A stretch of DNA of 64,000 nt from Verrucomicrobiaceae bacterium (GCA_028293825.1 JAQGNY010000026.1:62001-126000); one strand, 5' to 3'. Numbered from the stretch's first letter, positions 1-64,000 are shown. Numbers and translations are program-made. The notes: generated by a model not told the origin, from the sequence alone.

Positions 1-708
1 GACATCATGGTCGTGGTTGCCTACGGTTTGATTCTGCCGACACCAGTGCTCGAAACACCGCGCCTTGGCTGCGTCAACGTGCATGCATCGATACTGCCGC
101 GTTGGCGCGGCGCCGCGCCGATCCAACGCGCGATCGAAGCCGGCGATGCCGAAACCGGCGTCACCATCATGCAGATGGACGCGGGCCTCGACACCGGCGC
201 GATGCTGTCTATCGTGCGTTGCGCCATCGATGCGGATGAAACTGCGGCGACGCTGCACGACAAGCTTGCAGCGATAGGCACCCCGGCACTGCTGGCGACA
301 TTACAGGCATTGAATGAGCAGCGCGCCAATCCGCAACAGCAAGACGATGCGCTGAACTGCTACGCGGCCAAAATCAGCAAAGACGAAGCGATCATCGACT
401 GGCAGCAACCGGCCGGCGTGCTCGACCGCCGCGTGCGCGCGTTCAATCCATTTCCGATTGCGTACGGCGTATTGAGCGGCGAGCGCGTGAAATTCCATCG
501 CGCTGCACCCGGACCAATGATTAGCGATGCCAACCCCGGCAGCATCGTCAGCGCCGAGCGCGACGGTATCGTCGTTGCCTGCGGCGACAACACCAGCCTG
601 CGCATCCTTGAGCTGCAATGGCCCGGTGGAAAAATCCTCAGCAGCGCCGAAGCATTGAATGGGCGTGGCGATTTACTCAAACCGGGTGCGCGTTTCGATG
701 CTGCTTGA
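1..708 (+). CDS. fmt: Methionyl-tRNA formyltransferase (5' truncated by window edge)
   Basis: This enzyme formylates initiator Met-tRNA in the cytosol with 10-formyl-tetrahydrofolate so that translation can begin. The gene enters from the left edge: the last 235 residues are present and roughly the first 80 of the usual ~315 are missing. The visible part opens inside the catalytic domain with VAYGLILP. The segment NVHASILPRWRGAAPI (about residues 26-41 of the visible part) carries the active-site Asn and His, and MQMDAGLDTG near residue 60 carries the catalytic Asp. The remainder is the C-terminal tRNA-binding part. Its stop overlaps the start of rsmB by 11 bases, the usual fmt-rsmB pairing. 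A deformylase gene would be expected just upstream, outside the window; that is inference. Confidence 0.96.
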   Translation, partial: DIMVVVAYGLILPTPVLETPRLGCVNVHASILPRWRGAAPIQRAIEAGDAETGVTIMQMDAGLDTGAMLSIVRCAIDADETAATLHDKLAAIGTPALLATLQALNEQRANPQQQDDALNCYAAKISKDEAIIDWQQPAGVLDRRVRAFNPFPIAYGVLSGERVKFHRAAPGPMISDANPGSIVSAERDGIVVACGDNTSLRILELQWPGGKILSSAEALNGRGDLLKPGARFDAA

Positions 709-1993
709 TTGCCGCGCAGCGGCAGCGCAGGTTATCGCCGCGGTTTGCGCCGAAGGCCAATCACTCGAACGACAACTGTCGCGCCTGGAACCTTCCGTTA
801 GAGAACGCGATCGCGCGCTGTTGCGCGAGCTGTGTTACGGCAGCTTGCGCTGGCACCCACAGCTGTCGGCGCTGATTAAACCGCTGCTGCAAAAGCCGCT
901 GAAAAAAAACGACGGCGATGTCGAACAGCTGCTGATCGTCGGCGCCTATCAATTAATGCACACGCGTATCCCGGCGCATGCGGCGATCAATACTGCGGTC
1001 GAAGCCTGTCGCGCACTGAACAAAACCTGGGCCGCCGGCCTGATCAACGCCGTGTTGCGCAAATTGCAGCGCGAGCAACAAACCTTGTTAGAGCATTTGT
1101 CCGACGACGCGCGACGCGCGCATCCGCAATGGCTGTGGCAGCGTTTGCGCAGCGAATGGCCGCAGCATATCGAGACCATCGCCGCCGCCAACAACCATTA
1201 CCCGCCGATGTGTTTGCGCGTTAATAAACTGCACACCGCGCGCGCGGATTATTTGACCGCGCTCGCCGCAGCCGATATTACCGCCGCCGCGTGCGAACTC
1301 AGCGCGGACGGCATTCGCCTGCACGAACCGATCGACGTGGCATCACTGCCGGAATTTTTCGAAGGGGCGGTGAGCGTGCAGGATGAGGCCGCGCAATTGG
1401 CGGCGCAGCTGCTCGACGTGCAGCCGCAACAACGGGTACTCGATGCCTGCTGCGCGCCGGGCGGCAAAACCTGTCACGTGCTGGAGCTGCAACCGCAGTT
1501 GCGCGAAATGGTCGCCCTGGATGTCGACGCCGCGCGCCTGCACCGGGTCGAATCGAATTTACAGCGCTTGAATTTAGCCGCGACGGTGGTGGTCGGCGAT
1601 GCGCTGACGCCGTCGACGTGGTGGGACAATGTGCCGTTCGAGCGCATTCTGCTCGACGCGCCGTGCTCCGGCACCGGCGTTATCCGCCGTCATCCCGATA
1701 TCAAAATTCTGCGCAGCGAGAGCGATGTCGCGCAGCTCGCTGTCCTGCAATTGCAATTGCTGACCGCGCTGTGGCCGACACTGGCGGCCGGCGGCATTCT
1801 GCTTTATGCGACCTGTTCAATTTTGCCGGATGAAAATACCCGCGTGCTCGAGCAGTTTCTGGCCCTGACCAGCGATGCGCGCGAACTGCCGATTGCAGCG
1901 GAGTGGGGCATTGCGCAACCGATCGGGCGGCAATTGCTGCCGAGTATCGATGGCTGCGATGGCTTTTATTACGCGCGCCTGCAAAAAATCTAA
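698..1993 (+). CDS. rsmB: 16S rRNA (cytosine-967-C5)-methyltransferase RsmB
   Basis: RsmB methylates C967 of 16S rRNA using S-adenosylmethionine. I chose the ATG at 698 (protein starting MLLDCRAAAAQ) because homologues begin at this point; an ATG at 659 would add 13 residues that read through the fmt tail. From 698 the protein is 431 residues, the usual length. The N-terminal part is the NusB-like RNA-binding domain (ELCYGSLRWHPQL, TRIPAHAAINTAVE). The methyltransferase domain has the SAM loop CCAPGGKT near residue 251, DAPCSGTGVIRRHPDIK near 320 with one catalytic Cys, and YATCSILPDEN near 371 with the second Cys. It is translationally coupled to fmt by an 11-base overlap and converges on the djlA-like gene. 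Confidence 0.96.
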   Translation: MLLDCRAAAAQVIAAVCAEGQSLERQLSRLEPSVRERDRALLRELCYGSLRWHPQLSALIKPLLQKPLKKNDGDVEQLLIVGAYQLMHTRIPAHAAINTAVEACRALNKTWAAGLINAVLRKLQREQQTLLEHLSDDARRAHPQWLWQRLRSEWPQHIETIAAANNHYPPMCLRVNKLHTARADYLTALAAADITAAACELSADGIRLHEPIDVASLPEFFEGAVSVQDEAAQLAAQLLDVQPQQRVLDACCAPGGKTCHVLELQPQLREMVALDVDAARLHRVESNLQRLNLAATVVVGDALTPSTWWDNVPFERILLDAPCSGTGVIRRHPDIKILRSESDVAQLAVLQLQLLTALWPTLAAGGILLYATCSILPDENTRVLEQFLALTSDARELPIAAEWGIAQPIGRQLLPSIDGCDGFYYARLQKI

Positions 1994-2026
1994 CGGCTTT
2001 CTTTAGGCGCGATCTTTAAGCTCGGC

Positions 2027-2836
2027 TTAGACGCGGCGGGCTTTTTCGATCAGCTCGTACGCCGCCTGAATTTCCTGGGTTTTCTCCGTCGCCATTTTCA
2101 GCATGTCCGGCGGCACACCCTGCGACATTAGTTTATCCGGGTGATGCTGGCTCATTAATTTGCGATAGGCTTTTTTCAGATCGGCGTCGTTGATGTCCGC
2201 GCTTACGCCCAGCGCCCGATACGCATTGGCGAGCGCATCCGGACGCGGCGTTGCCTCTGCGCTGTAACCCTGCGAATAGCCGCGCTGATGAAAATGCTGT
2301 TGCGCTTGCAGCATGTCGAGCAACTGCGCGAACTGCGCACCATTGAAGCCGACGCTAGCGGCAACGCGTTGCAATATCGAGCGCTCCGCCGCGTGCAAGA
2401 CATTATCGGCCAGCGCGAAGGCGACCAAATATTCGATCAACGCGCGCTTCAGGCCCGGATGAAACGCCGTCTTGCGCGTGAAATCCGCCAGTTGCGCATC
2501 GAGCTGAAAATCGGGTGTGGCGCCGCGTTTGAACAGCGCGATCGCTTCGTTGCGCGTGTTGCCGCTCAAGCCGAATTGCGCCATCAACTTTTCCATGCCG
2601 GCGATTTCGGCTTCGTTGATATGGCCATCGGCTTTCGCCAGATGCCCAGCCAATAAAAACACCGTGGCAAAAAAGGGATGCTCGTTTAACGGTAGCGAGC
2701 CGAAATTCGAAAATCCCGAACGCGCGCGGCTGAAGGCCTTATCGAAATAATGGCCGAGTATCAGGCCGAACAATAAGCCGACCCAGCCCGCCATGCGCAC
2801 GCCGACGATGGCGCCAATCAATTTGCCGATAATCAT
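2027..2836 (-). CDS. djlA: DjlA-type membrane-anchored J-domain co-chaperone
   Basis: DjlA is an inner-membrane type III co-chaperone that stimulates DnaK ATPase and is linked to envelope stress and capsule signalling in enterics. The 269-residue protein has the family's length and layout. A single N-terminal glycine-patterned membrane segment (about residues 4-30, ending HYFDKAF) comes first. A helical TerB-like central domain follows (about 50-180), then a linker containing QRGYSQGYS. The C-terminal J domain (about 205-269) carries the invariant HPD in KLMSQHHPDKL and the typical QEIQAAYELI end. It is convergent with rsmB, with 33 bases between the two stops. Nothing in the sequence suggests damage. 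Confidence 0.92.
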   Translation of the reverse strand: MIIGKLIGAIVGVRMAGWVGLLFGLILGHYFDKAFSRARSGFSNFGSLPLNEHPFFATVFLLAGHLAKADGHINEAEIAGMEKLMAQFGLSGNTRNEAIALFKRGATPDFQLDAQLADFTRKTAFHPGLKRALIEYLVAFALADNVLHAAERSILQRVAASVGFNGAQFAQLLDMLQAQQHFHQRGYSQGYSAEATPRPDALANAYRALGVSADINDADLKKAYRKLMSQHHPDKLMSQGVPPDMLKMATEKTQEIQAAYELIEKARRV

Positions 2837-2966
2837 GCCGATATCTCAAAGGACCGCTGAGAAAAAAAGAGCCGTGGCGAAAGTTCGCCGCGTACGCGCT
2901 GTGTCGAAGCGATTAGCCGCGTCACCGGATTGTTTGCCATAGGGACGAATCGGATTCGCTGCACAC

Positions 2967-3887
2967 TTAGGCCGAGCGCCGCTTATAAATATCGGCGGTG
3001 CCTTCGACTCGTGCTTTGAAGCGTTTGTATTCCCATTGATATTGCTCGGGATGCTCGCGCACGATGGCCTCGACGCTGCGATTGAGCGCCGCCAGCGCCA
3101 CGGCCGAATCGGCGGAATAAAGCGCGGGATCTGGCTCGCGGTAAATCATCCGAAAGCCACCTTCGGGCAAGCGCAGCGCCACCGTAATTACCGCCTGCAC
3201 GCCAGTTTTCTGCAGCAGGTTGCTGGCTAGCGTCATCGTCAATGCCGGCTGACCGAAGAAAGGCGCGAACTCCGCACCGGCTTGTTTCGGCACTTGGTCA
3301 GGCAGCATGCCCACCAAAGCGCCGCGCTTGAGTGCCTTCAATACGCTGCGCACACCGCTGTTGTCAGCCGGCACCAAGGTCGAACCGCTGCGGCTACGGC
3401 CGGTTTGCACCAGTGCGTTTACCGCCGGATTTTCCGAGGGTAAATACATCGAGGTAATGCCGTAGCGATGGCCCAGATAAACCCCGACTACTTCCCAGTT
3501 GCCATGATGTGGCGCCAGAATCATCGCGCCCCGGCCGCTGGCGCGGGCGCGTTCGAGCACATCCTCACCCTCGATTTGCGTCACCGCCGCGATCACTTTC
3601 GCCGGGGGCGACAACCATATCTTCGGCAGCTCCAGCGCGGTCTGGCCGAAATCGAGCAGGCTGTCATGCACCAATTGCGCACGCTGGTCGTCGTCGAGCT
3701 CGGGCAAACACTGCGCGATATTGGTAGCGGTGATGAATTTTTCGCGCGAGTCGAAGCGCCAAAACACCTCGCCCAACTGACGGCCAAGCCAATTCAGCCA
3801 CGACCACGGCAACAGCGCGAGCAAGCGCATGAGAATCTGCAACGGCAGAACTTTAAGCGATGACACCGGCCGGGCAACCTCAGACAA
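2967..3887 (-). CDS. LpxL/HtrB-type lipid A acyltransferase
   Basis: Inner-membrane acyltransferase of the LpxL/LpxM family, which adds a secondary acyl chain (often laurate) to Kdo2-lipid IVA from acyl-ACP. The 306-residue protein has an N-terminal membrane anchor (ILMRLLALLPWSWLNWLG, about residues 18-35). The catalytic HX4E motif lies in APHHGNWEVVGVYLG near residue 125. The later segments GMLPDQVP and FFGQPALTMTLASNLLQKTG are typical of the family. I cannot tell LpxL from LpxM or LpxP from sequence alone. The gene is divergent from glyQ across a 168-base gap, so the two probably have back-to-back promoters. Confidence 0.9.
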   Translation of the reverse strand: MSEVARPVSSLKVLPLQILMRLLALLPWSWLNWLGRQLGEVFWRFDSREKFITATNIAQCLPELDDDQRAQLVHDSLLDFGQTALELPKIWLSPPAKVIAAVTQIEGEDVLERARASGRGAMILAPHHGNWEVVGVYLGHRYGITSMYLPSENPAVNALVQTGRSRSGSTLVPADNSGVRSVLKALKRGALVGMLPDQVPKQAGAEFAPFFGQPALTMTLASNLLQKTGVQAVITVALRLPEGGFRMIYREPDPALYSADSAVALAALNRSVEAIVREHPEQYQWEYKRFKARVEGTADIYKRRSA

Positions 3888-4055
3888 ACGGCGCCCATTG
3901 TAAACAGCGCAGCGGCTTTAGCGGCAATCACAAAGTGCAGACAAAATGACTTTCTCACCCGGCAGCAACCGCAACCATGCGCGCTCTGTATAATTGCGCC
4001 TTTTTCGCGAAGCCAGATTTTTTCAATTCCAGCTTTTCGCCACACTCTCTTTTAA

Positions 4056-5060
4056 ATGAACAAAATTAAGGTACCCGCCGTGAGCGCGCCCTCTAACACA
4101 CCAGACAAGAGCACTTTTCAAGGTTTGATTCTGGCCCTGCAACAATTTTGGGCCGAGCAGGGCTGCGTGATTTTGCAGCCGCTCGATATGGAAGTCGGCG
4201 CGGGTACGTTTCACCCCGCGACATTTCTGCGCGCACTCGGTCCGGAAACCTGGAACGCCGCCTATGTGCAGCCGAGCCGTCGCCCGGCCGATGGCCGCTA
4301 CGGCGAAAATCCAAACCGGCTGCAGCACTACTACCAATTTCAGGTGGTGATGAAACCGTCGCCGGACAATATTCAGGAGCTGTATCTCGAATCGCTGCGC
4401 CTGCTCGGTTTCGATCCGCTCGTTAACGACATCCGCTTTGTCGAAGACAACTGGGAATCGCCGACGCTGGGCGCGTGGGGACTCGGTTGGGAAGTGTGGT
4501 TGAACGGTATGGAAGTCACGCAGTTCACTTATTTTCAACAAGTCGGCGGCCTGGAATGTTTCCCTGTCACCGGCGAAATCACTTATGGCCTCGAGCGGCT
4601 CGCCATGTACCTGCAGGGCGTGAACAGTGTTTACGATTTGGTATGGGCGAAAGGGCCGCAAGGTGTCGTGACGTATGGCGACGTGTTCCACCAAAACGAA
4701 GTGGAAATGTCGCGCTACAACTTTGAAGAAGCCAACGTCGAAAAACTATTCGAGCTGTTCGACTACTACGAGAGCGAAAGTAAAAAGCTGATCGAAAAAA
4801 GTTTGCCGCTGCCCGCCTATGAAATGGTGATGAAAGCATCGCATTCGTTCAATTTGCTCGACGCGCGCAAAGCAATTTCAGTGACTGAGCGCCAACGCTT
4901 TATTTTGCGCGTGCGCGGTTTGGCACGGGCGGTTGCGCAGGCGTACGACAATGCGCGCGAAAAACTGGGTTATCCGTTAGCGCCGGAGCCGTTGCGTCAA
5001 GAAGCGCTCGACAAGAAAAAAAATGAACGTCAAAAAAATTCCGGTGGAGAAGCCGCATGA
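4056..5060 (+). CDS. glyQ: Glycyl-tRNA synthetase alpha subunit
   Basis: This is the catalytic alpha chain of the bacterial alpha2-beta2 glycyl-tRNA synthetase; it binds glycine and ATP and forms glycyl-adenylate. The family core starts at [18 protein letters not shown] (about residue 20) and is preceded here by about 18 extra low-complexity residues. Hallmark segments include [37 protein letters not shown], and [20 protein letters not shown] near residue 170-190. The 334-residue length is slightly above the usual ~300 because of the N-terminal extension and a lysine-rich tail. An alternative GTG at 4081 would shorten it by about 8 residues; I kept the ATG. The stop overlaps glyS by 4 bases (ATGA), so the two subunits are translationally coupled. 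Confidence 0.97.
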
Positions 5061-7138
5061 GTCTGCCGTTCCTTGTAGAAATCGGCACCGAAGAACTGCC
5101 GCCGAAAGCGCTTAAAGCACTGCACGAACATTTTGCTGCGGGAATCGCGAGCGGTTTAAAAGAAGCCGGCCTTGCGCATGAAAAAATTCACGCATTCGGT
5201 GCGCCGCGTCGTCTTGCGGTCTTGGTCGAAAATCTCGAACTGCGTCAGGCCGATCAGCAAATCGAAAAGCTCGGCCCCAATGTTGCCAATGCATTCGATG
5301 CCGACGGCAAACCGACCAAAGCGACCGAAGGTTTCGCGCGCTCGTGCGGCATCGCCGTCGAGCAATTGCAACGCACGCAAACCGATAAGGGCGAGCGCCT
5401 GGTTTTTCGCAGCGCGCAGGAAGGAAAATTCGCGCTCGATTTATTGCCGGGCATCGTCACCGCATCGCTGGATAAATTGCCGATTCCAAAACGCATGCGC
5501 TGGGGCGCCAAGCGCGCTGAGTTTGTACGGCCCGTGCACTGGCTGGTAATGCTGCTCGGCAAGCAAGTGGTCGACGCCGAAATTCTCGGCATCAAAGCCG
5601 GTCGCGATACACGCGGACATCGCTTTCACGCCAACCGTAATTTCCCGCTCGCCAACGCGCTCGACTATCAATTGACGCTGGAAAAAGACGCGAAAGTTAT
5701 CGCCGATTTCAATGAGCGACGCGGCCATATTCGCGCGCAGGTCGAACAGCTCGGCCGCAAATTCAACGGCACGGCGGTCATCGATGAAAATCTGCTCGAC
5801 GAAGTAACCGGCTTAGTCGAATGGCCGGTCGCGCTCGCGGGAAATTTCGAAGAACGCTTTCTCGCAGTGCCGCCGGAAGCGCTGATCTCATCAATGAAAG
5901 AACACCAAAAATATTTCCACGTGGTTGATGCGAGCAGAAAACTGCTGCCGCATTTCATCACCATTGCGAATATCGAAAGCAAAGACCCGGCGAAAGTTAT
6001 CGACGGCAACGAGCGCGTAATTCGTCCGCGCTTAAGTGACGCCGCGTTCTTTTATGAAACCGATTTGAAAACGCCGCTGATCGAGCGCCGCGAAAAATTA
6101 AAAAGCGTCGTGTTTCAGGAAAAGCTCGGCACTGTGTTTGAAAAAACCGAGCGCATCGCACAGCTCGCGGGATTTATCGCTGAAAAAATTCACGGCAACA
6201 GTGACTGGGCGAAGCGCGCTGGCGCTTTGAGCAAAGCGGATCTGGTCAGCAATATGGTCGGCGAGTTCGACGATATGCAGGGCATCGCCGGTACTTATTA
6301 CGCGCTGCACGATGGCGAACCGAACGAAGTTGCGCACGCGCTGCGCGAACATTATCAGCCGCGTTTCGCCGGCGATGAATTGCCTGCTACAACAACCGGT
6401 GCTGCCGTTGCACTGGCCGATCGACTCGATACCTTGGTTGGTATTTTCGGTATTGGCCAACCGCCGACCGGGTCGAAAGATCCGTTCGCGCTGCGCCGTG
6501 CCGCGCTCGGTGTGTTGCGTTTAATTGTCGAAAAGAATTTCGATCTTGATCTGCGCGAATTGCTGCAAAAAGCTCAAGCGCAATATCCGCAATTTTCCGC
6601 GCAGAGCGATCTGGCCGAAACTATTCTCGCGTATATGCTCGAACGTTTCCGCGCGTGGTTCGAAGATGAAAATATTCCCGCCGAAGTATTTATGGCAGTC
6701 AGCGCAAAACAATTAAGCCAGCCGCTCGATATCAATCAGCGCGTGCAAGCCGTGTTTCGTTTCAGCCAATTGCCGGAAGCACAGGCGCTCGCCGCTGCGA
6801 ATAAACGCGTGTCGAATATTCTGGCGAAACAAAGTGGCGACGCTGAATTGCCAGCGCTGCAAATGCAACTATTGACCGAGAGCGCCGAAAAAGAATTGGC
6901 GCAACAAGTGACGACACTGCAACAGAAAGTGCAACCGCTGTTTGCGGCGCGACACTATCGCGAAGGTCTTGAACAACTCGCCAGTCTGCGCGGCGCGGTC
7001 GATGCGTTTTTCGATAATGTGATGGTGATGGCGGACGACCTCGCGGTAAGAAACAATCGGCTCGCGCTGTTGTCGCAATTGCGCAATTTATTTTTGGAAG
7101 TGGCGGATATTTCGTTGCTGGCGCCCACGACGAAGTAA
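5057..7138 (+). CDS. glyS: Glycyl-tRNA synthetase beta subunit
   Basis: The beta chain of glycyl-tRNA synthetase recognises and positions tRNA-Gly for the alpha chain. The protein is 693 residues, the standard length. It opens with the highly conserved [18 protein letters not shown] and continues through [13 protein letters not shown] (about residue 48) and [20 protein letters not shown] (about 140-160). The segments [16 protein letters not shown] and [10 protein letters not shown] are also present, followed by an HD-like segment ([20 protein letters not shown]) and a C-terminal anticodon-binding-like region. It follows glyQ with a 4-base overlap in one operon. The 140-base gap to gmhB contains a palindromic dispersed repeat (7214-7249). 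Confidence 0.97.
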
Positions 7139-7213
7139 TGCAGCTGCAGAACGTTAACCCCGTTTAATCAAAGGGACTATGAACGCAGCGAGTGGGAGAT
7201 TTACGCGCCGAAG

Positions 7214-7249
7214 AAATCCCCCTACCCCCCTTTGATAAAGGGGGAAATT
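7214..7249. repeat. Palindromic CCCCCTTT...AAAGGGGG dispersed repeat, copy 1
   Basis: A 36-base element reads AAATCCCCC-TA-CCCCCC and then TTTGATAAAGGGGGAAATT. The core CCCCCTTT and AAAGGGGG arms pair around GAT. The same pattern occurs twice in inverted orientation at 63927-64000, so this is a dispersed repeat. Here it sits in the glyS-gmhB intergenic space, where the hairpin could also slow or end transcription, although no T-run follows it. Confidence 0.75.
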
Positions 7250-7278
7250 AATTTTCAACTATCAAACTCTGGATTTAT

Positions 7279-7833
7279 ATGCTCGTAATCCTCGACCGCG
7301 ACGGTGTAATTAACGAAGACTCCAGCGATTTTATTAAATCGGTAGATGAGTGGCACCCCATTGCCGGCAGCATCGATGCAATCGCGCGTTTAAGTCGGCA
7401 TGGATTTACCGTCGCCGTGGCCACTAATCAATCGGGATTGGGCCGCGGTTTATTTACGCTCGACGATCTGGAAGCAATGCACGCACGTTTATGCGAAATG
7501 GTTGAAAGCGCGGGCGGTCATGTCGCCGGTATTTTTTATTGCCCGCACACGCCAGAAGACAATTGCGATTGTCGCAAACCGAAAAGCGGTTTGATCGATG
7601 CGATCGAACGCGAATTTAAGACGTCAGCACACGGCGCATGGTTAATCGGCGATTCGCAACGCGATCTTGAAGCGGGATTAATTAAACACTGCGTGCCGGT
7701 ATTGGTATTGACCGGCAAAGGCGCCGCCACCCAAATCAAATTAGCGGCGAGTAATGACGCGCAATGGCGCGATTTAAAAATATTCCCCGATCTGTCCGCC
7801 GCAGCCGATGCCTTGATTGCGAGTACCAACTGA
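7279..7833 (+). CDS. gmhB: D-glycero-D-manno-heptose-1,7-bisphosphate 7-phosphatase
   Basis: A HAD-superfamily phosphatase of the ADP-heptose pathway that supplies the LPS inner core. The 184-residue protein starts MLVILDRDGVINEDS, holding the DxDG nucleophile motif at residues 6-9. It continues with VATNQSGLGRG (HAD motif 2, about residue 47) and a zinc loop with CPHTPEDNCDCRKPK near residues 95-109, typical of GmhB. GDSQRDLEAG near residue 131 is the C-terminal acidic motif. The neighbours (glyQS before, plsC after with a 2-base gap) form a common envelope-biogenesis arrangement. The ribosome-binding site is weak; the start is supported by homology. Confidence 0.93.
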   Translation: MLVILDRDGVINEDSSDFIKSVDEWHPIAGSIDAIARLSRHGFTVAVATNQSGLGRGLFTLDDLEAMHARLCEMVESAGGHVAGIFYCPHTPEDNCDCRKPKSGLIDAIEREFKTSAHGAWLIGDSQRDLEAGLIKHCVPVLVLTGKGAATQIKLAASNDAQWRDLKIFPDLSAAADALIASTN

Positions 7834-7835
7834 TC

Positions 7836-8579
7836 ATGTCTTCATCGAACACTTTTTTTCTCGCGCTGCGCTCTGCCATATTTTATTTCGGTTATTCATT
7901 GCTCACCGTTTGGTTCAGCGTCAGCGGCGTAATTTTTTGCTGGTTTCTTTCTTATCGTACGCGCTACGTTTATTTAACCTGGTGGAATTATTTGGTGATG
8001 GCGTGGTTGCGTTTGATTTGCGGCGTGCGCTGCGAAGTGCGCGGCCGCGAAAATCTCCCCGCTGGTCCCATCGTGTTGTTATCGAAACATCAAAGCCAAT
8101 GGGAAACTTTTTTTCTGCAGGTGCTGCATCCGCCGATCGCGACTGTTCTAAAAAAAGAATTACTGTCTGTGCCTTTTTTCGGTTGGGGCTTGGCGTTGTT
8201 GGAACCGATTGCGATTGATCGCAATAGCCCCAAGCAAGCGCTGAAACGCATTATGGAGGAAGGTCAGCGGTTAATTGGATTGGGCCGTTCGGTAATGATT
8301 TTTCCCGAGGGCACGCGCACACCGCTCGGTGAAATCGGCAATTACGCGCGCAGCGGCGCTACGTTGGCGTGCAAAGCCGGCGTGCCGATTATTGCTGTCG
8401 CGCATAATGCCGCGCATTGCTGGCCGTCAAAGAAGTTTATTAAATATCCGGGCGTTATTCAGGTTGTGATCAGCGCACCGATCGATACCAGCGAAGGCGA
8501 TGGTCGCGCTCTGACCGAAACCGTTAAAAATTGGATAGAAGACGAAATCACCAAAATGGATAGCGCCACCGCGCCATAA
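7836..8579 (+). CDS. plsC: 1-acyl-sn-glycerol-3-phosphate acyltransferase
   Basis: Inner-membrane acyltransferase that converts lysophosphatidic acid to phosphatidic acid in phospholipid synthesis. I set the start at 7836 (MSSSNTFFLALRS), directly after the gmhB stop; an upstream in-frame start at 7764 would lie inside gmhB. This gives 247 residues. An N-terminal membrane segment (about residues 9-35) precedes the catalytic block. The HX4D-type motif appears as KHQSQWET near residue 87. The substrate-binding motif FPEGTRTPLGE lies near residue 160 and GVPIIAVAHNA near 188. Spacing of 2 bases to gmhB implies one transcript. Confidence 0.92.
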   Translation: MSSSNTFFLALRSAIFYFGYSLLTVWFSVSGVIFCWFLSYRTRYVYLTWWNYLVMAWLRLICGVRCEVRGRENLPAGPIVLLSKHQSQWETFFLQVLHPPIATVLKKELLSVPFFGWGLALLEPIAIDRNSPKQALKRIMEEGQRLIGLGRSVMIFPEGTRTPLGEIGNYARSGATLACKAGVPIIAVAHNAAHCWPSKKFIKYPGVIQVVISAPIDTSEGDGRALTETVKNWIEDEITKMDSATAP

Positions 8580-8613
8580 CTTACATGTTAGATAAATCGA
8601 TCCTCACCTCGTC

Positions 8614-9837
8614 ATGAGTCAGTTAACGCTGCGCCGCCCGGCGCTTATTTTTATTTTGATCACAATCACGCTGGATATGCTGGCGATCGGCATCATTATT
8701 CCGGTGCTGCCCAAACTCGTGGTCGATTTTGCCGGCGGCGATTCGGCGCATGGCGCCGAGATTTACGGTTTGTTCGGCGCGGCGTGGGCGCTGATGCAAT
8801 TTTTCTGTTCGCCGATTATGGGCGCGCTATCCGATCGCTACGGCCGGCGTCGCGTTATTTTGATTTCCAATTTTGGACTCGGCCTCGATTATATTTTGAT
8901 GGCGCTGGCGCCAAACCTGATGTGGCTGTTTGTCGGCCGTGTTATTTCCGGCATCACCGCTGCGAGTATCAGCACCGCGCAGGCGTATATCGCCGATGTC
9001 ACGCCAGCGGATAAACGCGCCGGCGCATTCGGTTTGATGGGTGCGTGTTTTGGATTGGGATTTGTGCTCGGGCCGGGCTTGGGCGGTTTGCTCGGCAGCA
9101 TCGATTCGCACTTGCCGTTCTGGGTCGCTGCCGCGCTCAGCTTAACCAATGCGATGTACGGATTATTTGTATTGCCGGAATCATTGCCGCCAGAAAATCG
9201 TTCTGCATTTTCATGGCGACGCGCTAATCCCATCGCGTCATTGCGCTTGTTGCTCGCGCACAAAGATTTAGCGGGACTCGCCAGCGTCGGGTTTTTATCG
9301 AATCTTGCGCACGTGGTATTGCCGAGCACCTTTGTGCTGTACGCCGGTTATCGCTATCACTGGGACGCGCGCGATGTCGGCTTGGCGATGGCATTGGTCG
9401 GCGTTTGCAGTGCCGTCGTGCAAGGCGGATTGGTACGGCCATTCGTCGCGCACTTTGGCGAGCGCGCGGCGCTGTTGACCGGATTGATTGCAGGGGCCGT
9501 TGGCTTTGTTATTTTCGGGCTCGCGCCTACGGGAACATTATTTTTGTGGGGAATTTTATTCACCACGCTGTGGGGATTAGCAGGGCCCGCCGCGCAGGGT
9601 TTGATGAGTCGACGCGTCGGCGCCAGCGAACAGGGTCGCTTGCAGGGTGCCAACTCGAGTCTCACCGGTATTGCACAATTAATCGGCCCGCTTTTATTTA
9701 CCTATACGTTCGCGAAATTTATTAATCCCGACGCCGCTTGGCATTTACCGGGCGCACCGTTTTTATTGGCTGCATTATTGTTATTTGCGGCGATGCTAAA
9801 TGCGTTGTATGCCGCACGTAACGCCACTGCGATTTGA
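8614..9837 (+). CDS. MFS transporter, TetA/TCR-like drug:H+ antiporter family
   Basis: A 407-residue inner-membrane major facilitator with twelve predictable hydrophobic segments. The sequence between the second and third helices, GALSDRYGRRRVIL (about residues 70-83), is the MFS motif A. The N-terminal half resembles tetracycline-efflux (TCR) proteins: ITLDMLAIGIIIPVLP in helix 1, GRVISGITAASISTAQAYIADVT in helix 4, and GACFGLGFVLGPGLGG in helix 5 (motif C, typical of antiporters). The substrate cannot be read from sequence; TetA-like membership does not by itself mean tetracycline resistance. It lies 34 bases after plsC and may share its transcript. Confidence 0.85.
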   Translation: MSQLTLRRPALIFILITITLDMLAIGIIIPVLPKLVVDFAGGDSAHGAEIYGLFGAAWALMQFFCSPIMGALSDRYGRRRVILISNFGLGLDYILMALAPNLMWLFVGRVISGITAASISTAQAYIADVTPADKRAGAFGLMGACFGLGFVLGPGLGGLLGSIDSHLPFWVAAALSLTNAMYGLFVLPESLPPENRSAFSWRRANPIASLRLLLAHKDLAGLASVGFLSNLAHVVLPSTFVLYAGYRYHWDARDVGLAMALVGVCSAVVQGGLVRPFVAHFGERAALLTGLIAGAVGFVIFGLAPTGTLFLWGILFTTLWGLAGPAAQGLMSRRVGASEQGRLQGANSSLTGIAQLIGPLLFTYTFAKFINPDAAWHLPGAPFLLAALLLFAAMLNALYAARNATAI

Positions 9838-10108
9838 AAAAATCAATTCGCTAATTGAACGGAATTTGTAGTGTGTATAACTCACGCCAAAGTTTTCGAT
9901 TAGATGCTTGCTATCAATGCCGTCAACGGAATAATCTCCGTACTCCTTCTATAAAAAATCATCGCTGCTTATAAAAAATTCAATACTGCGCTTATTTGCG
10001 CAGATCAAACTTTTTTTCGCCCAAGTGGGTCCAAATTGCGTTGAGCCGTTTGCGCGGGTGTTGGTTTAGAACCAACCGCGCATCAACACACTAACTGGAG
10101 GGCTGCAC
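9838..10108. other. Intergenic region with hairpins before the Kdo hydroxylase gene
   Basis: No gene is visible. A short hairpin at 9986-10003 (CTGCGC/GCGCAG, loop TTATTT) is followed 7 bases later by a T7 run and could end transcription from the MFS gene. A direct repeat around TATAAAAAAT (near 9951 and 9970) is AT-rich and may hold a promoter. A second hairpin at 10052-10081 pairs GTTGGTT with AACCAAC around TAG, flanked by GCGCG/CGCGC, just before the TGGAGG ribosome-binding site at 10096-10101. Confidence 0.4.
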
Positions 10109-10981
10109 ATGCAGGTTTTATTGGAGTCTTTTATTTCGGCATGGCAAGCGCTGGTCAGCGATGAAGATCGCACGACGCTGATTGATGCACTGGAAGCCGG
10201 CAAAATTTTATATTTTTATTCGCTCGCATTTAGTTTTAGCGATTTCGAGAAAAAGTTTTTATCGCCGCATTGGTTGGATGGCTCGCGCAAAAATATCAGC
10301 CTGCAGGGCGATACCGTGCGCGGCGCGCGCGGCGACGAAAGCGATCTGCAGCAACTTGCGACGATGATGTCGCGCTTCGCAGGCCAGGCGACGCAATTAG
10401 TCCAAACGCTGTTTCCGCAATACGGCGAACAGTTGCGCACGGCCCGAACCAGTTATCGTCCAGCGCGCGTCACTCATCGCAAAGCCTCGTGGCGCAAGGA
10501 TGATTCGCGCCTGCATGTCGATGCGTTTCCCTCACGACCCAGCCATGGCGAGCGCATCTTGCGCGTGTTCACCAACGTGAATCCGCACGGCGAGGCGCGG
10601 GTGTGGCAGGCCGGTGAATCTTTCGCGGACGCGGCCCAGCATTTCCTGCCGCGCATTCGCAAACCGCTGCCCGGATCGGCCGCGCTTATGGCTGCACTCG
10701 GCATCACCAAAGGCAAACGCAGCGAATACGATCACATCATGTTGCACCTGCACGATGAGATGAAGGCGGACAGCGAGTATCAGCGTTGTGCGCAGCAGCA
10801 GCGCATCGAGTTTCCGCCCGGGACGACCTGGGTTTGTTTCAGCGATCAGGTATTGCACGCCGCGCTGGAAGGCCAATATTTGCTGGAGCACACGGTGCAC
10901 GTGCCGGTTTCAGCGCAGCAGCATCCGGAGTGTTCGCCGCTGCATATGCTGGAAAACCTCATCGGCCGACAACTGACGTAA
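10109..10981 (+). CDS. Kdo hydroxylase family protein (KdoO-like dioxygenase)
   Basis: Resembles the Fe(II)/2-oxoglutarate/O2-dependent enzyme that hydroxylates C3 of the outer Kdo sugar in lipid A-Kdo, known from Burkholderia and Yersinia. The protein has 290 residues. The metal-binding HxD is likely in RLHVDAFPSRP near residue 133-141, followed by RILRVFTNVNPHGEARVWQ. A candidate distal His lies in VLHAALEGQYLLEHTVHVP near residue 250. The start ATG at 10109 follows TGGAGG with good spacing. It would act at the cytoplasmic face of the inner membrane after Kdo transfer, consistent with the LpxL-type gene at 2967-3887. The catalytic assignment is from family resemblance and not proven. Confidence 0.85.
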   Translation: MQVLLESFISAWQALVSDEDRTTLIDALEAGKILYFYSLAFSFSDFEKKFLSPHWLDGSRKNISLQGDTVRGARGDESDLQQLATMMSRFAGQATQLVQTLFPQYGEQLRTARTSYRPARVTHRKASWRKDDSRLHVDAFPSRPSHGERILRVFTNVNPHGEARVWQAGESFADAAQHFLPRIRKPLPGSAALMAALGITKGKRSEYDHIMLHLHDEMKADSEYQRCAQQQRIEFPPGTTWVCFSDQVLHAALEGQYLLEHTVHVPVSAQQHPECSPLHMLENLIGRQLT

Positions 10982-11000
10982 CTATTGCCGAGGCAACCTG

Positions 11001-11029
11001 TTGACAATAGTTCTCATTTGCACTAGATT
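11001..11029 (+). promoter_or_regulatory. Sigma70-type promoter overlapped by a Fur-box-like site, upstream of bfd
   Basis: TTGACA at 11001-11006 and TAGATT at 11024-11029 are spaced by 17 bases. The 19-base window 11003-11021 matches the Fur consensus GATAATGATAATCATTATC at 13 of 19 positions and includes TTCTCATTT. The overlap of operator and promoter 30 bases before bfd is what Fur repression of an iron-responsive ferredoxin would need. Confidence 0.65.
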
Positions 11030-11058
11030 TCGTATATCAGCTTTCTTCGGGCTTTCGT

Positions 11059-11271
11059 ATGTACGTCTGTTTGTGCAAAGGCATTACCGATACGCAAATT
11101 CGCACCGCCGTCGCGAGTGGCTTAACGCATTATCGCGAGTTGCGCCTCGCATTGGGTCTAAGCACTCAATGCGGAAAATGCGGGGTGCATGCACGCGAAG
11201 TTTTTCGCGAAGCTGTTCATCCCGAATCGACTCACTCCACGCTTTATTATTCCGCTGCGCAGGTTGTGTAA
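11059..11271 (+). CDS. bfd: Bacterioferritin-associated ferredoxin
   Basis: A 70-residue [2Fe-2S] protein that reduces ferric iron stored in bacterioferritin so it can be mobilised under iron limitation. The four cluster cysteines are visible: C4 and C6 in MYVCLCKG, and C38 and C41 in STQCGKCGVHA, the C-x-C...C-x2-C spacing of the family. The protein then continues through HAREVFREA. A Fur-box promoter lies just upstream (11001-11029), fitting iron-starvation induction. The partner gene bfr follows 109 bases downstream on the same strand. Confidence 0.93.
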   Translation: MYVCLCKGITDTQIRTAVASGLTHYRELRLALGLSTQCGKCGVHAREVFREAVHPESTHSTLYYSAAQVV

Positions 11272-11380
11272 AACAAACGCAATTTGTTTGCATTTATATT
11301 CCGCGTAATAGTTATGTAAGTGTTTGACACACTGGGAAATAGTGCGGAAAATCGCGCCATTCCCCAATGGAGCAAACATT

Positions 11381-11851
11381 ATGAAAGGCGACGCCGCGGT
11401 TATCGATATTCTTAATAAAGTGCTTGGCAATGAATTAGTCGCCATCAATCAATATTTTCTGCACTCGCGCATGTATGGCAATTGGGGTTTGAAAGAACTC
11501 GAATCGCACGAATACCACGAATCTATCGACGAAATGAAACACGCCGATAAATTAATCAAGCGCATTTTATTTCTCGACGGCTTACCCAACCTGCAACACC
11601 TCGGCAAATTGCTGATCGGCGAAAATGTCGAAGAAGTGTTGCGCTGCGATTTGCGTTTGGAACAGCAAGCATTGCCCGATTTGAAAGTGGGCATAGCTCA
11701 CTGCGAAAAAGTCGCCGATTACATCACCCGCGAATTACTCGAAGATATTCTCGAAAGCGAAGAAGAGCACATCGACTGGCTCGAAACGCAACTCAGCTTG
11801 ATCCAACAAATCAGCCTGCAAAACTATCTGCAAAGCAAAATGGGCTCCTGA
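11381..11851 (+). CDS. bfr: Bacterioferritin
   Basis: A haem-containing ferritin that oxidises and stores iron in a 24-mer shell. I start at the ATG at 11381 ([13 protein letters not shown]), because homologues begin there; an upstream in-frame start at 11324 adds 19 non-conserved residues. The 156-residue protein keeps the ferroxidase ligands: E18 in [12 protein letters not shown]51 and H54 in IDEMKHAD, E94 in LRLEQQAL, and E127 and H130 in [12 protein letters not shown]52 in DEMKHAD is the haem ligand. This is the haem-binding type. A possible weak promoter (TTGACA at 11324, GAAAAT 17 bases on) lies upstream, so it may be expressed separately from bfd. Confidence 0.95.
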
Positions 11852-11962
11852 CGCTTTCGCCGCGCGATCAGCTTGATCAGCGCGGCAACCAGCAACTAAT
11901 TTCCACCCACCTGCTCCAATCTTTTCTACACTTCCTGCACTTCCTTTCGGTCGAGGCCGACA

Positions 11963-12418
11963 ATGCCATTCAATAAGCTCACTGTCGGCATCGCACTCTT
12001 TGCGTTTTTACCTATCGCGGCATTTGCCGAACTCGGCGGCGACGTTACCTCAGTACAAAACGATCAGAACCGCCTGCAGGCGGTGCGTCGCGCCACGCTC
12101 AGCAACGGCTACACCGTGCACGAGCTGCAAACCGATAACGGCATTAGTGTTCGCGAGTATGCCTCCACGCAGGGCAAGATTTTCGCGGTGACCTGGGAAG
12201 GGCCATTTTTGCCGGACTTGCAGCAATTGCTCGGTACTTATTTTCCGACCTTCAAAGCGGCAGCCGAGGCACAGCGAGCGACCGGTGCGCGCGGCCCGCT
12301 CGCCGTAACCCAGGATGATTTGGTCGTGCAGTCGGGCGGACATATGCGTGCCTACAGCGGCAAAGCCTACGTCATCAGCTTGATTCCGCCGCAAGTCGCT
12401 ATTGCCGATATTCAGTAA
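11963..12418 (+). CDS. DUF2844 family exported protein
   Basis: A 151-residue protein with a clear signal peptide (KLTVGIALFAFLPIAAFA, cleavage near residue 23) and the DUF2844 pattern: LGGDVTSVQNDQ, VHELQTDNGISVREYAS, KIFAVTWEGPFLPDLQQLLG and GPLAVTQDDLVVQSGGHMR. The function of this family is not known to me. Genes of this family usually sit directly before a DUF3443 gene, as here: its TAA overlaps the next ATG by one base (TAATG). That points to translational coupling and to a joint role in the envelope. Confidence 0.85.
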   Translation: MPFNKLTVGIALFAFLPIAAFAELGGDVTSVQNDQNRLQAVRRATLSNGYTVHELQTDNGISVREYASTQGKIFAVTWEGPFLPDLQQLLGTYFPTFKAAAEAQRATGARGPLAVTQDDLVVQSGGHMRAYSGKAYVISLIPPQVAIADIQ

Positions 12419-13611
12419 TGAGGAATTTATCCGTGCGTTGTCTGCGTCCATTGCTGCTGATTTGTTCGACAGTTTTTTTTACGGCATGTGGCGGCGGGGG
12501 AGGCGGTGGCGGCGGCCATAGCGTTACGGTGACGCCTGCACCCAGCGGCGCCAACGTGCAGGCGATCAGTGTCAACGGCGGACCGGGCGGCAATGTCAAC
12601 TTGCCACTGGTTAGCGTGCAGGTGTGCGAAACCAGCTCCAGCGCTCGCTGCGTCACCATCAATAATATTCTCGTCGATACCGGCTCTTCGGGTTTGCGCG
12701 TGCTCAGTTCAGCGCTTAGCTCCGTGTCTTTGACGGCACAAACAGTGGGCAACAATCCATTATTGGAGTGCGTGAAATTTGTCGATGACTCGCACGCCTG
12801 GGGCGCGATAAAAATTGCCGATGTAAAAATTGGCGGAAAAACGGCGAGCTCCATTCGCATTCAAGCAATCGGCAATCCGCAAGGCATTGTCGAACCCAGT
12901 GTATGCGGAGTCGCAACAGATAATCTCGATACGCTGGACAAGCTCGGCGCCAACGGTATTTTAGGTGTCGGTCAATTCACCGAAGATTGCGGCAGTACCT
13001 GCGCCAACGTGACCAACAACAAGCAATATTTTTCCTGCACTGGATCGAGCTGCGTATCGACATCAGCGCTAACGATTGCGCAAGTGCAAAACCCGGTCGC
13101 TGCATTCGACAGCGACAACAACGGCGTCATCATTCAATTGCCAAGTATTGCTGCAACGGGTGCAGCGAATATCGATGGTTGGCTGATTTTCGGTATCGGC
13201 ACGCAGAGCAACAATACGCTCGGGTCTGAGAAAATTTTTACGCTCGACAACAGCGGTTATATTTCCACGACCTACAAAGGCGACTCGTATCCACATAGCT
13301 TTCTCGACAGCGGTTCCAACGGTTTCTATTTCCCCGACAGCAGCATTCCCAAGTGCATGACCGCCACAGATTTTTACTGCCCAACATCCACATTGAATTT
13401 AAGCGCGACGATCATCGGCGAAAATAATGCGAGCACCACCGTAAACTTTAGTGTGGCCAACGCAGAGTCGTTCGCTAGTACCGTTGCAGCTGTTCCCACC
13501 CTGGCCGGCCCGTATGACGATGGTTTCGACTGGGGTTTACCTTTCTTTATCGGGCGCAAGGTCTATACCGCGTTTGAAAATAATTCGAGTGGCACCTACG
13601 TCGCGTTCTAA
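12418..13611 (+). CDS. DUF3443 family lipoprotein with aspartic-protease-like motifs
   Basis: A 397-residue predicted lipoprotein. The N-terminus has a signal peptide ending in FFTAC, with Cys24 as the likely lipidated residue, followed by a nine-glycine linker. The body has two segments resembling the halves of a pepsin-type aspartic protease: LVDTGSSGLRVLSS near residue 88 and FLDSGSNGFYFPD near residue 298. A Cys-rich stretch (GSTCANVTN, FSCTGSSCVS) suggests disulfides. The DUF3443 family has no established function to my knowledge. Whether it is an active protease is inference; both DSG/DTG motifs are intact. The gene is coupled to the DUF2844 gene by a one-base overlap. Confidence 0.82.
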   Translation: MRNLSVRCLRPLLLICSTVFFTACGGGGGGGGGHSVTVTPAPSGANVQAISVNGGPGGNVNLPLVSVQVCETSSSARCVTINNILVDTGSSGLRVLSSALSSVSLTAQTVGNNPLLECVKFVDDSHAWGAIKIADVKIGGKTASSIRIQAIGNPQGIVEPSVCGVATDNLDTLDKLGANGILGVGQFTEDCGSTCANVTNNKQYFSCTGSSCVSTSALTIAQVQNPVAAFDSDNNGVIIQLPSIAATGAANIDGWLIFGIGTQSNNTLGSEKIFTLDNSGYISTTYKGDSYPHSFLDSGSNGFYFPDSSIPKCMTATDFYCPTSTLNLSATIIGENNASTTVNFSVANAESFASTVAAVPTLAGPYDDGFDWGLPFFIGRKVYTAFENNSSGTYVAF

Positions 13612-13765
13612 ACGAGTCAGCTAAACACGGCCAGCTAGACACAGGTAAAAATGGCTATAGCACACTGCTGGCAATAATCCGCCGCGAGCGTCTATCGCGC
13701 ATTTGCCCGGCAATCCTGAAATAATAAGCGGCTAGCACTTCGCCCCATATCAATCGAGACCGCCG

Positions 13766-15592
13766 ATGAATCCGCATCACCATCAATCCGCCGAGCCATC
13801 CTCATCTAAACGTGTCGCTACCGGGGATTGGCGCGTCGTAAAAGTGTTGCTACCCTATTTGTGGGAATACCGCGTTCGCGTAGTTATCGCGATGACTTTT
13901 TTGATCATCGCCAAACTCGCGAATATTGGCGTGCCGTTGTTGATGAAACAAATTGTCGACAACCTATCGACGACGCAAGCGGTGCTCGCGGTGCCGACCA
14001 CGTTATTACTCACCTATGCATTGCTGCGTCTGTCGTCGACATTTTTTGGCGAAATGCGCGATATCGTTTTCGTGCGCGTCACGCAACGGGCGATGCGCCG
14101 GGTTGCGCTAAATGTATTTCGCCATCTGCACGCGCTCAGTTTGCGTTTTCATCTCGACCGTCAAACCGGCGGCGTATCTCGCGATATCGAACGCGGCACG
14201 CGCGGCATCGCCACGCTGATGAGTTTTATGCTGTTCAGTATTATTCCAACGATTCTCGAAATCGGTTTAGTGTGCGGTTTATTATTTTTTAAATACGATC
14301 ACGTGTTTGCCTTGATCACCTTACTCACGCTAACCATTTATATAAGCACCACGGTCGCGATTACCGAATGGCGCACCGCGCATCGGCGCACGATGAACGA
14401 CATGGATTCGAAGGCCAACACCAAAGCCATCGACTCGCTGCTGAATTATGAAACGGTAAAATATTTCAGCAATGAGAATTACGAAGCCGACCGTTACGAT
14501 AACAATTTACAGCGTTACGAAACTGCCGCCGTTAAAAATGAAACATCGCTCGGCGTTTTGAATTCAGTGCAAAGCGCGGTCATTGCGCTGGCGGTATCGG
14601 TGCTGATGTGGCGCGCGGCAAGCGGTATTGTCGCCGGCAAAATGACGCTCGGCGATTTAGTGATGATCAACGGCCTGTTGGTGCAGTTATATATTCCACT
14701 GAATTTTCTCGGTGTGATGTATCGCGAAATCAAACAAGCATTAACCGATATGGAAAAAATGTTCGGCTTATTGCAGGAACATCGCGAAGTCGAAGACGCA
14801 CCTGGCGCGCTGTCGCTCGATGTCAGCAAAGGTGCTTCGATTCGTTTTGAAAATGTCGATTTCAGTTACGAAAGCAAACGCCAGATTTTGTTCAACGTTA
14901 ATTTCGAAGTAAAGGCGGGAGAAACCATTGCTGTCGTTGGCTCGAGCGGCGCCGGTAAGTCTACGTTATCGCGTTTGCTGTTTCGGTTTTACGATGTAAC
15001 CAGCGGTCGCATTCTTATCGACGATCAGGATATTCGCGCCACGCAGCAAACCAGCGTGCGCTCGGCGCTCGGCATTGTGCCGCAGGACACGGTGCTGTTT
15101 AACGATACGATTTATTACAACATCGCCTACGGCCGCCCTACCGCGACGCGCGATGAAGTCATCGCCGCCGCGAAGGCCGCGCACATTCATAATTTTGTCG
15201 AGCAATTGCCCGATGGCTATAACGCCATGGTTGGCGAGCGCGGCTTAAAATTATCCGGCGGCGAAAAACAACGCGTGGCTATCGCGCGCACTATTCTCAA
15301 ACAACCGTCGATTTTAATTTTCGATGAAGCGACATCGGCGCTCGATTCGAAAACCGAAAAAGCGATTCAAGCCGAGCTGCGAGAAATTTCCGCCGAGCGC
15401 ACCACGTTAATCATCGCGCATCGGCTGTCGACCATCGTCGATGCCGATCAAATACTGGTGATGGAACATGGCCGCATTCTGGAGCGCGGTAATTTTCGTG
15501 AATTGATCGAACACAATGGCAAGTTTGCGGAAATGTGGCGTTTGCAGCAGGAAGAAGATGCGCAGCGCGCGGCGGATATTCGCGCAGCGTAA
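13766..15592 (+). CDS. Atm1/HMT1-type ABC exporter (fused permease-ATPase)
   Basis: A 608-residue half-transporter with a six-helix membrane domain (about residues 25-330) and a C-terminal ATPase. Walker A is GSSGAGKST (about 392-400), the signature LSGGEKQR lies near 496, and Walker B LIFDEATSALDS near 516, followed by the H-loop in LIIAHRLSTI. The permease part resembles mitochondrial and bacterial Atm1 (LIIAKLANIGVPLLMKQIVD; ALNVFRHLHALSLRFHLDRQTGG broken across helices; NYETVKYFSNE). Family members export glutathione-conjugated or thiol-complexed metals and sulfur species. It would act as a homodimer in the inner membrane. The substrate here is not proven. Confidence 0.9.
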   Translation: MNPHHHQSAEPSSSKRVATGDWRVVKVLLPYLWEYRVRVVIAMTFLIIAKLANIGVPLLMKQIVDNLSTTQAVLAVPTTLLLTYALLRLSSTFFGEMRDIVFVRVTQRAMRRVALNVFRHLHALSLRFHLDRQTGGVSRDIERGTRGIATLMSFMLFSIIPTILEIGLVCGLLFFKYDHVFALITLLTLTIYISTTVAITEWRTAHRRTMNDMDSKANTKAIDSLLNYETVKYFSNENYEADRYDNNLQRYETAAVKNETSLGVLNSVQSAVIALAVSVLMWRAASGIVAGKMTLGDLVMINGLLVQLYIPLNFLGVMYREIKQALTDMEKMFGLLQEHREVEDAPGALSLDVSKGASIRFENVDFSYESKRQILFNVNFEVKAGETIAVVGSSGAGKSTLSRLLFRFYDVTSGRILIDDQDIRATQQTSVRSALGIVPQDTVLFNDTIYYNIAYGRPTATRDEVIAAAKAAHIHNFVEQLPDGYNAMVGERGLKLSGGEKQRVAIARTILKQPSILIFDEATSALDSKTEKAIQAELREISAERTTLIIAHRLSTIVDADQILVMEHGRILERGNFRELIEHNGKFAEMWRLQQEEDAQRAADIRAA

Positions 15593-15658
15593 TTGATTCG
15601 CTAAAAATAATTCATCGCGCAAGTGCCGAAAAAATTTACTCAAAAAAAATATCGAAAT

Positions 15659-16387
15659 TTATTCGGCGATAGAGAGCAATAAATCGGCTAATTTTTGCGG
15701 CGCGGAAATCATCGCGTCGTGACCGGTGGCGAGATCGACGTGATTCCAGCTCGGTTGTGTTTTAGCAAAGGTGCGCGATGAATCGGCCTGACGAAAATAC
15801 GGGGCAGTACAATTGATGCAGGTCACTGGCCGCCCGGCGCCAATCGTGTGCGTTAAATCCTGTTTACTGAATAATGTTCTTACTGGCTGCGGCGTTAAAT
15901 TGCGCAGCAAAAATTTAATCTGCGTTTCATCCTTCACGCCAAAAAAATCCATCGGCGGTACCGGCACCGCACCATTGCCGCCGTATTCAGGCAATAAGCT
16001 GCGATAAAAACCCACCACTTCGCTCGGCGCCGCATCGAGCACCGCTCTGCCCGGTTGCAGAATCACGGCATCGAGATAAATTAAATGCCGTATTTTTTCC
16101 GGCACGAGATCGACCACGCCCGTTACCACAGCGCCGCCGAGACTGTGCCCGACGATAATCACATCGGTTAATTTTTCGCGCTCAATCACATCGATGACAT
16201 CGGCGATCAATGCGTTCAAATCCGGATACGTCGACAACATATTTACCCGATCGCCGTGGCCGGGCAGTGTTGGTGTAAATACTCGATGGCCTTGCGCGCG
16301 CAAAATATCGGCGACAAATTGCCAGCACCAACCGCCGTGATAGGCACCGTGGATTAGCAAATAAGTTTTGTAGAGCTCATTGCTCAT
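15659..16387 (-). CDS. Alpha/beta-fold hydrolase, plant-esterase-like
   Basis: A 242-residue serine hydrolase. The oxyanion segment LIHGAYHGGWCWQ is near residue 12. The nucleophile elbow is VGHSLGGAVV with Ser in GHSLGG near residue 81. The end of the protein has HVDLATGHDAMIS with the probable catalytic His near residue 224. The organisation resembles the methyl esterase/hydroxynitrile-lyase branch of alpha/beta hydrolases (HGAYHGGWCW and PTLPGHGDR). No signal peptide is visible, so it should be cytosolic. The substrate is unknown. The gene is convergent with the Atm1-type exporter. Confidence 0.85.
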   Translation of the reverse strand: MSNELYKTYLLIHGAYHGGWCWQFVADILRAQGHRVFTPTLPGHGDRVNMLSTYPDLNALIADVIDVIEREKLTDVIIVGHSLGGAVVTGVVDLVPEKIRHLIYLDAVILQPGRAVLDAAPSEVVGFYRSLLPEYGGNGAVPVPPMDFFGVKDETQIKFLLRNLTPQPVRTLFSKQDLTHTIGAGRPVTCINCTAPYFRQADSSRTFAKTQPSWNHVDLATGHDAMISAPQKLADLLLSIAE

Positions 16388-16404
16388 GGCTAATTATTCT
16401 CGAC

Positions 16405-16539
16405 TCATCGCGGGCAATAGCAATGCGATAGGCACGGTAATTGATACAGCAAATAAATAATATCCGTAATTAAAAATCCGGCCGGACGCTCACTCGACGA
16501 CTGCACAAATTTTAGTGCGTCTTGCGCGCGTTGCCGCAT
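16405..16539 (-). CDS. Possible 44-residue small ORF coupled to the LtaS-like gene
   Basis: Directly after the LtaS-like gene its stop forms TAATG with an ATG that opens a 44-codon frame (MRQRAQDALKFVQSSSER, then a hydrophobic ITDIIYLLYQLP and a Cys-containing end). The overlap is the type used for translational coupling. I do not recognise the product, and the end of the frame is not obviously protein-like. It may be a remnant of a longer gene or a chance frame. Confidence 0.25.
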   Translation of the reverse strand: MRQRAQDALKFVQSSSERPAGFLITDIIYLLYQLPCLSHCYCPR

Positions 16540-18611
16540 TATTTTTTCTCCGCCGCAGCGCGCTCGATATGATCGCCGTGACCGACGCGATTATCCAGCA
16601 ATGCCTGCGTCGCGGTTTGAATATAAGCGCGCATCAGCGTTTGCATCTGTTGTTGATGCTCCGCATCGGTTAACGGAGTTGCTTCCAGATGCGGCAACGT
16701 CGTGTATTTATACAGTCGCGGCGTCGCGTTCGGCGGCTGCACCATAATTGTGTCACCTTCGATAATTGCAGTAGTGCCTTCGCTGCCGGACGGTTTAATA
16801 ATCGCAACGCCGCGATCATCCGGTGCCACCGACAATAAATCGCGGCCCCAGCAATGATGATCGTAATCGCCGCCAAGAATACCCATGATGGTCGGCACCA
16901 CGTCAACTTGCGAGCCGACCACCGAGCGCGTAGCACCATAATTGCGCTGAATATCTTTGCCCCAAATCAACAGTGGAATATGAAAGCGCCACAAATCGAT
17001 ATCGGTAATTTGTTCGCCGCCGCCAAAACCGTGATCGCCTAAAAATACGAATACGGTGTTGTCGAAACCGCCGCGTTGTTTTATCCGATCAAAAAAGACC
17101 CCGAGCGCATAATCGTTGTAGCGCATCGCGGTGAGATGTTCATCGCGCTGACCATTAACCAGCACCGGCTCCACCGGCAATTTCGGCGGCAACGCGTAAG
17201 GCGCGTGATTCGACAAGGTCTGCAACACGACAAAGTACGGTTTGCCACCGTCCTGCAATTTCGCGATTTCTTCATAACCGCGATCGAACATATCTTCGTC
17301 CGACACACCCCAGGTGCGATCGGAAAAACGCGGATTCACAAAATCGTGGCGGCCGATAAAACGCTGCATATTTTGTGCGCGGAAAAATCCGTATTGATTG
17401 TCCCAGGCGAAATCGCCGTTGTAGACATACAGACTTTGATAATTGCGTTCAGCCAATACTTTGGTAATGCCGGAAAAATTATTCGCGCCCTGCGGCTGCT
17501 TCATTAAATATTCGTAGAACGGCAAATTAGGAAAACACGCCATCGTCGCGAACATGCCCTGATGCGTGTGCGTGCCCTGCGAGAAAAAATGATCGAACAA
17601 CAATCCTTCGCGCGCCAGCGCATCGAAACGCGGCGTAATTTTTAACGGATTGCCAAACACGCCGGTGCGTTGCGCGCTGAAACTTTCATCGATAATCAAC
17701 ACCACATTTTGAAAGCCCGGCGGCGTATCGGTAAGACGCGCAGTGACGTGGCGATACAGCGGCAATTGGTCGGGCTGCAATAACGTTTCGCGCGGCATCA
17801 CCCAATTGGCGCGCACCAATGCCAACGCCTCAGCGGGCGGCATTTGTTTCAGCCACGGATTTTTTGTTTTGGCGCCGGATTCCTGCTGCGCCGCTTTTAA
17901 TAATGTGAACGAACCGTTCAACGCCAGATGATTGGTAAATAGATGTTTGGTTTTATACGCGTCGGCCCAGCGCAGCGGCGGACCAGAACGAAAGGTGCCG
18001 CGCGAAGCCGCCGCGGTAACGACAATCAGCATCAATGCAACCAGCACGCGCCGCGAATAATTTTTCACCGGCGCCGGTTGGCGCGTCGCGCGATCGATAC
18101 GCACGATGGCGAATACCGCGAGCACCGTCATCGCGCCGCACAAGGCAAAATAACGCAGCACCGGAAAGCCGTACCACAACATGCTGATGACGGTTTTCGG
18201 ATCTTCTTTGACGTATTGAAAAACCAGACTGTTTAAGCGCGCGTGAAATTCGTGATAAAAATCCAGCTCCAGCGCGGCGAGAAAACTAAACAGCAACGCG
18301 ACCATCGCCAGCCACGTATTACACCAGCCCCGTCGCGATAAACCCTTCGGCAGCAACATCGCCAACACCAACGGCGTCAACGCGTAACAGGTCATGATTA
18401 AATCGAAGCGAAAGCCGATACCGAAGGCGAGTGCAATTTCCTGCAGCGGTATGTCGTTGGTCAGCTCGACGTTGCGCCACAACAGCAGCGCGCGCGACAC
18501 CGCGAACAACACCAAAAAAACCAACGCACTGCCGAACAAATAAATTGTGTCGGCGGCAATGCTGTGACGCTGGCTGGAAAACGAAGACGGGCGCGCTGGC
18601 GAACGAATCAT
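16539..18611 (-). CDS. LtaS-like sulfatase-fold phosphoglycerol transferase
   Basis: A 690-residue inner-membrane enzyme with about five N-terminal membrane helices (residues ~20-200) and a large periplasmic alkaline-phosphatase/sulfatase-fold domain from about residue 300. Key segments are NVVLIIDESFSAQRTGVFG (metal-binding Glu), SQGTHTHQGMFATMACFPN (candidate Thr nucleophile) and FVFLGDHGFGGG (metal-binding Asp-His near the C-terminal third). In Gram-positives LtaS polymerises glycerol phosphate. In Gram-negatives relatives modify periplasmic glucans (OpgB type) or other envelope glycans with phosphoglycerol or phosphoethanolamine. The substrate here is open. It is divergent from xthA across 269 bases. 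Confidence 0.85.
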   Translation of the reverse strand: MIRSPARPSSFSSQRHSIAADTIYLFGSALVFLVLFAVSRALLLWRNVELTNDIPLQEIALAFGIGFRFDLIMTCYALTPLVLAMLLPKGLSRRGWCNTWLAMVALLFSFLAALELDFYHEFHARLNSLVFQYVKEDPKTVISMLWYGFPVLRYFALCGAMTVLAVFAIVRIDRATRQPAPVKNYSRRVLVALMLIVVTAAASRGTFRSGPPLRWADAYKTKHLFTNHLALNGSFTLLKAAQQESGAKTKNPWLKQMPPAEALALVRANWVMPRETLLQPDQLPLYRHVTARLTDTPPGFQNVVLIIDESFSAQRTGVFGNPLKITPRFDALAREGLLFDHFFSQGTHTHQGMFATMACFPNLPFYEYLMKQPQGANNFSGITKVLAERNYQSLYVYNGDFAWDNQYGFFRAQNMQRFIGRHDFVNPRFSDRTWGVSDEDMFDRGYEEIAKLQDGGKPYFVVLQTLSNHAPYALPPKLPVEPVLVNGQRDEHLTAMRYNDYALGVFFDRIKQRGGFDNTVFVFLGDHGFGGGEQITDIDLWRFHIPLLIWGKDIQRNYGATRSVVGSQVDVVPTIMGILGGDYDHHCWGRDLLSVAPDDRGVAIIKPSGSEGTTAIIEGDTIMVQPPNATPRLYKYTTLPHLEATPLTDAEHQQQMQTLMRAYIQTATQALLDNRVGHGDHIERAAAEKK

Positions 18612-18880
18612 TGAGCGACCTAATACGAAGCAAGAGGGAAGGGCGGGTGCGCGGCTGCAACAACGCGGCAGGCGCTAAACGCGCGCGAAATTAACACAGA
18701 ACCGGCAGCGGCGGAATCTGCAATTGTTGCGATCGGCGCGGCGCTTTCGGTTAGCATTCGGAACGGCCCATGAATGCATGGCCAACCCCATATCGGCACA
18801 CGACCAACACTATCACCGTGACATAAACAGTGCCGCTGTACCCAAGGCGCCACAATAGTGAACGCGAGGAAGCCGCATCG

Positions 18881-19678
18881 ATGAAGATTTATTCGTGGAA
18901 CGTCAACGGCATACGCGCCGTGATCAAAAAGAATTTGCTGCAGCCATTTCTCGACGCGCACCAGCCGGACATTCTTTGCCTGCAGGAAACCAAAGCCCAG
19001 CGCGATCAGGTTGAAGTCGAATTACCGGGCTATTCCGAACACTGGAATTCCGCGATCAAAAAGGGCTATTCCGGCACCGCCATTTTCAGCAAGACCGAAC
19101 CGCTCAATGTCATCAACGGCTTTCCCGATGAAATCACCGAGCGCTATGAATTTGCCGATGAATTGCAGCGCGATGCCAGCAGCGAAGGCCGTGTCATCGC
19201 CGCCGAATTTGAAAAATTCTTCGTGGTCACGGTTTACACCCCCAACGCGAAGGAAGACCTGAGCCGGCTCGCGCTGCGCCATCAACACTGGGACCCGGCG
19301 TTTCTCGCTTATTGCAAATATCTGGAGCAAAAAAAGCCGGTCATTTTTTGCGGCGATCTCAACGTCGCGCACACCGAGCTGGATCTGGCCAACCCGAAAC
19401 CGAATCGCGGCAAGAAGGGCTTCACCAACGAGGAGCGCGAAGGTTTTCAGAATTTCGTCGATGCCGGTTTCATCGACACGCTGCGGCTATTCAAGCAGGG
19501 CAACGGGCATTACAGCTGGTGGAGCCATTACGCCAATTCGCGCGAACGCAATGTCGGGTGGAGAATCGATTACGTGCTGGTGTCGCCGGCGCTAAAAGAC
19601 GAGGTGAAAAGCGCGGACATTCACGCCGATGTCTTCGGCAGCGATCACTGCCCGGTCAGTATCACGCTGAAAACTTAA
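18881..19678 (+). CDS. xthA: Exodeoxyribonuclease III (AP endonuclease)
   Basis: A cytosolic Mg-dependent AP endonuclease/3'-5' exonuclease of base-excision repair. The start is the ATG at 18881 (MKIYSWNVNGIRAVIKK), after a GAGGAA ribosome-binding site; a frame start at 18830 adds 17 unrelated residues. The 265-residue protein has the family landmarks: SWNVNGIR at the N-terminus, CLQETKAQ with the metal-binding Glu (residue 34), VYTPNAKEDLSR, CGDLNVAHTELDLANPK near residue 150 with the catalytic Asp-Asn, and GSDHCPV near residue 256 with the Asp-His pair. It converges on the EAL-HDOD gene, with 34 bases between stops. Confidence 0.95.
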   Translation: MKIYSWNVNGIRAVIKKNLLQPFLDAHQPDILCLQETKAQRDQVEVELPGYSEHWNSAIKKGYSGTAIFSKTEPLNVINGFPDEITERYEFADELQRDASSEGRVIAAEFEKFFVVTVYTPNAKEDLSRLALRHQHWDPAFLAYCKYLEQKKPVIFCGDLNVAHTELDLANPKPNRGKKGFTNEEREGFQNFVDAGFIDTLRLFKQGNGHYSWWSHYANSRERNVGWRIDYVLVSPALKDEVKSADIHADVFGSDHCPVSITLKT

Positions 19679-19712
19679 CTGCTGGCTGGCTGGCTGGCTA
19701 TCGAGCGGAGAA

Positions 19713-20933
19713 TCAGTCCAGCGAATTCAACACCGACGACACCCAGCCCAGGCTCTCGATATAGGCCTCGAGCAGCGTCGCTTTGTCGATCCCCAGCGTA
19801 GACATCGCCCGCCAATCGATTTGATCGAGATCGGCCTGGTCGAGCGCGATGGCGCAGTCGAGCAATTGCCCGCTGGCGCCGGTGTGATTGACGATGGCCT
19901 CGCGCACGGCGGGAGCGAACGGCAGGCGTTCGATAATCTGCTCCAACCCCATGTCCAGATAGGCATCCAGATTGGAAAACAAACCCACGGTAAATTGCTG
20001 ATCGCCCTCGCTGCTCAGCACCGACGAATGTTCGGCCAGCAACTGGCCGACGCGGGCGCGCAGCAGGCTGCTGGCAAACAGCGCCGGCAGTTTTCCCTCC
20101 AGGCCGGCCAACACCAACAAAGTACTCATGCTGCGAATTTTTTCGATGCCGAGCAGCGTGATCGCGCGCTTGATCGACGTCACCTCGCGGCCGACGCCGA
20201 TGAACGCTGAGTTCACCAGCTGCATGATTTTCAGCGCCAGCACGGCGTCGGTACGGATGATCTCTTCCAGCTTCGCCAGACTGATATCGTTTTTTTGCAG
20301 CGCGTCGAGTAGCAGCATCGCGCCGCGTTGACTCGGCGTTAAGCGCCGGCCGGAAACCGCCATCGGGCGCCCGTGGTAATAACCCTGAAACAAGCGAAAG
20401 CCCAGACCCAGGCAAAGCTTGAACATCTCCAGCGTTTCGACTTTCTCCGCCAGCAGCGTCAGCGGATAGCTTTGCAACCGCTCGACCAGCGCTTTGATAT
20501 CGTCCAGCGGCGTATTTAGCACGTCGATTTTCACGATGTTGGCCAGCGCCAGCAGCGGCTCGTGGCCGCTCAGGAATACGTAGTCGTCGAGCGCTATCGA
20601 GTAGCCGAGACGCTTCAGCGTCTTCAGCGCCTGCAGAACCTCAGGCGTGATCTCAATTTCTTCCAGAACCTCAATCACCACCCGCGACGGATCTACCGGT
20701 GGCGGCTGATTGAGCAATTGCGCGGTGAAGTTGATGAAGGCCGGTTTGCCGTTAAGTACGTCTTCAACCGGCAAGGCGCTGAACGCATCGAGCAGCACGG
20801 ACGCCGTCGCGGCCGAACCATGACTGAATTCGGCGCGATCGGCCTGACCTTCGCGAAACAGCAATTCGTACCCAAACACGCGATGTTTGGTGTCGTAAAT
20901 AGGCTGACGCGCAAATAAAACGGTATCCGACAT
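19713..20933 (-). CDS. EAL-HDOD two-domain signalling protein
   Basis: A 406-residue cytosolic protein with an N-terminal EAL-like domain (residues ~7-200) and a C-terminal HDOD domain (~200-395). It starts MSDTVLFARQPIYDTKHRVF; the frame stays open upstream to 21140 but that part has no homology. The EAL signature is degenerate: YELLFRE replaces the catalytic EAL and the segments SIALDDYV and LLAEKVET keep only parts of the motif set. It is therefore probably a c-di-GMP binder or an inactive scaffold rather than a phosphodiesterase. HDOD landmarks include ALKIMQLVNSAFIG and SIKRAITLLGIEKIRS. Its divergent neighbour encodes a PilZ protein. Confidence 0.88.
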   Translation of the reverse strand: MSDTVLFARQPIYDTKHRVFGYELLFREGQADRAEFSHGSAATASVLLDAFSALPVEDVLNGKPAFINFTAQLLNQPPPVDPSRVVIEVLEEIEITPEVLQALKTLKRLGYSIALDDYVFLSGHEPLLALANIVKIDVLNTPLDDIKALVERLQSYPLTLLAEKVETLEMFKLCLGLGFRLFQGYYHGRPMAVSGRRLTPSQRGAMLLLDALQKNDISLAKLEEIIRTDAVLALKIMQLVNSAFIGVGREVTSIKRAITLLGIEKIRSMSTLLVLAGLEGKLPALFASSLLRARVGQLLAEHSSVLSSEGDQQFTVGLFSNLDAYLDMGLEQIIERLPFAPAVREAIVNHTGASGQLLDCAIALDQADLDQIDWRAMSTLGIDKATLLEAYIESLGWVSSVLNSLD

Positions 20934-21261
20934 GCGTGGAATCGCCAGAGCAAAGGGTTGGGGAATCGCATCAATGCGGGCGGCGTCGGCTGACCGAGCG
21001 CCTTGTGCTTTAGCACGTATCACGAAACAAGGCGCGCTTACCAAGAATAGCCAAGATCGGCGCAAATACGAGCAAGCGCTCACTGCCGCAGCGGCAAGAA
21101 GGCGGTCGCCAGCGGCAAACGACTGCCGCTTATGCGCCACTCATCATCGGGCAAAAAACCAGCACGCCCGCGCGTCCTCTGGGCTTGGGCGGCTGGTATC
21201 AAATTTGCTGATTCCGACAGCAACCTATTTTTTTATCAGTTCTTTGCTCGGATTAAAGCCA
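20934..21261. other. Divergent intergenic region between EAL-HDOD and PilZ genes
   Basis: This stretch of 328 bases lies between two divergent starts. It stays open in one frame on each strand, but neither translation looks like protein: both are Ala/Arg-rich without domain features. I see no clear hairpin, promoter pair or tRNA, and presume it holds the two promoters. Confidence 0.4.
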
Positions 21262-21954
21262 ATGCCAGTCAACGCCGATTCGTCAGCGCAGAGCCATTTC
21301 AATCTGATCGTCGCGCAGCGCGCGCAAGCGATTATCGATATCGCCGTCGCCGGCTCCGATCAGCGTTTCCAGAGTGCGATTCTGGGGGTGGATACGGCGG
21401 CGCAAACGATTGCCATCGATGAATTGTTTCCACAGGGTTATCGCGCCAAAGCGGGGCAGCGCGTGAGACTGAGTCTGCGGCTGGATGGCGACCATCGCGA
21501 AAGCTTCGATACCGAAATTATCGGCGCGGAGGCAGACGGACGTTATCTACTGCGGCTGCCGGCCAGCGTCGATTATCACCAGCGCCGCTCCGCCTTTCGC
21601 GTACCGGTGCTCAAACAATGGGCGCGCAACGGCGAATTTTTCACCCCCGGCAGCCGCCGCTGCGAAGCGGCAGTGCGCGATATTTCGCCGAGCGGCATTC
21701 GTCTGGAAATCGTCGAGTGGTCGCCGCTGAAACAGGGCGATACGTTAGAGGAATTGCACTTCGAATTGCTTGGCGAGCGCTATCAGTGCCGCGCCAGCGT
21801 GCGCAATATTCGCGTCAAAGGCAGCAGCAGTATTGAAATCGGCGCCGCGTTTATCGATCTGCCGCGCCCGCAGCAACGCAACCTCGAGCGCAGTCTGATG
21901 CAGTTGCAACGGCGTCAGGCGGCATCGGCGGCGCAGTTGCGCGTTGCGGTTTGA
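21262..21954 (+). CDS. PilZ-domain c-di-GMP receptor, YcgR-like
   Basis: A 230-residue protein with an N-terminal YcgR-like beta domain (about residues 15-100) and a C-terminal PilZ domain (about 105-215). The two c-di-GMP contact motifs are intact: RRSAFR near residue 110 (RxxxR) and DISPSGIRLE near residue 142 ([D/N]xSxxG). YcgR proteins brake flagellar rotation or act on other targets when c-di-GMP rises. I use the ATG at 21262 (MPVNADSS); the frame is open upstream but not conserved. It is divergent from the EAL-HDOD gene, suggesting a small c-di-GMP response module. Confidence 0.88.
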   Translation: MPVNADSSAQSHFNLIVAQRAQAIIDIAVAGSDQRFQSAILGVDTAAQTIAIDELFPQGYRAKAGQRVRLSLRLDGDHRESFDTEIIGAEADGRYLLRLPASVDYHQRRSAFRVPVLKQWARNGEFFTPGSRRCEAAVRDISPSGIRLEIVEWSPLKQGDTLEELHFELLGERYQCRASVRNIRVKGSSSIEIGAAFIDLPRPQQRNLERSLMQLQRRQAASAAQLRVAV

Positions 21955-21998
21955 ATTCACGCCGGCACTTTCGGCCTGTGCTCGTCAGGCCGCTCGCG

Positions 21999-22844
21999 TT
22001 ATGAATCAGCGTCGGTGCTAGCGTCGTTCTCCGCTTTAGTTTTACGCCACACCAGCGGGTACAGCGCCTGCTCCAGCCAGCCGACTTCCGCTCCCGGCAA
22101 CCCGTATTGCGCGGGCCGCCCCTGCGGGTGATGGATAGTGCCGAATAGAAAATCGTAGAAGCTGAAAAACACCGCGAAGTTGCGGTAGCTTTTGCCATCG
22201 CGTCCATAGCCATGATGGGTGTGATGCATACCGGGCGTCACTACAACGTGCTCGATAAGGCGCAATACGCGCGCGGCTCGGGGGCGCCGGCGCAGCCAGT
22301 CGTCCCAGCGAAAATCGCTGTGCGTAAAAATATTCCAGAACATGATCACCAGAATTGAAACTGCCGCGGCCTGCGTCATACCCAAATAAATCGCCAAACC
22401 GAGCACCCAACCGTGCGGCGTGACGAACGTCCAGAACACATTGACGCGCCAAAATACCGAGATATTCATAAAGCTGGCGCTGTGATGGGTGCGATGCAGC
22501 CGATACAGGAACGGATGCTTTTTGGGGTTGTGCGCCATGCGATGCACCCAGTAAAAACAAAACTCGGTGGTCAACAACACCAACGGAATTCCGGACCACA
22601 ACGGTATGGCGCTGAGCGCTCCCGCGTAAGCCGGCAGCAGTAACGCAAATAAATGCGCGATCAATAAACCCGCCAGCGGGCGCATCACGCTCATACCGAC
22701 CAACATGCAGGTCGCGGTCGTCAGCACATCGTGCTTGGTGAAAAGTGTTTTCAACCGGCCGGCGCACAGCTCGGCCACCAAAACCACACCCATCACCGAG
22801 AAAATCACCCCATTGGCCTGATTGACCACATCGTTGCTCGTCAT
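21999..22844 (-). CDS. Sterol desaturase/fatty acid hydroxylase superfamily protein
   Basis: A 281-residue integral membrane di-iron enzyme. The histidine clusters of the superfamily are present: FYWVHRMAHNPKKH (about residue 100), LHRTHHSASFMN (about 118-123), and a late GMHHTHHGYGRDG near residue 205. At least four hydrophobic segments are visible. Members hydroxylate or desaturate sterols, carotenoids, fatty acids or ether lipids. The start is ATG 22844 (MTSNDVVNQANG). A perfect 23-base palindrome lies 20 bases upstream and the divergent TetR gene follows, so substrate-induced derepression is likely. The product's substrate is unknown. Confidence 0.87.
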   Translation of the reverse strand: MTSNDVVNQANGVIFSVMGVVLVAELCAGRLKTLFTKHDVLTTATCMLVGMSVMRPLAGLLIAHLFALLLPAYAGALSAIPLWSGIPLVLLTTEFCFYWVHRMAHNPKKHPFLYRLHRTHHSASFMNISVFWRVNVFWTFVTPHGWVLGLAIYLGMTQAAAVSILVIMFWNIFTHSDFRWDDWLRRRPRAARVLRLIEHVVVTPGMHHTHHGYGRDGKSYRNFAVFFSFYDFLFGTIHHPQGRPAQYGLPGAEVGWLEQALYPLVWRKTKAENDASTDADS

Positions 22845-22863
22845 CGCGCATCTCACCCTTGAT

Positions 22864-22886
22864 AGAAACGAAACCGTTTCGTTTCT
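22864..22886. promoter_or_regulatory. Perfect palindromic operator, probable TetR binding site
   Basis: An 11-base arm AGAAACGAAAC, one central base and the exact inverse GTTTCGTTTCT form a 23-base perfect inverted repeat. It lies 20 bases upstream of the desaturase-family start and 114 bases before the TetR start. Size, symmetry and position are those of a TetR-family operator controlling both divergent genes. Confidence 0.75.
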
Positions 22887-22999
22887 AAAGATAGTGCAGC
22901 GCAACGGGGCCGTCGACCACCTTGCGTGTGTGCAATGCTTTACCCGCACCGACAGGTACTCCAAGCTAGCGCCTTTCCTTTAGCCGGATCGTTACGTCA

Positions 23000-23629
23000 G
23001 TGGACATCGACACCAAACCTAATCCCGCCTCGCGGCTATCGCCGGAACGCTACGCCCATTTACTCGCGATCGCCGCCGAGGTGTTTCTCGCGCGCGGGCT
23101 GGGAAACACAACCATCGAGCAAATCGCGCAGCTTGCAGGTATCAGCAAAGCCACGATCTACCGGCGTTTTCGCAACAAGGAAGAATTGTTCGAGGAAGTG
23201 ATTCTAACCGTCACCACTGAAATGGCGCAGGCACTCGATGCTATAGAGCTAAAAGTCGCCGCGCCGGAATTGACCTTGCGCGCGGCGGCGCAGGCGATCA
23301 ACGCATCATTGCGGCTGCCGAGGCACGTCGAAGTTATGCGCGCGCTGATCGCGGAGGCATCGCGCCAACCGGAATTGGTCAAGCATGCGCGCCTGCGCAT
23401 GGTCGCGACGCTGACCGGAAAGCTAAACGAATATTTCCAGCAACTGATTGATGCGGGCATCATGGTGAGCACTTACTCTCAGCAAACTGCAGTGAGCTTT
23501 GTGTTCCTGGCCAGCGGCGGACTGCGTCCTTTATTGAATGCCACTGCGGATCAAGTCGATGACGAGCGCCGGCTGGAGGCCGATCTGCAAATGTTCCTGC
23601 GCGGCTGCGGGCTTCGCGCCGAGCTTTAA
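23000..23629 (+). CDS. TetR/AcrR-family transcriptional regulator
   Basis: A 209-residue dimeric repressor. The start codon is GTG at 23000 (protein MDIDTKPNP). The N-terminal helix-turn-helix spans about residues 18-62: LLAIAAEVFLARGLGNTTIE, QIAQLAGISKATIYRRFRNK. The C-terminal part is a variable helical ligand-binding domain. It is divergent from the desaturase-family gene with a perfect palindromic operator between the two, so it most likely represses that gene and itself. The ligand is unknown; a lipid or sterol-like substrate of the neighbour would be logical but is inference. Confidence 0.9.
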   Translation: MDIDTKPNPASRLSPERYAHLLAIAAEVFLARGLGNTTIEQIAQLAGISKATIYRRFRNKEELFEEVILTVTTEMAQALDAIELKVAAPELTLRAAAQAINASLRLPRHVEVMRALIAEASRQPELVKHARLRMVATLTGKLNEYFQQLIDAGIMVSTYSQQTAVSFVFLASGGLRPLLNATADQVDDERRLEADLQMFLRGCGLRAEL

Positions 23630-23919
23630 AGTACTTCACTGTGGTTTAAGTTTGGGGCTGATTGCTGCCGCAACTGCGACCGACTACGCCAAACGCTCTG
23701 CGGCGAGCCGATTATAGATAGCCGCAAACATGAGCGCGAAATTGCTCAGTATCATTCAGTCTATTGCGCCATATCGCCTTTGCACCAGATTGGCGCTAGC
23801 ATCGTCGCTGCTTTCGAAAGTCTGAATTTTCATTGCCCGGATCTGTGGATATCAGTTATCGCTTGCAAAAGCCTGGCGAAGGGATCGTCGACAGTTCGGC
23901 CTAATCTCGGAGATTGGTC
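23630..23919. other. Upstream region of the PEP-CTERM array
   Basis: A gap of 290 bases without a credible gene. I looked for a -24/-12 sigma54 promoter, expected in some PEP-CTERM systems, and found no convincing GG-N10-GC element. The ribosome-binding site CGGAG at 23908-23912 serves the first array gene. Confidence 0.35.
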
Positions 23920-25821
23920 ATGTCGGCTCGTTGCTCCACCGTTCTGCGCCCCACCTCTTTTCCACGTTTCAACTCACACCTTTCATCAGCAACCGTCGCC
24001 CTGATTCTGTCCGCCGCCGTTATGCCTGCTTTTGCTGTCGATGCCACCGATGTCGGCGCGGCGGGTGCAGCCGGCGCCAGCGGCGTGTTGGGAAAAGCCG
24101 GCGGCAACGGTAAAAACTCGCAGGCAGGTTTGGGCAGCAGCGACTTTTTCAACAACGTAAAAGCGACCGGCGGGCAGGGCGGCAATGGTGGGTCGAGCTT
24201 GCCGCTATTGCCGGGCGGTAACGGGGGAAAAGGCGGCGCGGCGAGCGCCACTCTGCAAACCGGCAATCAGGATTTTCCGACCGATATCGAATCGCAAGGC
24301 GCGGGTACCGTTGCGGCCACCGGTGGCAAGGGCGGGAATGGCGGCTCAGGCTTGCTGCCCGGTAATGGCGGCGCGGGTGGCGCGGCGGCGGCGCAAGGAA
24401 CGGATACCGGCACCACTAACTTCGATTCACTCGCCAGCTCCTCACTGCAGGTTGACGCCAGCGGCGGCGCCGGTGGCAGCGGACGCAATGGCGGCGCGGG
24501 TGGCGCCAGCACCGCGCAAAGCACCATCAATCTGCAGACAACTACCGGAGCCTCATCAAGCGCCACCGCGCAAGGTGGCGTCGGCGGCAACGCTGTACTG
24601 AGTGGCGGCAAAGGCGGCAGCGCCAATGCCGACGCGTCTTTAACTGCCTTCAGTTATCCGTCCGACAGCTATGTCACCGCCGTGGCGAAAGGCGGCAACG
24701 GCGGCAACTCGGCAACCGGGTTGAACGGCAATGGCGGCGCGGCGACGGCAACCAGCGGCGGCGATTTTTACGCGCGCGACTTTGGCCTGACCAGCTCCGC
24801 CACGGCGGTCGGCGGCGCCAGTGGTCTGGGTGGATTACCGCTTCAGGGTAACGGCGGCGACGCCATCGCGACAGCCAGCGGCAGCGCGCACAACGCGGCT
24901 TACATCAATTCGCAGAGCTCGGCGCAGGGTGGCGATGGCGTGTTGCGCGGCGGCAATGCCATCGCCAACGCCTCGGCCAGCGCCGATATGTTCGGCAACG
25001 CCAGCGCACAAGCCAGCGGCGGTGCCGGTAAACAAGCGGGCGCCGCGATTGCCACCGCCACCGTCAGCAACGGCTTTTTAGATACCACCGCCAACGCCGT
25101 CGCCAATTACACGGGTGCGTTCGTGCGCCAGGTCTCGGCGCGCGGCGAAACCTTCGCCGTCGAAAACCAAACCGCTTCGACCATCTACACACAAGCGCGC
25201 GTCGGCGATACCAGCTCGATAATGACGGCGGCGCCCGCGCCGGCAGCCGACACCAGCCTGATTGCCCGCGCCATCGCGCCGACCAAAGCCGAAGCCGCTA
25301 CCGCTCTGGCCGGCAATACCACGCTCAAAAATGCGTTCGCCGGCTGCAGCGTTTGGGGGCTGGGTGAGTTCGGCACCGGCGGCGGTTTGTTCGATTTCAA
25401 CAGCGCTTCCACGTCGTACACGTTCGACATCAACACGCTCGCCGACCCGCAACATCTGTGGCTGGGACTGCTCGATTCGAACCTGCCGAGCGCTACCACC
25501 GGCAACTTCCATTTCAGCATCGCCGGCGAAGGCACCACGTTGTTCGAGCACGATTTTACCGGCTCGGACTTCCTGAGCTACTTCGACGACCGCCTGTTCG
25601 ATCTCGGCACATGGAAAAATCTGGTCGGCAGCGATGGTCTGTTCAACCTCGACGTGTCCTTTTCGGGCTATGTGCCGAAAATCGATTTCGCCTTTGGCGA
25701 GCGGGCAGAAGCGAGCGCGGTGCCGGAACCATCGGCATTGATGTTGATTATTCTTGGCGTACTGGGACTATGGATTTCGCGCGACGGATTGCGGCTGGGC
25801 CGGTTTGGCCATAAGGAATAA
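23920..25821 (+). CDS. Glycine-rich PEP-CTERM protein, array copy 1
   Basis: A 633-residue predicted exported protein. I chose ATG 23920 (MSARCSTVLRP) over a TTG two codons earlier because CGGAG sits 7 bases before it. The signal peptide is SATVALILSAAVMPAFA (cleavage about residue 39). A short Gly-X-Y stretch (GAAGAAGASGVLGKAGGNG) follows. A long region to about residue 400 is built from GGNGG/GGKGG/GNGGAGG blocks with Ala-Thr-Ser spacers. A linker precedes a conserved domain (about 477-595: SVWGLGEF, HLWLGLLDSNLP, FHFSIAGEGTTLFEHDF, SYFDDRLFDLG). The tail VPEPSALMLIILGVLGLWI plus basic residues (from 601) is a PEP-CTERM signal. A single Cys sits in FAGCSVWG. Role unknown; surface or matrix protein by inference. 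Confidence 0.85.
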   Translation: MSARCSTVLRPTSFPRFNSHLSSATVALILSAAVMPAFAVDATDVGAAGAAGASGVLGKAGGNGKNSQAGLGSSDFFNNVKATGGQGGNGGSSLPLLPGGNGGKGGAASATLQTGNQDFPTDIESQGAGTVAATGGKGGNGGSGLLPGNGGAGGAAAAQGTDTGTTNFDSLASSSLQVDASGGAGGSGRNGGAGGASTAQSTINLQTTTGASSSATAQGGVGGNAVLSGGKGGSANADASLTAFSYPSDSYVTAVAKGGNGGNSATGLNGNGGAATATSGGDFYARDFGLTSSATAVGGASGLGGLPLQGNGGDAIATASGSAHNAAYINSQSSAQGGDGVLRGGNAIANASASADMFGNASAQASGGAGKQAGAAIATATVSNGFLDTTANAVANYTGAFVRQVSARGETFAVENQTASTIYTQARVGDTSSIMTAAPAPAADTSLIARAIAPTKAEAATALAGNTTLKNAFAGCSVWGLGEFGTGGGLFDFNSASTSYTFDINTLADPQHLWLGLLDSNLPSATTGNFHFSIAGEGTTLFEHDFTGSDFLSYFDDRLFDLGTWKNLVGSDGLFNLDVSFSGYVPKIDFAFGERAEASAVPEPSALMLIILGVLGLWISRDGLRLGRFGHKE

Positions 25822-25824
25822 ATC

Positions 25825-27828
25825 ATGCGTCTGCGCCCTGTTAACGCACTTCCGCAGCAGCCGTTAGCGAAAGGGAAACACTCGTTCGCAACTGACCTGC
25901 GCTTAAAAGCCGGGGCCGCGTTGCCTTTTCATGTGCTGGCAGCGGACGCCACCGATAACGGCGCGGCGGGCGCGACCGGTGCCAGCGGTGTTATCGGCAA
26001 AGTCGGCGGCAGCGGTCAGGCCGCACAAGCGGGTTTGGCCAGCAGCGATTTCACCAACACCGTTAGCACCAGCGGCGGAAAAGGCGGCAACGGTGGCGCG
26101 AGCTTCCCGCTGCTACCGGGCGGCAATGGCGGTAAAGGCGGCGCGGCGGCGGCGACGTTAAACACGGCTGGCCACGTTTTTCCGACCGATGCGAGCGTGC
26201 AGGTCATCGACTCAGTCACCGCACGCGGCGGCGCGGGTGGTAATGGCGGCGCTGGTTTGATCGCCGGCAAAGGCGGCGCCGGCGGCACAGCCACTGCCAA
26301 CGGCGCCAACGCCGGCGCGGCATCGGGCGAAACGGCAGTCGATTTTGCCTCGCAAATCAATGCAATCGGCGGCAATGGCGGCGCCGGAATCACTGGCGGC
26401 GCGGGCGGCAACGGTAACGCTGTCGGCAGCCAAATTCCCGGATCAACCACAGCCAGCAGCACCACTACTGCGCAGGCGCAGGGCGGCGACGGCGGCGCCG
26501 CTGTTTTGAGCGCAGGCAATGGCGGGGATGCACGCGCTGCGGTCACATTGGGCGTCACCGGCAACCCGAGCTACAGCACCATTACCGCCACCGCGACCGG
26601 CGGCAGTGGCGGCGCATCGCAAACCGGGCTGCATGGCAACGGCGGCACAGCCAGCGCCGTGGTCAGCAGCGAATTATCAAGTGGCAATATCGGCACCAGC
26701 TTGTCGGCCACAGCTATCGGCGGCGCCAGCGGCAGTAACTCCAGCGCCTCCTTATTGCTGCGCGGTAACGGTGGCGATGCCACCGCGACAAGCATCAGCG
26801 GCAACGGTAATCCAGCGGCAACTTTTGCGGATTCACACGCTGCGGCGCAAGGCGGCGCGGGCGCGGTGCGCGGTGGCAATGCCGTCTCCACGGCGAGCAA
26901 TCGGGCTTTTTTGAGCAGCGAAGCCAGTGCGCAAGCCAGCGCGGGTGCCGGCAAATTGGCCGGCGCTGCGGTGGCGACGGCGCAAGCCATCAGCCTCGGC
27001 GAAGGCGGCATCGCGACAGCGAGCGCTAACTCCGCCGGCACCTTCGTCAGACAAGTAACCGCCAGCGGTAGGTCGTATGATCGCGGTTCGTCGACGCCGA
27101 TCGGTACTTATGCGCAGGCCAGCGTCGGCAATAGCGATGCGCTGTTGGCGTCAGTTGCGCCGCCTTCGGCCGACGCCACATTGACCGTGCACGCCGCCGC
27201 TCCGACCGCCGCGCAAACTGCGGCGGCGCTGCAAGGCAACAGCCACATCGCGGGCCAATTTGCCGGCGGCTCGGTATGGGGATTGGGGTCTGTGGATGCC
27301 GGCAACCCGACCGGCCAAGAGGAGTCGCAGTACACCTTCAACGACGCCTCGATTTCCTACACCCTCGATGTCGCCACCATCGCCAACCCGCAACACCTGT
27401 GGCTGGGCTTGTTCGACTCGAACCTGGCGGACGACAGCATCGGCAATTTTCACTTCAGCATCGCCGGCGAAGGTGCCGCGCTGTTCGAGCACGATTTCTC
27501 CGGCTCGGATTTTCTCACCTATTTCGATGACCGCATTTTCGATCTGGGCAGCTGGGCCAATCTGGTCAGCAGCGACGGTCTGTTCAACCTCGACGTCTCG
27601 TTCTCAGGCTACGTGCCGCGACTCGAATTCGCGGTCGGTGAAATCACCTCATTATCGCCGTCAGTGCCGGAACCCTCGGCGCTGGCGCTTATTTTGGCGG
27701 GGCTGCTTAGTTTGGCGATGTCGCAAACTAAGCGGGCAGTATCGCGAAAAGGATTGCCGCAACGGCGGCGAATGAGGGAGAAAAGTCATGTGGTCGCCAT
27801 CGAGCAGAACGGGCTTAAACCTTTTTAA
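25825..27828 (+). CDS. Glycine-rich PEP-CTERM protein, array copy 2 (atypical ends)
   Basis: A 667-residue paralogue starting 3 bases after copy 1. It shares the Gly-X-Y opening (NGAAGATGASGVIGKVGG), the segment SFPLLPGGNGGKGGAA, and the C-terminal domain (SVWGLGSV, HLWLGLFDSNLADDSIGN, FHFSIAGEGAALFEHDF). VPEPSALALILAGLLSLAM starts at 614. Two things are odd. The signal peptide is poor: charged residues and His interrupt it (RLKAGAALPFHVLAAD). The protein also runs about 34 residues past the PEP-CTERM helix with many Arg/Lys, overlapping copy 3 by 41 bases, whereas siblings stop about 10 residues after the helix. Export and sorting may be impaired. Confidence 0.8.
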   Translation: MRLRPVNALPQQPLAKGKHSFATDLRLKAGAALPFHVLAADATDNGAAGATGASGVIGKVGGSGQAAQAGLASSDFTNTVSTSGGKGGNGGASFPLLPGGNGGKGGAAAATLNTAGHVFPTDASVQVIDSVTARGGAGGNGGAGLIAGKGGAGGTATANGANAGAASGETAVDFASQINAIGGNGGAGITGGAGGNGNAVGSQIPGSTTASSTTTAQAQGGDGGAAVLSAGNGGDARAAVTLGVTGNPSYSTITATATGGSGGASQTGLHGNGGTASAVVSSELSSGNIGTSLSATAIGGASGSNSSASLLLRGNGGDATATSISGNGNPAATFADSHAAAQGGAGAVRGGNAVSTASNRAFLSSEASAQASAGAGKLAGAAVATAQAISLGEGGIATASANSAGTFVRQVTASGRSYDRGSSTPIGTYAQASVGNSDALLASVAPPSADATLTVHAAAPTAAQTAAALQGNSHIAGQFAGGSVWGLGSVDAGNPTGQEESQYTFNDASISYTLDVATIANPQHLWLGLFDSNLADDSIGNFHFSIAGEGAALFEHDFSGSDFLTYFDDRIFDLGSWANLVSSDGLFNLDVSFSGYVPRLEFAVGEITSLSPSVPEPSALALILAGLLSLAMSQTKRAVSRKGLPQRRRMREKSHVVAIEQNGLKPF

Positions 27829-29707
27829 ACGCAAATTTGCAGCGCATGCGCTCGCTCTAACGGCCCTGACCTGCTGCTTGCCGGCACTGGCCGCCGATGT
27901 CGCTAATACCGGTGCAGCCGGCGCCAATGGTGCGAGCGGGTTGCACGGCAAACCCGGCGGTAGCGGCGGCGATGGCCAAGCCACTCTGCTCAGCAGCGAT
28001 CACCTCAACACCGCAAGCGCCGCCGGTGGCATCGGCGGAAACGGCGGCTCAAGCTTTTTAATTTTCCCCAGTGGTGCCGGCGGCAAAGGCGGTAAAGCGA
28101 CGGTTGATCTGCAATCCGCCGGCCAGGCCGACTTCGAAGAAGACACAGATGGCAGCGCTATCGCCACGGCGATCGGCGGCGCTGGCGGCAATGGCGGCGC
28201 CGGCGGCGCGGCTCAGGCTCGCGGCTCGGCTGGTGAACACCCCGATTTATTCAACAACACGCCGAACTTCTCGCTGCTGGTTAACGCGACAGGAGGCAAG
28301 GGCGGCAATGGTTTGAACGGTGGCGCGGGCGGCGCCAGCACCGCGACCGGTAACTTTATCGCGCCGAGCGACCAAGCGACGGTGCAGACAACATCACTCG
28401 GCGGCGCCGGCGGCAGCGCAATTTTGCAGGGCGGCAAAGGCGGCAGCGCCATCGCGCACAGTCAATATGACAGCGGCGGCCAGCCCGCATTTAATCATTC
28501 CAATGCTATCGCTATCGGCGGTAACGGGGGCGGTTCGAGCAGCGGACGCAACGGCAACGGCGGCGCAGCAATCGCTACCGCCGATGGCAAACGCGCTTCC
28601 CGCGGCGAAGGTGTCCAAGTCGAAGCGACCGCCAAAGGCGGCGCCAGCGGCGGCACAGTCAATCCGCTTTCGCCGCGCGGAAATGGTGGCGATGCCTACG
28701 CCACCGCGACCGCTGCAGCCTTTAATCTGCCGACCGATGCCAGCGCGACCAGCACCGCGCAGGGCGGCGATGGCGTGGCACGCGGCGGCAATGCGGTCGC
28801 CAGCGCGGTCTCGTCGGCCCCAGTCGGCGGCACCGCGCACGCCCAAGCCACCGGCGGTGCCGGTAAAAATGCCGGCGCGGCTATCGCGACTTCAACCGCC
28901 ACTAATGACGATGGGTTCGGCACGCCGATGGCATCGGCAACGGCCATTTCTCAGGGATCGTTCGTGCGCAAAGTGGACGTACAGGCCGCGATTACCGAGC
29001 CGTTCACACCCGAGCCGGACCGGTTTTTCGCCGGTACGGTTTACGCCCAAGCGCGCGTGGGAGATACCACCGGTATTCTCGCCGCCGCGCCGAACGCCAC
29101 TCAAAATCCAGGCTTAGTAGCGCGGGCGAGCGCACCGACTGCGGCCGAAGCAAGCGTTGCCTTGGCGGGGAACACAACTGTTGCGCAGACTTTCGCCGCT
29201 GGTTCGGTGTGGGCACTCGGTGATTTCGGCACCGTAAACAGCGGCGATTCCGCCGGAACGCCAGTGACGAACATTTTTGAAAATATCCACGCCACTTCGT
29301 CCTACACCTTCGATATCAGCGGTATCGGCAACCCGCAGCAACTCACTTCGCAGCATCTGTGGCTGGGCCTACTCGATTCGGATTTGCCCGCCGACAGCAT
29401 CGGCAATTTTCATTTCAGCATCGCCGGCGGTGGTCAGGCGCTGTTCGATCACGACTTTACCGGCTCGGATTTTCTCAACTTTTTTGACGATCGCGTCTTT
29501 GATCTCGGCAGTTGGGCGGCGCTCGCCGGCGCCGATGGTCTGCTCCAACTCGACGTGGCTTTTGCTGGCGACGTTAGCGGAATTGAGTTTGCGCTCGGGA
29601 CAAACGGCAATGCCGTGCCCGAGCCATCGATGCTCATGCTGTTCGGCGCCGGGTTAGTAGGATTGCTGATGGCACGGAAACGTTCGCCGACGGTTCGGCT
29701 GCAATAA
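27788..29707 (+). CDS. Glycine-rich PEP-CTERM protein, array copy 3
   Basis: A 639-residue paralogue whose start (27788) lies inside the tail of copy 2, after a GGGAG ribosome-binding site. The signal peptide is strong: FAAHALALTALTCCLPALAAD. Gly-X-Y repeats follow (GAAGANGASGLHGKPGGSGG), then GGNGG blocks, interrupted by an acidic stretch (DFEEDTDG). The C-terminal domain reads SVWALGDFG, QHLWLGLLDSDLPADSIGN, FHFSIAGGGQALFDHDF. It carries a small insert (NPQQLTSQHLW) relative to the others. The PEP-CTERM tail is VPEPSMLMLFGAGLVGLLMA plus RKRSPTVRLQ, from residue 610. No catalytic motif is visible. Confidence 0.84.
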   Translation: MWSPSSRTGLNLFKRKFAAHALALTALTCCLPALAADVANTGAAGANGASGLHGKPGGSGGDGQATLLSSDHLNTASAAGGIGGNGGSSFLIFPSGAGGKGGKATVDLQSAGQADFEEDTDGSAIATAIGGAGGNGGAGGAAQARGSAGEHPDLFNNTPNFSLLVNATGGKGGNGLNGGAGGASTATGNFIAPSDQATVQTTSLGGAGGSAILQGGKGGSAIAHSQYDSGGQPAFNHSNAIAIGGNGGGSSSGRNGNGGAAIATADGKRASRGEGVQVEATAKGGASGGTVNPLSPRGNGGDAYATATAAAFNLPTDASATSTAQGGDGVARGGNAVASAVSSAPVGGTAHAQATGGAGKNAGAAIATSTATNDDGFGTPMASATAISQGSFVRKVDVQAAITEPFTPEPDRFFAGTVYAQARVGDTTGILAAAPNATQNPGLVARASAPTAAEASVALAGNTTVAQTFAAGSVWALGDFGTVNSGDSAGTPVTNIFENIHATSSYTFDISGIGNPQQLTSQHLWLGLLDSDLPADSIGNFHFSIAGGGQALFDHDFTGSDFLNFFDDRVFDLGSWAALAGADGLLQLDVAFAGDVSGIEFALGTNGNAVPEPSMLMLFGAGLVGLLMARKRSPTVRLQ

Positions 29708-29726
29708 CGGAAATACGGAGAAAATC

Positions 29727-31706
29727 ATGCGCACAGTCAGCTCCATTCACCGTAAGCGTCACCCCGTTACACAAATGCTTGGCACTAGCGCGCTGGCGTT
29801 GGTTTTAGCGTCCTCTGCCATCACCGTGAGTGCCGATGATGATACCGATCCCGATAATGTGATCAGTACCGGCGCGCCGGGCGTCAATGGCCAATCCGGC
29901 AAGAATGGTGCGGCTGGCAAAGGAGTTAACGCGGCGGTCACCAGCACTAACATCTACACCTCGGCCTATGCAGACTTTCGCACGTCAGCCACCGTAACCG
30001 CCGGAAAAGGAGGCAATGGCGGGCCAAGCACCGCCAAGGTTGCCGCCGGCAATGGCGCCAAAGGCGGTGACGGGAAGGCCAGCGTGACGATGCAAAATCA
30101 GATTCAGCAACCCAATTACCCGGAGATTACGATTCACGAAGATGTATCGGTACGGGCAGGCGACGGCGGTGACGGCGGCATTGGCCCGGTACAGGGCAAA
30201 GGTGGAGCAGGCGGCTTTGCGAATGCCAAGGCGGTTGATAGAAACGTCGACCAAACTTATTCGGAAGCCAACCACACCGAGGCGGAAGTGGTCGATGTGC
30301 TTAGCGTGAGCGGTGTCGGTGGCAATGGTGGGGCCGGGCGCGATGGTGGGGCCGGAGGCGGCAGTACCTCATCGAGCTTCGCAGCGACGACGATAAATAC
30401 TCAATCAAGCAGCAGCGCGCACGGGGGCAGTGGCGGCAATGCCTTAAACCAGGGTGGCGTCGGCGGCAACGCAACGGCGGACGTCAGCGCTTCCGCTCAC
30501 TCTTATAATTATTGGCCCGAAGGTGCCCATGCAACCGCTATTGGCGGCAATGGGGGTACGTCGGCGACCGGGCTGAACGGCGATGGCGGCAGGGCCGTTG
30601 CAACTGTGAGCGGTGGCGCCACTGGGCCGCACGGCGGCGATCCAGTCTCACTCAACGCACAGGCCATAGGTGGAAACAGCGGCACCGGTCTGGGATCTGG
30701 TCTCGCGAGCGGCAAAGGCGGCGATGCGTCCGCCACGGTCACTGCCATTTCCCGTGAATATTTCAGGTGGCTGGGTGCTGCGCCTATAGCTATAGCGCAA
30801 GGAGGTAATGGCGTAACTCGCGGTGGTAACGCTATCTCCAGCGCAACCAGCAGTGCAGACGATGGAGGCATTGCCACTGCGAAGGCCAGCGGCGGCGGCG
30901 GTAAAATTGCCGGCGCCGCAATTGCCACCGCATCCGTGAACAATCGCGAGGCTTTTAGCCCCTCAGTCACGGCTACCGCCAATTTCGCCGGGCCTTTCGT
31001 CAAGCAAGTAATCACCAGCGCCACCAGCGACCCTTTACCCTATGACGATTTGGGCGATGGGTTCAGCAATGTGTCGGCGCTGTATGCGCAGTCACGCGTT
31101 GGTGATACCTCCGGTATCTTGGCACAGGCGCCACAACCGCCGAACAGCAAATACTTGTCCATCCAGGCTGCTGCGCCTACTTCCGTCGAAGCTACCCAGT
31201 TTCTCGCCGGAAATAGCCTCAGCACCACTTTTGCGGCGGGGGAGGTTTGGGGCATCGGCGGTTTTAAATCCGGCATGGGTAGCAGCGGCAGCTTCTCCGC
31301 CACCGCCTCGTACTTGTTCGACACTAAAGCCGTGAAGAACCCAGATGATTTATGGCTTGGCGTACTAAATACCAACTATTTCGGCCGTTTTGAATTCAGC
31401 GTCGCGAGCGGCGGTAATACGGTGTTCGACCGCAGCTTCACGTCGGCTGATTTCAACGGGAATGCGATTGACTTGGGTGACTGGGACAGCCTGGTTGGCA
31501 GCGATGGATTGCTCAAGTTCGATATTTCGTTTTCCCAACTTTCCTACAGCACTGACTTCGCCTTCGGCAATGCACCGGCGGCGAGTGCAAAAGCTGCGGC
31601 TCTAGAGTCCTCAGTGCCAGAGCCATCCGCCTTGGTCCTGTTCTGCGCAGGGCTAATAGGATTAGCTATTTCTCGTAAAAAATCATCCGCCGCTCGGCTC
31701 AGCTAG
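29727..31706 (+). CDS. Glycine-rich PEP-CTERM protein, array copy 4
   Basis: A 659-residue paralogue 19 bases after copy 3, with GGAGAAAATC before the ATG. The signal peptide is GTSALALVLASSAITVSA. Mature sequence begins with an acidic DDDTDPDN insert, then GAPGVNGQSGKNGAAGKG. The glycine-rich region uses AGKGGNGGPS, AAGNGAKGGDGK and GVGGNGGAGRDGGAGGG. The C-terminal domain is shorter: VWGIGGFKSG, DDLWLGVLNTNYFGRF, FDRSFTSADF. The linker FGNAPAASAKAAALESS and the tail VPEPSALVLFCAGLIGLAIS plus RKKSSAARLS (from 630) are nearly the same as copy 5. Copies 4 and 5 therefore form a sub-group. Confidence 0.84.
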   Translation: MRTVSSIHRKRHPVTQMLGTSALALVLASSAITVSADDDTDPDNVISTGAPGVNGQSGKNGAAGKGVNAAVTSTNIYTSAYADFRTSATVTAGKGGNGGPSTAKVAAGNGAKGGDGKASVTMQNQIQQPNYPEITIHEDVSVRAGDGGDGGIGPVQGKGGAGGFANAKAVDRNVDQTYSEANHTEAEVVDVLSVSGVGGNGGAGRDGGAGGGSTSSSFAATTINTQSSSSAHGGSGGNALNQGGVGGNATADVSASAHSYNYWPEGAHATAIGGNGGTSATGLNGDGGRAVATVSGGATGPHGGDPVSLNAQAIGGNSGTGLGSGLASGKGGDASATVTAISREYFRWLGAAPIAIAQGGNGVTRGGNAISSATSSADDGGIATAKASGGGGKIAGAAIATASVNNREAFSPSVTATANFAGPFVKQVITSATSDPLPYDDLGDGFSNVSALYAQSRVGDTSGILAQAPQPPNSKYLSIQAAAPTSVEATQFLAGNSLSTTFAAGEVWGIGGFKSGMGSSGSFSATASYLFDTKAVKNPDDLWLGVLNTNYFGRFEFSVASGGNTVFDRSFTSADFNGNAIDLGDWDSLVGSDGLLKFDISFSQLSYSTDFAFGNAPAASAKAAALESSVPEPSALVLFCAGLIGLAISRKKSSAARLS

Positions 31707-31756
31707 GCAGGGGCGAAAGTCATCGTACCGGTACCTCAACCCGTTGGAGAACAGCC

Positions 31757-33718
31757 ATGCGTACTTTTCCATCTATCGGACATACCCAACATCCAGTTAC
31801 ACACAGCCTCAACGCCAGCGCGCTGGCTTTGGTTTTAGCGGCGACGGTTTCCTTTCCTGTTTTTGCGGCCGACTCGACCAGCACCGGCGCGCCCGGCGCC
31901 AACGGTGTGCCGGGTAAGAACGGCAGTGCCGGCAAAGGCGGCGCAGTCAACCTCATCAGTCACGACCTTAACAACAGCGCTATTGCGACTGCAGGTAACG
32001 GCGGCAATGGTGGCGTCAGTTCGCCGAAGGCGGCGGCGGGCAATGGCGCCAAAGGCGGCGAGGCCAAATCCGTGCTGACGCTGAAAGGCCAAAACTATGT
32101 ATCGGATGAGGGTTTCGTGCGGATTTACGGCACGGTGACCGCAACGGGCGGGAATGGCGGCAATGGTGGACTCGGCCCGGTGCTGGGTAATGGCGGCGCG
32201 GGCGGGCTCGCCAACGCAAAAAGCCTCGACTACGGCAGCTCGGTGATGGGTGACTTTTATCCCGATGTGCTCACGCAAACGACGGTAAACGGTGTCGGCG
32301 GCAATGGCGGCGCGGGCAAAAATGGGGGCGCAGGCGGCGGCAGCACCACCTCGAATGCCGAATTTACCGAATTTCCCAGCACGCAGGACACCACGTCGCG
32401 CGGCGGTACCGGCGGCAACGGATTGAATCAAGGCGGTAATGGCGGCAATGCCGTCGCCGCAATAACGTCAAACAAAACCTATGCAGAGACGCACGGCGCC
32501 TCAGCACTGGCCATTGGTGGCAATGGCGGCGATTCGGCAATCGGCTTAAACGGCAATGGCGGCAAAGCGACTGCGACCGTGCAGGCACCGCTGGCTGTAG
32601 GAATCCGCGGTGACTACGATCCGATTTATACAACGGCCAAAGCCGTCGGCGGTAATAGCGGCGTCGGCACGGTGGCAAGTCCCGGTCAGCCGAGCGGCAA
32701 CGGCGGGGATGCCTTTGCCACTGCGGCCTCCCACATATTGGTTGGCAGAGATTCTGGAGATAAATTCCTAGCCGCCACGGCGCAGGGCGGTAACGGCACC
32801 AGTCGCGGCGGCAATGCGGTCGCCACCGCCATTAATATTGCCGAAAACTACGGCAATGCCACATCGGTTGCTACCGGCGGTGGCGGCAAAATTGCCGGCG
32901 CGGCGGTAGCAACTTCCACGGTGGATAGCTATGGCACCGACGCCATCGCAGCCGCCACCGCCAAATTTGCTGGCCCGTTTGTTAAGCAAGTAGTGACAAC
33001 CGCTTCGATTACTACCGTGAACGATGATCCTGAGTTCCCCACTCTGCCCTATCACGAGACCCTCTACGCGCAGTCCCGCGTCGGCGATACCACCAACCTG
33101 GTAGCAACCACGCCGCAGCCGGTGGGCACCAAATATCAGGAAGTGAAGGCAGCCGCCCCCACTGCGCAGGAAGCGGCGCAATTTTTGGCCGGCAACAGCC
33201 AGATCCAAACGACCTTTACAGCGGGCGAAGTGTGGGGCATCGGTGAATTCAAGACCGGTCGAGATATATATGGCGGGATTGCCACTGCGTCCTATGTTTT
33301 CGACACCAAAACCGCAGCCCACAACGGCGACCTATGGCTGGGATTGCTCGACGCCACCATTGCGCCGCATAGCTCGCAGAACTCCTTTGGCTTCAACGTG
33401 ACGAGCGGTAACACAACGTTATTCAGCCGCCATTTTTCTGCCACTGATTTCCTAACGTACTTCGACGACAACCCCATCGACCTCGGCGCATGGAAAAGCC
33501 TGGTCGGCAGCGATGGCTTGTTCAAGCTGGATATATCGTTCGCGGGCAGTACCTCCGGCCTGGACTTCGCCTTTGGTAATGCGCCGGCGGCGAGCGCAAA
33601 AGCGGCGGCGCTGGAGTCGTCCGTGCCCGAACCCTCAGCGCTCGTCTTGGTCTGCGCAGGATTGTTGGGGCTGATGATTTCCCGCAAAAAATCGTCCGCA
33701 ACTTGTCTAGCCAGCTAA
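31757..33718 (+). CDS. Glycine-rich PEP-CTERM protein, array copy 5
   Basis: A 653-residue paralogue, closest to copy 4. The N-terminus starts MRTFPSIGHTQHPVTHSL, as copy 4 starts MRTVSSIHRKRHPVTQML. A signal peptide follows (ASALALVLAATVSFPVFAAD), then GAPGANGVPGKNGSAGKGG. The glycine-rich part includes AAGNGAKGGEAK and GTVTATGGNGGNGGLGPVLG. The C-terminal domain has VWGIGEFKTG, DLWLGLLDATIAPHSSQN, FSRHFSATDFLTYFDD. The linker before the tail matches copy 4, and the PEP-CTERM tail is VPEPSALVLVCAGLLGLMIS plus RKKSSATCLAS (from 623), with an unusual Cys near the end. The ribosome-binding site is GGAGAA. Confidence 0.84.
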   Translation: MRTFPSIGHTQHPVTHSLNASALALVLAATVSFPVFAADSTSTGAPGANGVPGKNGSAGKGGAVNLISHDLNNSAIATAGNGGNGGVSSPKAAAGNGAKGGEAKSVLTLKGQNYVSDEGFVRIYGTVTATGGNGGNGGLGPVLGNGGAGGLANAKSLDYGSSVMGDFYPDVLTQTTVNGVGGNGGAGKNGGAGGGSTTSNAEFTEFPSTQDTTSRGGTGGNGLNQGGNGGNAVAAITSNKTYAETHGASALAIGGNGGDSAIGLNGNGGKATATVQAPLAVGIRGDYDPIYTTAKAVGGNSGVGTVASPGQPSGNGGDAFATAASHILVGRDSGDKFLAATAQGGNGTSRGGNAVATAINIAENYGNATSVATGGGGKIAGAAVATSTVDSYGTDAIAAATAKFAGPFVKQVVTTASITTVNDDPEFPTLPYHETLYAQSRVGDTTNLVATTPQPVGTKYQEVKAAAPTAQEAAQFLAGNSQIQTTFTAGEVWGIGEFKTGRDIYGGIATASYVFDTKTAAHNGDLWLGLLDATIAPHSSQNSFGFNVTSGNTTLFSRHFSATDFLTYFDDNPIDLGAWKSLVGSDGLFKLDISFAGSTSGLDFAFGNAPAASAKAAALESSVPEPSALVLVCAGLLGLMISRKKSSATCLAS

Positions 33719-33755
33719 ACCCCCTAGTTAGTTTAAAAAAGGGAAGGAGAAAATC

Positions 33756-35636
33756 ATGCGCGCATTCAGCTTTATGAACAGTAACCGCACCGCACCGACT
33801 CGGTTAAATGCGACTTGTTGCGCGCTCGCGCTCGCCATAGCTGCCGTCTCTCTGCCCACATGGGCGACCGATGCCAGCGACACCGGCAACCCAGGCGCCA
33901 ATGGAGCGAGCGGGATCATCGGTAAAAAAGGCGGCAACGGCGCGGGCGCGCAGACGAATCTTGTCACCGTCGATTACTTCAACACGGCAACGGCCACAGC
34001 GGGAAAAGGCGGCAACGGTGGCAATAGCTTTCCGTTGTTGCCCGGCGCCAACGGTGGTAATGGCGGCACCGCGAAAGCGGCGCTGCAATCGGGCGGGCAG
34101 CAGTACAACTACGACCACGATGTAGTGAGCAGCAGTGTTAATGCCAGTGGGGGCGACGGCGGTAACGGCGGCAGCGGTTTGTTGCCGGGCAATGGCGGAA
34201 CCGGCGGCGCTGCGCATGCAACTGGCGCCGATACCGGCGGCGTGGTGCCGGAGGATTTTTCCGCACCAGCCGTGTTGGTGGATGTTAACGCCGCCGCCGG
34301 CAATGGTGGCAGCGGGCGCAATGGCGGGGCCGGCGGGGCGAGTACCGCAGCGGCAAGTTTGTCCGGCAGTCCCGCGTCGCCCGGCTCGGTGGACGCGACC
34401 GCGCGCGGCGGCGCGGGCGGCAATGCGCTATTGAGCGCCGGTAAAGGCGGCGCCGCCACGGCCACTACTGTCTATAACAACGGCGGCTTTCCCAGTGACG
34501 ATTTCGCCGGCGCGACCGCCATTGGTGGCAATGGCGGCACCTCGACCACCGGTCTTAACGGTAATGGCGGCAATGCCAGCGCCACCGCGTCGGGAACCCA
34601 CAGCGCCCGCGATTTGGAATTGACCATCGAAGCCCACGCCACGGGCGGCAATAGCGGTACCAATGGCAATTTGCGCGGCAATGGCGGCGATGCTTACGCC
34701 AGCGCCAGCGGCCATGCCGAAAACGTGGCCGCTGCGACTCCGTCCGCTGTGGCGCAGGGCGGCAACGGCGTAGTTAGAGGTGGCAACGCCGTCGCCAATG
34801 CCGATGCGACTTCCGACTTTATGTTCGCCAGCGCCACCGCCGCAGCCAGCGGCGGCGCCGGTCAACACGCTGGGGCGGCAGTAGCGACGGCTACCAGCAC
34901 GGTGCCTTTTCTCAGCAATGGCGTGACGGCCAGCGCTAACTATGCCGGCGATTTCGTCCGCAATGTGACGGCCTTCGGCGGCAGTTTCAGTCTGGATAAT
35001 CCGGTGACCACAACGCTGTATGCGCAGGCGCGGGCGGGCGATACCAGCGGTCTTTTGCCGTTAGCCACGGCCAAACCGAGTGAAACAAATGGTTTTGTAA
35101 CTGCTGTGGCGCCGACCCAGGCCGAAGCGGCGGCCACACTGGCTGGCAATCCCACTATCGCCAGTGCCTTTGCCGGCGGCAGCGTCTGGGGAATCGGCGC
35201 GATTGGCAATGCAACCGGCGCCGATTCGTTCGGCGCCGGCAGCTCCTTCACGTTCGACATCAGCGACATCGCCAACCCGCAGCATCTATTGCTGGGCCTG
35301 TTCGACTCGAATTTGCCGAGCGACAGCACCGGCGATTTTCACTTCAGCATTAGCGGCGAGGGCACGACCTTGTTCGACCGCGATTTCACCGGCGCGGATT
35401 TCCTGACCTACTTCGATGATCGCGTATTCGACTTGGGCAACTGGGCCAGCCTGGTCGGCGCTGACGGTTTGTTAGATTTGGATGTGTCGTTCTCCGGCTT
35501 CGCCCCGGAAATCCAATTCGCCGTCGGTCAGAAGGCCTCCGCCGTGCCGGAACCCACAACGCTCGCGTTAGCCGTCGCCGGGCTATTCGGTATTTTCATT
35601 GCGCGGCGCCGGGGCCGAGCGCAGACCACCCGTTAA
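33756..35636 (+). CDS. Glycine-rich PEP-CTERM protein, array copy 6
   Basis: A 626-residue paralogue and the last of the array, preceded by GGAAGGAGAAAATC. The signal peptide is CCALALAIAAVSLPTWATD. The Gly-X-Y opening is GNPGANGASGIIGKKGGNG. The segment SFPLLPGANGGNGGTAK places it with copies 1 to 3 rather than 4 and 5. The C-terminal domain reads SVWGIGAIGN, HLLLGLFDSNLPSDSTGD, FHFSISGEGTTLFDRDF, TYFDDRVFDLGNW. The PEP-CTERM tail is VPEPTTLALAVAGLFGIFIA plus RRRGRAQTTR (from 597). A 6-bp hairpin without T-run (35707-35722) lies in the 199-base gap after it; I see no strong terminator. Confidence 0.84.
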   Translation: MRAFSFMNSNRTAPTRLNATCCALALAIAAVSLPTWATDASDTGNPGANGASGIIGKKGGNGAGAQTNLVTVDYFNTATATAGKGGNGGNSFPLLPGANGGNGGTAKAALQSGGQQYNYDHDVVSSSVNASGGDGGNGGSGLLPGNGGTGGAAHATGADTGGVVPEDFSAPAVLVDVNAAAGNGGSGRNGGAGGASTAAASLSGSPASPGSVDATARGGAGGNALLSAGKGGAATATTVYNNGGFPSDDFAGATAIGGNGGTSTTGLNGNGGNASATASGTHSARDLELTIEAHATGGNSGTNGNLRGNGGDAYASASGHAENVAAATPSAVAQGGNGVVRGGNAVANADATSDFMFASATAAASGGAGQHAGAAVATATSTVPFLSNGVTASANYAGDFVRNVTAFGGSFSLDNPVTTTLYAQARAGDTSGLLPLATAKPSETNGFVTAVAPTQAEAAATLAGNPTIASAFAGGSVWGIGAIGNATGADSFGAGSSFTFDISDIANPQHLLLGLFDSNLPSDSTGDFHFSISGEGTTLFDRDFTGADFLTYFDDRVFDLGNWASLVGADGLLDLDVSFSGFAPEIQFAVGQKASAVPEPTTLALAVAGLFGIFIARRRGRAQTTR

Positions 35637-35835
35637 ATCGATACCCGACCGTGGACACGCATCAATCCCCAAAAAAATAATCAATTTCATACTTCGGTTG
35701 ACCGACTCCGGCTTAGGCCGGATAGTCCTCGACCATCGCGCAACCCTTATCGGCCCATAACAACGCGCACGATCAAATAACCACGCGCGCCGGCCTCGTT
35801 ATTTCTAGCCACTCCAATTTATTAAAGGAAAGACC

Positions 35836-36696
35836 ATGAGCGAACTCGATTCGATTGTTGCCGTCGTCACCGGCGCGAGCCGCGGTTTAGGACGCGGCAT
35901 TGCCCGTGCGCTCGGCAGCAAAGGCGCCACTGTTTATCTGACAGGACGCGCCGGTTCGGCCACCACCGCCGGCGCCAATGCGCTCGAAGAAGCGGCGGCG
36001 GAAGTCACTGCAGCGGGCGGCAAAGGTGTGGCAATTTATTGCGACCATCACAACGATGCCGAAGTCGAACACGCGTTCGGCCAAGTCGCCAAACTCAGTG
36101 GCCGCGTTGATATTCTGGTCAACAACGCCGCCGCCGTGTATCAGGAATTGGTGATGCCGGGTGGCTTCTGGGAAAAGCCGGTCAAGCTCGCCAACATGAT
36201 CGATATCGGCGAGCGCTCGAATTACGTCTCCAGCTACTACGCCGCACCGTTGATGCTCGCGCAAAAACGCGGCCTGATCGTCAATATTTCGTTTTACGGC
36301 GCGGTGTCGTATTTCCACGGCGCCGCCTACGGCGCATCGAAAGCCGGCACCGACAAAATGGCGCGCGATATGGCAGTCGATTTGAAACCGCACAACGTTG
36401 CATCGGTTTCGTTTTGGCCGGGTTTTATTTTGACCGAACAAATCAAAGCGATTCCGAAAGAATTTATGCCGCCGGAACTCGCCGCCAATTTGCCGAATTT
36501 CGAAACGCCGGAATTTTCCGGTCTGGTCATCGACGCGCTGTATCGCGACCCACAACGCATGGCGCATTCGGGTAAGACATTGATCGGTGCCGAGCTCGCG
36601 CTCAATTACGGCATCAAAGATACCGATGGCAAACAACCACCGTCGTACCGCGAATTTATGGGCGCACCGCACGCGCTGTTTGAAACCGCGGTTTAA
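35836..36696 (+). CDS. SDR-family oxidoreductase (DHRS1-like)
   Basis: A 286-residue NAD(P)-dependent short-chain dehydrogenase. The cofactor motif TGASRGLGRGIA begins near residue 13, NNAAAV near residue 95 supports the Rossmann core, and the active site has YGASKAG near residue 156-162 with the catalytic Tyr and Lys. The Ser appears in IVNISFYGAVSYF. The longer loop after NNAA (GGFWEKPVKLANMIDIGER) resembles DHRS1-type members. It follows an AAAGGAAAG ribosome-binding site. It precedes a flavoprotein on the same strand; both could act on a steroid-like or other lipophilic ketone, but that is inference from context only. Confidence 0.87.
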   Translation: MSELDSIVAVVTGASRGLGRGIARALGSKGATVYLTGRAGSATTAGANALEEAAAEVTAAGGKGVAIYCDHHNDAEVEHAFGQVAKLSGRVDILVNNAAAVYQELVMPGGFWEKPVKLANMIDIGERSNYVSSYYAAPLMLAQKRGLIVNISFYGAVSYFHGAAYGASKAGTDKMARDMAVDLKPHNVASVSFWPGFILTEQIKAIPKEFMPPELAANLPNFETPEFSGLVIDALYRDPQRMAHSGKTLIGAELALNYGIKDTDGKQPPSYREFMGAPHALFETAV

Positions 36697-36729
36697 ATAA
36701 CCCCGCATCGGTTAAAACGTTTGCTGAAA

Positions 36730-36757
36730 GCTCACTGCATCATCCAATGCAGTGAGC
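36730..36757 (+). terminator. Stable hairpin after the SDR gene
   Basis: An 11-bp perfect stem (GCTCACTGCAT/ATGCAGTGAGC) with loop CATCCA lies 34 bases after the SDR stop. No T-run follows on the + strand, so it may be a processing or Rho-assisted stop instead of a classic intrinsic terminator. The rest of the 296-base gap to 36992 is A/G-rich (GAA-type runs at about 36780-36825) and holds no gene. Confidence 0.4.
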
Positions 36758-36992
36758 GAAAGAAATCCGAAACGCCCAAGCAAAGAAACAGAAATAGAAG
36801 AAAAAGAAACAGAAGAAAAAAATAAATCGTGGCCAAGCTACATATTTTCCGTTTGAAAAATTAATTGAAATAAACTTGATGAATTTTTTGAAATAAATAA
36901 GTACCGCGCAAAGCATTACTATTTAGCCACAGCCGAATCAAATTGCCGACACGCTCGGCGCAAATAAAAATAACGCTCAGTGGGAAAACAAT

Positions 36993-38702
36993 ATGAACAG
37001 CATCGCCACAACTCATTTTTCCGAAACTTACGATGTCGTTGTCGCCGGCTCCGGCGGAGCCGGACTTGCTGCGGCAACCACAGCGGCATTGCACGGCTTA
37101 AGCGTTTTGGTGGTGGAGAAAAGCGAATATTTCGGCGGCGCCACGGCGATGTCCGGCGGCGGTGTTTGGATTGCCGATAATCATTTGATGCAGCAAGCGG
37201 GTTTAAAAGATTCGCGCGCGCAGGCGCGGCGCTATCTCGAATTGTGCGTCGGCGATTATCTGCGTCAGGATTTACTCGATGTATTTCTCGATACCAGCCC
37301 GGAGATGTTGAAATATTTCGAGAAAAATACGCGCCTGCAATTCGATATGCAGCGCGGCATGCCGGATTATCAACCGGATCTTGAAGGCGCTAATTTTGAA
37401 GGCCGCATGTTGAATCCGCTCGAATTCGACGGGCGTGAACTCGGCGCTTATTTCGCGCAGCTGCGACCGCCGCTGGCGGAATTCAATGCGCCCGGCGGCA
37501 TGATGATCGGCATGGCCGACGCGCCGCATATGTTGAACGCGACCAAATCGTTGCGCTCGTTCTGGCATGTGGTGAAATTGCTCGCGCGCTTCGGCAAAGA
37601 TCGCCTCAGTCATTCGCGCGGCACCCGATTAACTATGGGCAACGCGTTTGTCGCGCGGTTGTTGCGCTCGGCGCTCGATGCCGGCGTCACGCTGTGGCGG
37701 CAAGCGCCGCTCAAACAATTAATTATTCAAAGCGGCCGCGTAGTCGGTGTTGAAATCGAACGCGATGGTAAAAAAATTAATATCGGGGCGCGCATCGGCG
37801 TCGTACTCGCCACCGGCGGATTTTCCGCGAACGCAGAAATGCGCAAAAAATATATTCCATTTGCCGAACACCATATTTCATTGCTGCCCGACAGCCACAA
37901 CGGCGACGGCTTAAATAGTGCAACTGCGATTGGCGCAATTATGGAAACGAAAAACGCCAACAACGCGGTGTGGACGGTGATTTCCAAAGTACCTAAAACA
38001 GGACCGAAAGCGAACGGCGGTTTTACTAAATTTCCGCATATGATGGATCGGTCGCAACCGGGTTGTGTGGCCGTTGATAAAAACGGAAAACGTTTCGGCA
38101 ATGAAGCCGCGCCGAATTTTGTCGAAGCAATGCACAGCGCCGGCGCCGTACCCGCTTATTTAATTGGCGATGCAACGTTTGTAAAAAAACATGGACTCGG
38201 CGCGGTTTATCCTGGTGCGCTCGGGTTGCAAAAATTAATTAACTCCGGTTACATCGTCACTGCGCCGACGTTGCGCGAACTCGCACAAAAATTATCGATC
38301 AATGCCGATGAATTGGAAAAAACCGTTGCGCGCGCAAATGCAGAAGCGATTGCCGGCACCGATCCGCAATTCGGTCGCGGCGGCAATGCGTACGACCGCG
38401 CGATGGGCGATCCCACCAATAAACCCAACCCCTGTTTGGCGCCGCTCGACACGCCGCCGTATTACGCGGTGACGATTTATCCCGGCGATGCGACAACCAC
38501 ATTGGGACTACGCGTAACTACCGATGGCCAAGTGCTCGGCCAAAACAATGAACCGATTACTGGTTTATACGCGTGCGGATTGGATATGAATTCGCTGTGG
38601 GCCGGGCGCGCTCCGGGCAACGGTTCGAATAACACGTTGAGCCTGACGTTCGGTTATGTGGTTGGAAAATCACTGAGTAAATTAAAAGCCCGCGCCACCT
38701 GA
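36993..38702 (+). CDS. FAD-dependent oxidoreductase, fumarate reductase/ketosteroid dehydrogenase family
   Basis: A 569-residue flavoprotein. The FAD dinucleotide fold is YDVVVAGSGGAGLAAATTAA (residues ~9-28), followed by VVEKSEYFGGATAMSGGGVW. A second FAD-contact segment, GVVLATGGFSANAEMRKKY, lies near residue 270. The C-terminal motif LYACGLDMNSLWAGRAPGNG followed by TLSLTFGYVVGKS closes the FAD site. The domain order matches 3-ketosteroid-delta1-dehydrogenases and related flavoproteins, but the KstD-type GPG motif is replaced by APGNGSNN, so I do not assign the steroid reaction. The upstream SDR gene is a possible pathway partner. Confidence 0.82.
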   Translation: MNSIATTHFSETYDVVVAGSGGAGLAAATTAALHGLSVLVVEKSEYFGGATAMSGGGVWIADNHLMQQAGLKDSRAQARRYLELCVGDYLRQDLLDVFLDTSPEMLKYFEKNTRLQFDMQRGMPDYQPDLEGANFEGRMLNPLEFDGRELGAYFAQLRPPLAEFNAPGGMMIGMADAPHMLNATKSLRSFWHVVKLLARFGKDRLSHSRGTRLTMGNAFVARLLRSALDAGVTLWRQAPLKQLIIQSGRVVGVEIERDGKKINIGARIGVVLATGGFSANAEMRKKYIPFAEHHISLLPDSHNGDGLNSATAIGAIMETKNANNAVWTVISKVPKTGPKANGGFTKFPHMMDRSQPGCVAVDKNGKRFGNEAAPNFVEAMHSAGAVPAYLIGDATFVKKHGLGAVYPGALGLQKLINSGYIVTAPTLRELAQKLSINADELEKTVARANAEAIAGTDPQFGRGGNAYDRAMGDPTNKPNPCLAPLDTPPYYAVTIYPGDATTTLGLRVTTDGQVLGQNNEPITGLYACGLDMNSLWAGRAPGNGSNNTLSLTFGYVVGKSLSKLKARAT

Positions 38703-38784
38703 AAATTTGCTCAAAGCGCGATTCAAATTATCTAATACACTTTGCGCAATTAGTTTTTACGTCGCTTTCTTTTACATCGCTGCT

Positions 38785-39966
38785 TTACGCTGCTGACAAC
38801 TCCGCAGTCGCAAGCGCCGCTTGTAACAATTCAACCGCCTGATCAATTTCTTCGCGCGTCACATTTAACGCAGGCATAAAACGCAAAATATTCGGCCGTG
38901 TTGCATTGATTAAAAATCCCAAATCGAATGCACGCGCAGCAATTGCGCTTGCGTTATTCGCGGGAATTTCCAGCGCGATTAATAAACCGTCGCCGCGCAC
39001 TGCGCCAAGCGCAAATTGCTTCGATAACGCGGTCAGTTGTTCGCGAAAATAAATTCCGCTCGTATGCACATTATTTAAGAATTCCGGCTGCGTTACTTCA
39101 TTCATCACCGCGCAGCCGACGGCGGTCGTCAGTGGATTGCCGCTGAAGGTGCCGCCTTGATCGCCGTGATCGAAACAACTGACATCGGCATGCGCGACTA
39201 ATGCCGCCAGCGGCACACCGCCGCCCAAACCTTTGCCTAGTGTAAAAATATCGGGAACGATGCCGGCACGTTGATACGCGAACAACGAGCCCGTGCGCCC
39301 AACGCCGGTTTGAATTTCATCGAGAATTAACAGCACGCCGCGCGCACGCGTTAATTCGCGCAGCGCCTGCAAATAATTAATATCGGCAGCGACCACACCG
39401 GCTTCGCCTTGCACCGGCTCTAACATCACCGCAACGGTATTGGCATTAATTGCAGCGGCAATAGCATCGATATCATTGATCGGCACTTTGCGAAAACCCG
39501 GCACTTTCGGCTCGAATAAATCCTGCCACTGCGGCTTGCCCGACGCCGACATCGCCGCCAGCGTGCGGCCGTGAAAACTATTTTCCAGCGTGATGATTTC
39601 GAACGCGCCATTGCGATGCAGCGATCCGAATTTGCGCGCCAATTTAATTGCACCTTCATTCGCTTCCGCACCGCTGCACGCGAAAAATACTTTGTGCAGG
39701 CCGCTGTGTAACGCGATTTGCTCTGCAAGCTGCATCATCGGGGCGTTATAAAACGCGGGACTGCAACTGATTAATGTGCGCGCCTGCGCAGCTATTGCAT
39801 CTGCAATTACAGCGGGCGTATGACCGAGACAATTCACTGCCCAACCTTGCACGAAGTCGAGATAACGTTGGCCGTGATTATCGATCAACCACGATCCATG
39901 ACCGGACATCATCGTCACATTCGGGCGCACCGTTACCTCCATTAACGCATCGCAATACGAATTCAT
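38785..39966 (-). CDS. Class III PLP aminotransferase, acetylornithine aminotransferase-like
   Basis: A 393-residue cytosolic PLP enzyme, best matching ArgD-type acetylornithine/succinyl-diaminopimelate transaminases. The start is ATG 39966 (MNSYCDALMEV) after AGGAGAAGAGAG; a start at 40038 adds 24 unconserved residues. Key segments are ACSGAEANEGAIKLAR (phosphate binding, near residue 96), SFHGRTLAAMSASG, LILDEIQTGVGRTG with the PLP-contact Asp, and FTLGKGLGGGVPLAA with the Schiff-base Lys near residue 240. Late GTFSGNPL is also typical. A leader peptide and intrinsic terminator lie upstream, suggesting attenuation by an amino acid. Whether it serves arginine synthesis or another route is not certain. 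Confidence 0.85.
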   Translation of the reverse strand: MNSYCDALMEVTVRPNVTMMSGHGSWLIDNHGQRYLDFVQGWAVNCLGHTPAVIADAIAAQARTLISCSPAFYNAPMMQLAEQIALHSGLHKVFFACSGAEANEGAIKLARKFGSLHRNGAFEIITLENSFHGRTLAAMSASGKPQWQDLFEPKVPGFRKVPINDIDAIAAAINANTVAVMLEPVQGEAGVVAADINYLQALRELTRARGVLLILDEIQTGVGRTGSLFAYQRAGIVPDIFTLGKGLGGGVPLAALVAHADVSCFDHGDQGGTFSGNPLTTAVGCAVMNEVTQPEFLNNVHTSGIYFREQLTALSKQFALGAVRGDGLLIALEIPANNASAIAARAFDLGFLINATRPNILRFMPALNVTREEIDQAVELLQAALATAELSAA

Positions 39967-40066
39967 TACTCTCTTCTCCTGTTGTGGTACTCGTAAGTAG
40001 TACATCGTTGTAGGCATAAATCGTTTGTCGTACCGCATCGTCGCCGCTGTATTTTTTCCGCAAAAA

Positions 40067-40095
40067 AAAGGCCGCAGTGTTTGGCTGCGGCCTTT
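40067..40095 (-). terminator. Strong intrinsic terminator, candidate attenuator
   Basis: An 11-bp stem (AAAGGCCGCAG/CTGCGGCCTTT) with a 7-base loop. Read on the - strand it is followed by an uninterrupted run of eight T (positions 40069-40062). It lies 21 bases after the leader-peptide stop and about 100 bases before the aminotransferase start. It also ends transcripts from the efflux operon upstream. Confidence 0.85.
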
Positions 40096-40115
40096 GGGTA
40101 GTTCGACTTAATTAA

Positions 40116-40214
40116 TTAATCGCTTCCCTCCAGCTCGCAAATAGCCGCCGCCGCGCGGGCGGTTGCTCGTGCGGCGGCGATTGCTGCGATGGTGGAGAGA
40201 GTTAAATTTTTCAT
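40116..40214 (-). CDS. Ala-rich 32-residue leader peptide
   Basis: A 32-codon frame opens MKNLTLSTIAAIAAARATAR and continues with four Ala codons and ICELEGSD. Twelve of the 32 residues are Ala, with some Thr, Ile and Arg. No ribosome-binding site precedes it. A TTGACA/CATTAT promoter places the probable transcription start at or within a base or two of the ATG, so the mRNA would be leaderless, as reported for trpL of Sinorhizobium. An 11-bp terminator follows the stop. This is the layout of a ribosome-mediated attenuator for the aminotransferase gene. The controlling amino acid is not obvious: Ala codons dominate, Arg appears only twice. Confidence 0.6.
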   Translation of the reverse strand: MKNLTLSTIAAIAAARATARAAAAICELEGSD

Positions 40215-40220
40215 GTGCCG

Positions 40221-40249
40221 ATAATGTGCAACATCCGAAAAAGTGTCAA
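40221..40249 (-). promoter_or_regulatory. Sigma70-type promoter of the leader peptide
   Basis: On the - strand, TTGACA (40249-40244) and CATTAT (40226-40221) are separated by exactly 17 bases. The CATTAT box ends six bases before the leader ATG at 40214, so transcription would start at about the A of ATG. The box begins right after the stop of the outer-membrane efflux gene at 40257. Confidence 0.65.
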
Positions 40250-40256
40250 GGCGCAA

Positions 40257-41729
40257 TTAATATTTAATCGATGCGGTTTCTGCGGTCGCATTCCAACCGC
40301 CGCCGAGTGCTTTGTACACCGCGATTAAACTGGTTGCTGCCGCCGTGCGTGCGCGCGATAAATTCGCCTGCACTTCGAGCTGGCTGCGCTCGCTATCCAA
40401 CACGTCGAGAAAATCCGCCGCGCCACCCTCGTAACGCAAATGCGCAAGTTCCGAAGCGCGATCGATTGCACGCGTACCGGCCTGCAAATAATCGAGTTGT
40501 CGCCGCGTTTCGCGATACGTCACCAATGCATTTTCGGTTTCTTCCAACGCGCGCAAAATGGTTTGCTGATACGCGGCGAGTAAACCCTGTTGATTGGCCG
40601 AGGCCTGACTGACGCGCGCCTGCACACGCCCCAAATCGAACGCCGCCCATTGAATGCTCGGACCATACGCATACGTCGCGGTCGGTGCATCGCCGATACG
40701 ATCTCTGCTATTCGCAGCAAAACCGATTTCACCGGTGAAACTCACGCGCGGAAAATAATCGCCTTTCGCCACGCCGATATTCGCGGTGGCGGAAGCAAGA
40801 CGTTGCTCCGCTGCATTAACATCGGGACGGCGCCGCAATAATTGTTCGGGGCTGCCGATCTGCACCAAGCGTGGCAATGCGGGCAACGCTGCAGTTGGTG
40901 CTAACGTTTGCTGCAATGCGTTCGGTTGCTCGCCGACTAAAACCGATAAGCGGTGAATGGTATTTTCAATCGTCATTTGAATCGCGGGCAATGTCGCCAG
41001 CGTGGTATTTAATAACGATTCGGCGCGCGCGGTATCGAACTCCGTACCGCGTCCCGCATCGAGTCTCGCCTGCGCGATTTTTAATGTTTCGGTTTGATTA
41101 TTCGCATTGCGCTGCGCCACATCGAATTGTTCCTGCGCACCGCGCAATTCAAAATAATTGCGCGCGACTTCCGCTACCACGCTGACTTGCGCCGCGTGTA
41201 AATCGGCGGCGTATGCTGCTTCCGCTGCGCGGCTCGCTTCAACTTCGCGACGCACGCGGCCGAATAAATCAAGCTCCCAAATCGCATCGAAACCGCCGGT
41301 GGTTAATGTCGATGTCTGCGCTTGGCCGTTGTAGGTTTGATCCGCGCTCAGGCGCTGTTTCTGATGCGCTGCCTGCGCAGTTACCGTCGGCGCCAAATCG
41401 AATTGCGTTTCGCGGCGCAGTGCGCGCGCTTGATTTAAATTCGCCAGTGCGATGCGCAAATCATGATTCGATTTCAACGAGTACCCGACCAATGCATTCA
41501 GCGTGTCATCGTTAAACACGGTCCAGAATTGATCGAGCGCCGCAGTTTCTGCCACTGCGGTATCGTCGCCGGCAAAGGCCGTTGGCAATTCTGTTTTCGG
41601 TTTTTCGTAATCGGGACCGATCGCGCAACCGACCAATATTCCGGTCAGTGCAACCGCCATTGCCGACACTAAAAATGCGCGCGCAAACGGCACCGGTTTT
41701 TTTGAATTTTCTTTCATCGTAATTCTCAT
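40257..41729 (-). CDS. RND efflux outer-membrane channel lipoprotein (NodT/OprM family)
   Basis: A 490-residue trimeric outer-membrane channel of tripartite efflux pumps. The signal peptide ends in the lipobox LVGC (Cys about residue 35), followed by AIGPDYEKP, the family's post-Cys signature. Two outer-membrane-efflux-protein repeats follow (about 70-270 and 290-480), with LGQ-type helices such as NHDLRIALANLNQARALRRE and LRRRPDVNAAEQRLASATANIG. It is the last gene of the operon, 12 bases after the pump gene. The start ATG 41729 has GAGAGAGAAC before it; a second ATG at 41717 is possible. Confidence 0.92.
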   Translation of the reverse strand: MRITMKENSKKPVPFARAFLVSAMAVALTGILVGCAIGPDYEKPKTELPTAFAGDDTAVAETAALDQFWTVFNDDTLNALVGYSLKSNHDLRIALANLNQARALRRETQFDLAPTVTAQAAHQKQRLSADQTYNGQAQTSTLTTGGFDAIWELDLFGRVRREVEASRAAEAAYAADLHAAQVSVVAEVARNYFELRGAQEQFDVAQRNANNQTETLKIAQARLDAGRGTEFDTARAESLLNTTLATLPAIQMTIENTIHRLSVLVGEQPNALQQTLAPTAALPALPRLVQIGSPEQLLRRRPDVNAAEQRLASATANIGVAKGDYFPRVSFTGEIGFAANSRDRIGDAPTATYAYGPSIQWAAFDLGRVQARVSQASANQQGLLAAYQQTILRALEETENALVTYRETRRQLDYLQAGTRAIDRASELAHLRYEGGAADFLDVLDSERSQLEVQANLSRARTAAATSLIAVYKALGGGWNATAETASIKY

Positions 41730-41741
41730 GTTCTCTCTCGC

Positions 41742-44700
41742 TTAATCGTGTGTAAGCGGGGCGAGCGGCAACGCCGCTGAACTCGTTTTGCGATCGCGCC
41801 GTTGTTTTACATAACTCTGAATGACGGTGTAGAACAGCGGCGTTAAATAAATGCCGAACAGCGTAACGCCGATCATGCCGAAGAATTCCGCGATACCGAG
41901 CGCTTGCCGAATTTCAGCGCCGGCGCCACTCGCCAGGAACAGCGGCAGGACGCCGAAAATAAATGCAAACGACGTCATGATGATCGGGCGCAGCCGTAGA
42001 CGACAGGCTTCCAGTACGGCTTCGGTAATCGTGCGTCCTTGCGCTTCCAAATCGCGCGCAAACTCGACGATCAAAATGGCGTTTTTCGCGGCCAGTGCGA
42101 TCAGTACGAATAAACCGATCTGCGTAAAAATATTGATTTCGGATTTCATCAATAAAATCCCGGCAACAGCGCTGAGCAAACACAACGGCACGATCAGAAT
42201 TACCGCGAGCGGCAGCGACAAACTTTCGTACTGCGCCGCCAACACTAAGAACACCAGCAACACACACAGCGGCAATACATAACCGAGTGCGCCGCTAGCC
42301 TGCACTTGCTGGTAAGTAATTTCAGTCCAGCTGTAGGTCATGCCCGGCGGCAAAGTTTCGCGCATGATTTTTTCCATCGCTGCAATCGATTGTCCCGAGC
42401 TGAAGCCCGGCGCCGATTTGCCGTTGATGTCGCTCGATGGAAAACCGTTATAGCGCTGCACCGTGAGCGGACCGTGACTGTCTTTTAATGTCATCAACGT
42501 GCCGAGCGGTACCATGTCGCCGCGATTGTTGCGGGTTTTTAGCAGCAACGCGTCCTGCGGTTTGGCGCGGTATTTTTCATCGGCCTGCACCATGACGCGG
42601 AAGGTGCGATCGAACTGGTTAAAGTCATTAACGTAGTACGAGCCCAAGTACGCTTGCAGTGTTAAAAACACATCGCCCAACTCGACGCCTAGACGCTTCG
42701 CTTTAACGCGATCGACATCGGCATAAAATTGCGGCGCATTCACTTCGTAGTTGGTGTAGGTACCGATCAGCTCCGGCGTTTTCCAGGTTCTTTCCAACAC
42801 GTCCTGTGTGACCTTCGCCAAATTATCCGGGCCGCTCGCGCTGCGATCTTCGATTTGCAATTTGAAACCACCGGCCGGACCGAAGCCGCGAATCGGTGGC
42901 GCCGGCAGTACGAAAATTTGCGCGCCGTCGATCACCGAGAATTTTTTAATTAATTCGGCGCTGATACTGGCCTGTGTCAAACCGGGGCGATCTTCAAACG
43001 GTTTCATCGGAAAAAACACAACGGCATTGTTCGAACTGCGGGTGAAACCGTTGATCGATAAACCGGGGAATTGCACCGCGTGTTCGATACCCGGAACCTG
43101 CAACGCGATTTCACCGATTCGTCTGACCACTTCCTGCGTGCGTTCAATCGACGCGGCTGGCGGCAATTGCACCACCGTGACCAAATAACCTTTGTCCTGT
43201 GCGGGTACGAAGCCGGTTGGCGCTTTCGCGAAACCGACACCGGCCAGTACTAACAAGCCGGCGTAAATCACCAAGCCGACCGCCGATGCGCGCAGCAATT
43301 TTTTCACGCCGCCCTGATAGCGTTGCGACACGTTGCCGAACGCGCGATTGAACGGCGTGAAAAACCAATTCAAATAGCGATCGATAAAACGTTGCACGGC
43401 ATCGGGCTTGGTACCGTGCGCCTGCAATAACAAACCGCACAACGCTGGCGATAATGTCAGCGAGCTGATTGCGGAAAAGATCGACGCGAAGGCAATCGTC
43501 AATGCGAACTGGCGATAGAACGCGCCGTTAAATCCGGGCACGAACGCGGGCGGAATAAATACCGCGCACAGCACCAATGAAATCGCGACGATGGGACCGG
43601 CCACTTCATCCATCGAACGGTGCGAGGCGGCGCGCGGCGTCAACCCTTCGGAAATACCGCGCTCGACGTTTTCCACCACCACGATGGCATCGTCGACGAC
43701 GATACCGACCGCGAGCACCAGCCCCAACAGCGTCAATGTATTAATCGAAAAGCCGAACAACAACAGCGCCGCCAACGTGCCGACAATCGATACCGGCACC
43801 GCGATAATTGGGATTAATGCCGCGCGCCATTTTTGCAAAAACACGATGACGACGATAACCACCAACAGCGTCGCTTCGAGCAACGTGTGAATAACCGATT
43901 TAATTGAATCGCGCACGAACACGGTCGGATCGTAAACAATCGAATAATCGACGCCCTGCGGAAAGCGCGTTTTTAAATCGGCCATCGTCGTGCGTACATC
44001 GTCGGCCAGCTTTAATGCGTTCGCGCCCGGCTGCAGAAAAATGGGCAGCGCTACCGCAGACTGATTGTCGAGCAAGCTGCGCAATGCGTATTCGCCCGCG
44101 CCCAATTCTATGCGCGCGACATCGCGCAGTCGCGTAATTTCGCCGTCGTCACCGGCTTTGACGATGACATCGCCGAATTCTTTTTCATCGCGCAAGCGGC
44201 CCTGCGTTTTAACCGCGAACTGAAATTCACTGGCGCTTTTCATCGGCGCGGCGCCGACTGAACCCGCCGCCACTTGCACGTTTTGTTCTTGAATCGATTT
44301 GATCACATCGCCGGCAGTGAGATTGCGCGCCGCCAGTTTTTGCGGATCGAGCCAAACACGCATGGCGTAATCGCCGGAACCGAAAATGCGCACATCGCCG
44401 GCACCGGGAATTCGCGCCAGCGCATCGCGCACTTGAATCACCGCGTAATTGCGCAGATACAAACCGTCGTAGCGGTTATCCGGCGAGAACAAATGCACAA
44501 CCATGGTTAAATCCGGCGAGCTTTTACGCGCGGTAACACCGAGCGCGCGCACCGCTTCCGGCAACCGCGGCACTGCCTGCGCGACGCGGTTTTGTACTTG
44601 CACTTGTGCGCGATCGATATCGGCGCCCAATTTAAATACCACGGTAATTTGCAGCGTGCCGTCCTGTTGCGCCTGCGAATTCATGTAGATCATGTCTTCG

Positions 44701-44921
44701 ACGCCGGTAATTTCCTGCTCCAGCGGCGCCGATACCGTTTCCGATAACACCTCCGGATTAGCGCCTGGATACTGCGCCTGCACGATGATGGTCGGCGGAC
44801 TGACTTCGGGATATTCGGCAATCGGCAAGGTGAATGCGGATATCGCCCCCGCCAATAAAATCAGAAAAGAAATCACGCCGGCAAAGATGGGGCGCTCAAT
44901 AAAAAAGTGCGGAAATTTCAT
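41742..44921 (-). CDS. RND multidrug efflux pump, HAE1 (AcrB/MexF-like)
   Basis: A 1059-residue inner-membrane proton antiporter, the motor of a tripartite drug pump. It starts MKFPHFFIERPIFAGVISF, typical of HAE1 pumps; a start at 44954 would add 11 unrelated residues. The proton-relay Asp pair lies in VGIVVDDAIVVVENVERG near residue 400. The porter-domain motif LSETVSAPLEQEITGVEDM is near the N-terminus. The second half repeats the fold, with the helix PLFLASGAGAEIRQALGIAE near the end. The order adaptor-pump-channel with a divergent TetR gene matches MexEF-OprN/AcrAB-type operons. Drug range cannot be read from sequence. Confidence 0.95.
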   Translation of the reverse strand: MKFPHFFIERPIFAGVISFLILLAGAISAFTLPIAEYPEVSPPTIIVQAQYPGANPEVLSETVSAPLEQEITGVEDMIYMNSQAQQDGTLQITVVFKLGADIDRAQVQVQNRVAQAVPRLPEAVRALGVTARKSSPDLTMVVHLFSPDNRYDGLYLRNYAVIQVRDALARIPGAGDVRIFGSGDYAMRVWLDPQKLAARNLTAGDVIKSIQEQNVQVAAGSVGAAPMKSASEFQFAVKTQGRLRDEKEFGDVIVKAGDDGEITRLRDVARIELGAGEYALRSLLDNQSAVALPIFLQPGANALKLADDVRTTMADLKTRFPQGVDYSIVYDPTVFVRDSIKSVIHTLLEATLLVVIVVIVFLQKWRAALIPIIAVPVSIVGTLAALLLFGFSINTLTLLGLVLAVGIVVDDAIVVVENVERGISEGLTPRAASHRSMDEVAGPIVAISLVLCAVFIPPAFVPGFNGAFYRQFALTIAFASIFSAISSLTLSPALCGLLLQAHGTKPDAVQRFIDRYLNWFFTPFNRAFGNVSQRYQGGVKKLLRASAVGLVIYAGLLVLAGVGFAKAPTGFVPAQDKGYLVTVVQLPPAASIERTQEVVRRIGEIALQVPGIEHAVQFPGLSINGFTRSSNNAVVFFPMKPFEDRPGLTQASISAELIKKFSVIDGAQIFVLPAPPIRGFGPAGGFKLQIEDRSASGPDNLAKVTQDVLERTWKTPELIGTYTNYEVNAPQFYADVDRVKAKRLGVELGDVFLTLQAYLGSYYVNDFNQFDRTFRVMVQADEKYRAKPQDALLLKTRNNRGDMVPLGTLMTLKDSHGPLTVQRYNGFPSSDINGKSAPGFSSGQSIAAMEKIMRETLPPGMTYSWTEITYQQVQASGALGYVLPLCVLLVFLVLAAQYESLSLPLAVILIVPLCLLSAVAGILLMKSEINIFTQIGLFVLIALAAKNAILIVEFARDLEAQGRTITEAVLEACRLRLRPIIMTSFAFIFGVLPLFLASGAGAEIRQALGIAEFFGMIGVTLFGIYLTPLFYTVIQSYVKQRRDRKTSSAALPLAPLTHD

Positions 44922-44993
44922 AATCGTGATCCGTTGGGCAAGCCGTATACGCATCCGAAAAAATTCGGACAGTTAAACAATAAAATTAAAAAA

Positions 44994-45013
44994 TCCTCTC
45001 CCGGAGGAGAGGA
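44994..45013 (-). terminator. Intra-operon hairpin with T-tract between adaptor and pump genes
   Basis: On the - strand an 8-bp stem TCCTCTCC/GGAGAGGA with a TCCG loop is followed by TTTTTTAATTTT. It lies 13 bases after the adaptor stop and 72 bases before the pump start. A second small hairpin (TCCGAA/TTCGGA, 44954-44969) follows. Partial termination here would lower pump and channel relative to adaptor. Confidence 0.65.
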
Positions 45014-45026
45014 AGGGGGGAAAGCG

Positions 45027-46289
45027 TCAGTACTTGGCTTTTTCCGGGCTGTTGTTCTGCGCGACTTTTTTCGCATCGTTTTTCGCGTCAGTGCCTGGCT
45101 GTTCCAGTGTCGGCGCCACCGTCATGCCGGCACGCACACGCTGCAAACCGCTGCTGACAATTTGCTCGCCCACTTGTAGGCCGCCGCGCACGATGCGTTG
45201 ATTATCAAACACGCCGCCGAGTTCCACCGCGCGATACTCCGCCACATTTTGCGGATTGATCACCAGCACGTATTTGCGATCCTGGTCGGTGACGACCGCT
45301 TCGTCCGGAATTAACGCAGCGGTGTATTTTCCGCTGCCCTGCAAGCGCACGCGCGCCAACATGCCGGGTGTGAATAAATGGTCCGGGTTGGCGATGACCG
45401 CGCGCGAACGAATGGTGCCGGTTTCAGGATTCAATGCGTTGTCGACAAAATTCATCGTCGCCGCGTGCGGAAAATCTTCTTCATTGGCAAGGCCGACAAA
45501 TACCGGATTGGCGGTATCGCGTGCGCTGGGTCGCTCGCCGCGTTTGGTCAATTCGGCGTATTTCAAAAAGGTTTGTTCGTCGCCTTCGAAGTACACGTAA
45601 ATAGGATCGAGCGACACCACCGAGGTCAGAATGCTTTCGCCTTTATTGACGTAATTGCCGGCCGTCACTTCAGCGCGCGAGACGCGACCATCAATCGGCG
45701 ATGCGACGCGGGTGTATTCCAGATCGAGTTGCGCCGCATCCACCGACGCTCGCGCAGCCTGTACATCGGCCTGCAATTGATTGCGCTGGCTGGCGCGCTG
45801 GTCATATTCCTCCTGCGATACCGCATGCGCCTGCAACAGGCGTTCGGTGCGCTGCAGCTCTTTGGCGCTCAGCTCGACCTGCGCGGTGGCGCGCGCCAAT
45901 TCGCTCTGCGCTTTTTCCAATTGCACGCGGTAGGAGCGCTGGTCGATCACAAATAAGATGTCGCCCTTTTTAACTTCCTTACCTTCGGCAAACGTCACTT
46001 GTTCGATGTAACCGCTGACGCGCGGACGCAGCTTGACGCTTTCGACCGCTTCAAAACGGCCGGTGAACGTATCCCAATCGACCACTTCGCCGGATACCGC
46101 AGCGACGGTATGCACAGCCGGTGCGGGCGGCGCGGCGGCGGTTTTGCCACTGCCGCAACCGACCAGACCGAAGCTGAGCAATGCTAGGCCAAGAGCGAGG
46201 ACAACGACATGCGCGACGCCGAAGGTACGTGTCGAAGTCGGCGCTTCTGCAGCGGTAGAAGTAGACGAAAAATTGTGCAATTGATTCAT
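45027..46289 (-). CDS. RND efflux periplasmic adaptor (membrane fusion protein)
   Basis: A 420-residue adaptor that bridges the RND pump and the outer-membrane channel. I start at ATG 46289 (MNQLHNFSSTS), preceded by GGGA; an earlier start at 46385 adds 32 unlikely residues. A membrane segment with a lipobox-like end (LALLSFGLVGCGSG, Cys about residue 48) suggests lipid anchoring. The lipoyl-like halves are RPRVSGYIEQVTFAEGKEVKKGD (split over a hinge) and YTRVASPIDGRVSRAEVTAGN, separated by a coiled coil (about 110-175). The beta-barrel and membrane-proximal domains follow. It is the first gene of the operon, and the twin operators at 46448-46501 lie upstream. Confidence 0.92.
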   Translation of the reverse strand: MNQLHNFSSTSTAAEAPTSTRTFGVAHVVVLALGLALLSFGLVGCGSGKTAAAPPAPAVHTVAAVSGEVVDWDTFTGRFEAVESVKLRPRVSGYIEQVTFAEGKEVKKGDILFVIDQRSYRVQLEKAQSELARATAQVELSAKELQRTERLLQAHAVSQEEYDQRASQRNQLQADVQAARASVDAAQLDLEYTRVASPIDGRVSRAEVTAGNYVNKGESILTSVVSLDPIYVYFEGDEQTFLKYAELTKRGERPSARDTANPVFVGLANEEDFPHAATMNFVDNALNPETGTIRSRAVIANPDHLFTPGMLARVRLQGSGKYTAALIPDEAVVTDQDRKYVLVINPQNVAEYRAVELGGVFDNQRIVRGGLQVGEQIVSSGLQRVRAGMTVAPTLEQPGTDAKNDAKKVAQNNSPEKAKY

Positions 46290-46447
46290 GTCGTAAGTCC
46301 CATTCAGGTAAACTGCGCCCAGCGTGCCCGAACAACCGAGCATAACGATAAGACGCGATCCGCTATGAATTTGTGACTGTTGCATTGAGCTAATGGGTCA
46401 CACTGTGGTCATAGAGGTGTCAGTAAAAAACTGGTCATTGCTGGAAT

Positions 46448-46501
46448 ACGTGTGTTACCGTTCAGTAACATGAATCGAGGTTACTGACCGGTAACACACG
46501 T
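46448..46501. promoter_or_regulatory. Twin TetR-type operators in one long inverted repeat
   Basis: Two 22-base arms (46448-46469 and 46480-46501) are inverted copies, matching at 21 of 22 bases, with a 10-base spacer. Each arm also holds its own palindrome: GTTACCGTTCAGTAAC and GTTACTGACCGGTAAC, both fitting GTTAC-Y-G-NN-C-R-GTAAC. They lie 16 bases before the TetR start and about 160 bases before the adaptor start, so one regulator dimer or pair of dimers per site could control both directions. Confidence 0.8.
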
Positions 46502-46516
46502 GTCAAGAGAAGTTTT

Positions 46517-47134
46517 ATGATGAATAAGCCTGAAGCTACCGTATCCGGTAATAAGTCCTGCGAAGTCGGTAAGAGCAAAGTGCGTGATCGCATTTTCGAT
46601 ACCGCCTGCGAATTATTTTATGAGCACGGGATTCGCTGCGTCGGTGTCGATGCGATTGCGAATGCCGCCGGCACCAATAAGATGAGCTTCTATCGCAGCT
46701 TTCCATCCAAGGACGATTTGGTGCTTGAGTATTTGCGCGAGCATGAGCGCGCGCATTGGGAATGGTGGGACGCGACCATCGCGCCACATCACGGCGCACC
46801 GGAAAAACAAATCATGGCGCTGTTCGAAGGTCAGCTCGCCAAATCGCGTAAGAAAGACAAACACGGCTGCGCGTTCTTAAATGCGATGGTGGAAATTCGC
46901 GAGACCGAACACCCGGCGCGCGAAGTGGTGTACGCCTATAAAGCGGAAACGCGGCGGCGCTTTCGCAAGCTCGCGAAAGAAGCCGGTGCGCAAACGCCGG
47001 ATGTATTGGGCGATGCGCTGACATTAATTGCCAGCGGCAATGCGATGTCGAGTATTTCGTTTTCGTGTCAGGATGGTCCGGTTGTTAATTCGCCGAAGAT
47101 TGTTAAGAAATTGCTCGAAGCGTATCTGCAGTAA
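46517..47134 (+). CDS. TetR/AcrR-family regulator of the efflux operon
   Basis: A 205-residue repressor with a classic N-terminal helix-turn-helix (about residues 22-68): RDRIFDTACELFYEHGIRCV, then GVDAIANAAGTNKMSFYRSF. The C-terminal domain has an aromatic-rich stretch (HERAHWEWWDATIAPHHG) and HGCAFLNAMVEI, similar to TetR members that bind hydrophobic ligands. It is divergent from the RND operon and the twin operators lie just upstream of its start, so it most likely represses the pump and itself. A methionine doublet at the start (ATGATG) leaves a one-residue ambiguity. The inducer is unknown. Confidence 0.9.
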   Translation: MMNKPEATVSGNKSCEVGKSKVRDRIFDTACELFYEHGIRCVGVDAIANAAGTNKMSFYRSFPSKDDLVLEYLREHERAHWEWWDATIAPHHGAPEKQIMALFEGQLAKSRKKDKHGCAFLNAMVEIRETEHPAREVVYAYKAETRRRFRKLAKEAGAQTPDVLGDALTLIASGNAMSSISFSCQDGPVVNSPKIVKKLLEAYLQ

Positions 47135-47425
47135 TTTTTTAAAACGCTTTCTCATTGCCATCGAAGCTTTCCGTGTTATTGCTAGCCCGGCCAATGAAAA
47201 CTGTCGGGTTAGTAAAGATTTTCCCGCAGCTCATTTCTCGAAATCACGTCTCTTCCGGCCAGGCATTTTCCTTCCATTCAGTTCTCTTTCTTTACATGCG
47301 GCTAACTAACAAATTTCTGATTAACAGCGCCCCTTTTTAAAACGAACAAACATTACTGACTGCGCGGTTCTACTCCATACTTTTCAGCGCCTGATCGGCA
47401 CCTAAAAATTTGAGGAGTTATCACC
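47135..47425. other. Intergenic region before the chemoreceptor gene
   Basis: A 291-base gap with no credible gene on either strand. I looked for a FliA-type (TAAA-N15-GCCGATAA) promoter and found none that convinced me. The ribosome-binding site TTGAGGAG lies about 10 bases before the MCP start. Confidence 0.35.
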
Positions 47426-49003
47426 ATGCTTGGCTTTTCTCGTTTGCGCCTCGGCACAAAACTAGTGCTCGCTTTTTTTCTGTGCGCGGTGCTGACCTTA
47501 TTGGTCGGCGGTTGGAGTCTACTAAAAATCCAGGAAATAGGCGCGCGCAGTAAAGATGTATTCGATCAAAATCTATTGGCGATAACCAGCCTCAGCAAAG
47601 CCGACAGCAACGTAACCATTCACGCGCGTACTGTCGTGCGTGCACTGGCACAACAAAAAGATAAAGCCGCACAGGAAAAGAGTTTTGCCCGCATCGAAGG
47701 CTATTGGGCCGACGCGGAAAAATATTGGGCCGACTACATGCAAACAGTGCCCAGCAGCGATGAAGTGCAATTGCGCGACGACATGCTGATTAAAAAACAA
47801 AATTATTTAGACACCACCAAAGCGGCGCTTATGTTGCTGCAGGCCAATCGTAACGATGAGGCTTACGCATTAATTAACGGCAGCCTGCGCGATCAATCGA
47901 AAGCCGTCGAAGCGCTCTACGATAAATTAATGGATGTGAACACCCAACAAGCGCAGGCAGCCAATTTAGAAAATTCAAAAATCATTACGCATACGCGGCT
48001 GGTTATCACAATTGCCGTGGTTGCGGCTTTTGTCGTGGCGATGTTGTTGGGCATCTTCGTGTCGCGCGCTATAACACATCAGCTAGGCGGCGAACCCGAT
48101 TACGCCACCAGCGTGGTGAAGCGTGTCGCGGCCGGCGATCTGAATTTCGCGGTAATCGTGAAAAATAACGATAGCAAAAGTTTGTTGGCCGGCATGGGGC
48201 AAATGGTCGATAAATTGCGCGGCACAGTAGAACAAATTCGCGCATCGGCCGATGCGTTAGCTGCCGCGTCGGAGGAATTATCGTCGTCATCGCAAGCGCT
48301 CAGTCAAAGCGCGTCGGAGCAAGCCGCTGGCGTTGAAGAAACCAGCGCATCGGTCGAGCAAATCTCCGCTACCGTTGCACACAATGCCGATAACGCACGC
48401 GTAACGGAAGACATTGCCACTGCATCGGCGGTCGATGCGCGCGAAGGCGGCGATGCCGTTAAACAAACGTTGGCGGCAATGCGAAAAATTGCCGAGAAGA
48501 TTTCCATCATCGACGACATCGCCTATCAAACTAATTTGCTCGCTTTAAACGCCGCCATCGAAGCAGCGCGCGCCGGCGATCACGGCAAAGGTTTTGCGGT
48601 AGTCGCAGCGGAAGTGCGCAAGCTGGCCGAGCGCAGCCAAGTTGCATCGAAAGAAATTGGCGAGCTGGCCGGCAGCAGTGTGTCGGTGGCTGAGCGCGCC
48701 GGTGCGCTGTTGGAAAAACTATTGCCGTCGATCAGCAAGACATCGGATTTAATTCAGGAAATTTCTTCAGCATCCGGCGAGCAATCGAGCGGACTTGTGC
48801 AAATAACCAATGCACTGGAGCAATTATCGCAAACGACACAATCGACCGCGTCCGCAGCGGAGGAATTGGCTGCGACTTCGGAACAAATGAGTTCGCAAGC
48901 ATTAGAACTGCAGGGTGCGATCGATTATTTTCAAACTGATGCCAACGCACCGAGTGCGGACGAACTTTTGGAAGACACGCAAACGACGCAGAGCAACACT
49001 TAG
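47426..49003 (+). CDS. Methyl-accepting chemotaxis protein with four-helix-bundle sensor
   Basis: A 525-residue membrane chemoreceptor. The first membrane helix is [20 protein letters not shown] (residues ~13-32). A 4HB_MCP-like periplasmic domain (~35-190) follows, then the second helix [20 protein letters not shown] (~193-212). A HAMP region ([20 protein letters not shown], about 216-265) leads to the signalling domain. Its hairpin tip is [20 protein letters not shown] near residue 366, followed by [20 protein letters not shown]. It ends in a Gln/Thr-rich tail with no visible CheR-binding pentapeptide. The ligand is unknown. No other chemotaxis gene is nearby, so it is an orphan receptor. 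Confidence 0.93.
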
Positions 49004-49043
49004 CGCTACGCCGTTTGAAATTGCGGATGTTAATTAATGCGGA

Positions 49044-49733
49044 TCAATTTTTTTCACTGCCGATAAAACGATAAAGCACCGCACCGATCAATGCGCCGAT
49101 AATTGGTGCCACCCAGAACAACCATAATTGCTCGAGCGCCCAACCACCGGCGAATATCGCAACACCGGTACTGCGCGCTGGATTTACCGAGGTATTCGTC
49201 ACCGGAATACTGATCAGGTGAATCAATGTCAACGCGAGGCCAATCGGAATCGGCGCAAAGCCGGCCGGGGCGCGTTTATCGGTGGCGCCTAAAATGACGA
49301 TTAAAAAGAATGCCGTCATCACGATCTCGCACACCAATGCGGCCAGCAGCGAATAGCCGCCGGGCGAATGCGCGCCATAACCGTTCGAGGCAAAACCTTT
49401 AGTGACATCAAAGCCGGCTGCGCCGCTCGCAATCACATACAACACGCCGCCGGCCGCGATAGCACCGATCACTTGCGCAGCGATGTACGGCAATAATTGT
49501 GTCGCCGGAAAACGTCCGCCGGCCCACAACCCAATCGACACCGCTGGATTCAGATGGCAACCGGAAATATGGCCGATGGCATAAGCCATTGTCAGCACGG
49601 TTAAACCGAACGCGAGCGCGACACCGTGAAAGCCAATTCCCAATGCCGGAAAACCCGCAGCCAATACCGCGCTACCGCATCCGCCAATGACCAGCCAAAA
49701 TGTACCGAGAAATTCCGCACTGTAATTTTTCAT
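49044..49733 (-). CDS. aqpZ: Aquaporin Z
   Basis: A 229-residue water channel of the inner membrane. The start is ATG 49733 ([18 protein letters not shown]), matching AqpZ; an upstream frame start adds 18 residues. Both NPA loops are intact: [20 protein letters not shown] near residue 60 and [19 protein letters not shown] near residue 186. The first NPA loop is followed by the half-helix typical of AqpZ. Six membrane helices are predictable. It faces away from the next gene, across a 362-base divergent gap. Confidence 0.95.
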
Positions 49734-50095
49734 TTTTTTGTCCCTGTGAAATTGAGCCTGTGATATGAAAGTTGTGAAAGAGGCCATGAAATGAAGGTTG
49801 TTAATTGACGCGTATATCGTGAAACTCTCGTATCGCTGCTAGTACTTGCCGTTACTCCGTTAACAATCACTGAGATTCCTCAACATAATCGCTGGACCGC
49901 TCCTGCAGCAATTGCGGTAAAAGCTAGCGTAAATTATCAGATTGGCGAATCGTCCGCGACCGCGTTGAGCGCGCAATAATTTATAACAAAGTGCCTGCGT
50001 GAGGCCCAGCTGCTGGCTGGCAAACACTATTCATATTGAGTTCATGCGCTAACTCATTAAATCGCAACCGTGTTACAAAACTTCGGAGTCAACCC
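49734..50095. other. Divergent intergenic region, aqpZ to secreted protein gene
   Basis: This 362-base stretch separates two divergent starts. I see no gene, repeat or clear hairpin. A GGAG at about 50085-50088 is the ribosome-binding site of the next gene. Promoters must lie here, but no box stands out. Confidence 0.35.
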
Positions 50096-51049
50096 GTGCG
50101 AATTATCCGCTCCAGCATTATTGCCGCCTGCCTGTTAGTCGGCATCGCGAATCCCGCGCATGCGCGCGTCAATGTCGATATCAATTTATCGCTGTTTCCC
50201 GATTTGGTCGCCGTGCCCGGTTATCCGGTTTATTACGCGCCGCAGGTCGATAGAAATTACTTCTTCTACGATGGCCGCTACTGGGTTTACGAAGACGACG
50301 ATTGGTATGCGAGCGACTGGTACAACGGCCCGTGGGAATTTGTCGATCGCGAATATGTGCCGCTGTATGTATTGCGCGTGCCGGTGCGTTACTACCGACG
50401 CCCGCCGATTTATTTTCGCGGCTGGCGTGGCGATGCACCGCCGCAGTGGGGGCGGCATTGGGGCAATGACTGGGAGCGCAATCATCGCGGCTGGGATCAT
50501 TGGGATCACTATCGCGCACCGGCGCGCGCACCGTTGCCGATTTATCAACGCAATTATTCCGGCGACCGCTATCCGCAGCGCGATCAGCAACACGAAATTC
50601 GCGACCGCGATTACCGCTACCAGCCGCGCCATCCCGATCCGCGTGAACGCTCGCAACATTCTCCGTCCAACGATCATCGCGATCAGTCCAATGACCATCG
50701 AGATTTTCAACAACAGCGCGGCCCGCAAAATGACAATCGCCGCGAGCCGGCGCGAACCGATAGTCGCGACGCGCAACACCGTGAGGGCGATAACAACCCC
50801 CGCGTAAATCACGAGCGCGTGCCGCATCCGCAAAATCAGCCGGCTAACGTCCAGCAACCGTCCCCCCAACCGGACAGAGGCCAAAATGGGAGAGGAGACC
50901 AACCGGGACGCGAGCAACAAGATCGCACCCCGCGCGAAAATAACTGGCAACGCAATGCGAGCCCCGAACATCAGAATCGCGAGCAAGGTGGCAATGAGGG
51001 TCGCGGTAATGATCGCGGTCCCGATGGCGGGCCGGGGCGCGATCGGTAG
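50096..51049 (+). CDS. Secreted protein with aromatic N-terminal and highly charged C-terminal region
   Basis: A 317-residue exported protein of unknown function. The GTG at 50096 (VRIIRSSIIAACLL) is preferred because CGGAG lies 7 bases upstream; an ATG at 50036 lacks one. A signal peptide (IIAACLLVGIANPAHA) is followed by a Tyr/Trp-rich domain (about residues 45-150) with repeated motifs such as GYPVYYAPQVDRNYFFYDGR and DWYNGPWEFVDREYVP. After residue ~155 the protein turns into a low-complexity tail rich in Arg, Asp, His, Gln and Asn (RDQQHEIRDRDYRYQ). The tail looks disordered. I recall similar YXWGXW/RcnB-like periplasmic proteins but do not assign a family. Confidence 0.7.
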   Translation: MRIIRSSIIAACLLVGIANPAHARVNVDINLSLFPDLVAVPGYPVYYAPQVDRNYFFYDGRYWVYEDDDWYASDWYNGPWEFVDREYVPLYVLRVPVRYYRRPPIYFRGWRGDAPPQWGRHWGNDWERNHRGWDHWDHYRAPARAPLPIYQRNYSGDRYPQRDQQHEIRDRDYRYQPRHPDPRERSQHSPSNDHRDQSNDHRDFQQQRGPQNDNRREPARTDSRDAQHREGDNNPRVNHERVPHPQNQPANVQQPSPQPDRGQNGRGDQPGREQQDRTPRENNWQRNASPEHQNREQGGNEGRGNDRGPDGGPGRDR

Positions 51050-51108
51050 TTTTCTTACATTGTCGCTGCCGGAAATTATTCGGAGCTTATGAAAAAAGGA
51101 ACAAGTCT

Positions 51109-51894
51109 ATGCATCTACCGTTATTTATTCTCGATTCAAAGCGCTTGGCTGCTCGTGTAGCAATGCTTGCCATTGGCATGAGCGCAGCGGCCGCGATGCC
51201 AGTGCACGCCGACGCCATCGGCGTACGCGCCGGCTTCTACGGTTGGAATCCAGATTTCGATGGGCACGTAAAATCGGGGGGCGATCGCGTCGACCTGCAT
51301 AACGATCTTGGCATCGACGATGACAACGCCACTGTTTTTTACGTCGCCATCGAGCATCCATTGCCGTTGCTGCCCAATGTTTTGCTGCAACATACCCAGC
51401 TCGACACCGACGCCACGCATCAACTGTCGCGTACATTCACGTTCGATGATACGACATACACGGCGGCCGATACGGTCAAAACCAATCTCGATCTCAGCCA
51501 TACCGATGCCACGCTTTATTACGAGCTACTCGATAATTGGGTTGAGCTTGATCTGGGTTTAACGATTCGCCATTTCGACAAAGGCGTGAAAATCACCGCG
51601 CTCAATGCCGCTAAAAGTTCGACGCTCGATATCGATTCCACCATTCCGATGTTGTACGCATCGGCGCGTTTTAATTTGCCGCTGACCGGGCTTTATGTGG
51701 GCGTCGATGGCAATGGCATCGGCTACAGCGGCAACACTTTGTTCGACTATCGGGCGATGGTCGGTTACGAAACCAAGATTGGCTTGGGCGCCGAACTGGG
51801 CGTGCGTAATTTCGATCTGAAATACAAGGACGGCGACGACAAAGCCAACGTTAAAGTGGATGGCATGTACGCCGAGCTTTTCTATCATTTTTAA
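51109..51894 (+). CDS. TIGR04219-type outer-membrane beta-barrel protein
   Basis: A 261-residue outer-membrane protein. The signal peptide is AMLAIGMSAAAAMPVHA (cleavage near residue 35). The mature part begins DAIGVRAGFYGWNPDFDG and alternates beta-strand-like stretches (VFYVAIEHPLPLLPNVLLQH, ATLYYELLDNWVELDLGLTI, MLYASARFNLPLTGLYVGVD). It ends with aromatic VDGMYAELFYHF, the C-terminal Phe that BamA recognises. The strand count suggests about ten to twelve strands. No function is known to me. A strong bidirectional terminator (51932-51963) follows. It lies 59 bases after the secreted-protein gene and may share its transcript. Confidence 0.82.
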   Translation: MHLPLFILDSKRLAARVAMLAIGMSAAAAMPVHADAIGVRAGFYGWNPDFDGHVKSGGDRVDLHNDLGIDDDNATVFYVAIEHPLPLLPNVLLQHTQLDTDATHQLSRTFTFDDTTYTAADTVKTNLDLSHTDATLYYELLDNWVELDLGLTIRHFDKGVKITALNAAKSSTLDIDSTIPMLYASARFNLPLTGLYVGVDGNGIGYSGNTLFDYRAMVGYETKIGLGAELGVRNFDLKYKDGDDKANVKVDGMYAELFYHF

Positions 51895-51931
51895 AAACGT
51901 CTGCCATTTTAAAAGCGGTTTTTAATTCATA

Positions 51932-51963
51932 AAAAAGGCGACGCATTAATGCGTCGCCTTTTT
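51932..51963. terminator. Bidirectional intrinsic terminator
   Basis: A perfect palindrome with arms AAAAAGGCGACGCATT and AATGCGTCGCCTTTTT is flanked by A-rich and T-rich runs on both sides. It separates the outer-membrane protein gene (+) from the convergent hydrolase gene (-) and can end both transcripts. Confidence 0.92.
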
Positions 51964-52016
51964 ATTTTTTCGCGTTTACTAAAACGCGCCGATTTATTGG
52001 CCGAAATCAAAATCCA

Positions 52017-53072
52017 TTAAAGATACGCACGCTGCGCCGCCACACCTTCGCCCCACGAATGAATACGCTGCCAAAACAATTGCCGGGTGTGCGCGAAGTT
52101 ATGCATATGCGCCATGCGCGGACACACGAACAGCGTGAAATCGATCGCGCTCTTGAACGCTAACGATTCCATCCACGGATTCGGCACCACATCGCGCTCG
52201 CCCATCGCCGCCAATACCGGCACTGTAATCGCGGCCGCTTCGATCGCCACCGTGCCCGGCGCGATCATCAAAATACCGCACGGCGGCGTGGTTGCCGAAC
52301 GCCAAGCCGGCAGTGGTGCATCGCTGCCCGCACTTGCGGCCATATCGAGCGCCACCATAGCGGCCGGCTCATCGTCGTAGTGAAAAGCCCAGCCGAACGG
52401 ATGTTCGCCGGTTTGCGCCGCGCTCTCAATCGCATCTTTATCGCCCAACACCGGCCCGGCTGCCGCCGCAATCGCGGCCGCGTTGAGCGGCACTGCGCTG
52501 GCGAGATCGCTGCCGCGCGCAATCCACGGCCACACGGTTTTGGGGGTGCCGGGTTTGCTCGGCACGATGGTGTGAATGCCGCTGTAGCCGAGTGTGGCGA
52601 TGCCATCGAACGTCGCGTGCTGACCCTGCAATACGATGGTGAAACAGCCGCCCATCGATTGACCGATGCCGAGCTTGGTCGCGCCTTTCACCGCCGGATA
52701 ACCCTCAAGCAGGGTGCCCGCTTCCAGCTTGCGGACGATGGTATCGACCGTTTCTTTATTGCCGCGCGCCACGTTGTCGTAATTGAGTGCGTTGCCTTCG
52801 GGGATGGTCGAATCGCCAAAACCCAAATGATCGCAGGCGACAAAAATCCAACCGCGCTCGACATGCCAGCCGGCCTCGCCACCGCCGCTGCTATCCGGCA
52901 TATCGAACGAATAATAACGGCGCGAGTAACCGCCGCCAGGAAACGCGAAACACACCACTGGCGACGCTGCCAATTGATCGGGCTCCGGCAAAAATACCGT
53001 GGCCGCCGTGTGTGCGGAAATCCCCAAAGCGGCGGCGGCTGTGACATCAATTCGCAAATCGACTTCGCGCAT
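52017..53072 (-). CDS. Alpha/beta-fold hydrolase
   Basis: A 351-residue hydrolase. The oxyanion segment is VVCFAFPGGGYSRRYY (about residue 38), with GWIFVACDHLGFGDS further on. The nucleophile elbow is LGIGQSMGGCFTIV with Ser in GQSMGG near residue 139. A catalytic acid may be in MGERDVVPNP near residue 291, and the His in CPRMAHMHNFA near residue 320. No signal peptide is visible. The substrate is unknown; the sequence resembles uncharacterised actinobacterial and proteobacterial hydrolases. It is isolated, with the convergent terminator on one side. Confidence 0.78.
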   Translation of the reverse strand: MREVDLRIDVTAAAALGISAHTAATVFLPEPDQLAASPVVCFAFPGGGYSRRYYSFDMPDSSGGGEAGWHVERGWIFVACDHLGFGDSTIPEGNALNYDNVARGNKETVDTIVRKLEAGTLLEGYPAVKGATKLGIGQSMGGCFTIVLQGQHATFDGIATLGYSGIHTIVPSKPGTPKTVWPWIARGSDLASAVPLNAAAIAAAAGPVLGDKDAIESAAQTGEHPFGWAFHYDDEPAAMVALDMAASAGSDAPLPAWRSATTPPCGILMIAPGTVAIEAAAITVPVLAAMGERDVVPNPWMESLAFKSAIDFTLFVCPRMAHMHNFAHTRQLFWQRIHSWGEGVAAQRAYL

Positions 53073-53222
53073 CGTTAACTCCTCTCGAAATAGTTTTCGG
53101 CAAATAATTATTGTCCGCGGACAGTAGCCGATATGCCGATAAAAGAGAACGACGCGCAGTCAAACGACAGGCGCGAGTTATTGGGAATTTAAGAATGTAT
53201 TGAAGAAAAACCAGGTAACAAA

Positions 53223-53624
53223 TTATTGAACGGGCCGCTCCGCATACTGCGGTAACTCATCGTTGATATCGTCCCATTCGGCTTTGGAGCCGACGAAAAT
53301 ATGCACGGCCGGTTTGCCAGCGATCGTCGAATCGAGCGTACCGATCCGCACGCGAATAATGTCCGGCGTAGCGGGGCGCCGACTCAGCAACGGCGAACCG
53401 CATTGTCGACAAAAAACCCGGATCACCCCTGGCATCGATTCGAATTCGGCGAGCGTTGTTTGATCACCGACGAAACGAAAATTCGCCGTCTCGACAATCG
53501 CATTAGTGGCGAAAGCCGAACCGCTGGCCTTGCGACATTTCGTACAATGGCATTTTATGATCTGACCTAATTCGCCATCGATTTCATAACGAATAGAACC
53601 GCACAAACAACTGCCGTTAAGCAT
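53223..53624 (-). CDS. GFA-family zinc-binding protein
   Basis: A 133-residue protein of the glutathione-dependent formaldehyde-activating (GFA/CENP-V) family. The zinc cysteines are all visible: GSCLCGSIRYEI (residues ~5-7), IKCHCTKCRKASGSAF (~24-29), and VFCRQCGSPL (~91-94). The family name comes from Gfa of Paracoccus, but most members have no proven reaction, so I assign only the fold. No partner gene is obvious nearby. Confidence 0.9.
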   Translation of the reverse strand: MLNGSCLCGSIRYEIDGELGQIIKCHCTKCRKASGSAFATNAIVETANFRFVGDQTTLAEFESMPGVIRVFCRQCGSPLLSRRPATPDIIRVRIGTLDSTIAGKPAVHIFVGSKAEWDDINDELPQYAERPVQ

Positions 53625-53774
53625 TTCGCCACCTCGCTTCGTTCTATTTATTTACCTAATTGATTTATCTAATCAGCTATCTGTGTTTAAGACGCCACAA
53701 GTTTTACTGAATACACTTTCAACTTTTCGTTAAAAATAATTCAAACGCGTGCCGTTTTAAAATTTACTGCACGC

Positions 53775-54257
53775 TCAAATCCTTGCTACCAATGCAACCA
53801 GTTGATCGGTAGCTTTACCCCAGCCGTCGTGAAAACCCATTTTCTCATGCGCCTCGCGATCGGCCACGGTCCAATGCCGCACACGTGCAGTGTATTTAGT
53901 TTTGTCGCAGATATCTTCGAAGGTAAGAATTCCCGTCATAAACGGCTTTTCAGAAGGCTCCCATGCATTAACAAACGCATCGGTAAAAACCAGTTTTTCG
54001 TTTTCGATGACTTCGAGATAAACACCACGATTTGGAAACTCTTCGCCATCCGGCCCACGCATCAATATAAAACTGGAACCGCCGACCCGCACATCGGTTT
54101 CGACAACTGGCGTCGTCCACGGCCGCGGCGTAAACCATTGTTTGATTAATTCGGGATCGGTCCAGGCGCGAAATAATTTTTCGCGCGGCGCATCAATAAT
54201 GCGCTCCAATACCAAGTCGCGCTCGGAAGCAGAATCTGTTTGCGCTGGCGTCGTCAT
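53775..54257 (-). CDS. SRPBCC/AHSA1-domain protein
   Basis: A 160-residue START-like protein of the AHSA1 (activator of Hsp90 ATPase homologue) group. The start is ATG 54257 after ACAGGAGAAAATT. The family features are present: LVLERIIDAPREKLFRAWTD (about residues 15-34), KQWFTPRPWTTPVVETDVR, GVYLEVIENEKLVFTDAF, and a C-terminal helix HDGWGKATDQLVALVA. Such proteins bind hydrophobic ligands; the bacterial ones seldom act on Hsp90 as far as known. Ligand and role are open. Confidence 0.88.
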   Translation of the reverse strand: MTTPAQTDSASERDLVLERIIDAPREKLFRAWTDPELIKQWFTPRPWTTPVVETDVRVGGSSFILMRGPDGEEFPNRGVYLEVIENEKLVFTDAFVNAWEPSEKPFMTGILTFEDICDKTKYTARVRHWTVADREAHEKMGFHDGWGKATDQLVALVARI

Positions 54258-54414
54258 AATTTTCTCCTGTCGTTCGATGATTGCATTCAACGGTGTTGAA
54301 ATTGCGTAGGCAACCATTAGTCGTTCGGGACTCGGGCCGATCGACAAGCGAATTGAAAATTCTAATTATTAGTTTTTTTCTGTTTTTCCGTTTTGCTACG
54401 GATCGTATTTTTTG

Positions 54415-55353
54415 TTACTGACTGTACTGGGCACAATTTCTGCCGTTTTGTTTGGCCTTGTAAAGCAAGCGATCGACTTCTTCGACAAAGGCAATCGGTT
54501 CGATATTGTTAGATGGAATGATCGTGCCGACACCGAGGCTTATCGTCAGCATCTCGCTAACGGCCGAACTATTGTGCGGAATTTGCTGCTTGTAAATCAA
54601 CGTACGGCAGCGCTCGGCTACCGTTAGCGCTGCGTTGGCATCCGTTTCCGGCAGAACTAAAACAAACTCTTCGCCGCCGAAACGTGCGAAGAAATCTTTC
54701 GAGCGCGTTGCTGCCGAGGTCAACGTCTGCGCAACGCGTTTTAAACAGTCGTCGCCTTTAATGTGCCCGTACTGATCGTTGTACTGTTTAAAAAAATCGA
54801 TATCCAAAATAATTAACGACAGCGGCTGCCGGTTGCGGCGCGCATTTTCCCATTCGATATCGAGAATGGAATCGAACATGCGGCGATTGGCCACGCCGGT
54901 CAAACCGTCCTTGAACGACAGCTCTTCCAATTCTTTTTGCAAACTCAGCAATTTTTCTTCGGTTTTTTTGCGTTCGCTGATATCGAACATAAACCCGATC
55001 AGCGCTTCGACTTCATCGCCCTTGCGCACCACGTGCACAACGTCGCGTATCCACACATAGCCGCCGTCCTTGGTGAGCGCGCGGTAATCCGCTTCATGGT
55101 CGATGCCGGCCAGCGACTGCGCGACGCAAAAATCGAACACCGCCTCGCGATCGTCGGGGTGCATGCGTGTGACCCAATCTTGCACACCTTCCCAGCTCGT
55201 CGGCGACCAGCCCAGCAGACTTTCGATTTGCGGGCCGATATAAGTGAAGCGCTTGCTGGCCCAATCGATTTTCCAGGGGATCGCTTTAGTGGATTCCAAC
55301 AATGTTTTGTAAACGGCGTAATCGGTTTCTACAGCACTGGTTTCATCGGTCAT
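54415..55353 (-). CDS. PAS-GGDEF diguanylate cyclase
   Basis: A 312-residue cytosolic signalling enzyme. A PAS domain (about residues 15-130: IDWASKRFTYIGPQIESLLG, ...YRALTKDGGYVWIRDVVHVV) senses an unknown cue. A short coiled linker (ERKKTEEKLLSLQKELEELS) leads to the GGDEF domain (about 150-310). The catalytic motif is intact as RFGGEEFVLVLPE. The inhibitory I-site RxxD is RSKD five residues before GGEEF, so the enzyme should be active and product-inhibited. With the PilZ and EAL-HDOD genes at 19.7-22.0 kb it adds to the c-di-GMP repertoire. Confidence 0.92.
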   Translation of the reverse strand: MTDETSAVETDYAVYKTLLESTKAIPWKIDWASKRFTYIGPQIESLLGWSPTSWEGVQDWVTRMHPDDREAVFDFCVAQSLAGIDHEADYRALTKDGGYVWIRDVVHVVRKGDEVEALIGFMFDISERKKTEEKLLSLQKELEELSFKDGLTGVANRRMFDSILDIEWENARRNRQPLSLIILDIDFFKQYNDQYGHIKGDDCLKRVAQTLTSAATRSKDFFARFGGEEFVLVLPETDANAALTVAERCRTLIYKQQIPHNSSAVSEMLTISLGVGTIIPSNNIEPIAFVEEVDRLLYKAKQNGRNCAQYSQ

Positions 55354-55492
55354 GGTCGTTTTTGATTCATTGTATTTTTAGAGCGGTGCGACGAGTCGCG
55401 CAACGGTGGAGGTACAGGCGAAGAATATGCGAAGTGCATGCCGCCGACCACCACCGTGCGTCCGATTAATACAACGCTTAAACAACCGGCGG

Positions 55493-56800
55493 CTAACAGA
55501 GTCCCGCGCGCGTATACAACTGCAACAAATTAGCTGGTTCGTCGTAGACGATACGTTCACCGGCCCGCAAATCGCGACGCATCAGTCGAATCATTTGCTC
55601 CAATGTCGCTTCGAGAAAGGTCTCCGGCGGCTGCCCGGTCACTTCCGCCAAGCGCCCGGCGATCACCTTGGTATCGCTCACCACCGGGCAGATGCGATAG
55701 CGATATACGCCGCCGATGGCCTCGGGAATCAAATCCATAAACCGCCCCGGCACTTGCCGAAAGAAGCTTAGCGGCAGCCGATAGGCGTTATGGCCGAGGA
55801 TCGGACTGTCGTCCGGCACCGGCAATTCCTGATCCAACACCTGCAGCGATGTTGCCAGCGGCAACAATTGGTTGAGCTGATAATCCTGCATGTTTGGATT
55901 GCCGACGCGCACCAGATTGGCAATCAATTCACCCAGCGACGCGTGTCCGATAATCGCCGCCTGTTTAGGCAAGCCGCCCCAAATACCATCGGCTCCGTTC
56001 AACAACGCCTCAATGGCGGACGCATTTTCGACGCCCGCACCGGCGTGAACATGTACTAATAATTGCAGCGGCGCCGGCAGAAAACTGCGCGCGACCGCGA
56101 CATAGGCGCCGACTTGAAACGGCAGATAGGTGCCGCGATCGTCCTCGATGCTAACGCCTTCGATATCTTGCTCGGCCAGCAAACTCAAAATCGAACAGGC
56201 CGTGTCCGGGTCTTCCGCGAATGCATCGCAGCCGTCGACGATATTGATCAGAATGCGCGGCTTGCCGCTCGTTCCATTTTCACGAGAGTCGCCCACAATA
56301 TTTTCATTCAGCCACTGAATACTGAGCGGCAAACTGCGGCGCAACGTTTCCAAATCGTACTGACCTTCCATGCCGGCCTTGCTCAAATAAATTTCATGCA
56401 AGGTATTCGGCACGCAATAGTCGCGCAATTTCAGCATGGACGGATCGGGTACGAACACACCGTCCGCGCTGGCGATACCCATTGCGGTAAATGCGAAGCA
56501 ACTGGTCATATCGATTTGATGATCGCGCAGATACATCATGAAATCGTCGTCGACCTCCAATTCATCCGGCATCGAATAATCGAGCGTGCCCAGAAAAATA
56601 TTTTTAAATCCGAATTCGCGCAGCTGCGGAAGGATGGCGAGTTTGTCCGCGAGGTTTTGCCCCATGCGTGCGCCGACCGGATTTTCACGCAGCGATAAAT
56701 CAATCAAATACGGCTTAATGTTGCGCAGCTTTTCCAGTTTTTCCTGCGCATCGGCAAGAATTATATGGGCATTGGTTAAAGCGGTTGGCGATGGCGACAT
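55493..56800 (-). CDS. HMGL-like TIM-barrel protein (isopropylmalate/homocitrate synthase fold)
   Basis: A 435-residue protein whose first 330 residues resemble the catalytic barrel of 2-isopropylmalate synthase and HMG-CoA lyase. The opening motif is YLIDLSLRENPVGARMGQN (about residues 31-49), where canonical enzymes have D-x-T-L-R-D-G-x-Q: the metal Asp and the Arg are kept, but DG becomes EN. The metal-binding HxH is in LVHVHAGAGVENASAIEALL, near residue 244, also in place. The C-terminal 100 residues have no regulatory domain I recognise. It may act on a different acyl or 2-oxo acid substrate. No biosynthetic partner lies nearby. Confidence 0.65.
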   Translation of the reverse strand: MSPSPTALTNAHIILADAQEKLEKLRNIKPYLIDLSLRENPVGARMGQNLADKLAILPQLREFGFKNIFLGTLDYSMPDELEVDDDFMMYLRDHQIDMTSCFAFTAMGIASADGVFVPDPSMLKLRDYCVPNTLHEIYLSKAGMEGQYDLETLRRSLPLSIQWLNENIVGDSRENGTSGKPRILINIVDGCDAFAEDPDTACSILSLLAEQDIEGVSIEDDRGTYLPFQVGAYVAVARSFLPAPLQLLVHVHAGAGVENASAIEALLNGADGIWGGLPKQAAIIGHASLGELIANLVRVGNPNMQDYQLNQLLPLATSLQVLDQELPVPDDSPILGHNAYRLPLSFFRQVPGRFMDLIPEAIGGVYRYRICPVVSDTKVIAGRLAEVTGQPPETFLEATLEQMIRLMRRDLRAGERIVYDEPANLLQLYTRAGLC

Positions 56801-57176
56801 AATGATCCCTTGGCGAATAATCCGATAAGTGGTTTAGGAGTATAGCGACGGCATTGAAATTTTCCTGATGCAGTCGGTTTCCATAGCACTGTTCCATACA
56901 ACCGCTCCATACAACTGAAAGACAGGGCGCCGAATCCGCTTTAGCAGCTTTTTAAAACTTTGCAGTTTTTATTATTTTTTTACGAAATCCTGCACAAATT
57001 ATTTTGATGTGCCGACAAACGAATATCCATTATCTGATCCGCTTTCGATTGAGTTTGTCGCTCTTGCGTCGGTATAGTCGGCCGACGGCGCAGTGATGCT
57101 ACGGCTGTATTGATATCTCAAATATCACCGCTACGACATTTATAAAAATAAACACAACGGGAGCACGGGAGTCATC
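56801..57176. other. Divergent intergenic region
   Basis: A 376-base stretch between divergent starts, AT-rich near 56945-56990, with no gene. A weak AT-rich hairpin (AAAACT/AGTTTT at 56954-56969) is followed by T-runs but lies between divergent genes, so I do not call it a terminator. GGGAG about 13 bases before 57177 is the ribosome-binding site of the next gene. Confidence 0.35.
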
Positions 57177-57593
57177 ATGAGCAACGCTCAAAACAAGCAA
57201 GTGATCGAACAATATTTTGCCGCCATCGACCGTGGCGACGAGCAGGGCATTCGCAGCTTTCTCACCAACGACTTTAAATTCGAATGCATGGCGTTGAAGC
57301 CTGAACGCTTTCATTTTATTTGGGACGCAGAAGCATTTGCCGCCGCACCACGTTTGATGTCGCGCTTTATGCACAAGCCGATAAAAATCTGGATCGAAAG
57401 CATGACGGCGGACGAAGACCGCGTAGCCGTCGAAGCCAAATCGCATGGCGAATTAAAGAACGGCAAGCTCTACGAAAATGCGTATCACTTTCTGTTTAAA
57501 TTACGCGACGGAAAATTATTCAGCGCACGCGAATACAGCTGTAGTCATTTGGCACAGGAATGCTTTGGAGAATACGAAGCAACGTTCGATTGA
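57177..57593 (+). CDS. NTF2-like (SnoaL/ketosteroid isomerase-fold) protein
   Basis: A 138-residue single-domain protein with the NTF2-like cone fold. The first helix QNKQVIEQYFAAIDRGDEQG and the following strand FLTNDFKFECMA are typical of the superfamily. The later strands are DEDRVAVEAKSHGELKNGK and NAYHFLFKLRDGKLFSAREY. Members include isomerases, polyketide cyclases and binding proteins, and the active-site set is too variable to name a reaction. It is alone on the + strand. Confidence 0.8.
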   Translation: MSNAQNKQVIEQYFAAIDRGDEQGIRSFLTNDFKFECMALKPERFHFIWDAEAFAAAPRLMSRFMHKPIKIWIESMTADEDRVAVEAKSHGELKNGKLYENAYHFLFKLRDGKLFSAREYSCSHLAQECFGEYEATFD

Positions 57594-57681
57594 GCAGGAG
57601 AGGGTAATTGATCGCGCGCTGTGCCACTCTTCCTGAATGGCGTTGATTGGAAATTTTTACAGCGCGCGGTCGTGCATCTAA

Positions 57682-58056
57682 TTATTTAGTTGCGGGTCGA
57701 GCTTTATATATTTTTACTTGCGCATTTAATGCATCGGCACGTTTTTGCAAATCATCGACACCGGCATTGTGCTTCTGCGCAGATTCAGCCTTTATCTTTT
57801 TAATTTGATCGGCGGAAAGCACAGAGCCGCCCGCTGCGATTTGTGCATCCGCTTCCTGATCGACACAGGTCGCGTACGCAGTAATTTCCGTATTGAAGCG
57901 CTTCATATCTTGAATAGCAGCAACCAGTTCAGGCTCAGTCGCGGTAGCACCGCTCGGCGCGGCGGCGGTCACCTGCGGATAAGTACACTCCGCGTGCACT
58001 GCAGCACTGAGCGAAAGAGTCATCATTGCAAACAAAGTTGTTAACTTGAAATTCAT
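57682..58056 (-). CDS. Small periplasmic protein of unknown function
   Basis: A 124-residue exported protein. The signal peptide is KLTTLFAMMTLSLSAAVHA, with cleavage near residue 22. The mature protein has two Cys (ECTYPQV, YATCVDQEA) that could form a disulfide, and a mostly helical, Ala/Lys/Gln-rich body (IKKIKAESAQKHNAGVDDL). I do not recognise a family with confidence. It is the most downstream gene of the run of small - strand genes. Confidence 0.65.
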   Translation of the reverse strand: MNFKLTTLFAMMTLSLSAAVHAECTYPQVTAAAPSGATATEPELVAAIQDMKRFNTEITAYATCVDQEADAQIAAGGSVLSADQIKKIKAESAQKHNAGVDDLQKRADALNAQVKIYKARPATK

Positions 58057-58158
58057 GCGGCGTTCCTCACGTTATATTATTTTTCGGAGTATGCCGAATA
58101 TTGGGGCGGTAGCGCTAGCCCCAAATAGCAGTCGCTGTATTTCCAGATATTTAGAAAG

Positions 58159-58383
58159 CTACCACCAAGAAATCCAATCTTTTATTGAATACCAGAATCG
58201 ATCGCCGTATTTCATGGCAAGCCATCCACATAAAAATACAACAAAAACGACAACGGCCCAGAAAAAGCCAAATTGCTCGTAAGCAAATCGTACTGCAACG
58301 GCAAAGCCTAGAAGTATTCCCAGCGCCGCACCACAGCCGAAGCGAATTGCTTTATCTAAATTATCGAGATTATCTTTTTGCAT
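58159..58383 (-). CDS. Small two-helix membrane protein
   Basis: A 74-residue protein with two hydrophobic segments: FGCGAALGILLGFAVAVRFA (about residues 15-34) and FFWAVVVFVVFLCGWLAM (about 40-57). It ends in an aromatic basic tail (WYSIKDWISWW). No known family. A hairpin with arms TTGGGGC/GCCCCAA (58101-58124) lies after its stop but lacks a T-run. Confidence 0.55.
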   Translation of the reverse strand: MQKDNLDNLDKAIRFGCGAALGILLGFAVAVRFAYEQFGFFWAVVVFVVFLCGWLAMKYGDRFWYSIKDWISWW

Positions 58384-58543
58384 TTTTCATTAATGTGGAA
58401 TGGAACAACTAGGCAATAAAACGGTCAGCATTCCGCAATCGTAAACGTGCCGGAGAAACCCGCTTCTCGCTCAAACCTGTCGCGAACCTTCGATGACAGA
58501 TCAAGTAAAATTTGCGTTGCAATAAGCCACAGCTGCATTTCAT

Positions 58544-58945
58544 TTATTGTGCTTCACGTACTTCAGATTTGCCTTCACGCGGCGTAAGCAATGCCAGCAC
58601 CGCCGCTACCAAGAGAAGCGCTAAATCGTCGCCCATTAGATGGCCCATATTATGATCGCCATCAAATGACTGCGCAGTCATGATTCCGCCGTGCACGATG
58701 CTAGACCAAACGGTAAACCAGATGAGACTGCGATGAGCGAGAGGATTACGGGCGGCGAGGATGAGAAAAACTCCGAGCGTCGCATAAATACCGATGATCA
58801 TCTCAAGATAATATGAACGGCCCTCCGCATGCCAAGACCAACCCGATGGCCACACAACCGTAAGCGGCCAAATACCGAAAGTAAAAATTAGTCCTACGAT
58901 CATCAATGCAATGCGTAGATATTTAATGCGATCAATTTCATTCAT
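58544..58945 (-). CDS. Four-helix integral membrane protein (DUF6632-like)
   Basis: A 133-residue membrane protein. The start is ATG 58945 (MNEIDRIKYLRIALM) after GGAGAAAGATA. Four hydrophobic stretches are visible: IALMIVGLIFTFGIWPLTVV, MIIGIYATLGVFLILAA, LIWFTVWSSIVHGGIM and DLALLLVAAVLALLT. The pattern WPSGWSWHAEG...YYLEMIIGIYATLGVFL, with conserved His residues (HRSLIWF, HNMGHLMGDD), resembles a family I recall as DUF6632; function unknown. An attC-like site lies 15 bases before its start. Confidence 0.68.
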   Translation of the reverse strand: MNEIDRIKYLRIALMIVGLIFTFGIWPLTVVWPSGWSWHAEGRSYYLEMIIGIYATLGVFLILAARNPLAHRSLIWFTVWSSIVHGGIMTAQSFDGDHNMGHLMGDDLALLLVAAVLALLTPREGKSEVREAQ

Positions 58946-58959
58946 TATCTTTCTCCTTA

Positions 58960-59021
58960 GATTAACGTTTACGCGCCAAACGACAATCCTCTCGCGTGCG
59001 CTGGAGGACAAGTTGTTAAGG
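58960..59021 (-). other. Possible attC-like recombination site (degenerate)
   Basis: Read on the - strand it opens CCTTAACAA and ends CGTTAATC over 62 bases, with a short central CCTC/GAGG stem. The outer TTAAC/GTTAA pair fits R'' and R' of attC, but the L-boxes do not pair well. Its place between two cassette-like genes is the main support. Confidence 0.35.
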
Positions 59022-59051
59022 TATATCTCACGCCGTTACCTTGTTAATTTC

Positions 59052-59506
59052 TTATTTTTTAGAAACCAGAATTACGCCACCGACGATGAGCAATGCCCCA
59101 AAAACTCTCGGCAATGAAAGATCGATTTTTGGATAACCAAGCCAGCCGTTTTGATCGAATATTAAAGACGCAAAAACTTGTCCGCAAACAACCGAAATCG
59201 CGAGCGTTAATGCGCCGAGCTTCGGTGCCAAAAAAACGGACATAGCAATATTGAATGCACCAAATGCGCCGCCAAGCCAAGCCCACCAAGGAATGCTTGA
59301 AATACTGCCGGGCTTAAACCACGAATTCCCTTGAAGCAAAGACAAGCAGCCTAAAATTACGGTACCGATAAGATCGACAAAAACGCCGCTTGAATTGGTG
59401 AGGTTACTGCTAGGCGCAGCTGAGAATTAACGCCCGCCTGCGAAGCCAGAGAACAGCCTATTACTAAGCTGCACGCCAACAGAAAATAAGTGCTCGAAGT
59501 ATTCAT
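59052..59506 (-). pseudogene. YdcZ/DUF606-type membrane protein gene with a homopolymer frameshift
   Basis: The frame starts at ATG 59506 (MNTSSTYFLLACSLVIGCSL) and runs as a DUF606 (YdcZ, EamA-like) protein through ...TSPIQAAF. It is then thrown off frame at a run of five A on the + strand (59379-59383; five T in the coding strand). The second half continues in the next frame (VDLIGTVILGCLSLLQGNS... to ...LIVGGVILVSKK, stop at 59052). One extra base there would restore 151 residues, the usual length for this family. The break is either a real frameshift or a homopolymer miscall. Four membrane segments span the whole. Confidence 0.8.
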
Positions 59507-59585
59507 TCCGTTTTCTTACGCTCCAAAACTATTGGGTGATTAGAGCTACGGCAGGGTTTGCCAATCGCATTGATTATTTTGTTAC

Positions 59586-60071
59586 TTACAGTTTCCTGCT
59601 GTAAAGCAAGAACTCACGACCATTTAACTCTATATTTTTAACATATGAAAAACCAACAGACTCATAAAGGTTTTGGGCAACCTTCATTGTTTGTTGAGTC
59701 CATAAAATTATCTTTTTGCGACCCTCATTTTTGGTCCTCGATATGACGTTTTCAACGAGCTGCCGGCCGAGCCCCATACCGCGATACTTTGATTTAACGC
59801 CCAGCAGATGAATCTCGACCTCGCTGTCTGTTGCCAAGCGGCAAGCCTCCGATTCAGGCGGTACTAAAATTATGATGCCTGCAAGTTCCGATGAGTTTTT
59901 GGACCGAGCACCAAATACTGCTCCGCGCCTTCTAATATTAGTCGGCGCGAATAATGTTTGTGCGAGATGCCGATCAGTAAATCCGCCGTCGACATATACC
60001 TGCGTTAGCAACTCCGACAACTCGGAATCGCTAACCTTGAGGTTCTCGGCGGTATCAAATTCGAAATCCAT
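59586..60071 (-). CDS. GNAT-family N-acetyltransferase
   Basis: A 161-residue acetyl-CoA-dependent N-acetyltransferase. The acetyl-CoA loop is HLLGVKSKYRGMGLGRQLVE near residues 92-111 (Q/RxxGxG/A: RGMGLG). The end has AQNLYESVGFSYVKNIEL, typical of the domain's C-terminal beta-bulge strand. The substrate is unknown; GNATs are frequent cargo of integron cassettes. It starts at ATG 60071 and sits in a run of - strand genes next to attC-like sites, preceded by the repeat cluster at 60205-60470. Confidence 0.85.
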   Translation of the reverse strand: MDFEFDTAENLKVSDSELSELLTQVYVDGGFTDRHLAQTLFAPTNIRRRGAVFGARSKNSSELAGIIILVPPESEACRLATDSEVEIHLLGVKSKYRGMGLGRQLVENVISRTKNEGRKKIILWTQQTMKVAQNLYESVGFSYVKNIELNGREFLLYSRKL

Positions 60072-60204
60072 TTTGATGTCTCGCGATGAGGTGAATGCGC
60101 CTAATGATTACACCCAAGATTGAAGCAAGCATAGTCTCGCCCAAATTGCGGATGCACCAAATCGCACGCCGCCACGGCGATATTCCTCGCCCGAACCAGC
60201 CATA

Positions 60205-60470
60205 CCTACTTCTAAACAAGGATGCCGAGTCTTTTTGCTGCGATCACCTACCTCGAAACGAGGATGTCCTCCCTTTTTGCTCCGATGACCTACCTCGAAG
60301 TGAGGAAATCCTCTCTTTGAACGAGGAATTCCTCACTTTTTAGGGGTACGACCCATCCGAGAGCGCCGACATCGGAGCTTTTTTGGAGGATGGCGGAGCT
60401 CTGAAGGAGGATTTCCTCGCTTTGAGGTGGGAGGGGGTACTTCGGAGGTAGGTATTCCTTCTTCGAAGCT
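60205..60470. repeat. Cluster of GAGGA-NN-TCCTC palindromes in degenerate repeats
   Basis: Four palindromes of form GAGGA-NN-TCCTC occur within about 160 bases (near 60260, 60303, 60323 and 60408). Two direct units of 42 bases (60205-60246 and 60247-60288), both opening CCTAC, resemble each other, and a third begins at 60289. On the - strand the pattern is AAAG-N-GAGGANNTCCTC-N-TTC, often followed by AGGTAGG. Near 60450 GGAGGTAGG occurs on the + strand, so part of the cluster is inverted. No protein of the region looks real; the function is unknown. Confidence 0.8.
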
Positions 60471-60520
60471 GGCTGCGAATCTTTTCGTAGGTCAATTCGC
60501 AGTCGTATCAATTCCAGTGA

Positions 60521-60553
60521 GCGTAACGAACGAACTTGAATGCTTTGTTATGC
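60521..60553 (-). other. Short attC-like remnant after the 180-residue cassette gene
   Basis: Read on the - strand it begins GCATAACAA, the usual opening of attC sites, contains CATTCAAG (L''-like) and ends CGTTACGC. It includes the TAA stop of the 180-residue gene. At 33 bases it is shorter than the known minimum of about 55, so it is a truncated or decayed site or a coincidence. Confidence 0.3.
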
Positions 60554-61090
60554 TCCACGCAAGTACTCCCTATCTAATGCTAGTTGGCCCGCTCGGAGAC
60601 GGTCTGCCCTTAGTAATGTGCGTAGGTCACCAAAAAATTCAACCGCCTCGCGAAGCGGAGATTTTTCGGGGTCTGAATATGGTGAGCGAGCAGCTATATA
60701 CCAAAGCTGATAAACATACGCCTCGACCGATAGGGGTGCCAATTCGCTTGCATTCATAACTGCCCAGAACGCTAAAGATTCCGTTTCTTCTGGGTTGAAC
60801 TCAAGCACCGCTTCGTGATCCTCTCGCGCGTGTTTCAAAAAGTTTTGGTCACGACGCATGACTTGAAAATATTCAGATTTTTTAAGTGAATTAGACTCGC
60901 GCGCTTTTGTGTCCCATGACCGCTCGGGATTTCTTATTTCAATGAGATCGCTAAAAAGTAGAGACGCAGCTCCTACGAGTGTGTGTGTGGCGACCGGATC
61001 AGCTTCCGAGAAAAGCATACGAATGGCTACATTTAGCTGCCGCTGTGCGGCATCAAGTTTAGATATTGAAAGGTGCTCTGAATCATTCAT
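60548..61090 (-). CDS. Cassette-borne hypothetical protein (180 residues)
   Basis: A 180-residue soluble protein I cannot assign. It starts at ATG 61090, two bases after the R' end of an attC site, and its stop overlaps the GCATAAC motif of the next attC-like remnant. This is how integron cassette genes are placed. Features are mostly helical: KLDAAQRQLNVAIRMLFSEA, THTLVGAASLLFSDLIEIRN and AFWAVMNASELAPLSVEAY. I recall similar proteins from integrons and other mobile DNA, without function. Confidence 0.72.
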   Translation of the reverse strand: MNDSEHLSISKLDAAQRQLNVAIRMLFSEADPVATHTLVGAASLLFSDLIEIRNPERSWDTKARESNSLKKSEYFQVMRRDQNFLKHAREDHEAVLEFNPEETESLAFWAVMNASELAPLSVEAYVYQLWYIAARSPYSDPEKSPLREAVEFFGDLRTLLRADRLRAGQLALDREYLRGA

Positions 61091-61091
61091 A

Positions 61092-61162
61092 GCTTAAACG
61101 TCTACAATAGGGATTAGCACACGAGCAGCGTGTGACAATCTCATTGCTTGCAATGTTAGATG
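61092..61162 (-). other. attC recombination site
   Basis: Read on the - strand this 71-base site opens CATCTAAC (R'', fitting RYYYAAC) and ends GACGTTTAAGC (R'-like). Inside, GATT-GT-CACACG pairs with CGTGTG-CT-AATC around CTGCT, and CAAT...GATT pairs with AATC...ATTG, the bulged double hairpin that integrases need. It lies between the stop of the 101-residue gene and the start of the 180-residue gene, both of which touch it. Confidence 0.78.
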
Positions 61163-61168
61163 ATGCAA

Positions 61169-61474
61169 TTACATAAACCCTAGAACGACCCATCCAATTA
61201 GCACGGTAACTAATGGAGAAATTACAATCTCTCCAACCGCTCTGCCAATAACTTCACTAATCTCAGAGTTTTCGTAGCGTTTCTCATTGTAGCTTTGGCG
61301 GATTAAAAGCTCAGCAGCTAAAGCAATCCCAATTGCAGATGAAATTGACAGGACCGGCAAATTAAATAATGGAGAAATGAACCAGCCCCATATAATCGAG
61401 AGCGTCCAACCATTGATAATTGGAGCTAAAACCAGAGCGGCAATCATTGTCGCCACCAATATTTTTAGCTGCAT
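61169..61474 (-). CDS. Small integral membrane protein in a cassette
   Basis: A 101-residue membrane protein with three hydrophobic stretches: ILVATMIAALVLAPIINGWT (about residues 4-23), ISPLFNLPVLSISSAIGIAL and VISPLVTVLIGWVVLGF at the end. No family is recognised. It lies between two attC sites with its start 49 bases after one and its stop a few bases before the other. That places it as the only gene of its cassette, probably membrane-inserted cargo. Confidence 0.68.
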   Translation of the reverse strand: MQLKILVATMIAALVLAPIINGWTLSIIWGWFISPLFNLPVLSISSAIGIALAAELLIRQSYNEKRYENSEISEVIGRAVGEIVISPLVTVLIGWVVLGFM

Positions 61475-61522
61475 ATTTATTCCTTTTCAGAATCCAATAT
61501 CTCGAAGTTCTTTATTTGGATG

Positions 61523-61582
61523 GCATCTAACGTCTGCAATAGGCGCGCGCGTTAGCGCGTCGACTGCTTGCGATTGTTAGCC
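61523..61582 (-). other. attC recombination site
   Basis: Read on the - strand this 60-base site opens GGCTAACAATCGCAAGC and ends ATTGCAGACGTTAGATGC, nearly the classic 59-base element: CTAAC/GTTAG pair as R boxes, GCAA/TTGC as L boxes, and a GC-rich centre (GCGCG/CGCGC around TAA). R' is GTTAGAT. The stop of the PIN-domain gene (GGC TAA) lies inside it, as is usual for cassettes. Confidence 0.85.
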
Positions 61583-62123
61583 ATTTATATGGCTACGTAT
61601 GAATTCTTTAAGCGAAAGACCACTGCTATCAAAGTCGTCAAGAAATACCACCTTTCCACCTTTTTTGTACGCATCATTTATAGGGCCGGCTTTCTTATCT
61701 AAGGTTAATACCACTGAATGCATTGCTCTTGCGGCGATGGAGATATCAGCTTCATTTTTGTAGAGCTTAGTAGATACCTTTTTAGTGGCTCCTAATCTAT
61801 TTTTCTGTTGTTCCATAAAGGCCACTTCATCTTGACTAGCCTATCGGCCGGCGTTAAAACCGCCAACTCTTTGCTCGCCCCCAGAATGAGCGGAATCATA
61901 AAACCCAAAATAACTATGAGGCCCGATCACACATTTATTTATTGTGTCTTGGATAAAATTCTTTAGGTCAGCCTTTTCATTCGGTATTGGCGGAATTTCA
62001 AATTCAGCTTCCCTGGTCATGCATAAGCAAAACTCGGCTTGAGGAAGTTCGACGCTAAGATATATTTTTCGAGAAAACAAAAAACCCCCATACGTTGTTA
62101 TCGATGTACACACTGATAGTCAT
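61577..62123 (-). pseudogene. PIN-domain-like gene broken by a frameshift and a stop codon
   Basis: Two separate open frames join into one gene. It starts at ATG 62123 (AAGGAGTACGA ahead) as MTISVYIDNNVWGFFVFSKN. One base too many in a G5T6 run throws it off; removing one restores the frame that continues as KIYLSVELPQAEFCLCMTRE and so on. The frame then meets an in-frame TAG (61841-61843) after GGFNAGR and resumes as ASQDEVAFMEQQKNR. The PIN signs are the first Asp in YIDNNVW and the second acidic site in NEADISIAARA followed by VVLTLDKK. Repaired, it would give about 181 residues. PIN proteins are RNases, often toxins; this copy looks inactive or is miscalled. Confidence 0.72.
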
Positions 62124-62137
62124 TCGTACTCCTTTAA

Positions 62138-62190
62138 GGCTAACAGTCTGTTAATGAGGCCAATGGCCTCATAATAATTGTTAAAAGGCC
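62138..62190 (-). other. Probable attC-like site at the array edge
   Basis: Read on the - strand it opens CCTTTTAACAA and ends CTGTTAGCC over 53 bases, with a perfect central stem ATGAGGCC/GGCCTCAT around ATT. The outer TAACA/TGTTA arms pair. It lies 15 bases before the PIN-like gene start, so it would end a preceding cassette. The next gene upstream is lhr, which makes this the edge of the array. Confidence 0.55.
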
Positions 62191-62332
62191 AATCTTTTTA
62201 TTTTTAACGAAAATTTTTGCCATTGCCAATCCCTTGTCTTGGAAAGAAAAAATATGACGCTGCTTTGCGCGCCAAAATTATGAACAAGCATTCCACCATA
62301 ATTACCGCAGTTTCACCAATACGCTCGCACGA

Positions 62333-64000
62333 TTATTTCACCCGATAACCTTTCGCTCTTAACGGACGCAATTGCGGTGCGCCCGGTGTGCGCATAATTA
62401 ATGCGGATTTTAATTCGTGTGCCTGCAATGCATCGATCGGTTGTAGCCATTGAATTTCATCGGCGATTAAAACGCCGAGCGGTACGCCGTCGCGAAATAA
62501 AATTCTATTGCCGGCGAGTGCGGGCACTTTATTACCGGGCAATACGGTGCCGATTAAATTGAGTGGGTCAGCACCGCTGATGCAAATTAATTCTTCCACT
62601 TTTTCTATTTTGCGAATACCGCGTAATGCGGCGAGTGCATCGGGCAGGGCGAATTGTTCGCCGGTGATGCCGGCGACGAAACGACCGCCGCGAATTTCGC
62701 CGCGCGCTTCCATGCGTCGCAGTACGCGCAACATGTCGCGCCACGGTGGCAACCAATCGGCTTCGCGCGCCAGAAGGCGCCAGAAAATTACGCCGTAGCG
62801 ACGCAATAAGGTCAGCGCGATATATTCGAGCACATTGTCGTCGGTTGCAGTTTTTTCACGGACCAACGACCAGCGACCCGCATCTTGAATACCGAACATC
62901 GCGGTGCGGTGGCGACGCTTCGCGCCATTCAGCGGCTTGCGTTTTTCCAGCGGCAATAACAGGGCGCGAATTCCGGCGAAACTATCCGAGGTGACACGAC
63001 CGAGCGCGACTAATTCGCCGAGCGCTTCTTCGAGTTCGCTCGGCAATAATTTTTCGCCGTCGACAATTTCATCGAAAAATGACGCGCCGTTTTGTTGCAG
63101 AAATTCGAAGGCGCGTTGCGCACGCGAACTCATTGGAATCGGTTCGCTGTTCGCCACGATTTGCGCGGTGGCGGCTGAACTCCAAATGGGCATGTTGCGG
63201 CGCGTTACTAATGCAATCGGTGTTGAGCGCACTGGGCCGGCGCGTTTGCTGTTTTCGGTTTGTTTGGGTTTTGCTAACCGCGCCCAGCCGGCACGACCGG
63301 CCAAACACAAATCGTCGAGCCAAGTGAAATCGTAATTGTGCAACCGCGCCGGTAAAATTTCACCTTCCCACGCAATGGCCGGCGCTTCGAAGCCTTCGAG
63401 GTTCGCGAGAATAGCGGCGAGTGCATCGGGGCCTTCTTTGCGCGTTTCTTCCGCGACATTTTGCCAGCGAAATAAAAAGCGCATGAAATCCTGTGCGGTG
63501 ACGGGTTCTATTTCCGCGCGCAGCCGATTGACGGTGTAGCGGTGAATGCGCGCGAGCAAACCGCGCTCACACCATTCCACTTCGTTTTCTTGAAAGTTCG
63601 CGCCCGGCGTAAATTGCCCACGCAGCACGAAACCTTCTTGCTCCAACGCAAGCAACGCGATATCTATTTCTGCGATGTCGATACTGAGCGGTGCAGCAAG
63701 TTGCGCAGCCGTCACCGGTCCCAATATTTCCAAACGGCCGCGCACAATTTCGAGCACGGATTTTTCGCGCGCGCTGTCTTGTGTGTTTTTGAATTCGCTG
63801 GCGTAGGGTTCGGGCGCTGAAATTTTCGGCTTTAGTTTTGCGAGCGTCGATAAAATAATTAGGCGCGGAATACGTTCGGCGGCAATCCACACCGATTGCG
63901 TTTCACTTCCAGACCGCTCAGATTCGCCTCCCCCTTTAATAAAGGGGGATTGAGGGGGATTTTGCTCGGCGGTAAATCCCCCCTGGCCCCCCTTTGTCAA
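62333..64000 (-). CDS. Lhr-type helicase, C-terminal portion (cut by window edge)
   Basis: The visible 555 residues run off the right edge, so the helicase core motifs lie outside. The part present matches the C-terminal half of large Lhr helicases: GRLEILGPVTAAQLA, WCERGLLARIHRYTVNRLRA, and TAQDFMRFLFRWQ. Then come a winged-helix-like segment, GRVTSDSFAGIRALLLP, RRYGVIFWRLLAREADWLPPW, and a last domain ending APQLRPLRAKGYRVK. Lhr proteins are ATP-dependent 3'-5' DNA/RNA helicases linked to repair. A palindromic repeat is read through in frame near the window edge. It converges on nothing; the cassette array begins about 140 bases after its stop. Confidence 0.85.
   Translation of the reverse strand: MTKGGQGGFTAEQNPPQSPFIKGGGESERSGSETQSVWIAAERIPRLIILSTLAKLKPKISAPEPYASEFKNTQDSAREKSVLEIVRGRLEILGPVTAAQLAAPLSIDIAEIDIALLALEQEGFVLRGQFTPGANFQENEVEWCERGLLARIHRYTVNRLRAEIEPVTAQDFMRFLFRWQNVAEETRKEGPDALAAILANLEGFEAPAIAWEGEILPARLHNYDFTWLDDLCLAGRAGWARLAKPKQTENSKRAGPVRSTPIALVTRRNMPIWSSAATAQIVANSEPIPMSSRAQRAFEFLQQNGASFFDEIVDGEKLLPSELEEALGELVALGRVTSDSFAGIRALLLPLEKRKPLNGAKRRHRTAMFGIQDAGRWSLVREKTATDDNVLEYIALTLLRRYGVIFWRLLAREADWLPPWRDMLRVLRRMEARGEIRGGRFVAGITGEQFALPDALAALRGIRKIEKVEELICISGADPLNLIGTVLPGNKVPALAGNRILFRDGVPLGVLIADEIQWLQPIDALQAHELKSALIMRTPGAPQLRPLRAKGYRVK
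63927..64000. repeat. Inverted pair of CCCCCTTT/AAAGGGGG elements, read in frame within lhr
   Basis: Two elements of the family seen at 7214-7249 lie in opposite orientations: CCCCCTTTAATAAAGGGGG with a GGGGGATTT flank (63927-63963) and AAATCCCCCC-TGG-CCCCCC with TTTGTCAA (63974-64000, cut by the edge). Ten bases separate them. The helicase frame stays open across both and encodes a Gly/Pro-rich stretch (GGQGGFTAEQNPPQSPFIKG). Confidence 0.8.

Follow-up and report, generated by a model that had tools for sequence, protein, structure and literature searches.

Six tandem PEP-CTERM paralogues with a predicted polyglycine-II bundle and a predicted beta-sandwich domain in a Verrucomicrobiaceae bacterium

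Introduction

PEP-CTERM proteins are numerous, and to our knowledge the majority of them have neither a recognised domain nor a known role. Six genes for such proteins stand side by side in a 64,000-nucleotide stretch of DNA from a Verrucomicrobiaceae bacterium (GCA_028293825.1, JAQGNY010000026.1:62001-126000), which is called the window here. Their products share a long glycine-rich region, which raises the questions of what such a region folds into and what a cell would do with six versions of it.

Gene organization and divergence of the six copies

Six open reading frames on the + strand at 23920-35636 of the window encode paralogues of 626-667 residues, each with a PEP-CTERM tail, exactly where a reading made from the sequence alone (the sequence-only reading) had placed them. 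Copy 1 (23920..25821; 633 residues counted from the ATG at 23920, which comes six bases after the TTG listed as the start) has a putative signal peptide, a glycine-rich region of predicted polyglycine-II (PGII) and beta structure, a predicted beta-sandwich domain and the PEP-CTERM tail. It is followed by copy 2 (25825..27828, 667 residues), copy 3 (27788..29707, 639 residues), in which part of the second glycine hairpin is missing, copy 4 (29727..31706, 659 residues), copy 5 (31757..33718, 653 residues) and copy 6 (33756..35636, 626 residues). The successive intergenic gaps are 3, -41 (an overlap), 19, 50 and 37 bp, and GGAG/AAGGA-type ribosome-binding sites precede most of the six starts. Because the genes run head to tail with tight gaps and ribosome-binding sites before most starts, they very likely form a single transcript. 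The 41 bp overlap between copies 2 and 3 (27788-27828) extends the C terminus of copy 2 into an unusually long basic tail.

The copies align end to end, with 44-54% protein identity to copy 1 and about 140 invariant columns. Pairwise identity places the C-terminal domain among the best conserved parts (38-69%) and the signal peptide last; copies 4 and 5 are the closest pair in both signal peptide and tail. At the DNA level the copies are 50-60% identical, and the longest identical tract is 22 bp. dN is lower than dS in all 15 copy pairs, with dS near saturation and the pairwise tests correspondingly blunt. Glycine is identical in all six copies at 58 of 88 positions, compared with 36 of 264 for other residues. 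Because dN stays below dS in every pair and glycines are far more often invariant, the shared pattern is not due to chance. By these sequence measures the copies are old paralogues that are separately maintained under purifying selection, and DNA identity, shared tracts and dN/dS among the six give no hint that duplication or gene conversion was recent or that selection has favoured diversity. Antigenic variation, proposed earlier as a reason for the tandem array, is thus unsupported, with dN < dS in 15 of 15 pairs and no shared DNA tract above 22 bp. Gene dosage, proposed alongside it, is a weak explanation for copies that are only about half identical.

Export, sorting and regulation

Hydrophobic N-terminal segments are present in copies 1 and 3-6; in copy 2 the signal peptide looks weak by eye, as had been noted before. 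The PEP-CTERM family PF07589 of Pfam matches all six tails, five of them above the curated cut-off, and TIGR02595 of NCBIfam is likewise passed by five of the six. The tail of copy 2 falls below the Pfam cut-off (16.8 vs 20.7 bits) and above that of TIGR02595 (18.0 vs 16), and the reverse holds for copy 1. In copy 1 the tail, a VPEPS motif followed by a hydrophobic helix, lies at 25717..25782 (+), with PF07589 covering residues 602-623 and the helix of the model residues 606-627. A match of NF038129 to copy 4 disappeared once the tail was removed from the query. The earlier impression that these proteins are undescribed holds in that the families of Pfam (full-length proteins, E up to 1), NCBIfam and PHROG match the sorting tail alone.

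Absence of any exosortase from the genome had been set as a refutation of the view that these are exosortase substrates; a genome search found one, of XrtA type. The genome (4.34 Mb in 56 contigs, 96% complete) holds a single PF09721 match (E 7e-47), which also scores above the cut-off for 8TM_EpsH. It is closest to XrtA, scoring 186.8 against an NCBIfam XrtA cut-off of 208 and thus below it, and passes the general exosortase cut-off. Around it lie genes for an XrtA-associated polysaccharide deacetylase, a FemAB protein, a chain-length determinant, a tyrosine autokinase and a glycosyltransferase, so that, judged from gene content, the exosortase sits in a complete XrtA-type EPS locus. PrsT, PrsR and PrsK are found together at L019:13637-16333 on contig C12, about 20 kb or less from the exosortase. 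Of 16 PEP-CTERM matches in the genome, the operon supplies six. The remaining ten are frames of only 69-284 residues, far shorter than the six paralogues, so that by length most of the exosortase cargo of the genome comes from the operon. Cleavage of the six tails by the exosortase is putative.

The smaller PEP-CTERM genes have features of their own. Two of them adjoin each other on contig C50 (L005/L014, G000:C50:22468-23099); one of this pair encodes only 69 residues, mostly signal peptide and sorting tail, and a second such mini-protein occurs at L010. The 284-residue protein at L006 (G000:C29) is rich in Pro, Thr and Ala and apparently disordered.

The operon is not adjacent to the EPS locus. 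The statement that no regulator or EPS gene flanks the operon survives in its second half, there being no EPS gene among the flanking genes tested, and fails in its first: immediately before the operon, and oriented the same way, comes a TetR-family gene (23000-23629). This gene is divergent from a fatty-acid-hydroxylase-like gene at 21999-22964 (-), with about 35 bp between them, and may serve that gene instead of the operon. PEP-CTERM genes under PrsR and sigma-54 carry a box ending in TTTACA and, about 63 nt further on, a sigma-54 site of the form GG-N10-GC (PMC1569441). Neither motif is found in the 289 bp ahead of copy 1 (23631..23919, +), and both are present, at -132 and -62, ahead of L003, a different PEP-CTERM gene of this genome. 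It follows that the operon is probably outside PrsK/PrsR control, as far as upstream motifs tell. A whole-genome scan for sigma-54 sites gave a count equal to that of its control.

Predicted structure of the glycine-rich region

Autocorrelation of the glycine-rich region peaks at lag 3 for glycine and at lag 2 for alanine, and the sequence pattern is one of GGX helix stretches alternating with beta-strands rich in Ala and Thr. A unit of 30-51 residues, in the order strand, GGxGGxG, turn, GNGGxGG, strand and loop, recurs about eight times. Within the GGX stretches all six copies keep glycine at one phase almost without exception, and Asn, Lys, Ala, Asp or Ser fills the third position. An AlphaFold2 model based on the alignment of the six sequences has a pLDDT of 80.4 and a pTM of 0.81, with most of the glycine region above 90; it rests on six sequences, and AlphaFold can be over-confident on repeats. 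Residues 45-229 of copy 1 (24046..24600, +), which contain the period-3 invariant glycines, are modelled as a nine-helix PGII bundle core that superimposes on 7jjv, a springtail antifreeze protein of nine helices, with a Z score of 11.0 at 1.6 Å (112 of 126 residues). Part of the same segment matches the snow flea protein 2pne at 1.2 Å over 81 of 81 residues. The identity of 41-47% in these two alignments is mostly shared glycine and is no evidence of descent. The best structural match outside the glycine-bundle fold has a Z score of 6.3. In the model and in the alignment, the bundle continues through residues 230-398 (24601..25107, +), where the GGxG turns are shorter and the beta-hairpins, longer here, become dominant toward residue 400. 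Sequence searches of the PDB gave no match for the glycine region or for the C-terminal domain, and matches in BFVD were ignored at TM scores of at most 0.15.

The glycine-rich region is thus predicted to form a PGII bundle with beta-hairpins extending from its helices. Independent support for this fold comes from the sequences themselves, through the lag-3 glycine and lag-2 alanine periodicity, the invariance of the period-3 glycines and the nearly gap-free alignment of the PGII segments. The sequence-only reading had offered a PGII-like or a collagen-like filament. The former agrees with the AlphaFold model and its 1.6 Å match to a polyproline/polyglycine-II bundle, whereas the latter does not fit a model that is a compact two-layer bundle with beta-hairpins. 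Gly-X-Y spacing is confined to the 19 residues 48-66, which lie inside the bundle-aligned stretch.

The model might instead be an AlphaFold artefact on low-complexity repeats, the region being a flexible, disordered spacer that keeps the C-terminal domain off the cell. The low-complexity composition, about 24% Gly and 19% Ala, would suit a spacer, and AlphaFold had probably met similar structures, those of the snow flea antifreeze proteins being from 2008. However, segment lengths are fixed and glycines invariant despite high dS, which is unexpected for a free spacer, and a scrambled PE_PGRS segment lost its helices in simulation (PMC13243192). We therefore regard a disordered spacer as improbable.

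Conservation differs along the predicted slab. Identity among the copies is 75% in the PGII segments (1% gaps), 36% in the strands and 21% in the hairpin loops (23% gaps). Because the loops are the least identical and are rich in gaps, variation falls mainly along the slab's hairpin edge. In the model the outward positions of the helices are mainly Asn, Lys, Asp and Ser with some Ala, and helices 3, 5 and 7 hold outward alanines. These alanines, together with a springtail antifreeze protein being the closest solved fold, might suggest an ice-binding or freeze-protection surface on the cell or in the matrix. However, collembolan antifreeze proteins present a flat outward face of Ala, Ser, Thr and Val (PMC10235112) in place of such polar residues, and the fold is also found in unrelated proteins of other roles, namely Obg and phage S16 gp38 (PMC8409303). 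Ice binding is accordingly disfavoured on the model and is the least credible of the readings considered here.

Predicted structure of the C-terminal domain

Residues 386-599 of copy 1 (25069..25710, +), when folded alone, give a jelly-roll or beta-sandwich with a few short helices (pLDDT 80, pTM 0.81). The top Foldseek match is CBM61 (E 4e-5), followed by CBM51, CBM15, CBM22 and lectins. VIA-align returned a mix of adhesins, carbohydrate-binding modules and glycosidase domains with Z scores of at most 7.0, the carbohydrate-binding modules at about 5.4-6.3; scores in this range may reflect a common arrangement only and define no more than a fold class. Neither Pfam nor NCBIfam assigns the domain to a carbohydrate-binding family by sequence. 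The domain is thus predicted to be a beta-sandwich resembling carbohydrate-binding modules, and it may bind sugar.

Proposed role of the six proteins

We consider it somewhat probable that the six proteins are matrix scaffold proteins or adhesins released by the exosortase, in which a rigid bundle presents a sugar-binding head. Six diverged substrates of the XrtA-type exosortase would be exported by Sec, their PEP-CTERM tails would be processed, and the proteins would be delivered to the outer surface or the exopolysaccharide matrix. The glycine-rich part would fold into a rigid slab of antiparallel PGII helix pairs whose ends continue as beta-hairpins, and the slab would hold up the C-terminal beta-sandwich, most likely in contact with matrix sugar. 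A single matrix scaffold or adhesin coat would thereby be built from six kinds of specialised subunit, which differ chiefly in the hairpin loops that they expose. This proposal is consistent with Aquincola flocs, because there a PEP-CTERM protein keeps EPS bound to the cells (PMC9850573). Against it stand the sub-threshold XrtA score of the exosortase, the position of the operon away from the EPS locus, the missing PrsR/RpoN-type site and the weak signal peptide and tail of copy 2. The gene arrangement, the tails, the sorting system in the genome and the pattern of selection are observed, both folds are predicted, and export, tail cleavage, sugar contact and the scaffold function are deduced. 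Of the steps that go beyond observation the fold prediction is the most secure, and the roles in sugar binding and in the matrix are the least.

The same features could serve a different purpose. The proteins may act as adhesins or receptors that recognise one particular partner cell or external surface, with the hairpin loops providing different binding specificities in the six copies. Such a role would suit loops that are the least conserved and most indel-rich parts, as well as the lectin/CBM-type fold of the C-terminal domain, and a glycine-rich polyproline-II (PPII) bundle does perform host recognition in phage S16 gp38 (PMC8409303). It is opposed by the lack of visible positive selection among the copies, a comparison blunted by the near-saturated dS, and we hold it to be a doubtful but serious alternative. 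A bolder form of the matrix proposal is more tentative still: hybrid slabs sorted by the exosortase, in which PGII helices pass straight into beta-hairpins, might be co-expressed in six versions and join, for example by stacking, to make a lattice or fibre of protein within the exopolysaccharide, and so constitute an undescribed class of matrix protein.

Distribution

No second full-length member was found in 57 relatives, 369 class genomes and 398 phylum genomes, the class and phylum sets being samples with at most three candidates scored per genome. Searches of GTDB genome contigs with the C-terminal domain and with a query spanning the late glycine part and the middle region found no full-length relative, nor did searches of viral contigs (IMG/VR) and plasmids; a genome of the same genus, 89% complete, is also without the family. 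Weak relatives of the C-terminal domain alone occur in two genomes, in one of them joined to a VPLPA-type tail. Weak glycine matches in 13 genomes were set aside, being Obg GTPase in the two loci examined elsewhere in the order and presumably Obg in the rest. Because the collections searched are samples, the operon may belong to a family that is scarce or confined to certain lineages and need not be unique.

Comparison with known systems

The operon, if its predicted fold is right, ties PEP-CTERM proteins to a rare, rigid glycine fold whose best-known examples so far are springtail antifreeze proteins, the PE_PGRS proteins of mycobacteria, Obg and the tips of phage fibres. If true, this would suggest, in a form open to testing, how bacterial slime is stiffened or decorated by exosortase substrates, and structural studies would gain a natural series of six glycine-bundle variants.

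The six proteins resemble known substrates of the PEP-CTERM/exosortase (XrtA/EpsH) system in having a VPEP motif, a hydrophobic helix and a basic tail, with a putative signal peptide that is weak in copy 2, in a genome with exosortase, EPS and Prs genes. They differ in gene arrangement: over 65% of PEP-CTERM genes form single-gene operons (PMC1569441), whereas six genes are joined here without an upstream PrsR/sigma-54 site. With the collembolan polyproline-II antifreeze proteins (7jjv, 2pne/3bog) the predicted model shares a two-layer bundle of left-handed glycine-rich helices at 1.2-1.6 Å; in contrast to them, the six copies would have beta-hairpins between helix pairs, an added beta-sandwich and sorting tail, and polar outward residues. 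Mycobacterial PE_PGRS proteins carry GGX/NGGAGG-type repeats predicted to form a PGII sandwich at the cell surface, sometimes before a C-terminal module (PMC9436101). The repeats and their predicted fold are alike in the six copies, which differ from PE_PGRS in secretion, in anchoring and in their beta-hairpin extensions; no N-terminal PE domain was found by Pfam in the full-length proteins (E up to 1), where only sorting-tail families match. Glycine-rich helix bundles have been described in Obg, phage S16 gp38, collembolan antifreeze proteins and acetophenone carboxylase (PMC8409303). The N-terminal domain of the Obg GTPase likewise combines a bundle of glycine-rich type-II helices with beta structure, and gp38 uses such a bundle for recognition (PMC8409303). 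Obg and gp38 are unrelated to the six proteins, and the likeness is limited to a local glycine motif. No report of a PEP-CTERM tail combined with a glycine-helix bundle was found in the open-access literature searched. The PEP-CTERM family and its sorting are thus already known, and what is new is the predicted bundle-plus-head architecture in six tandem copies.
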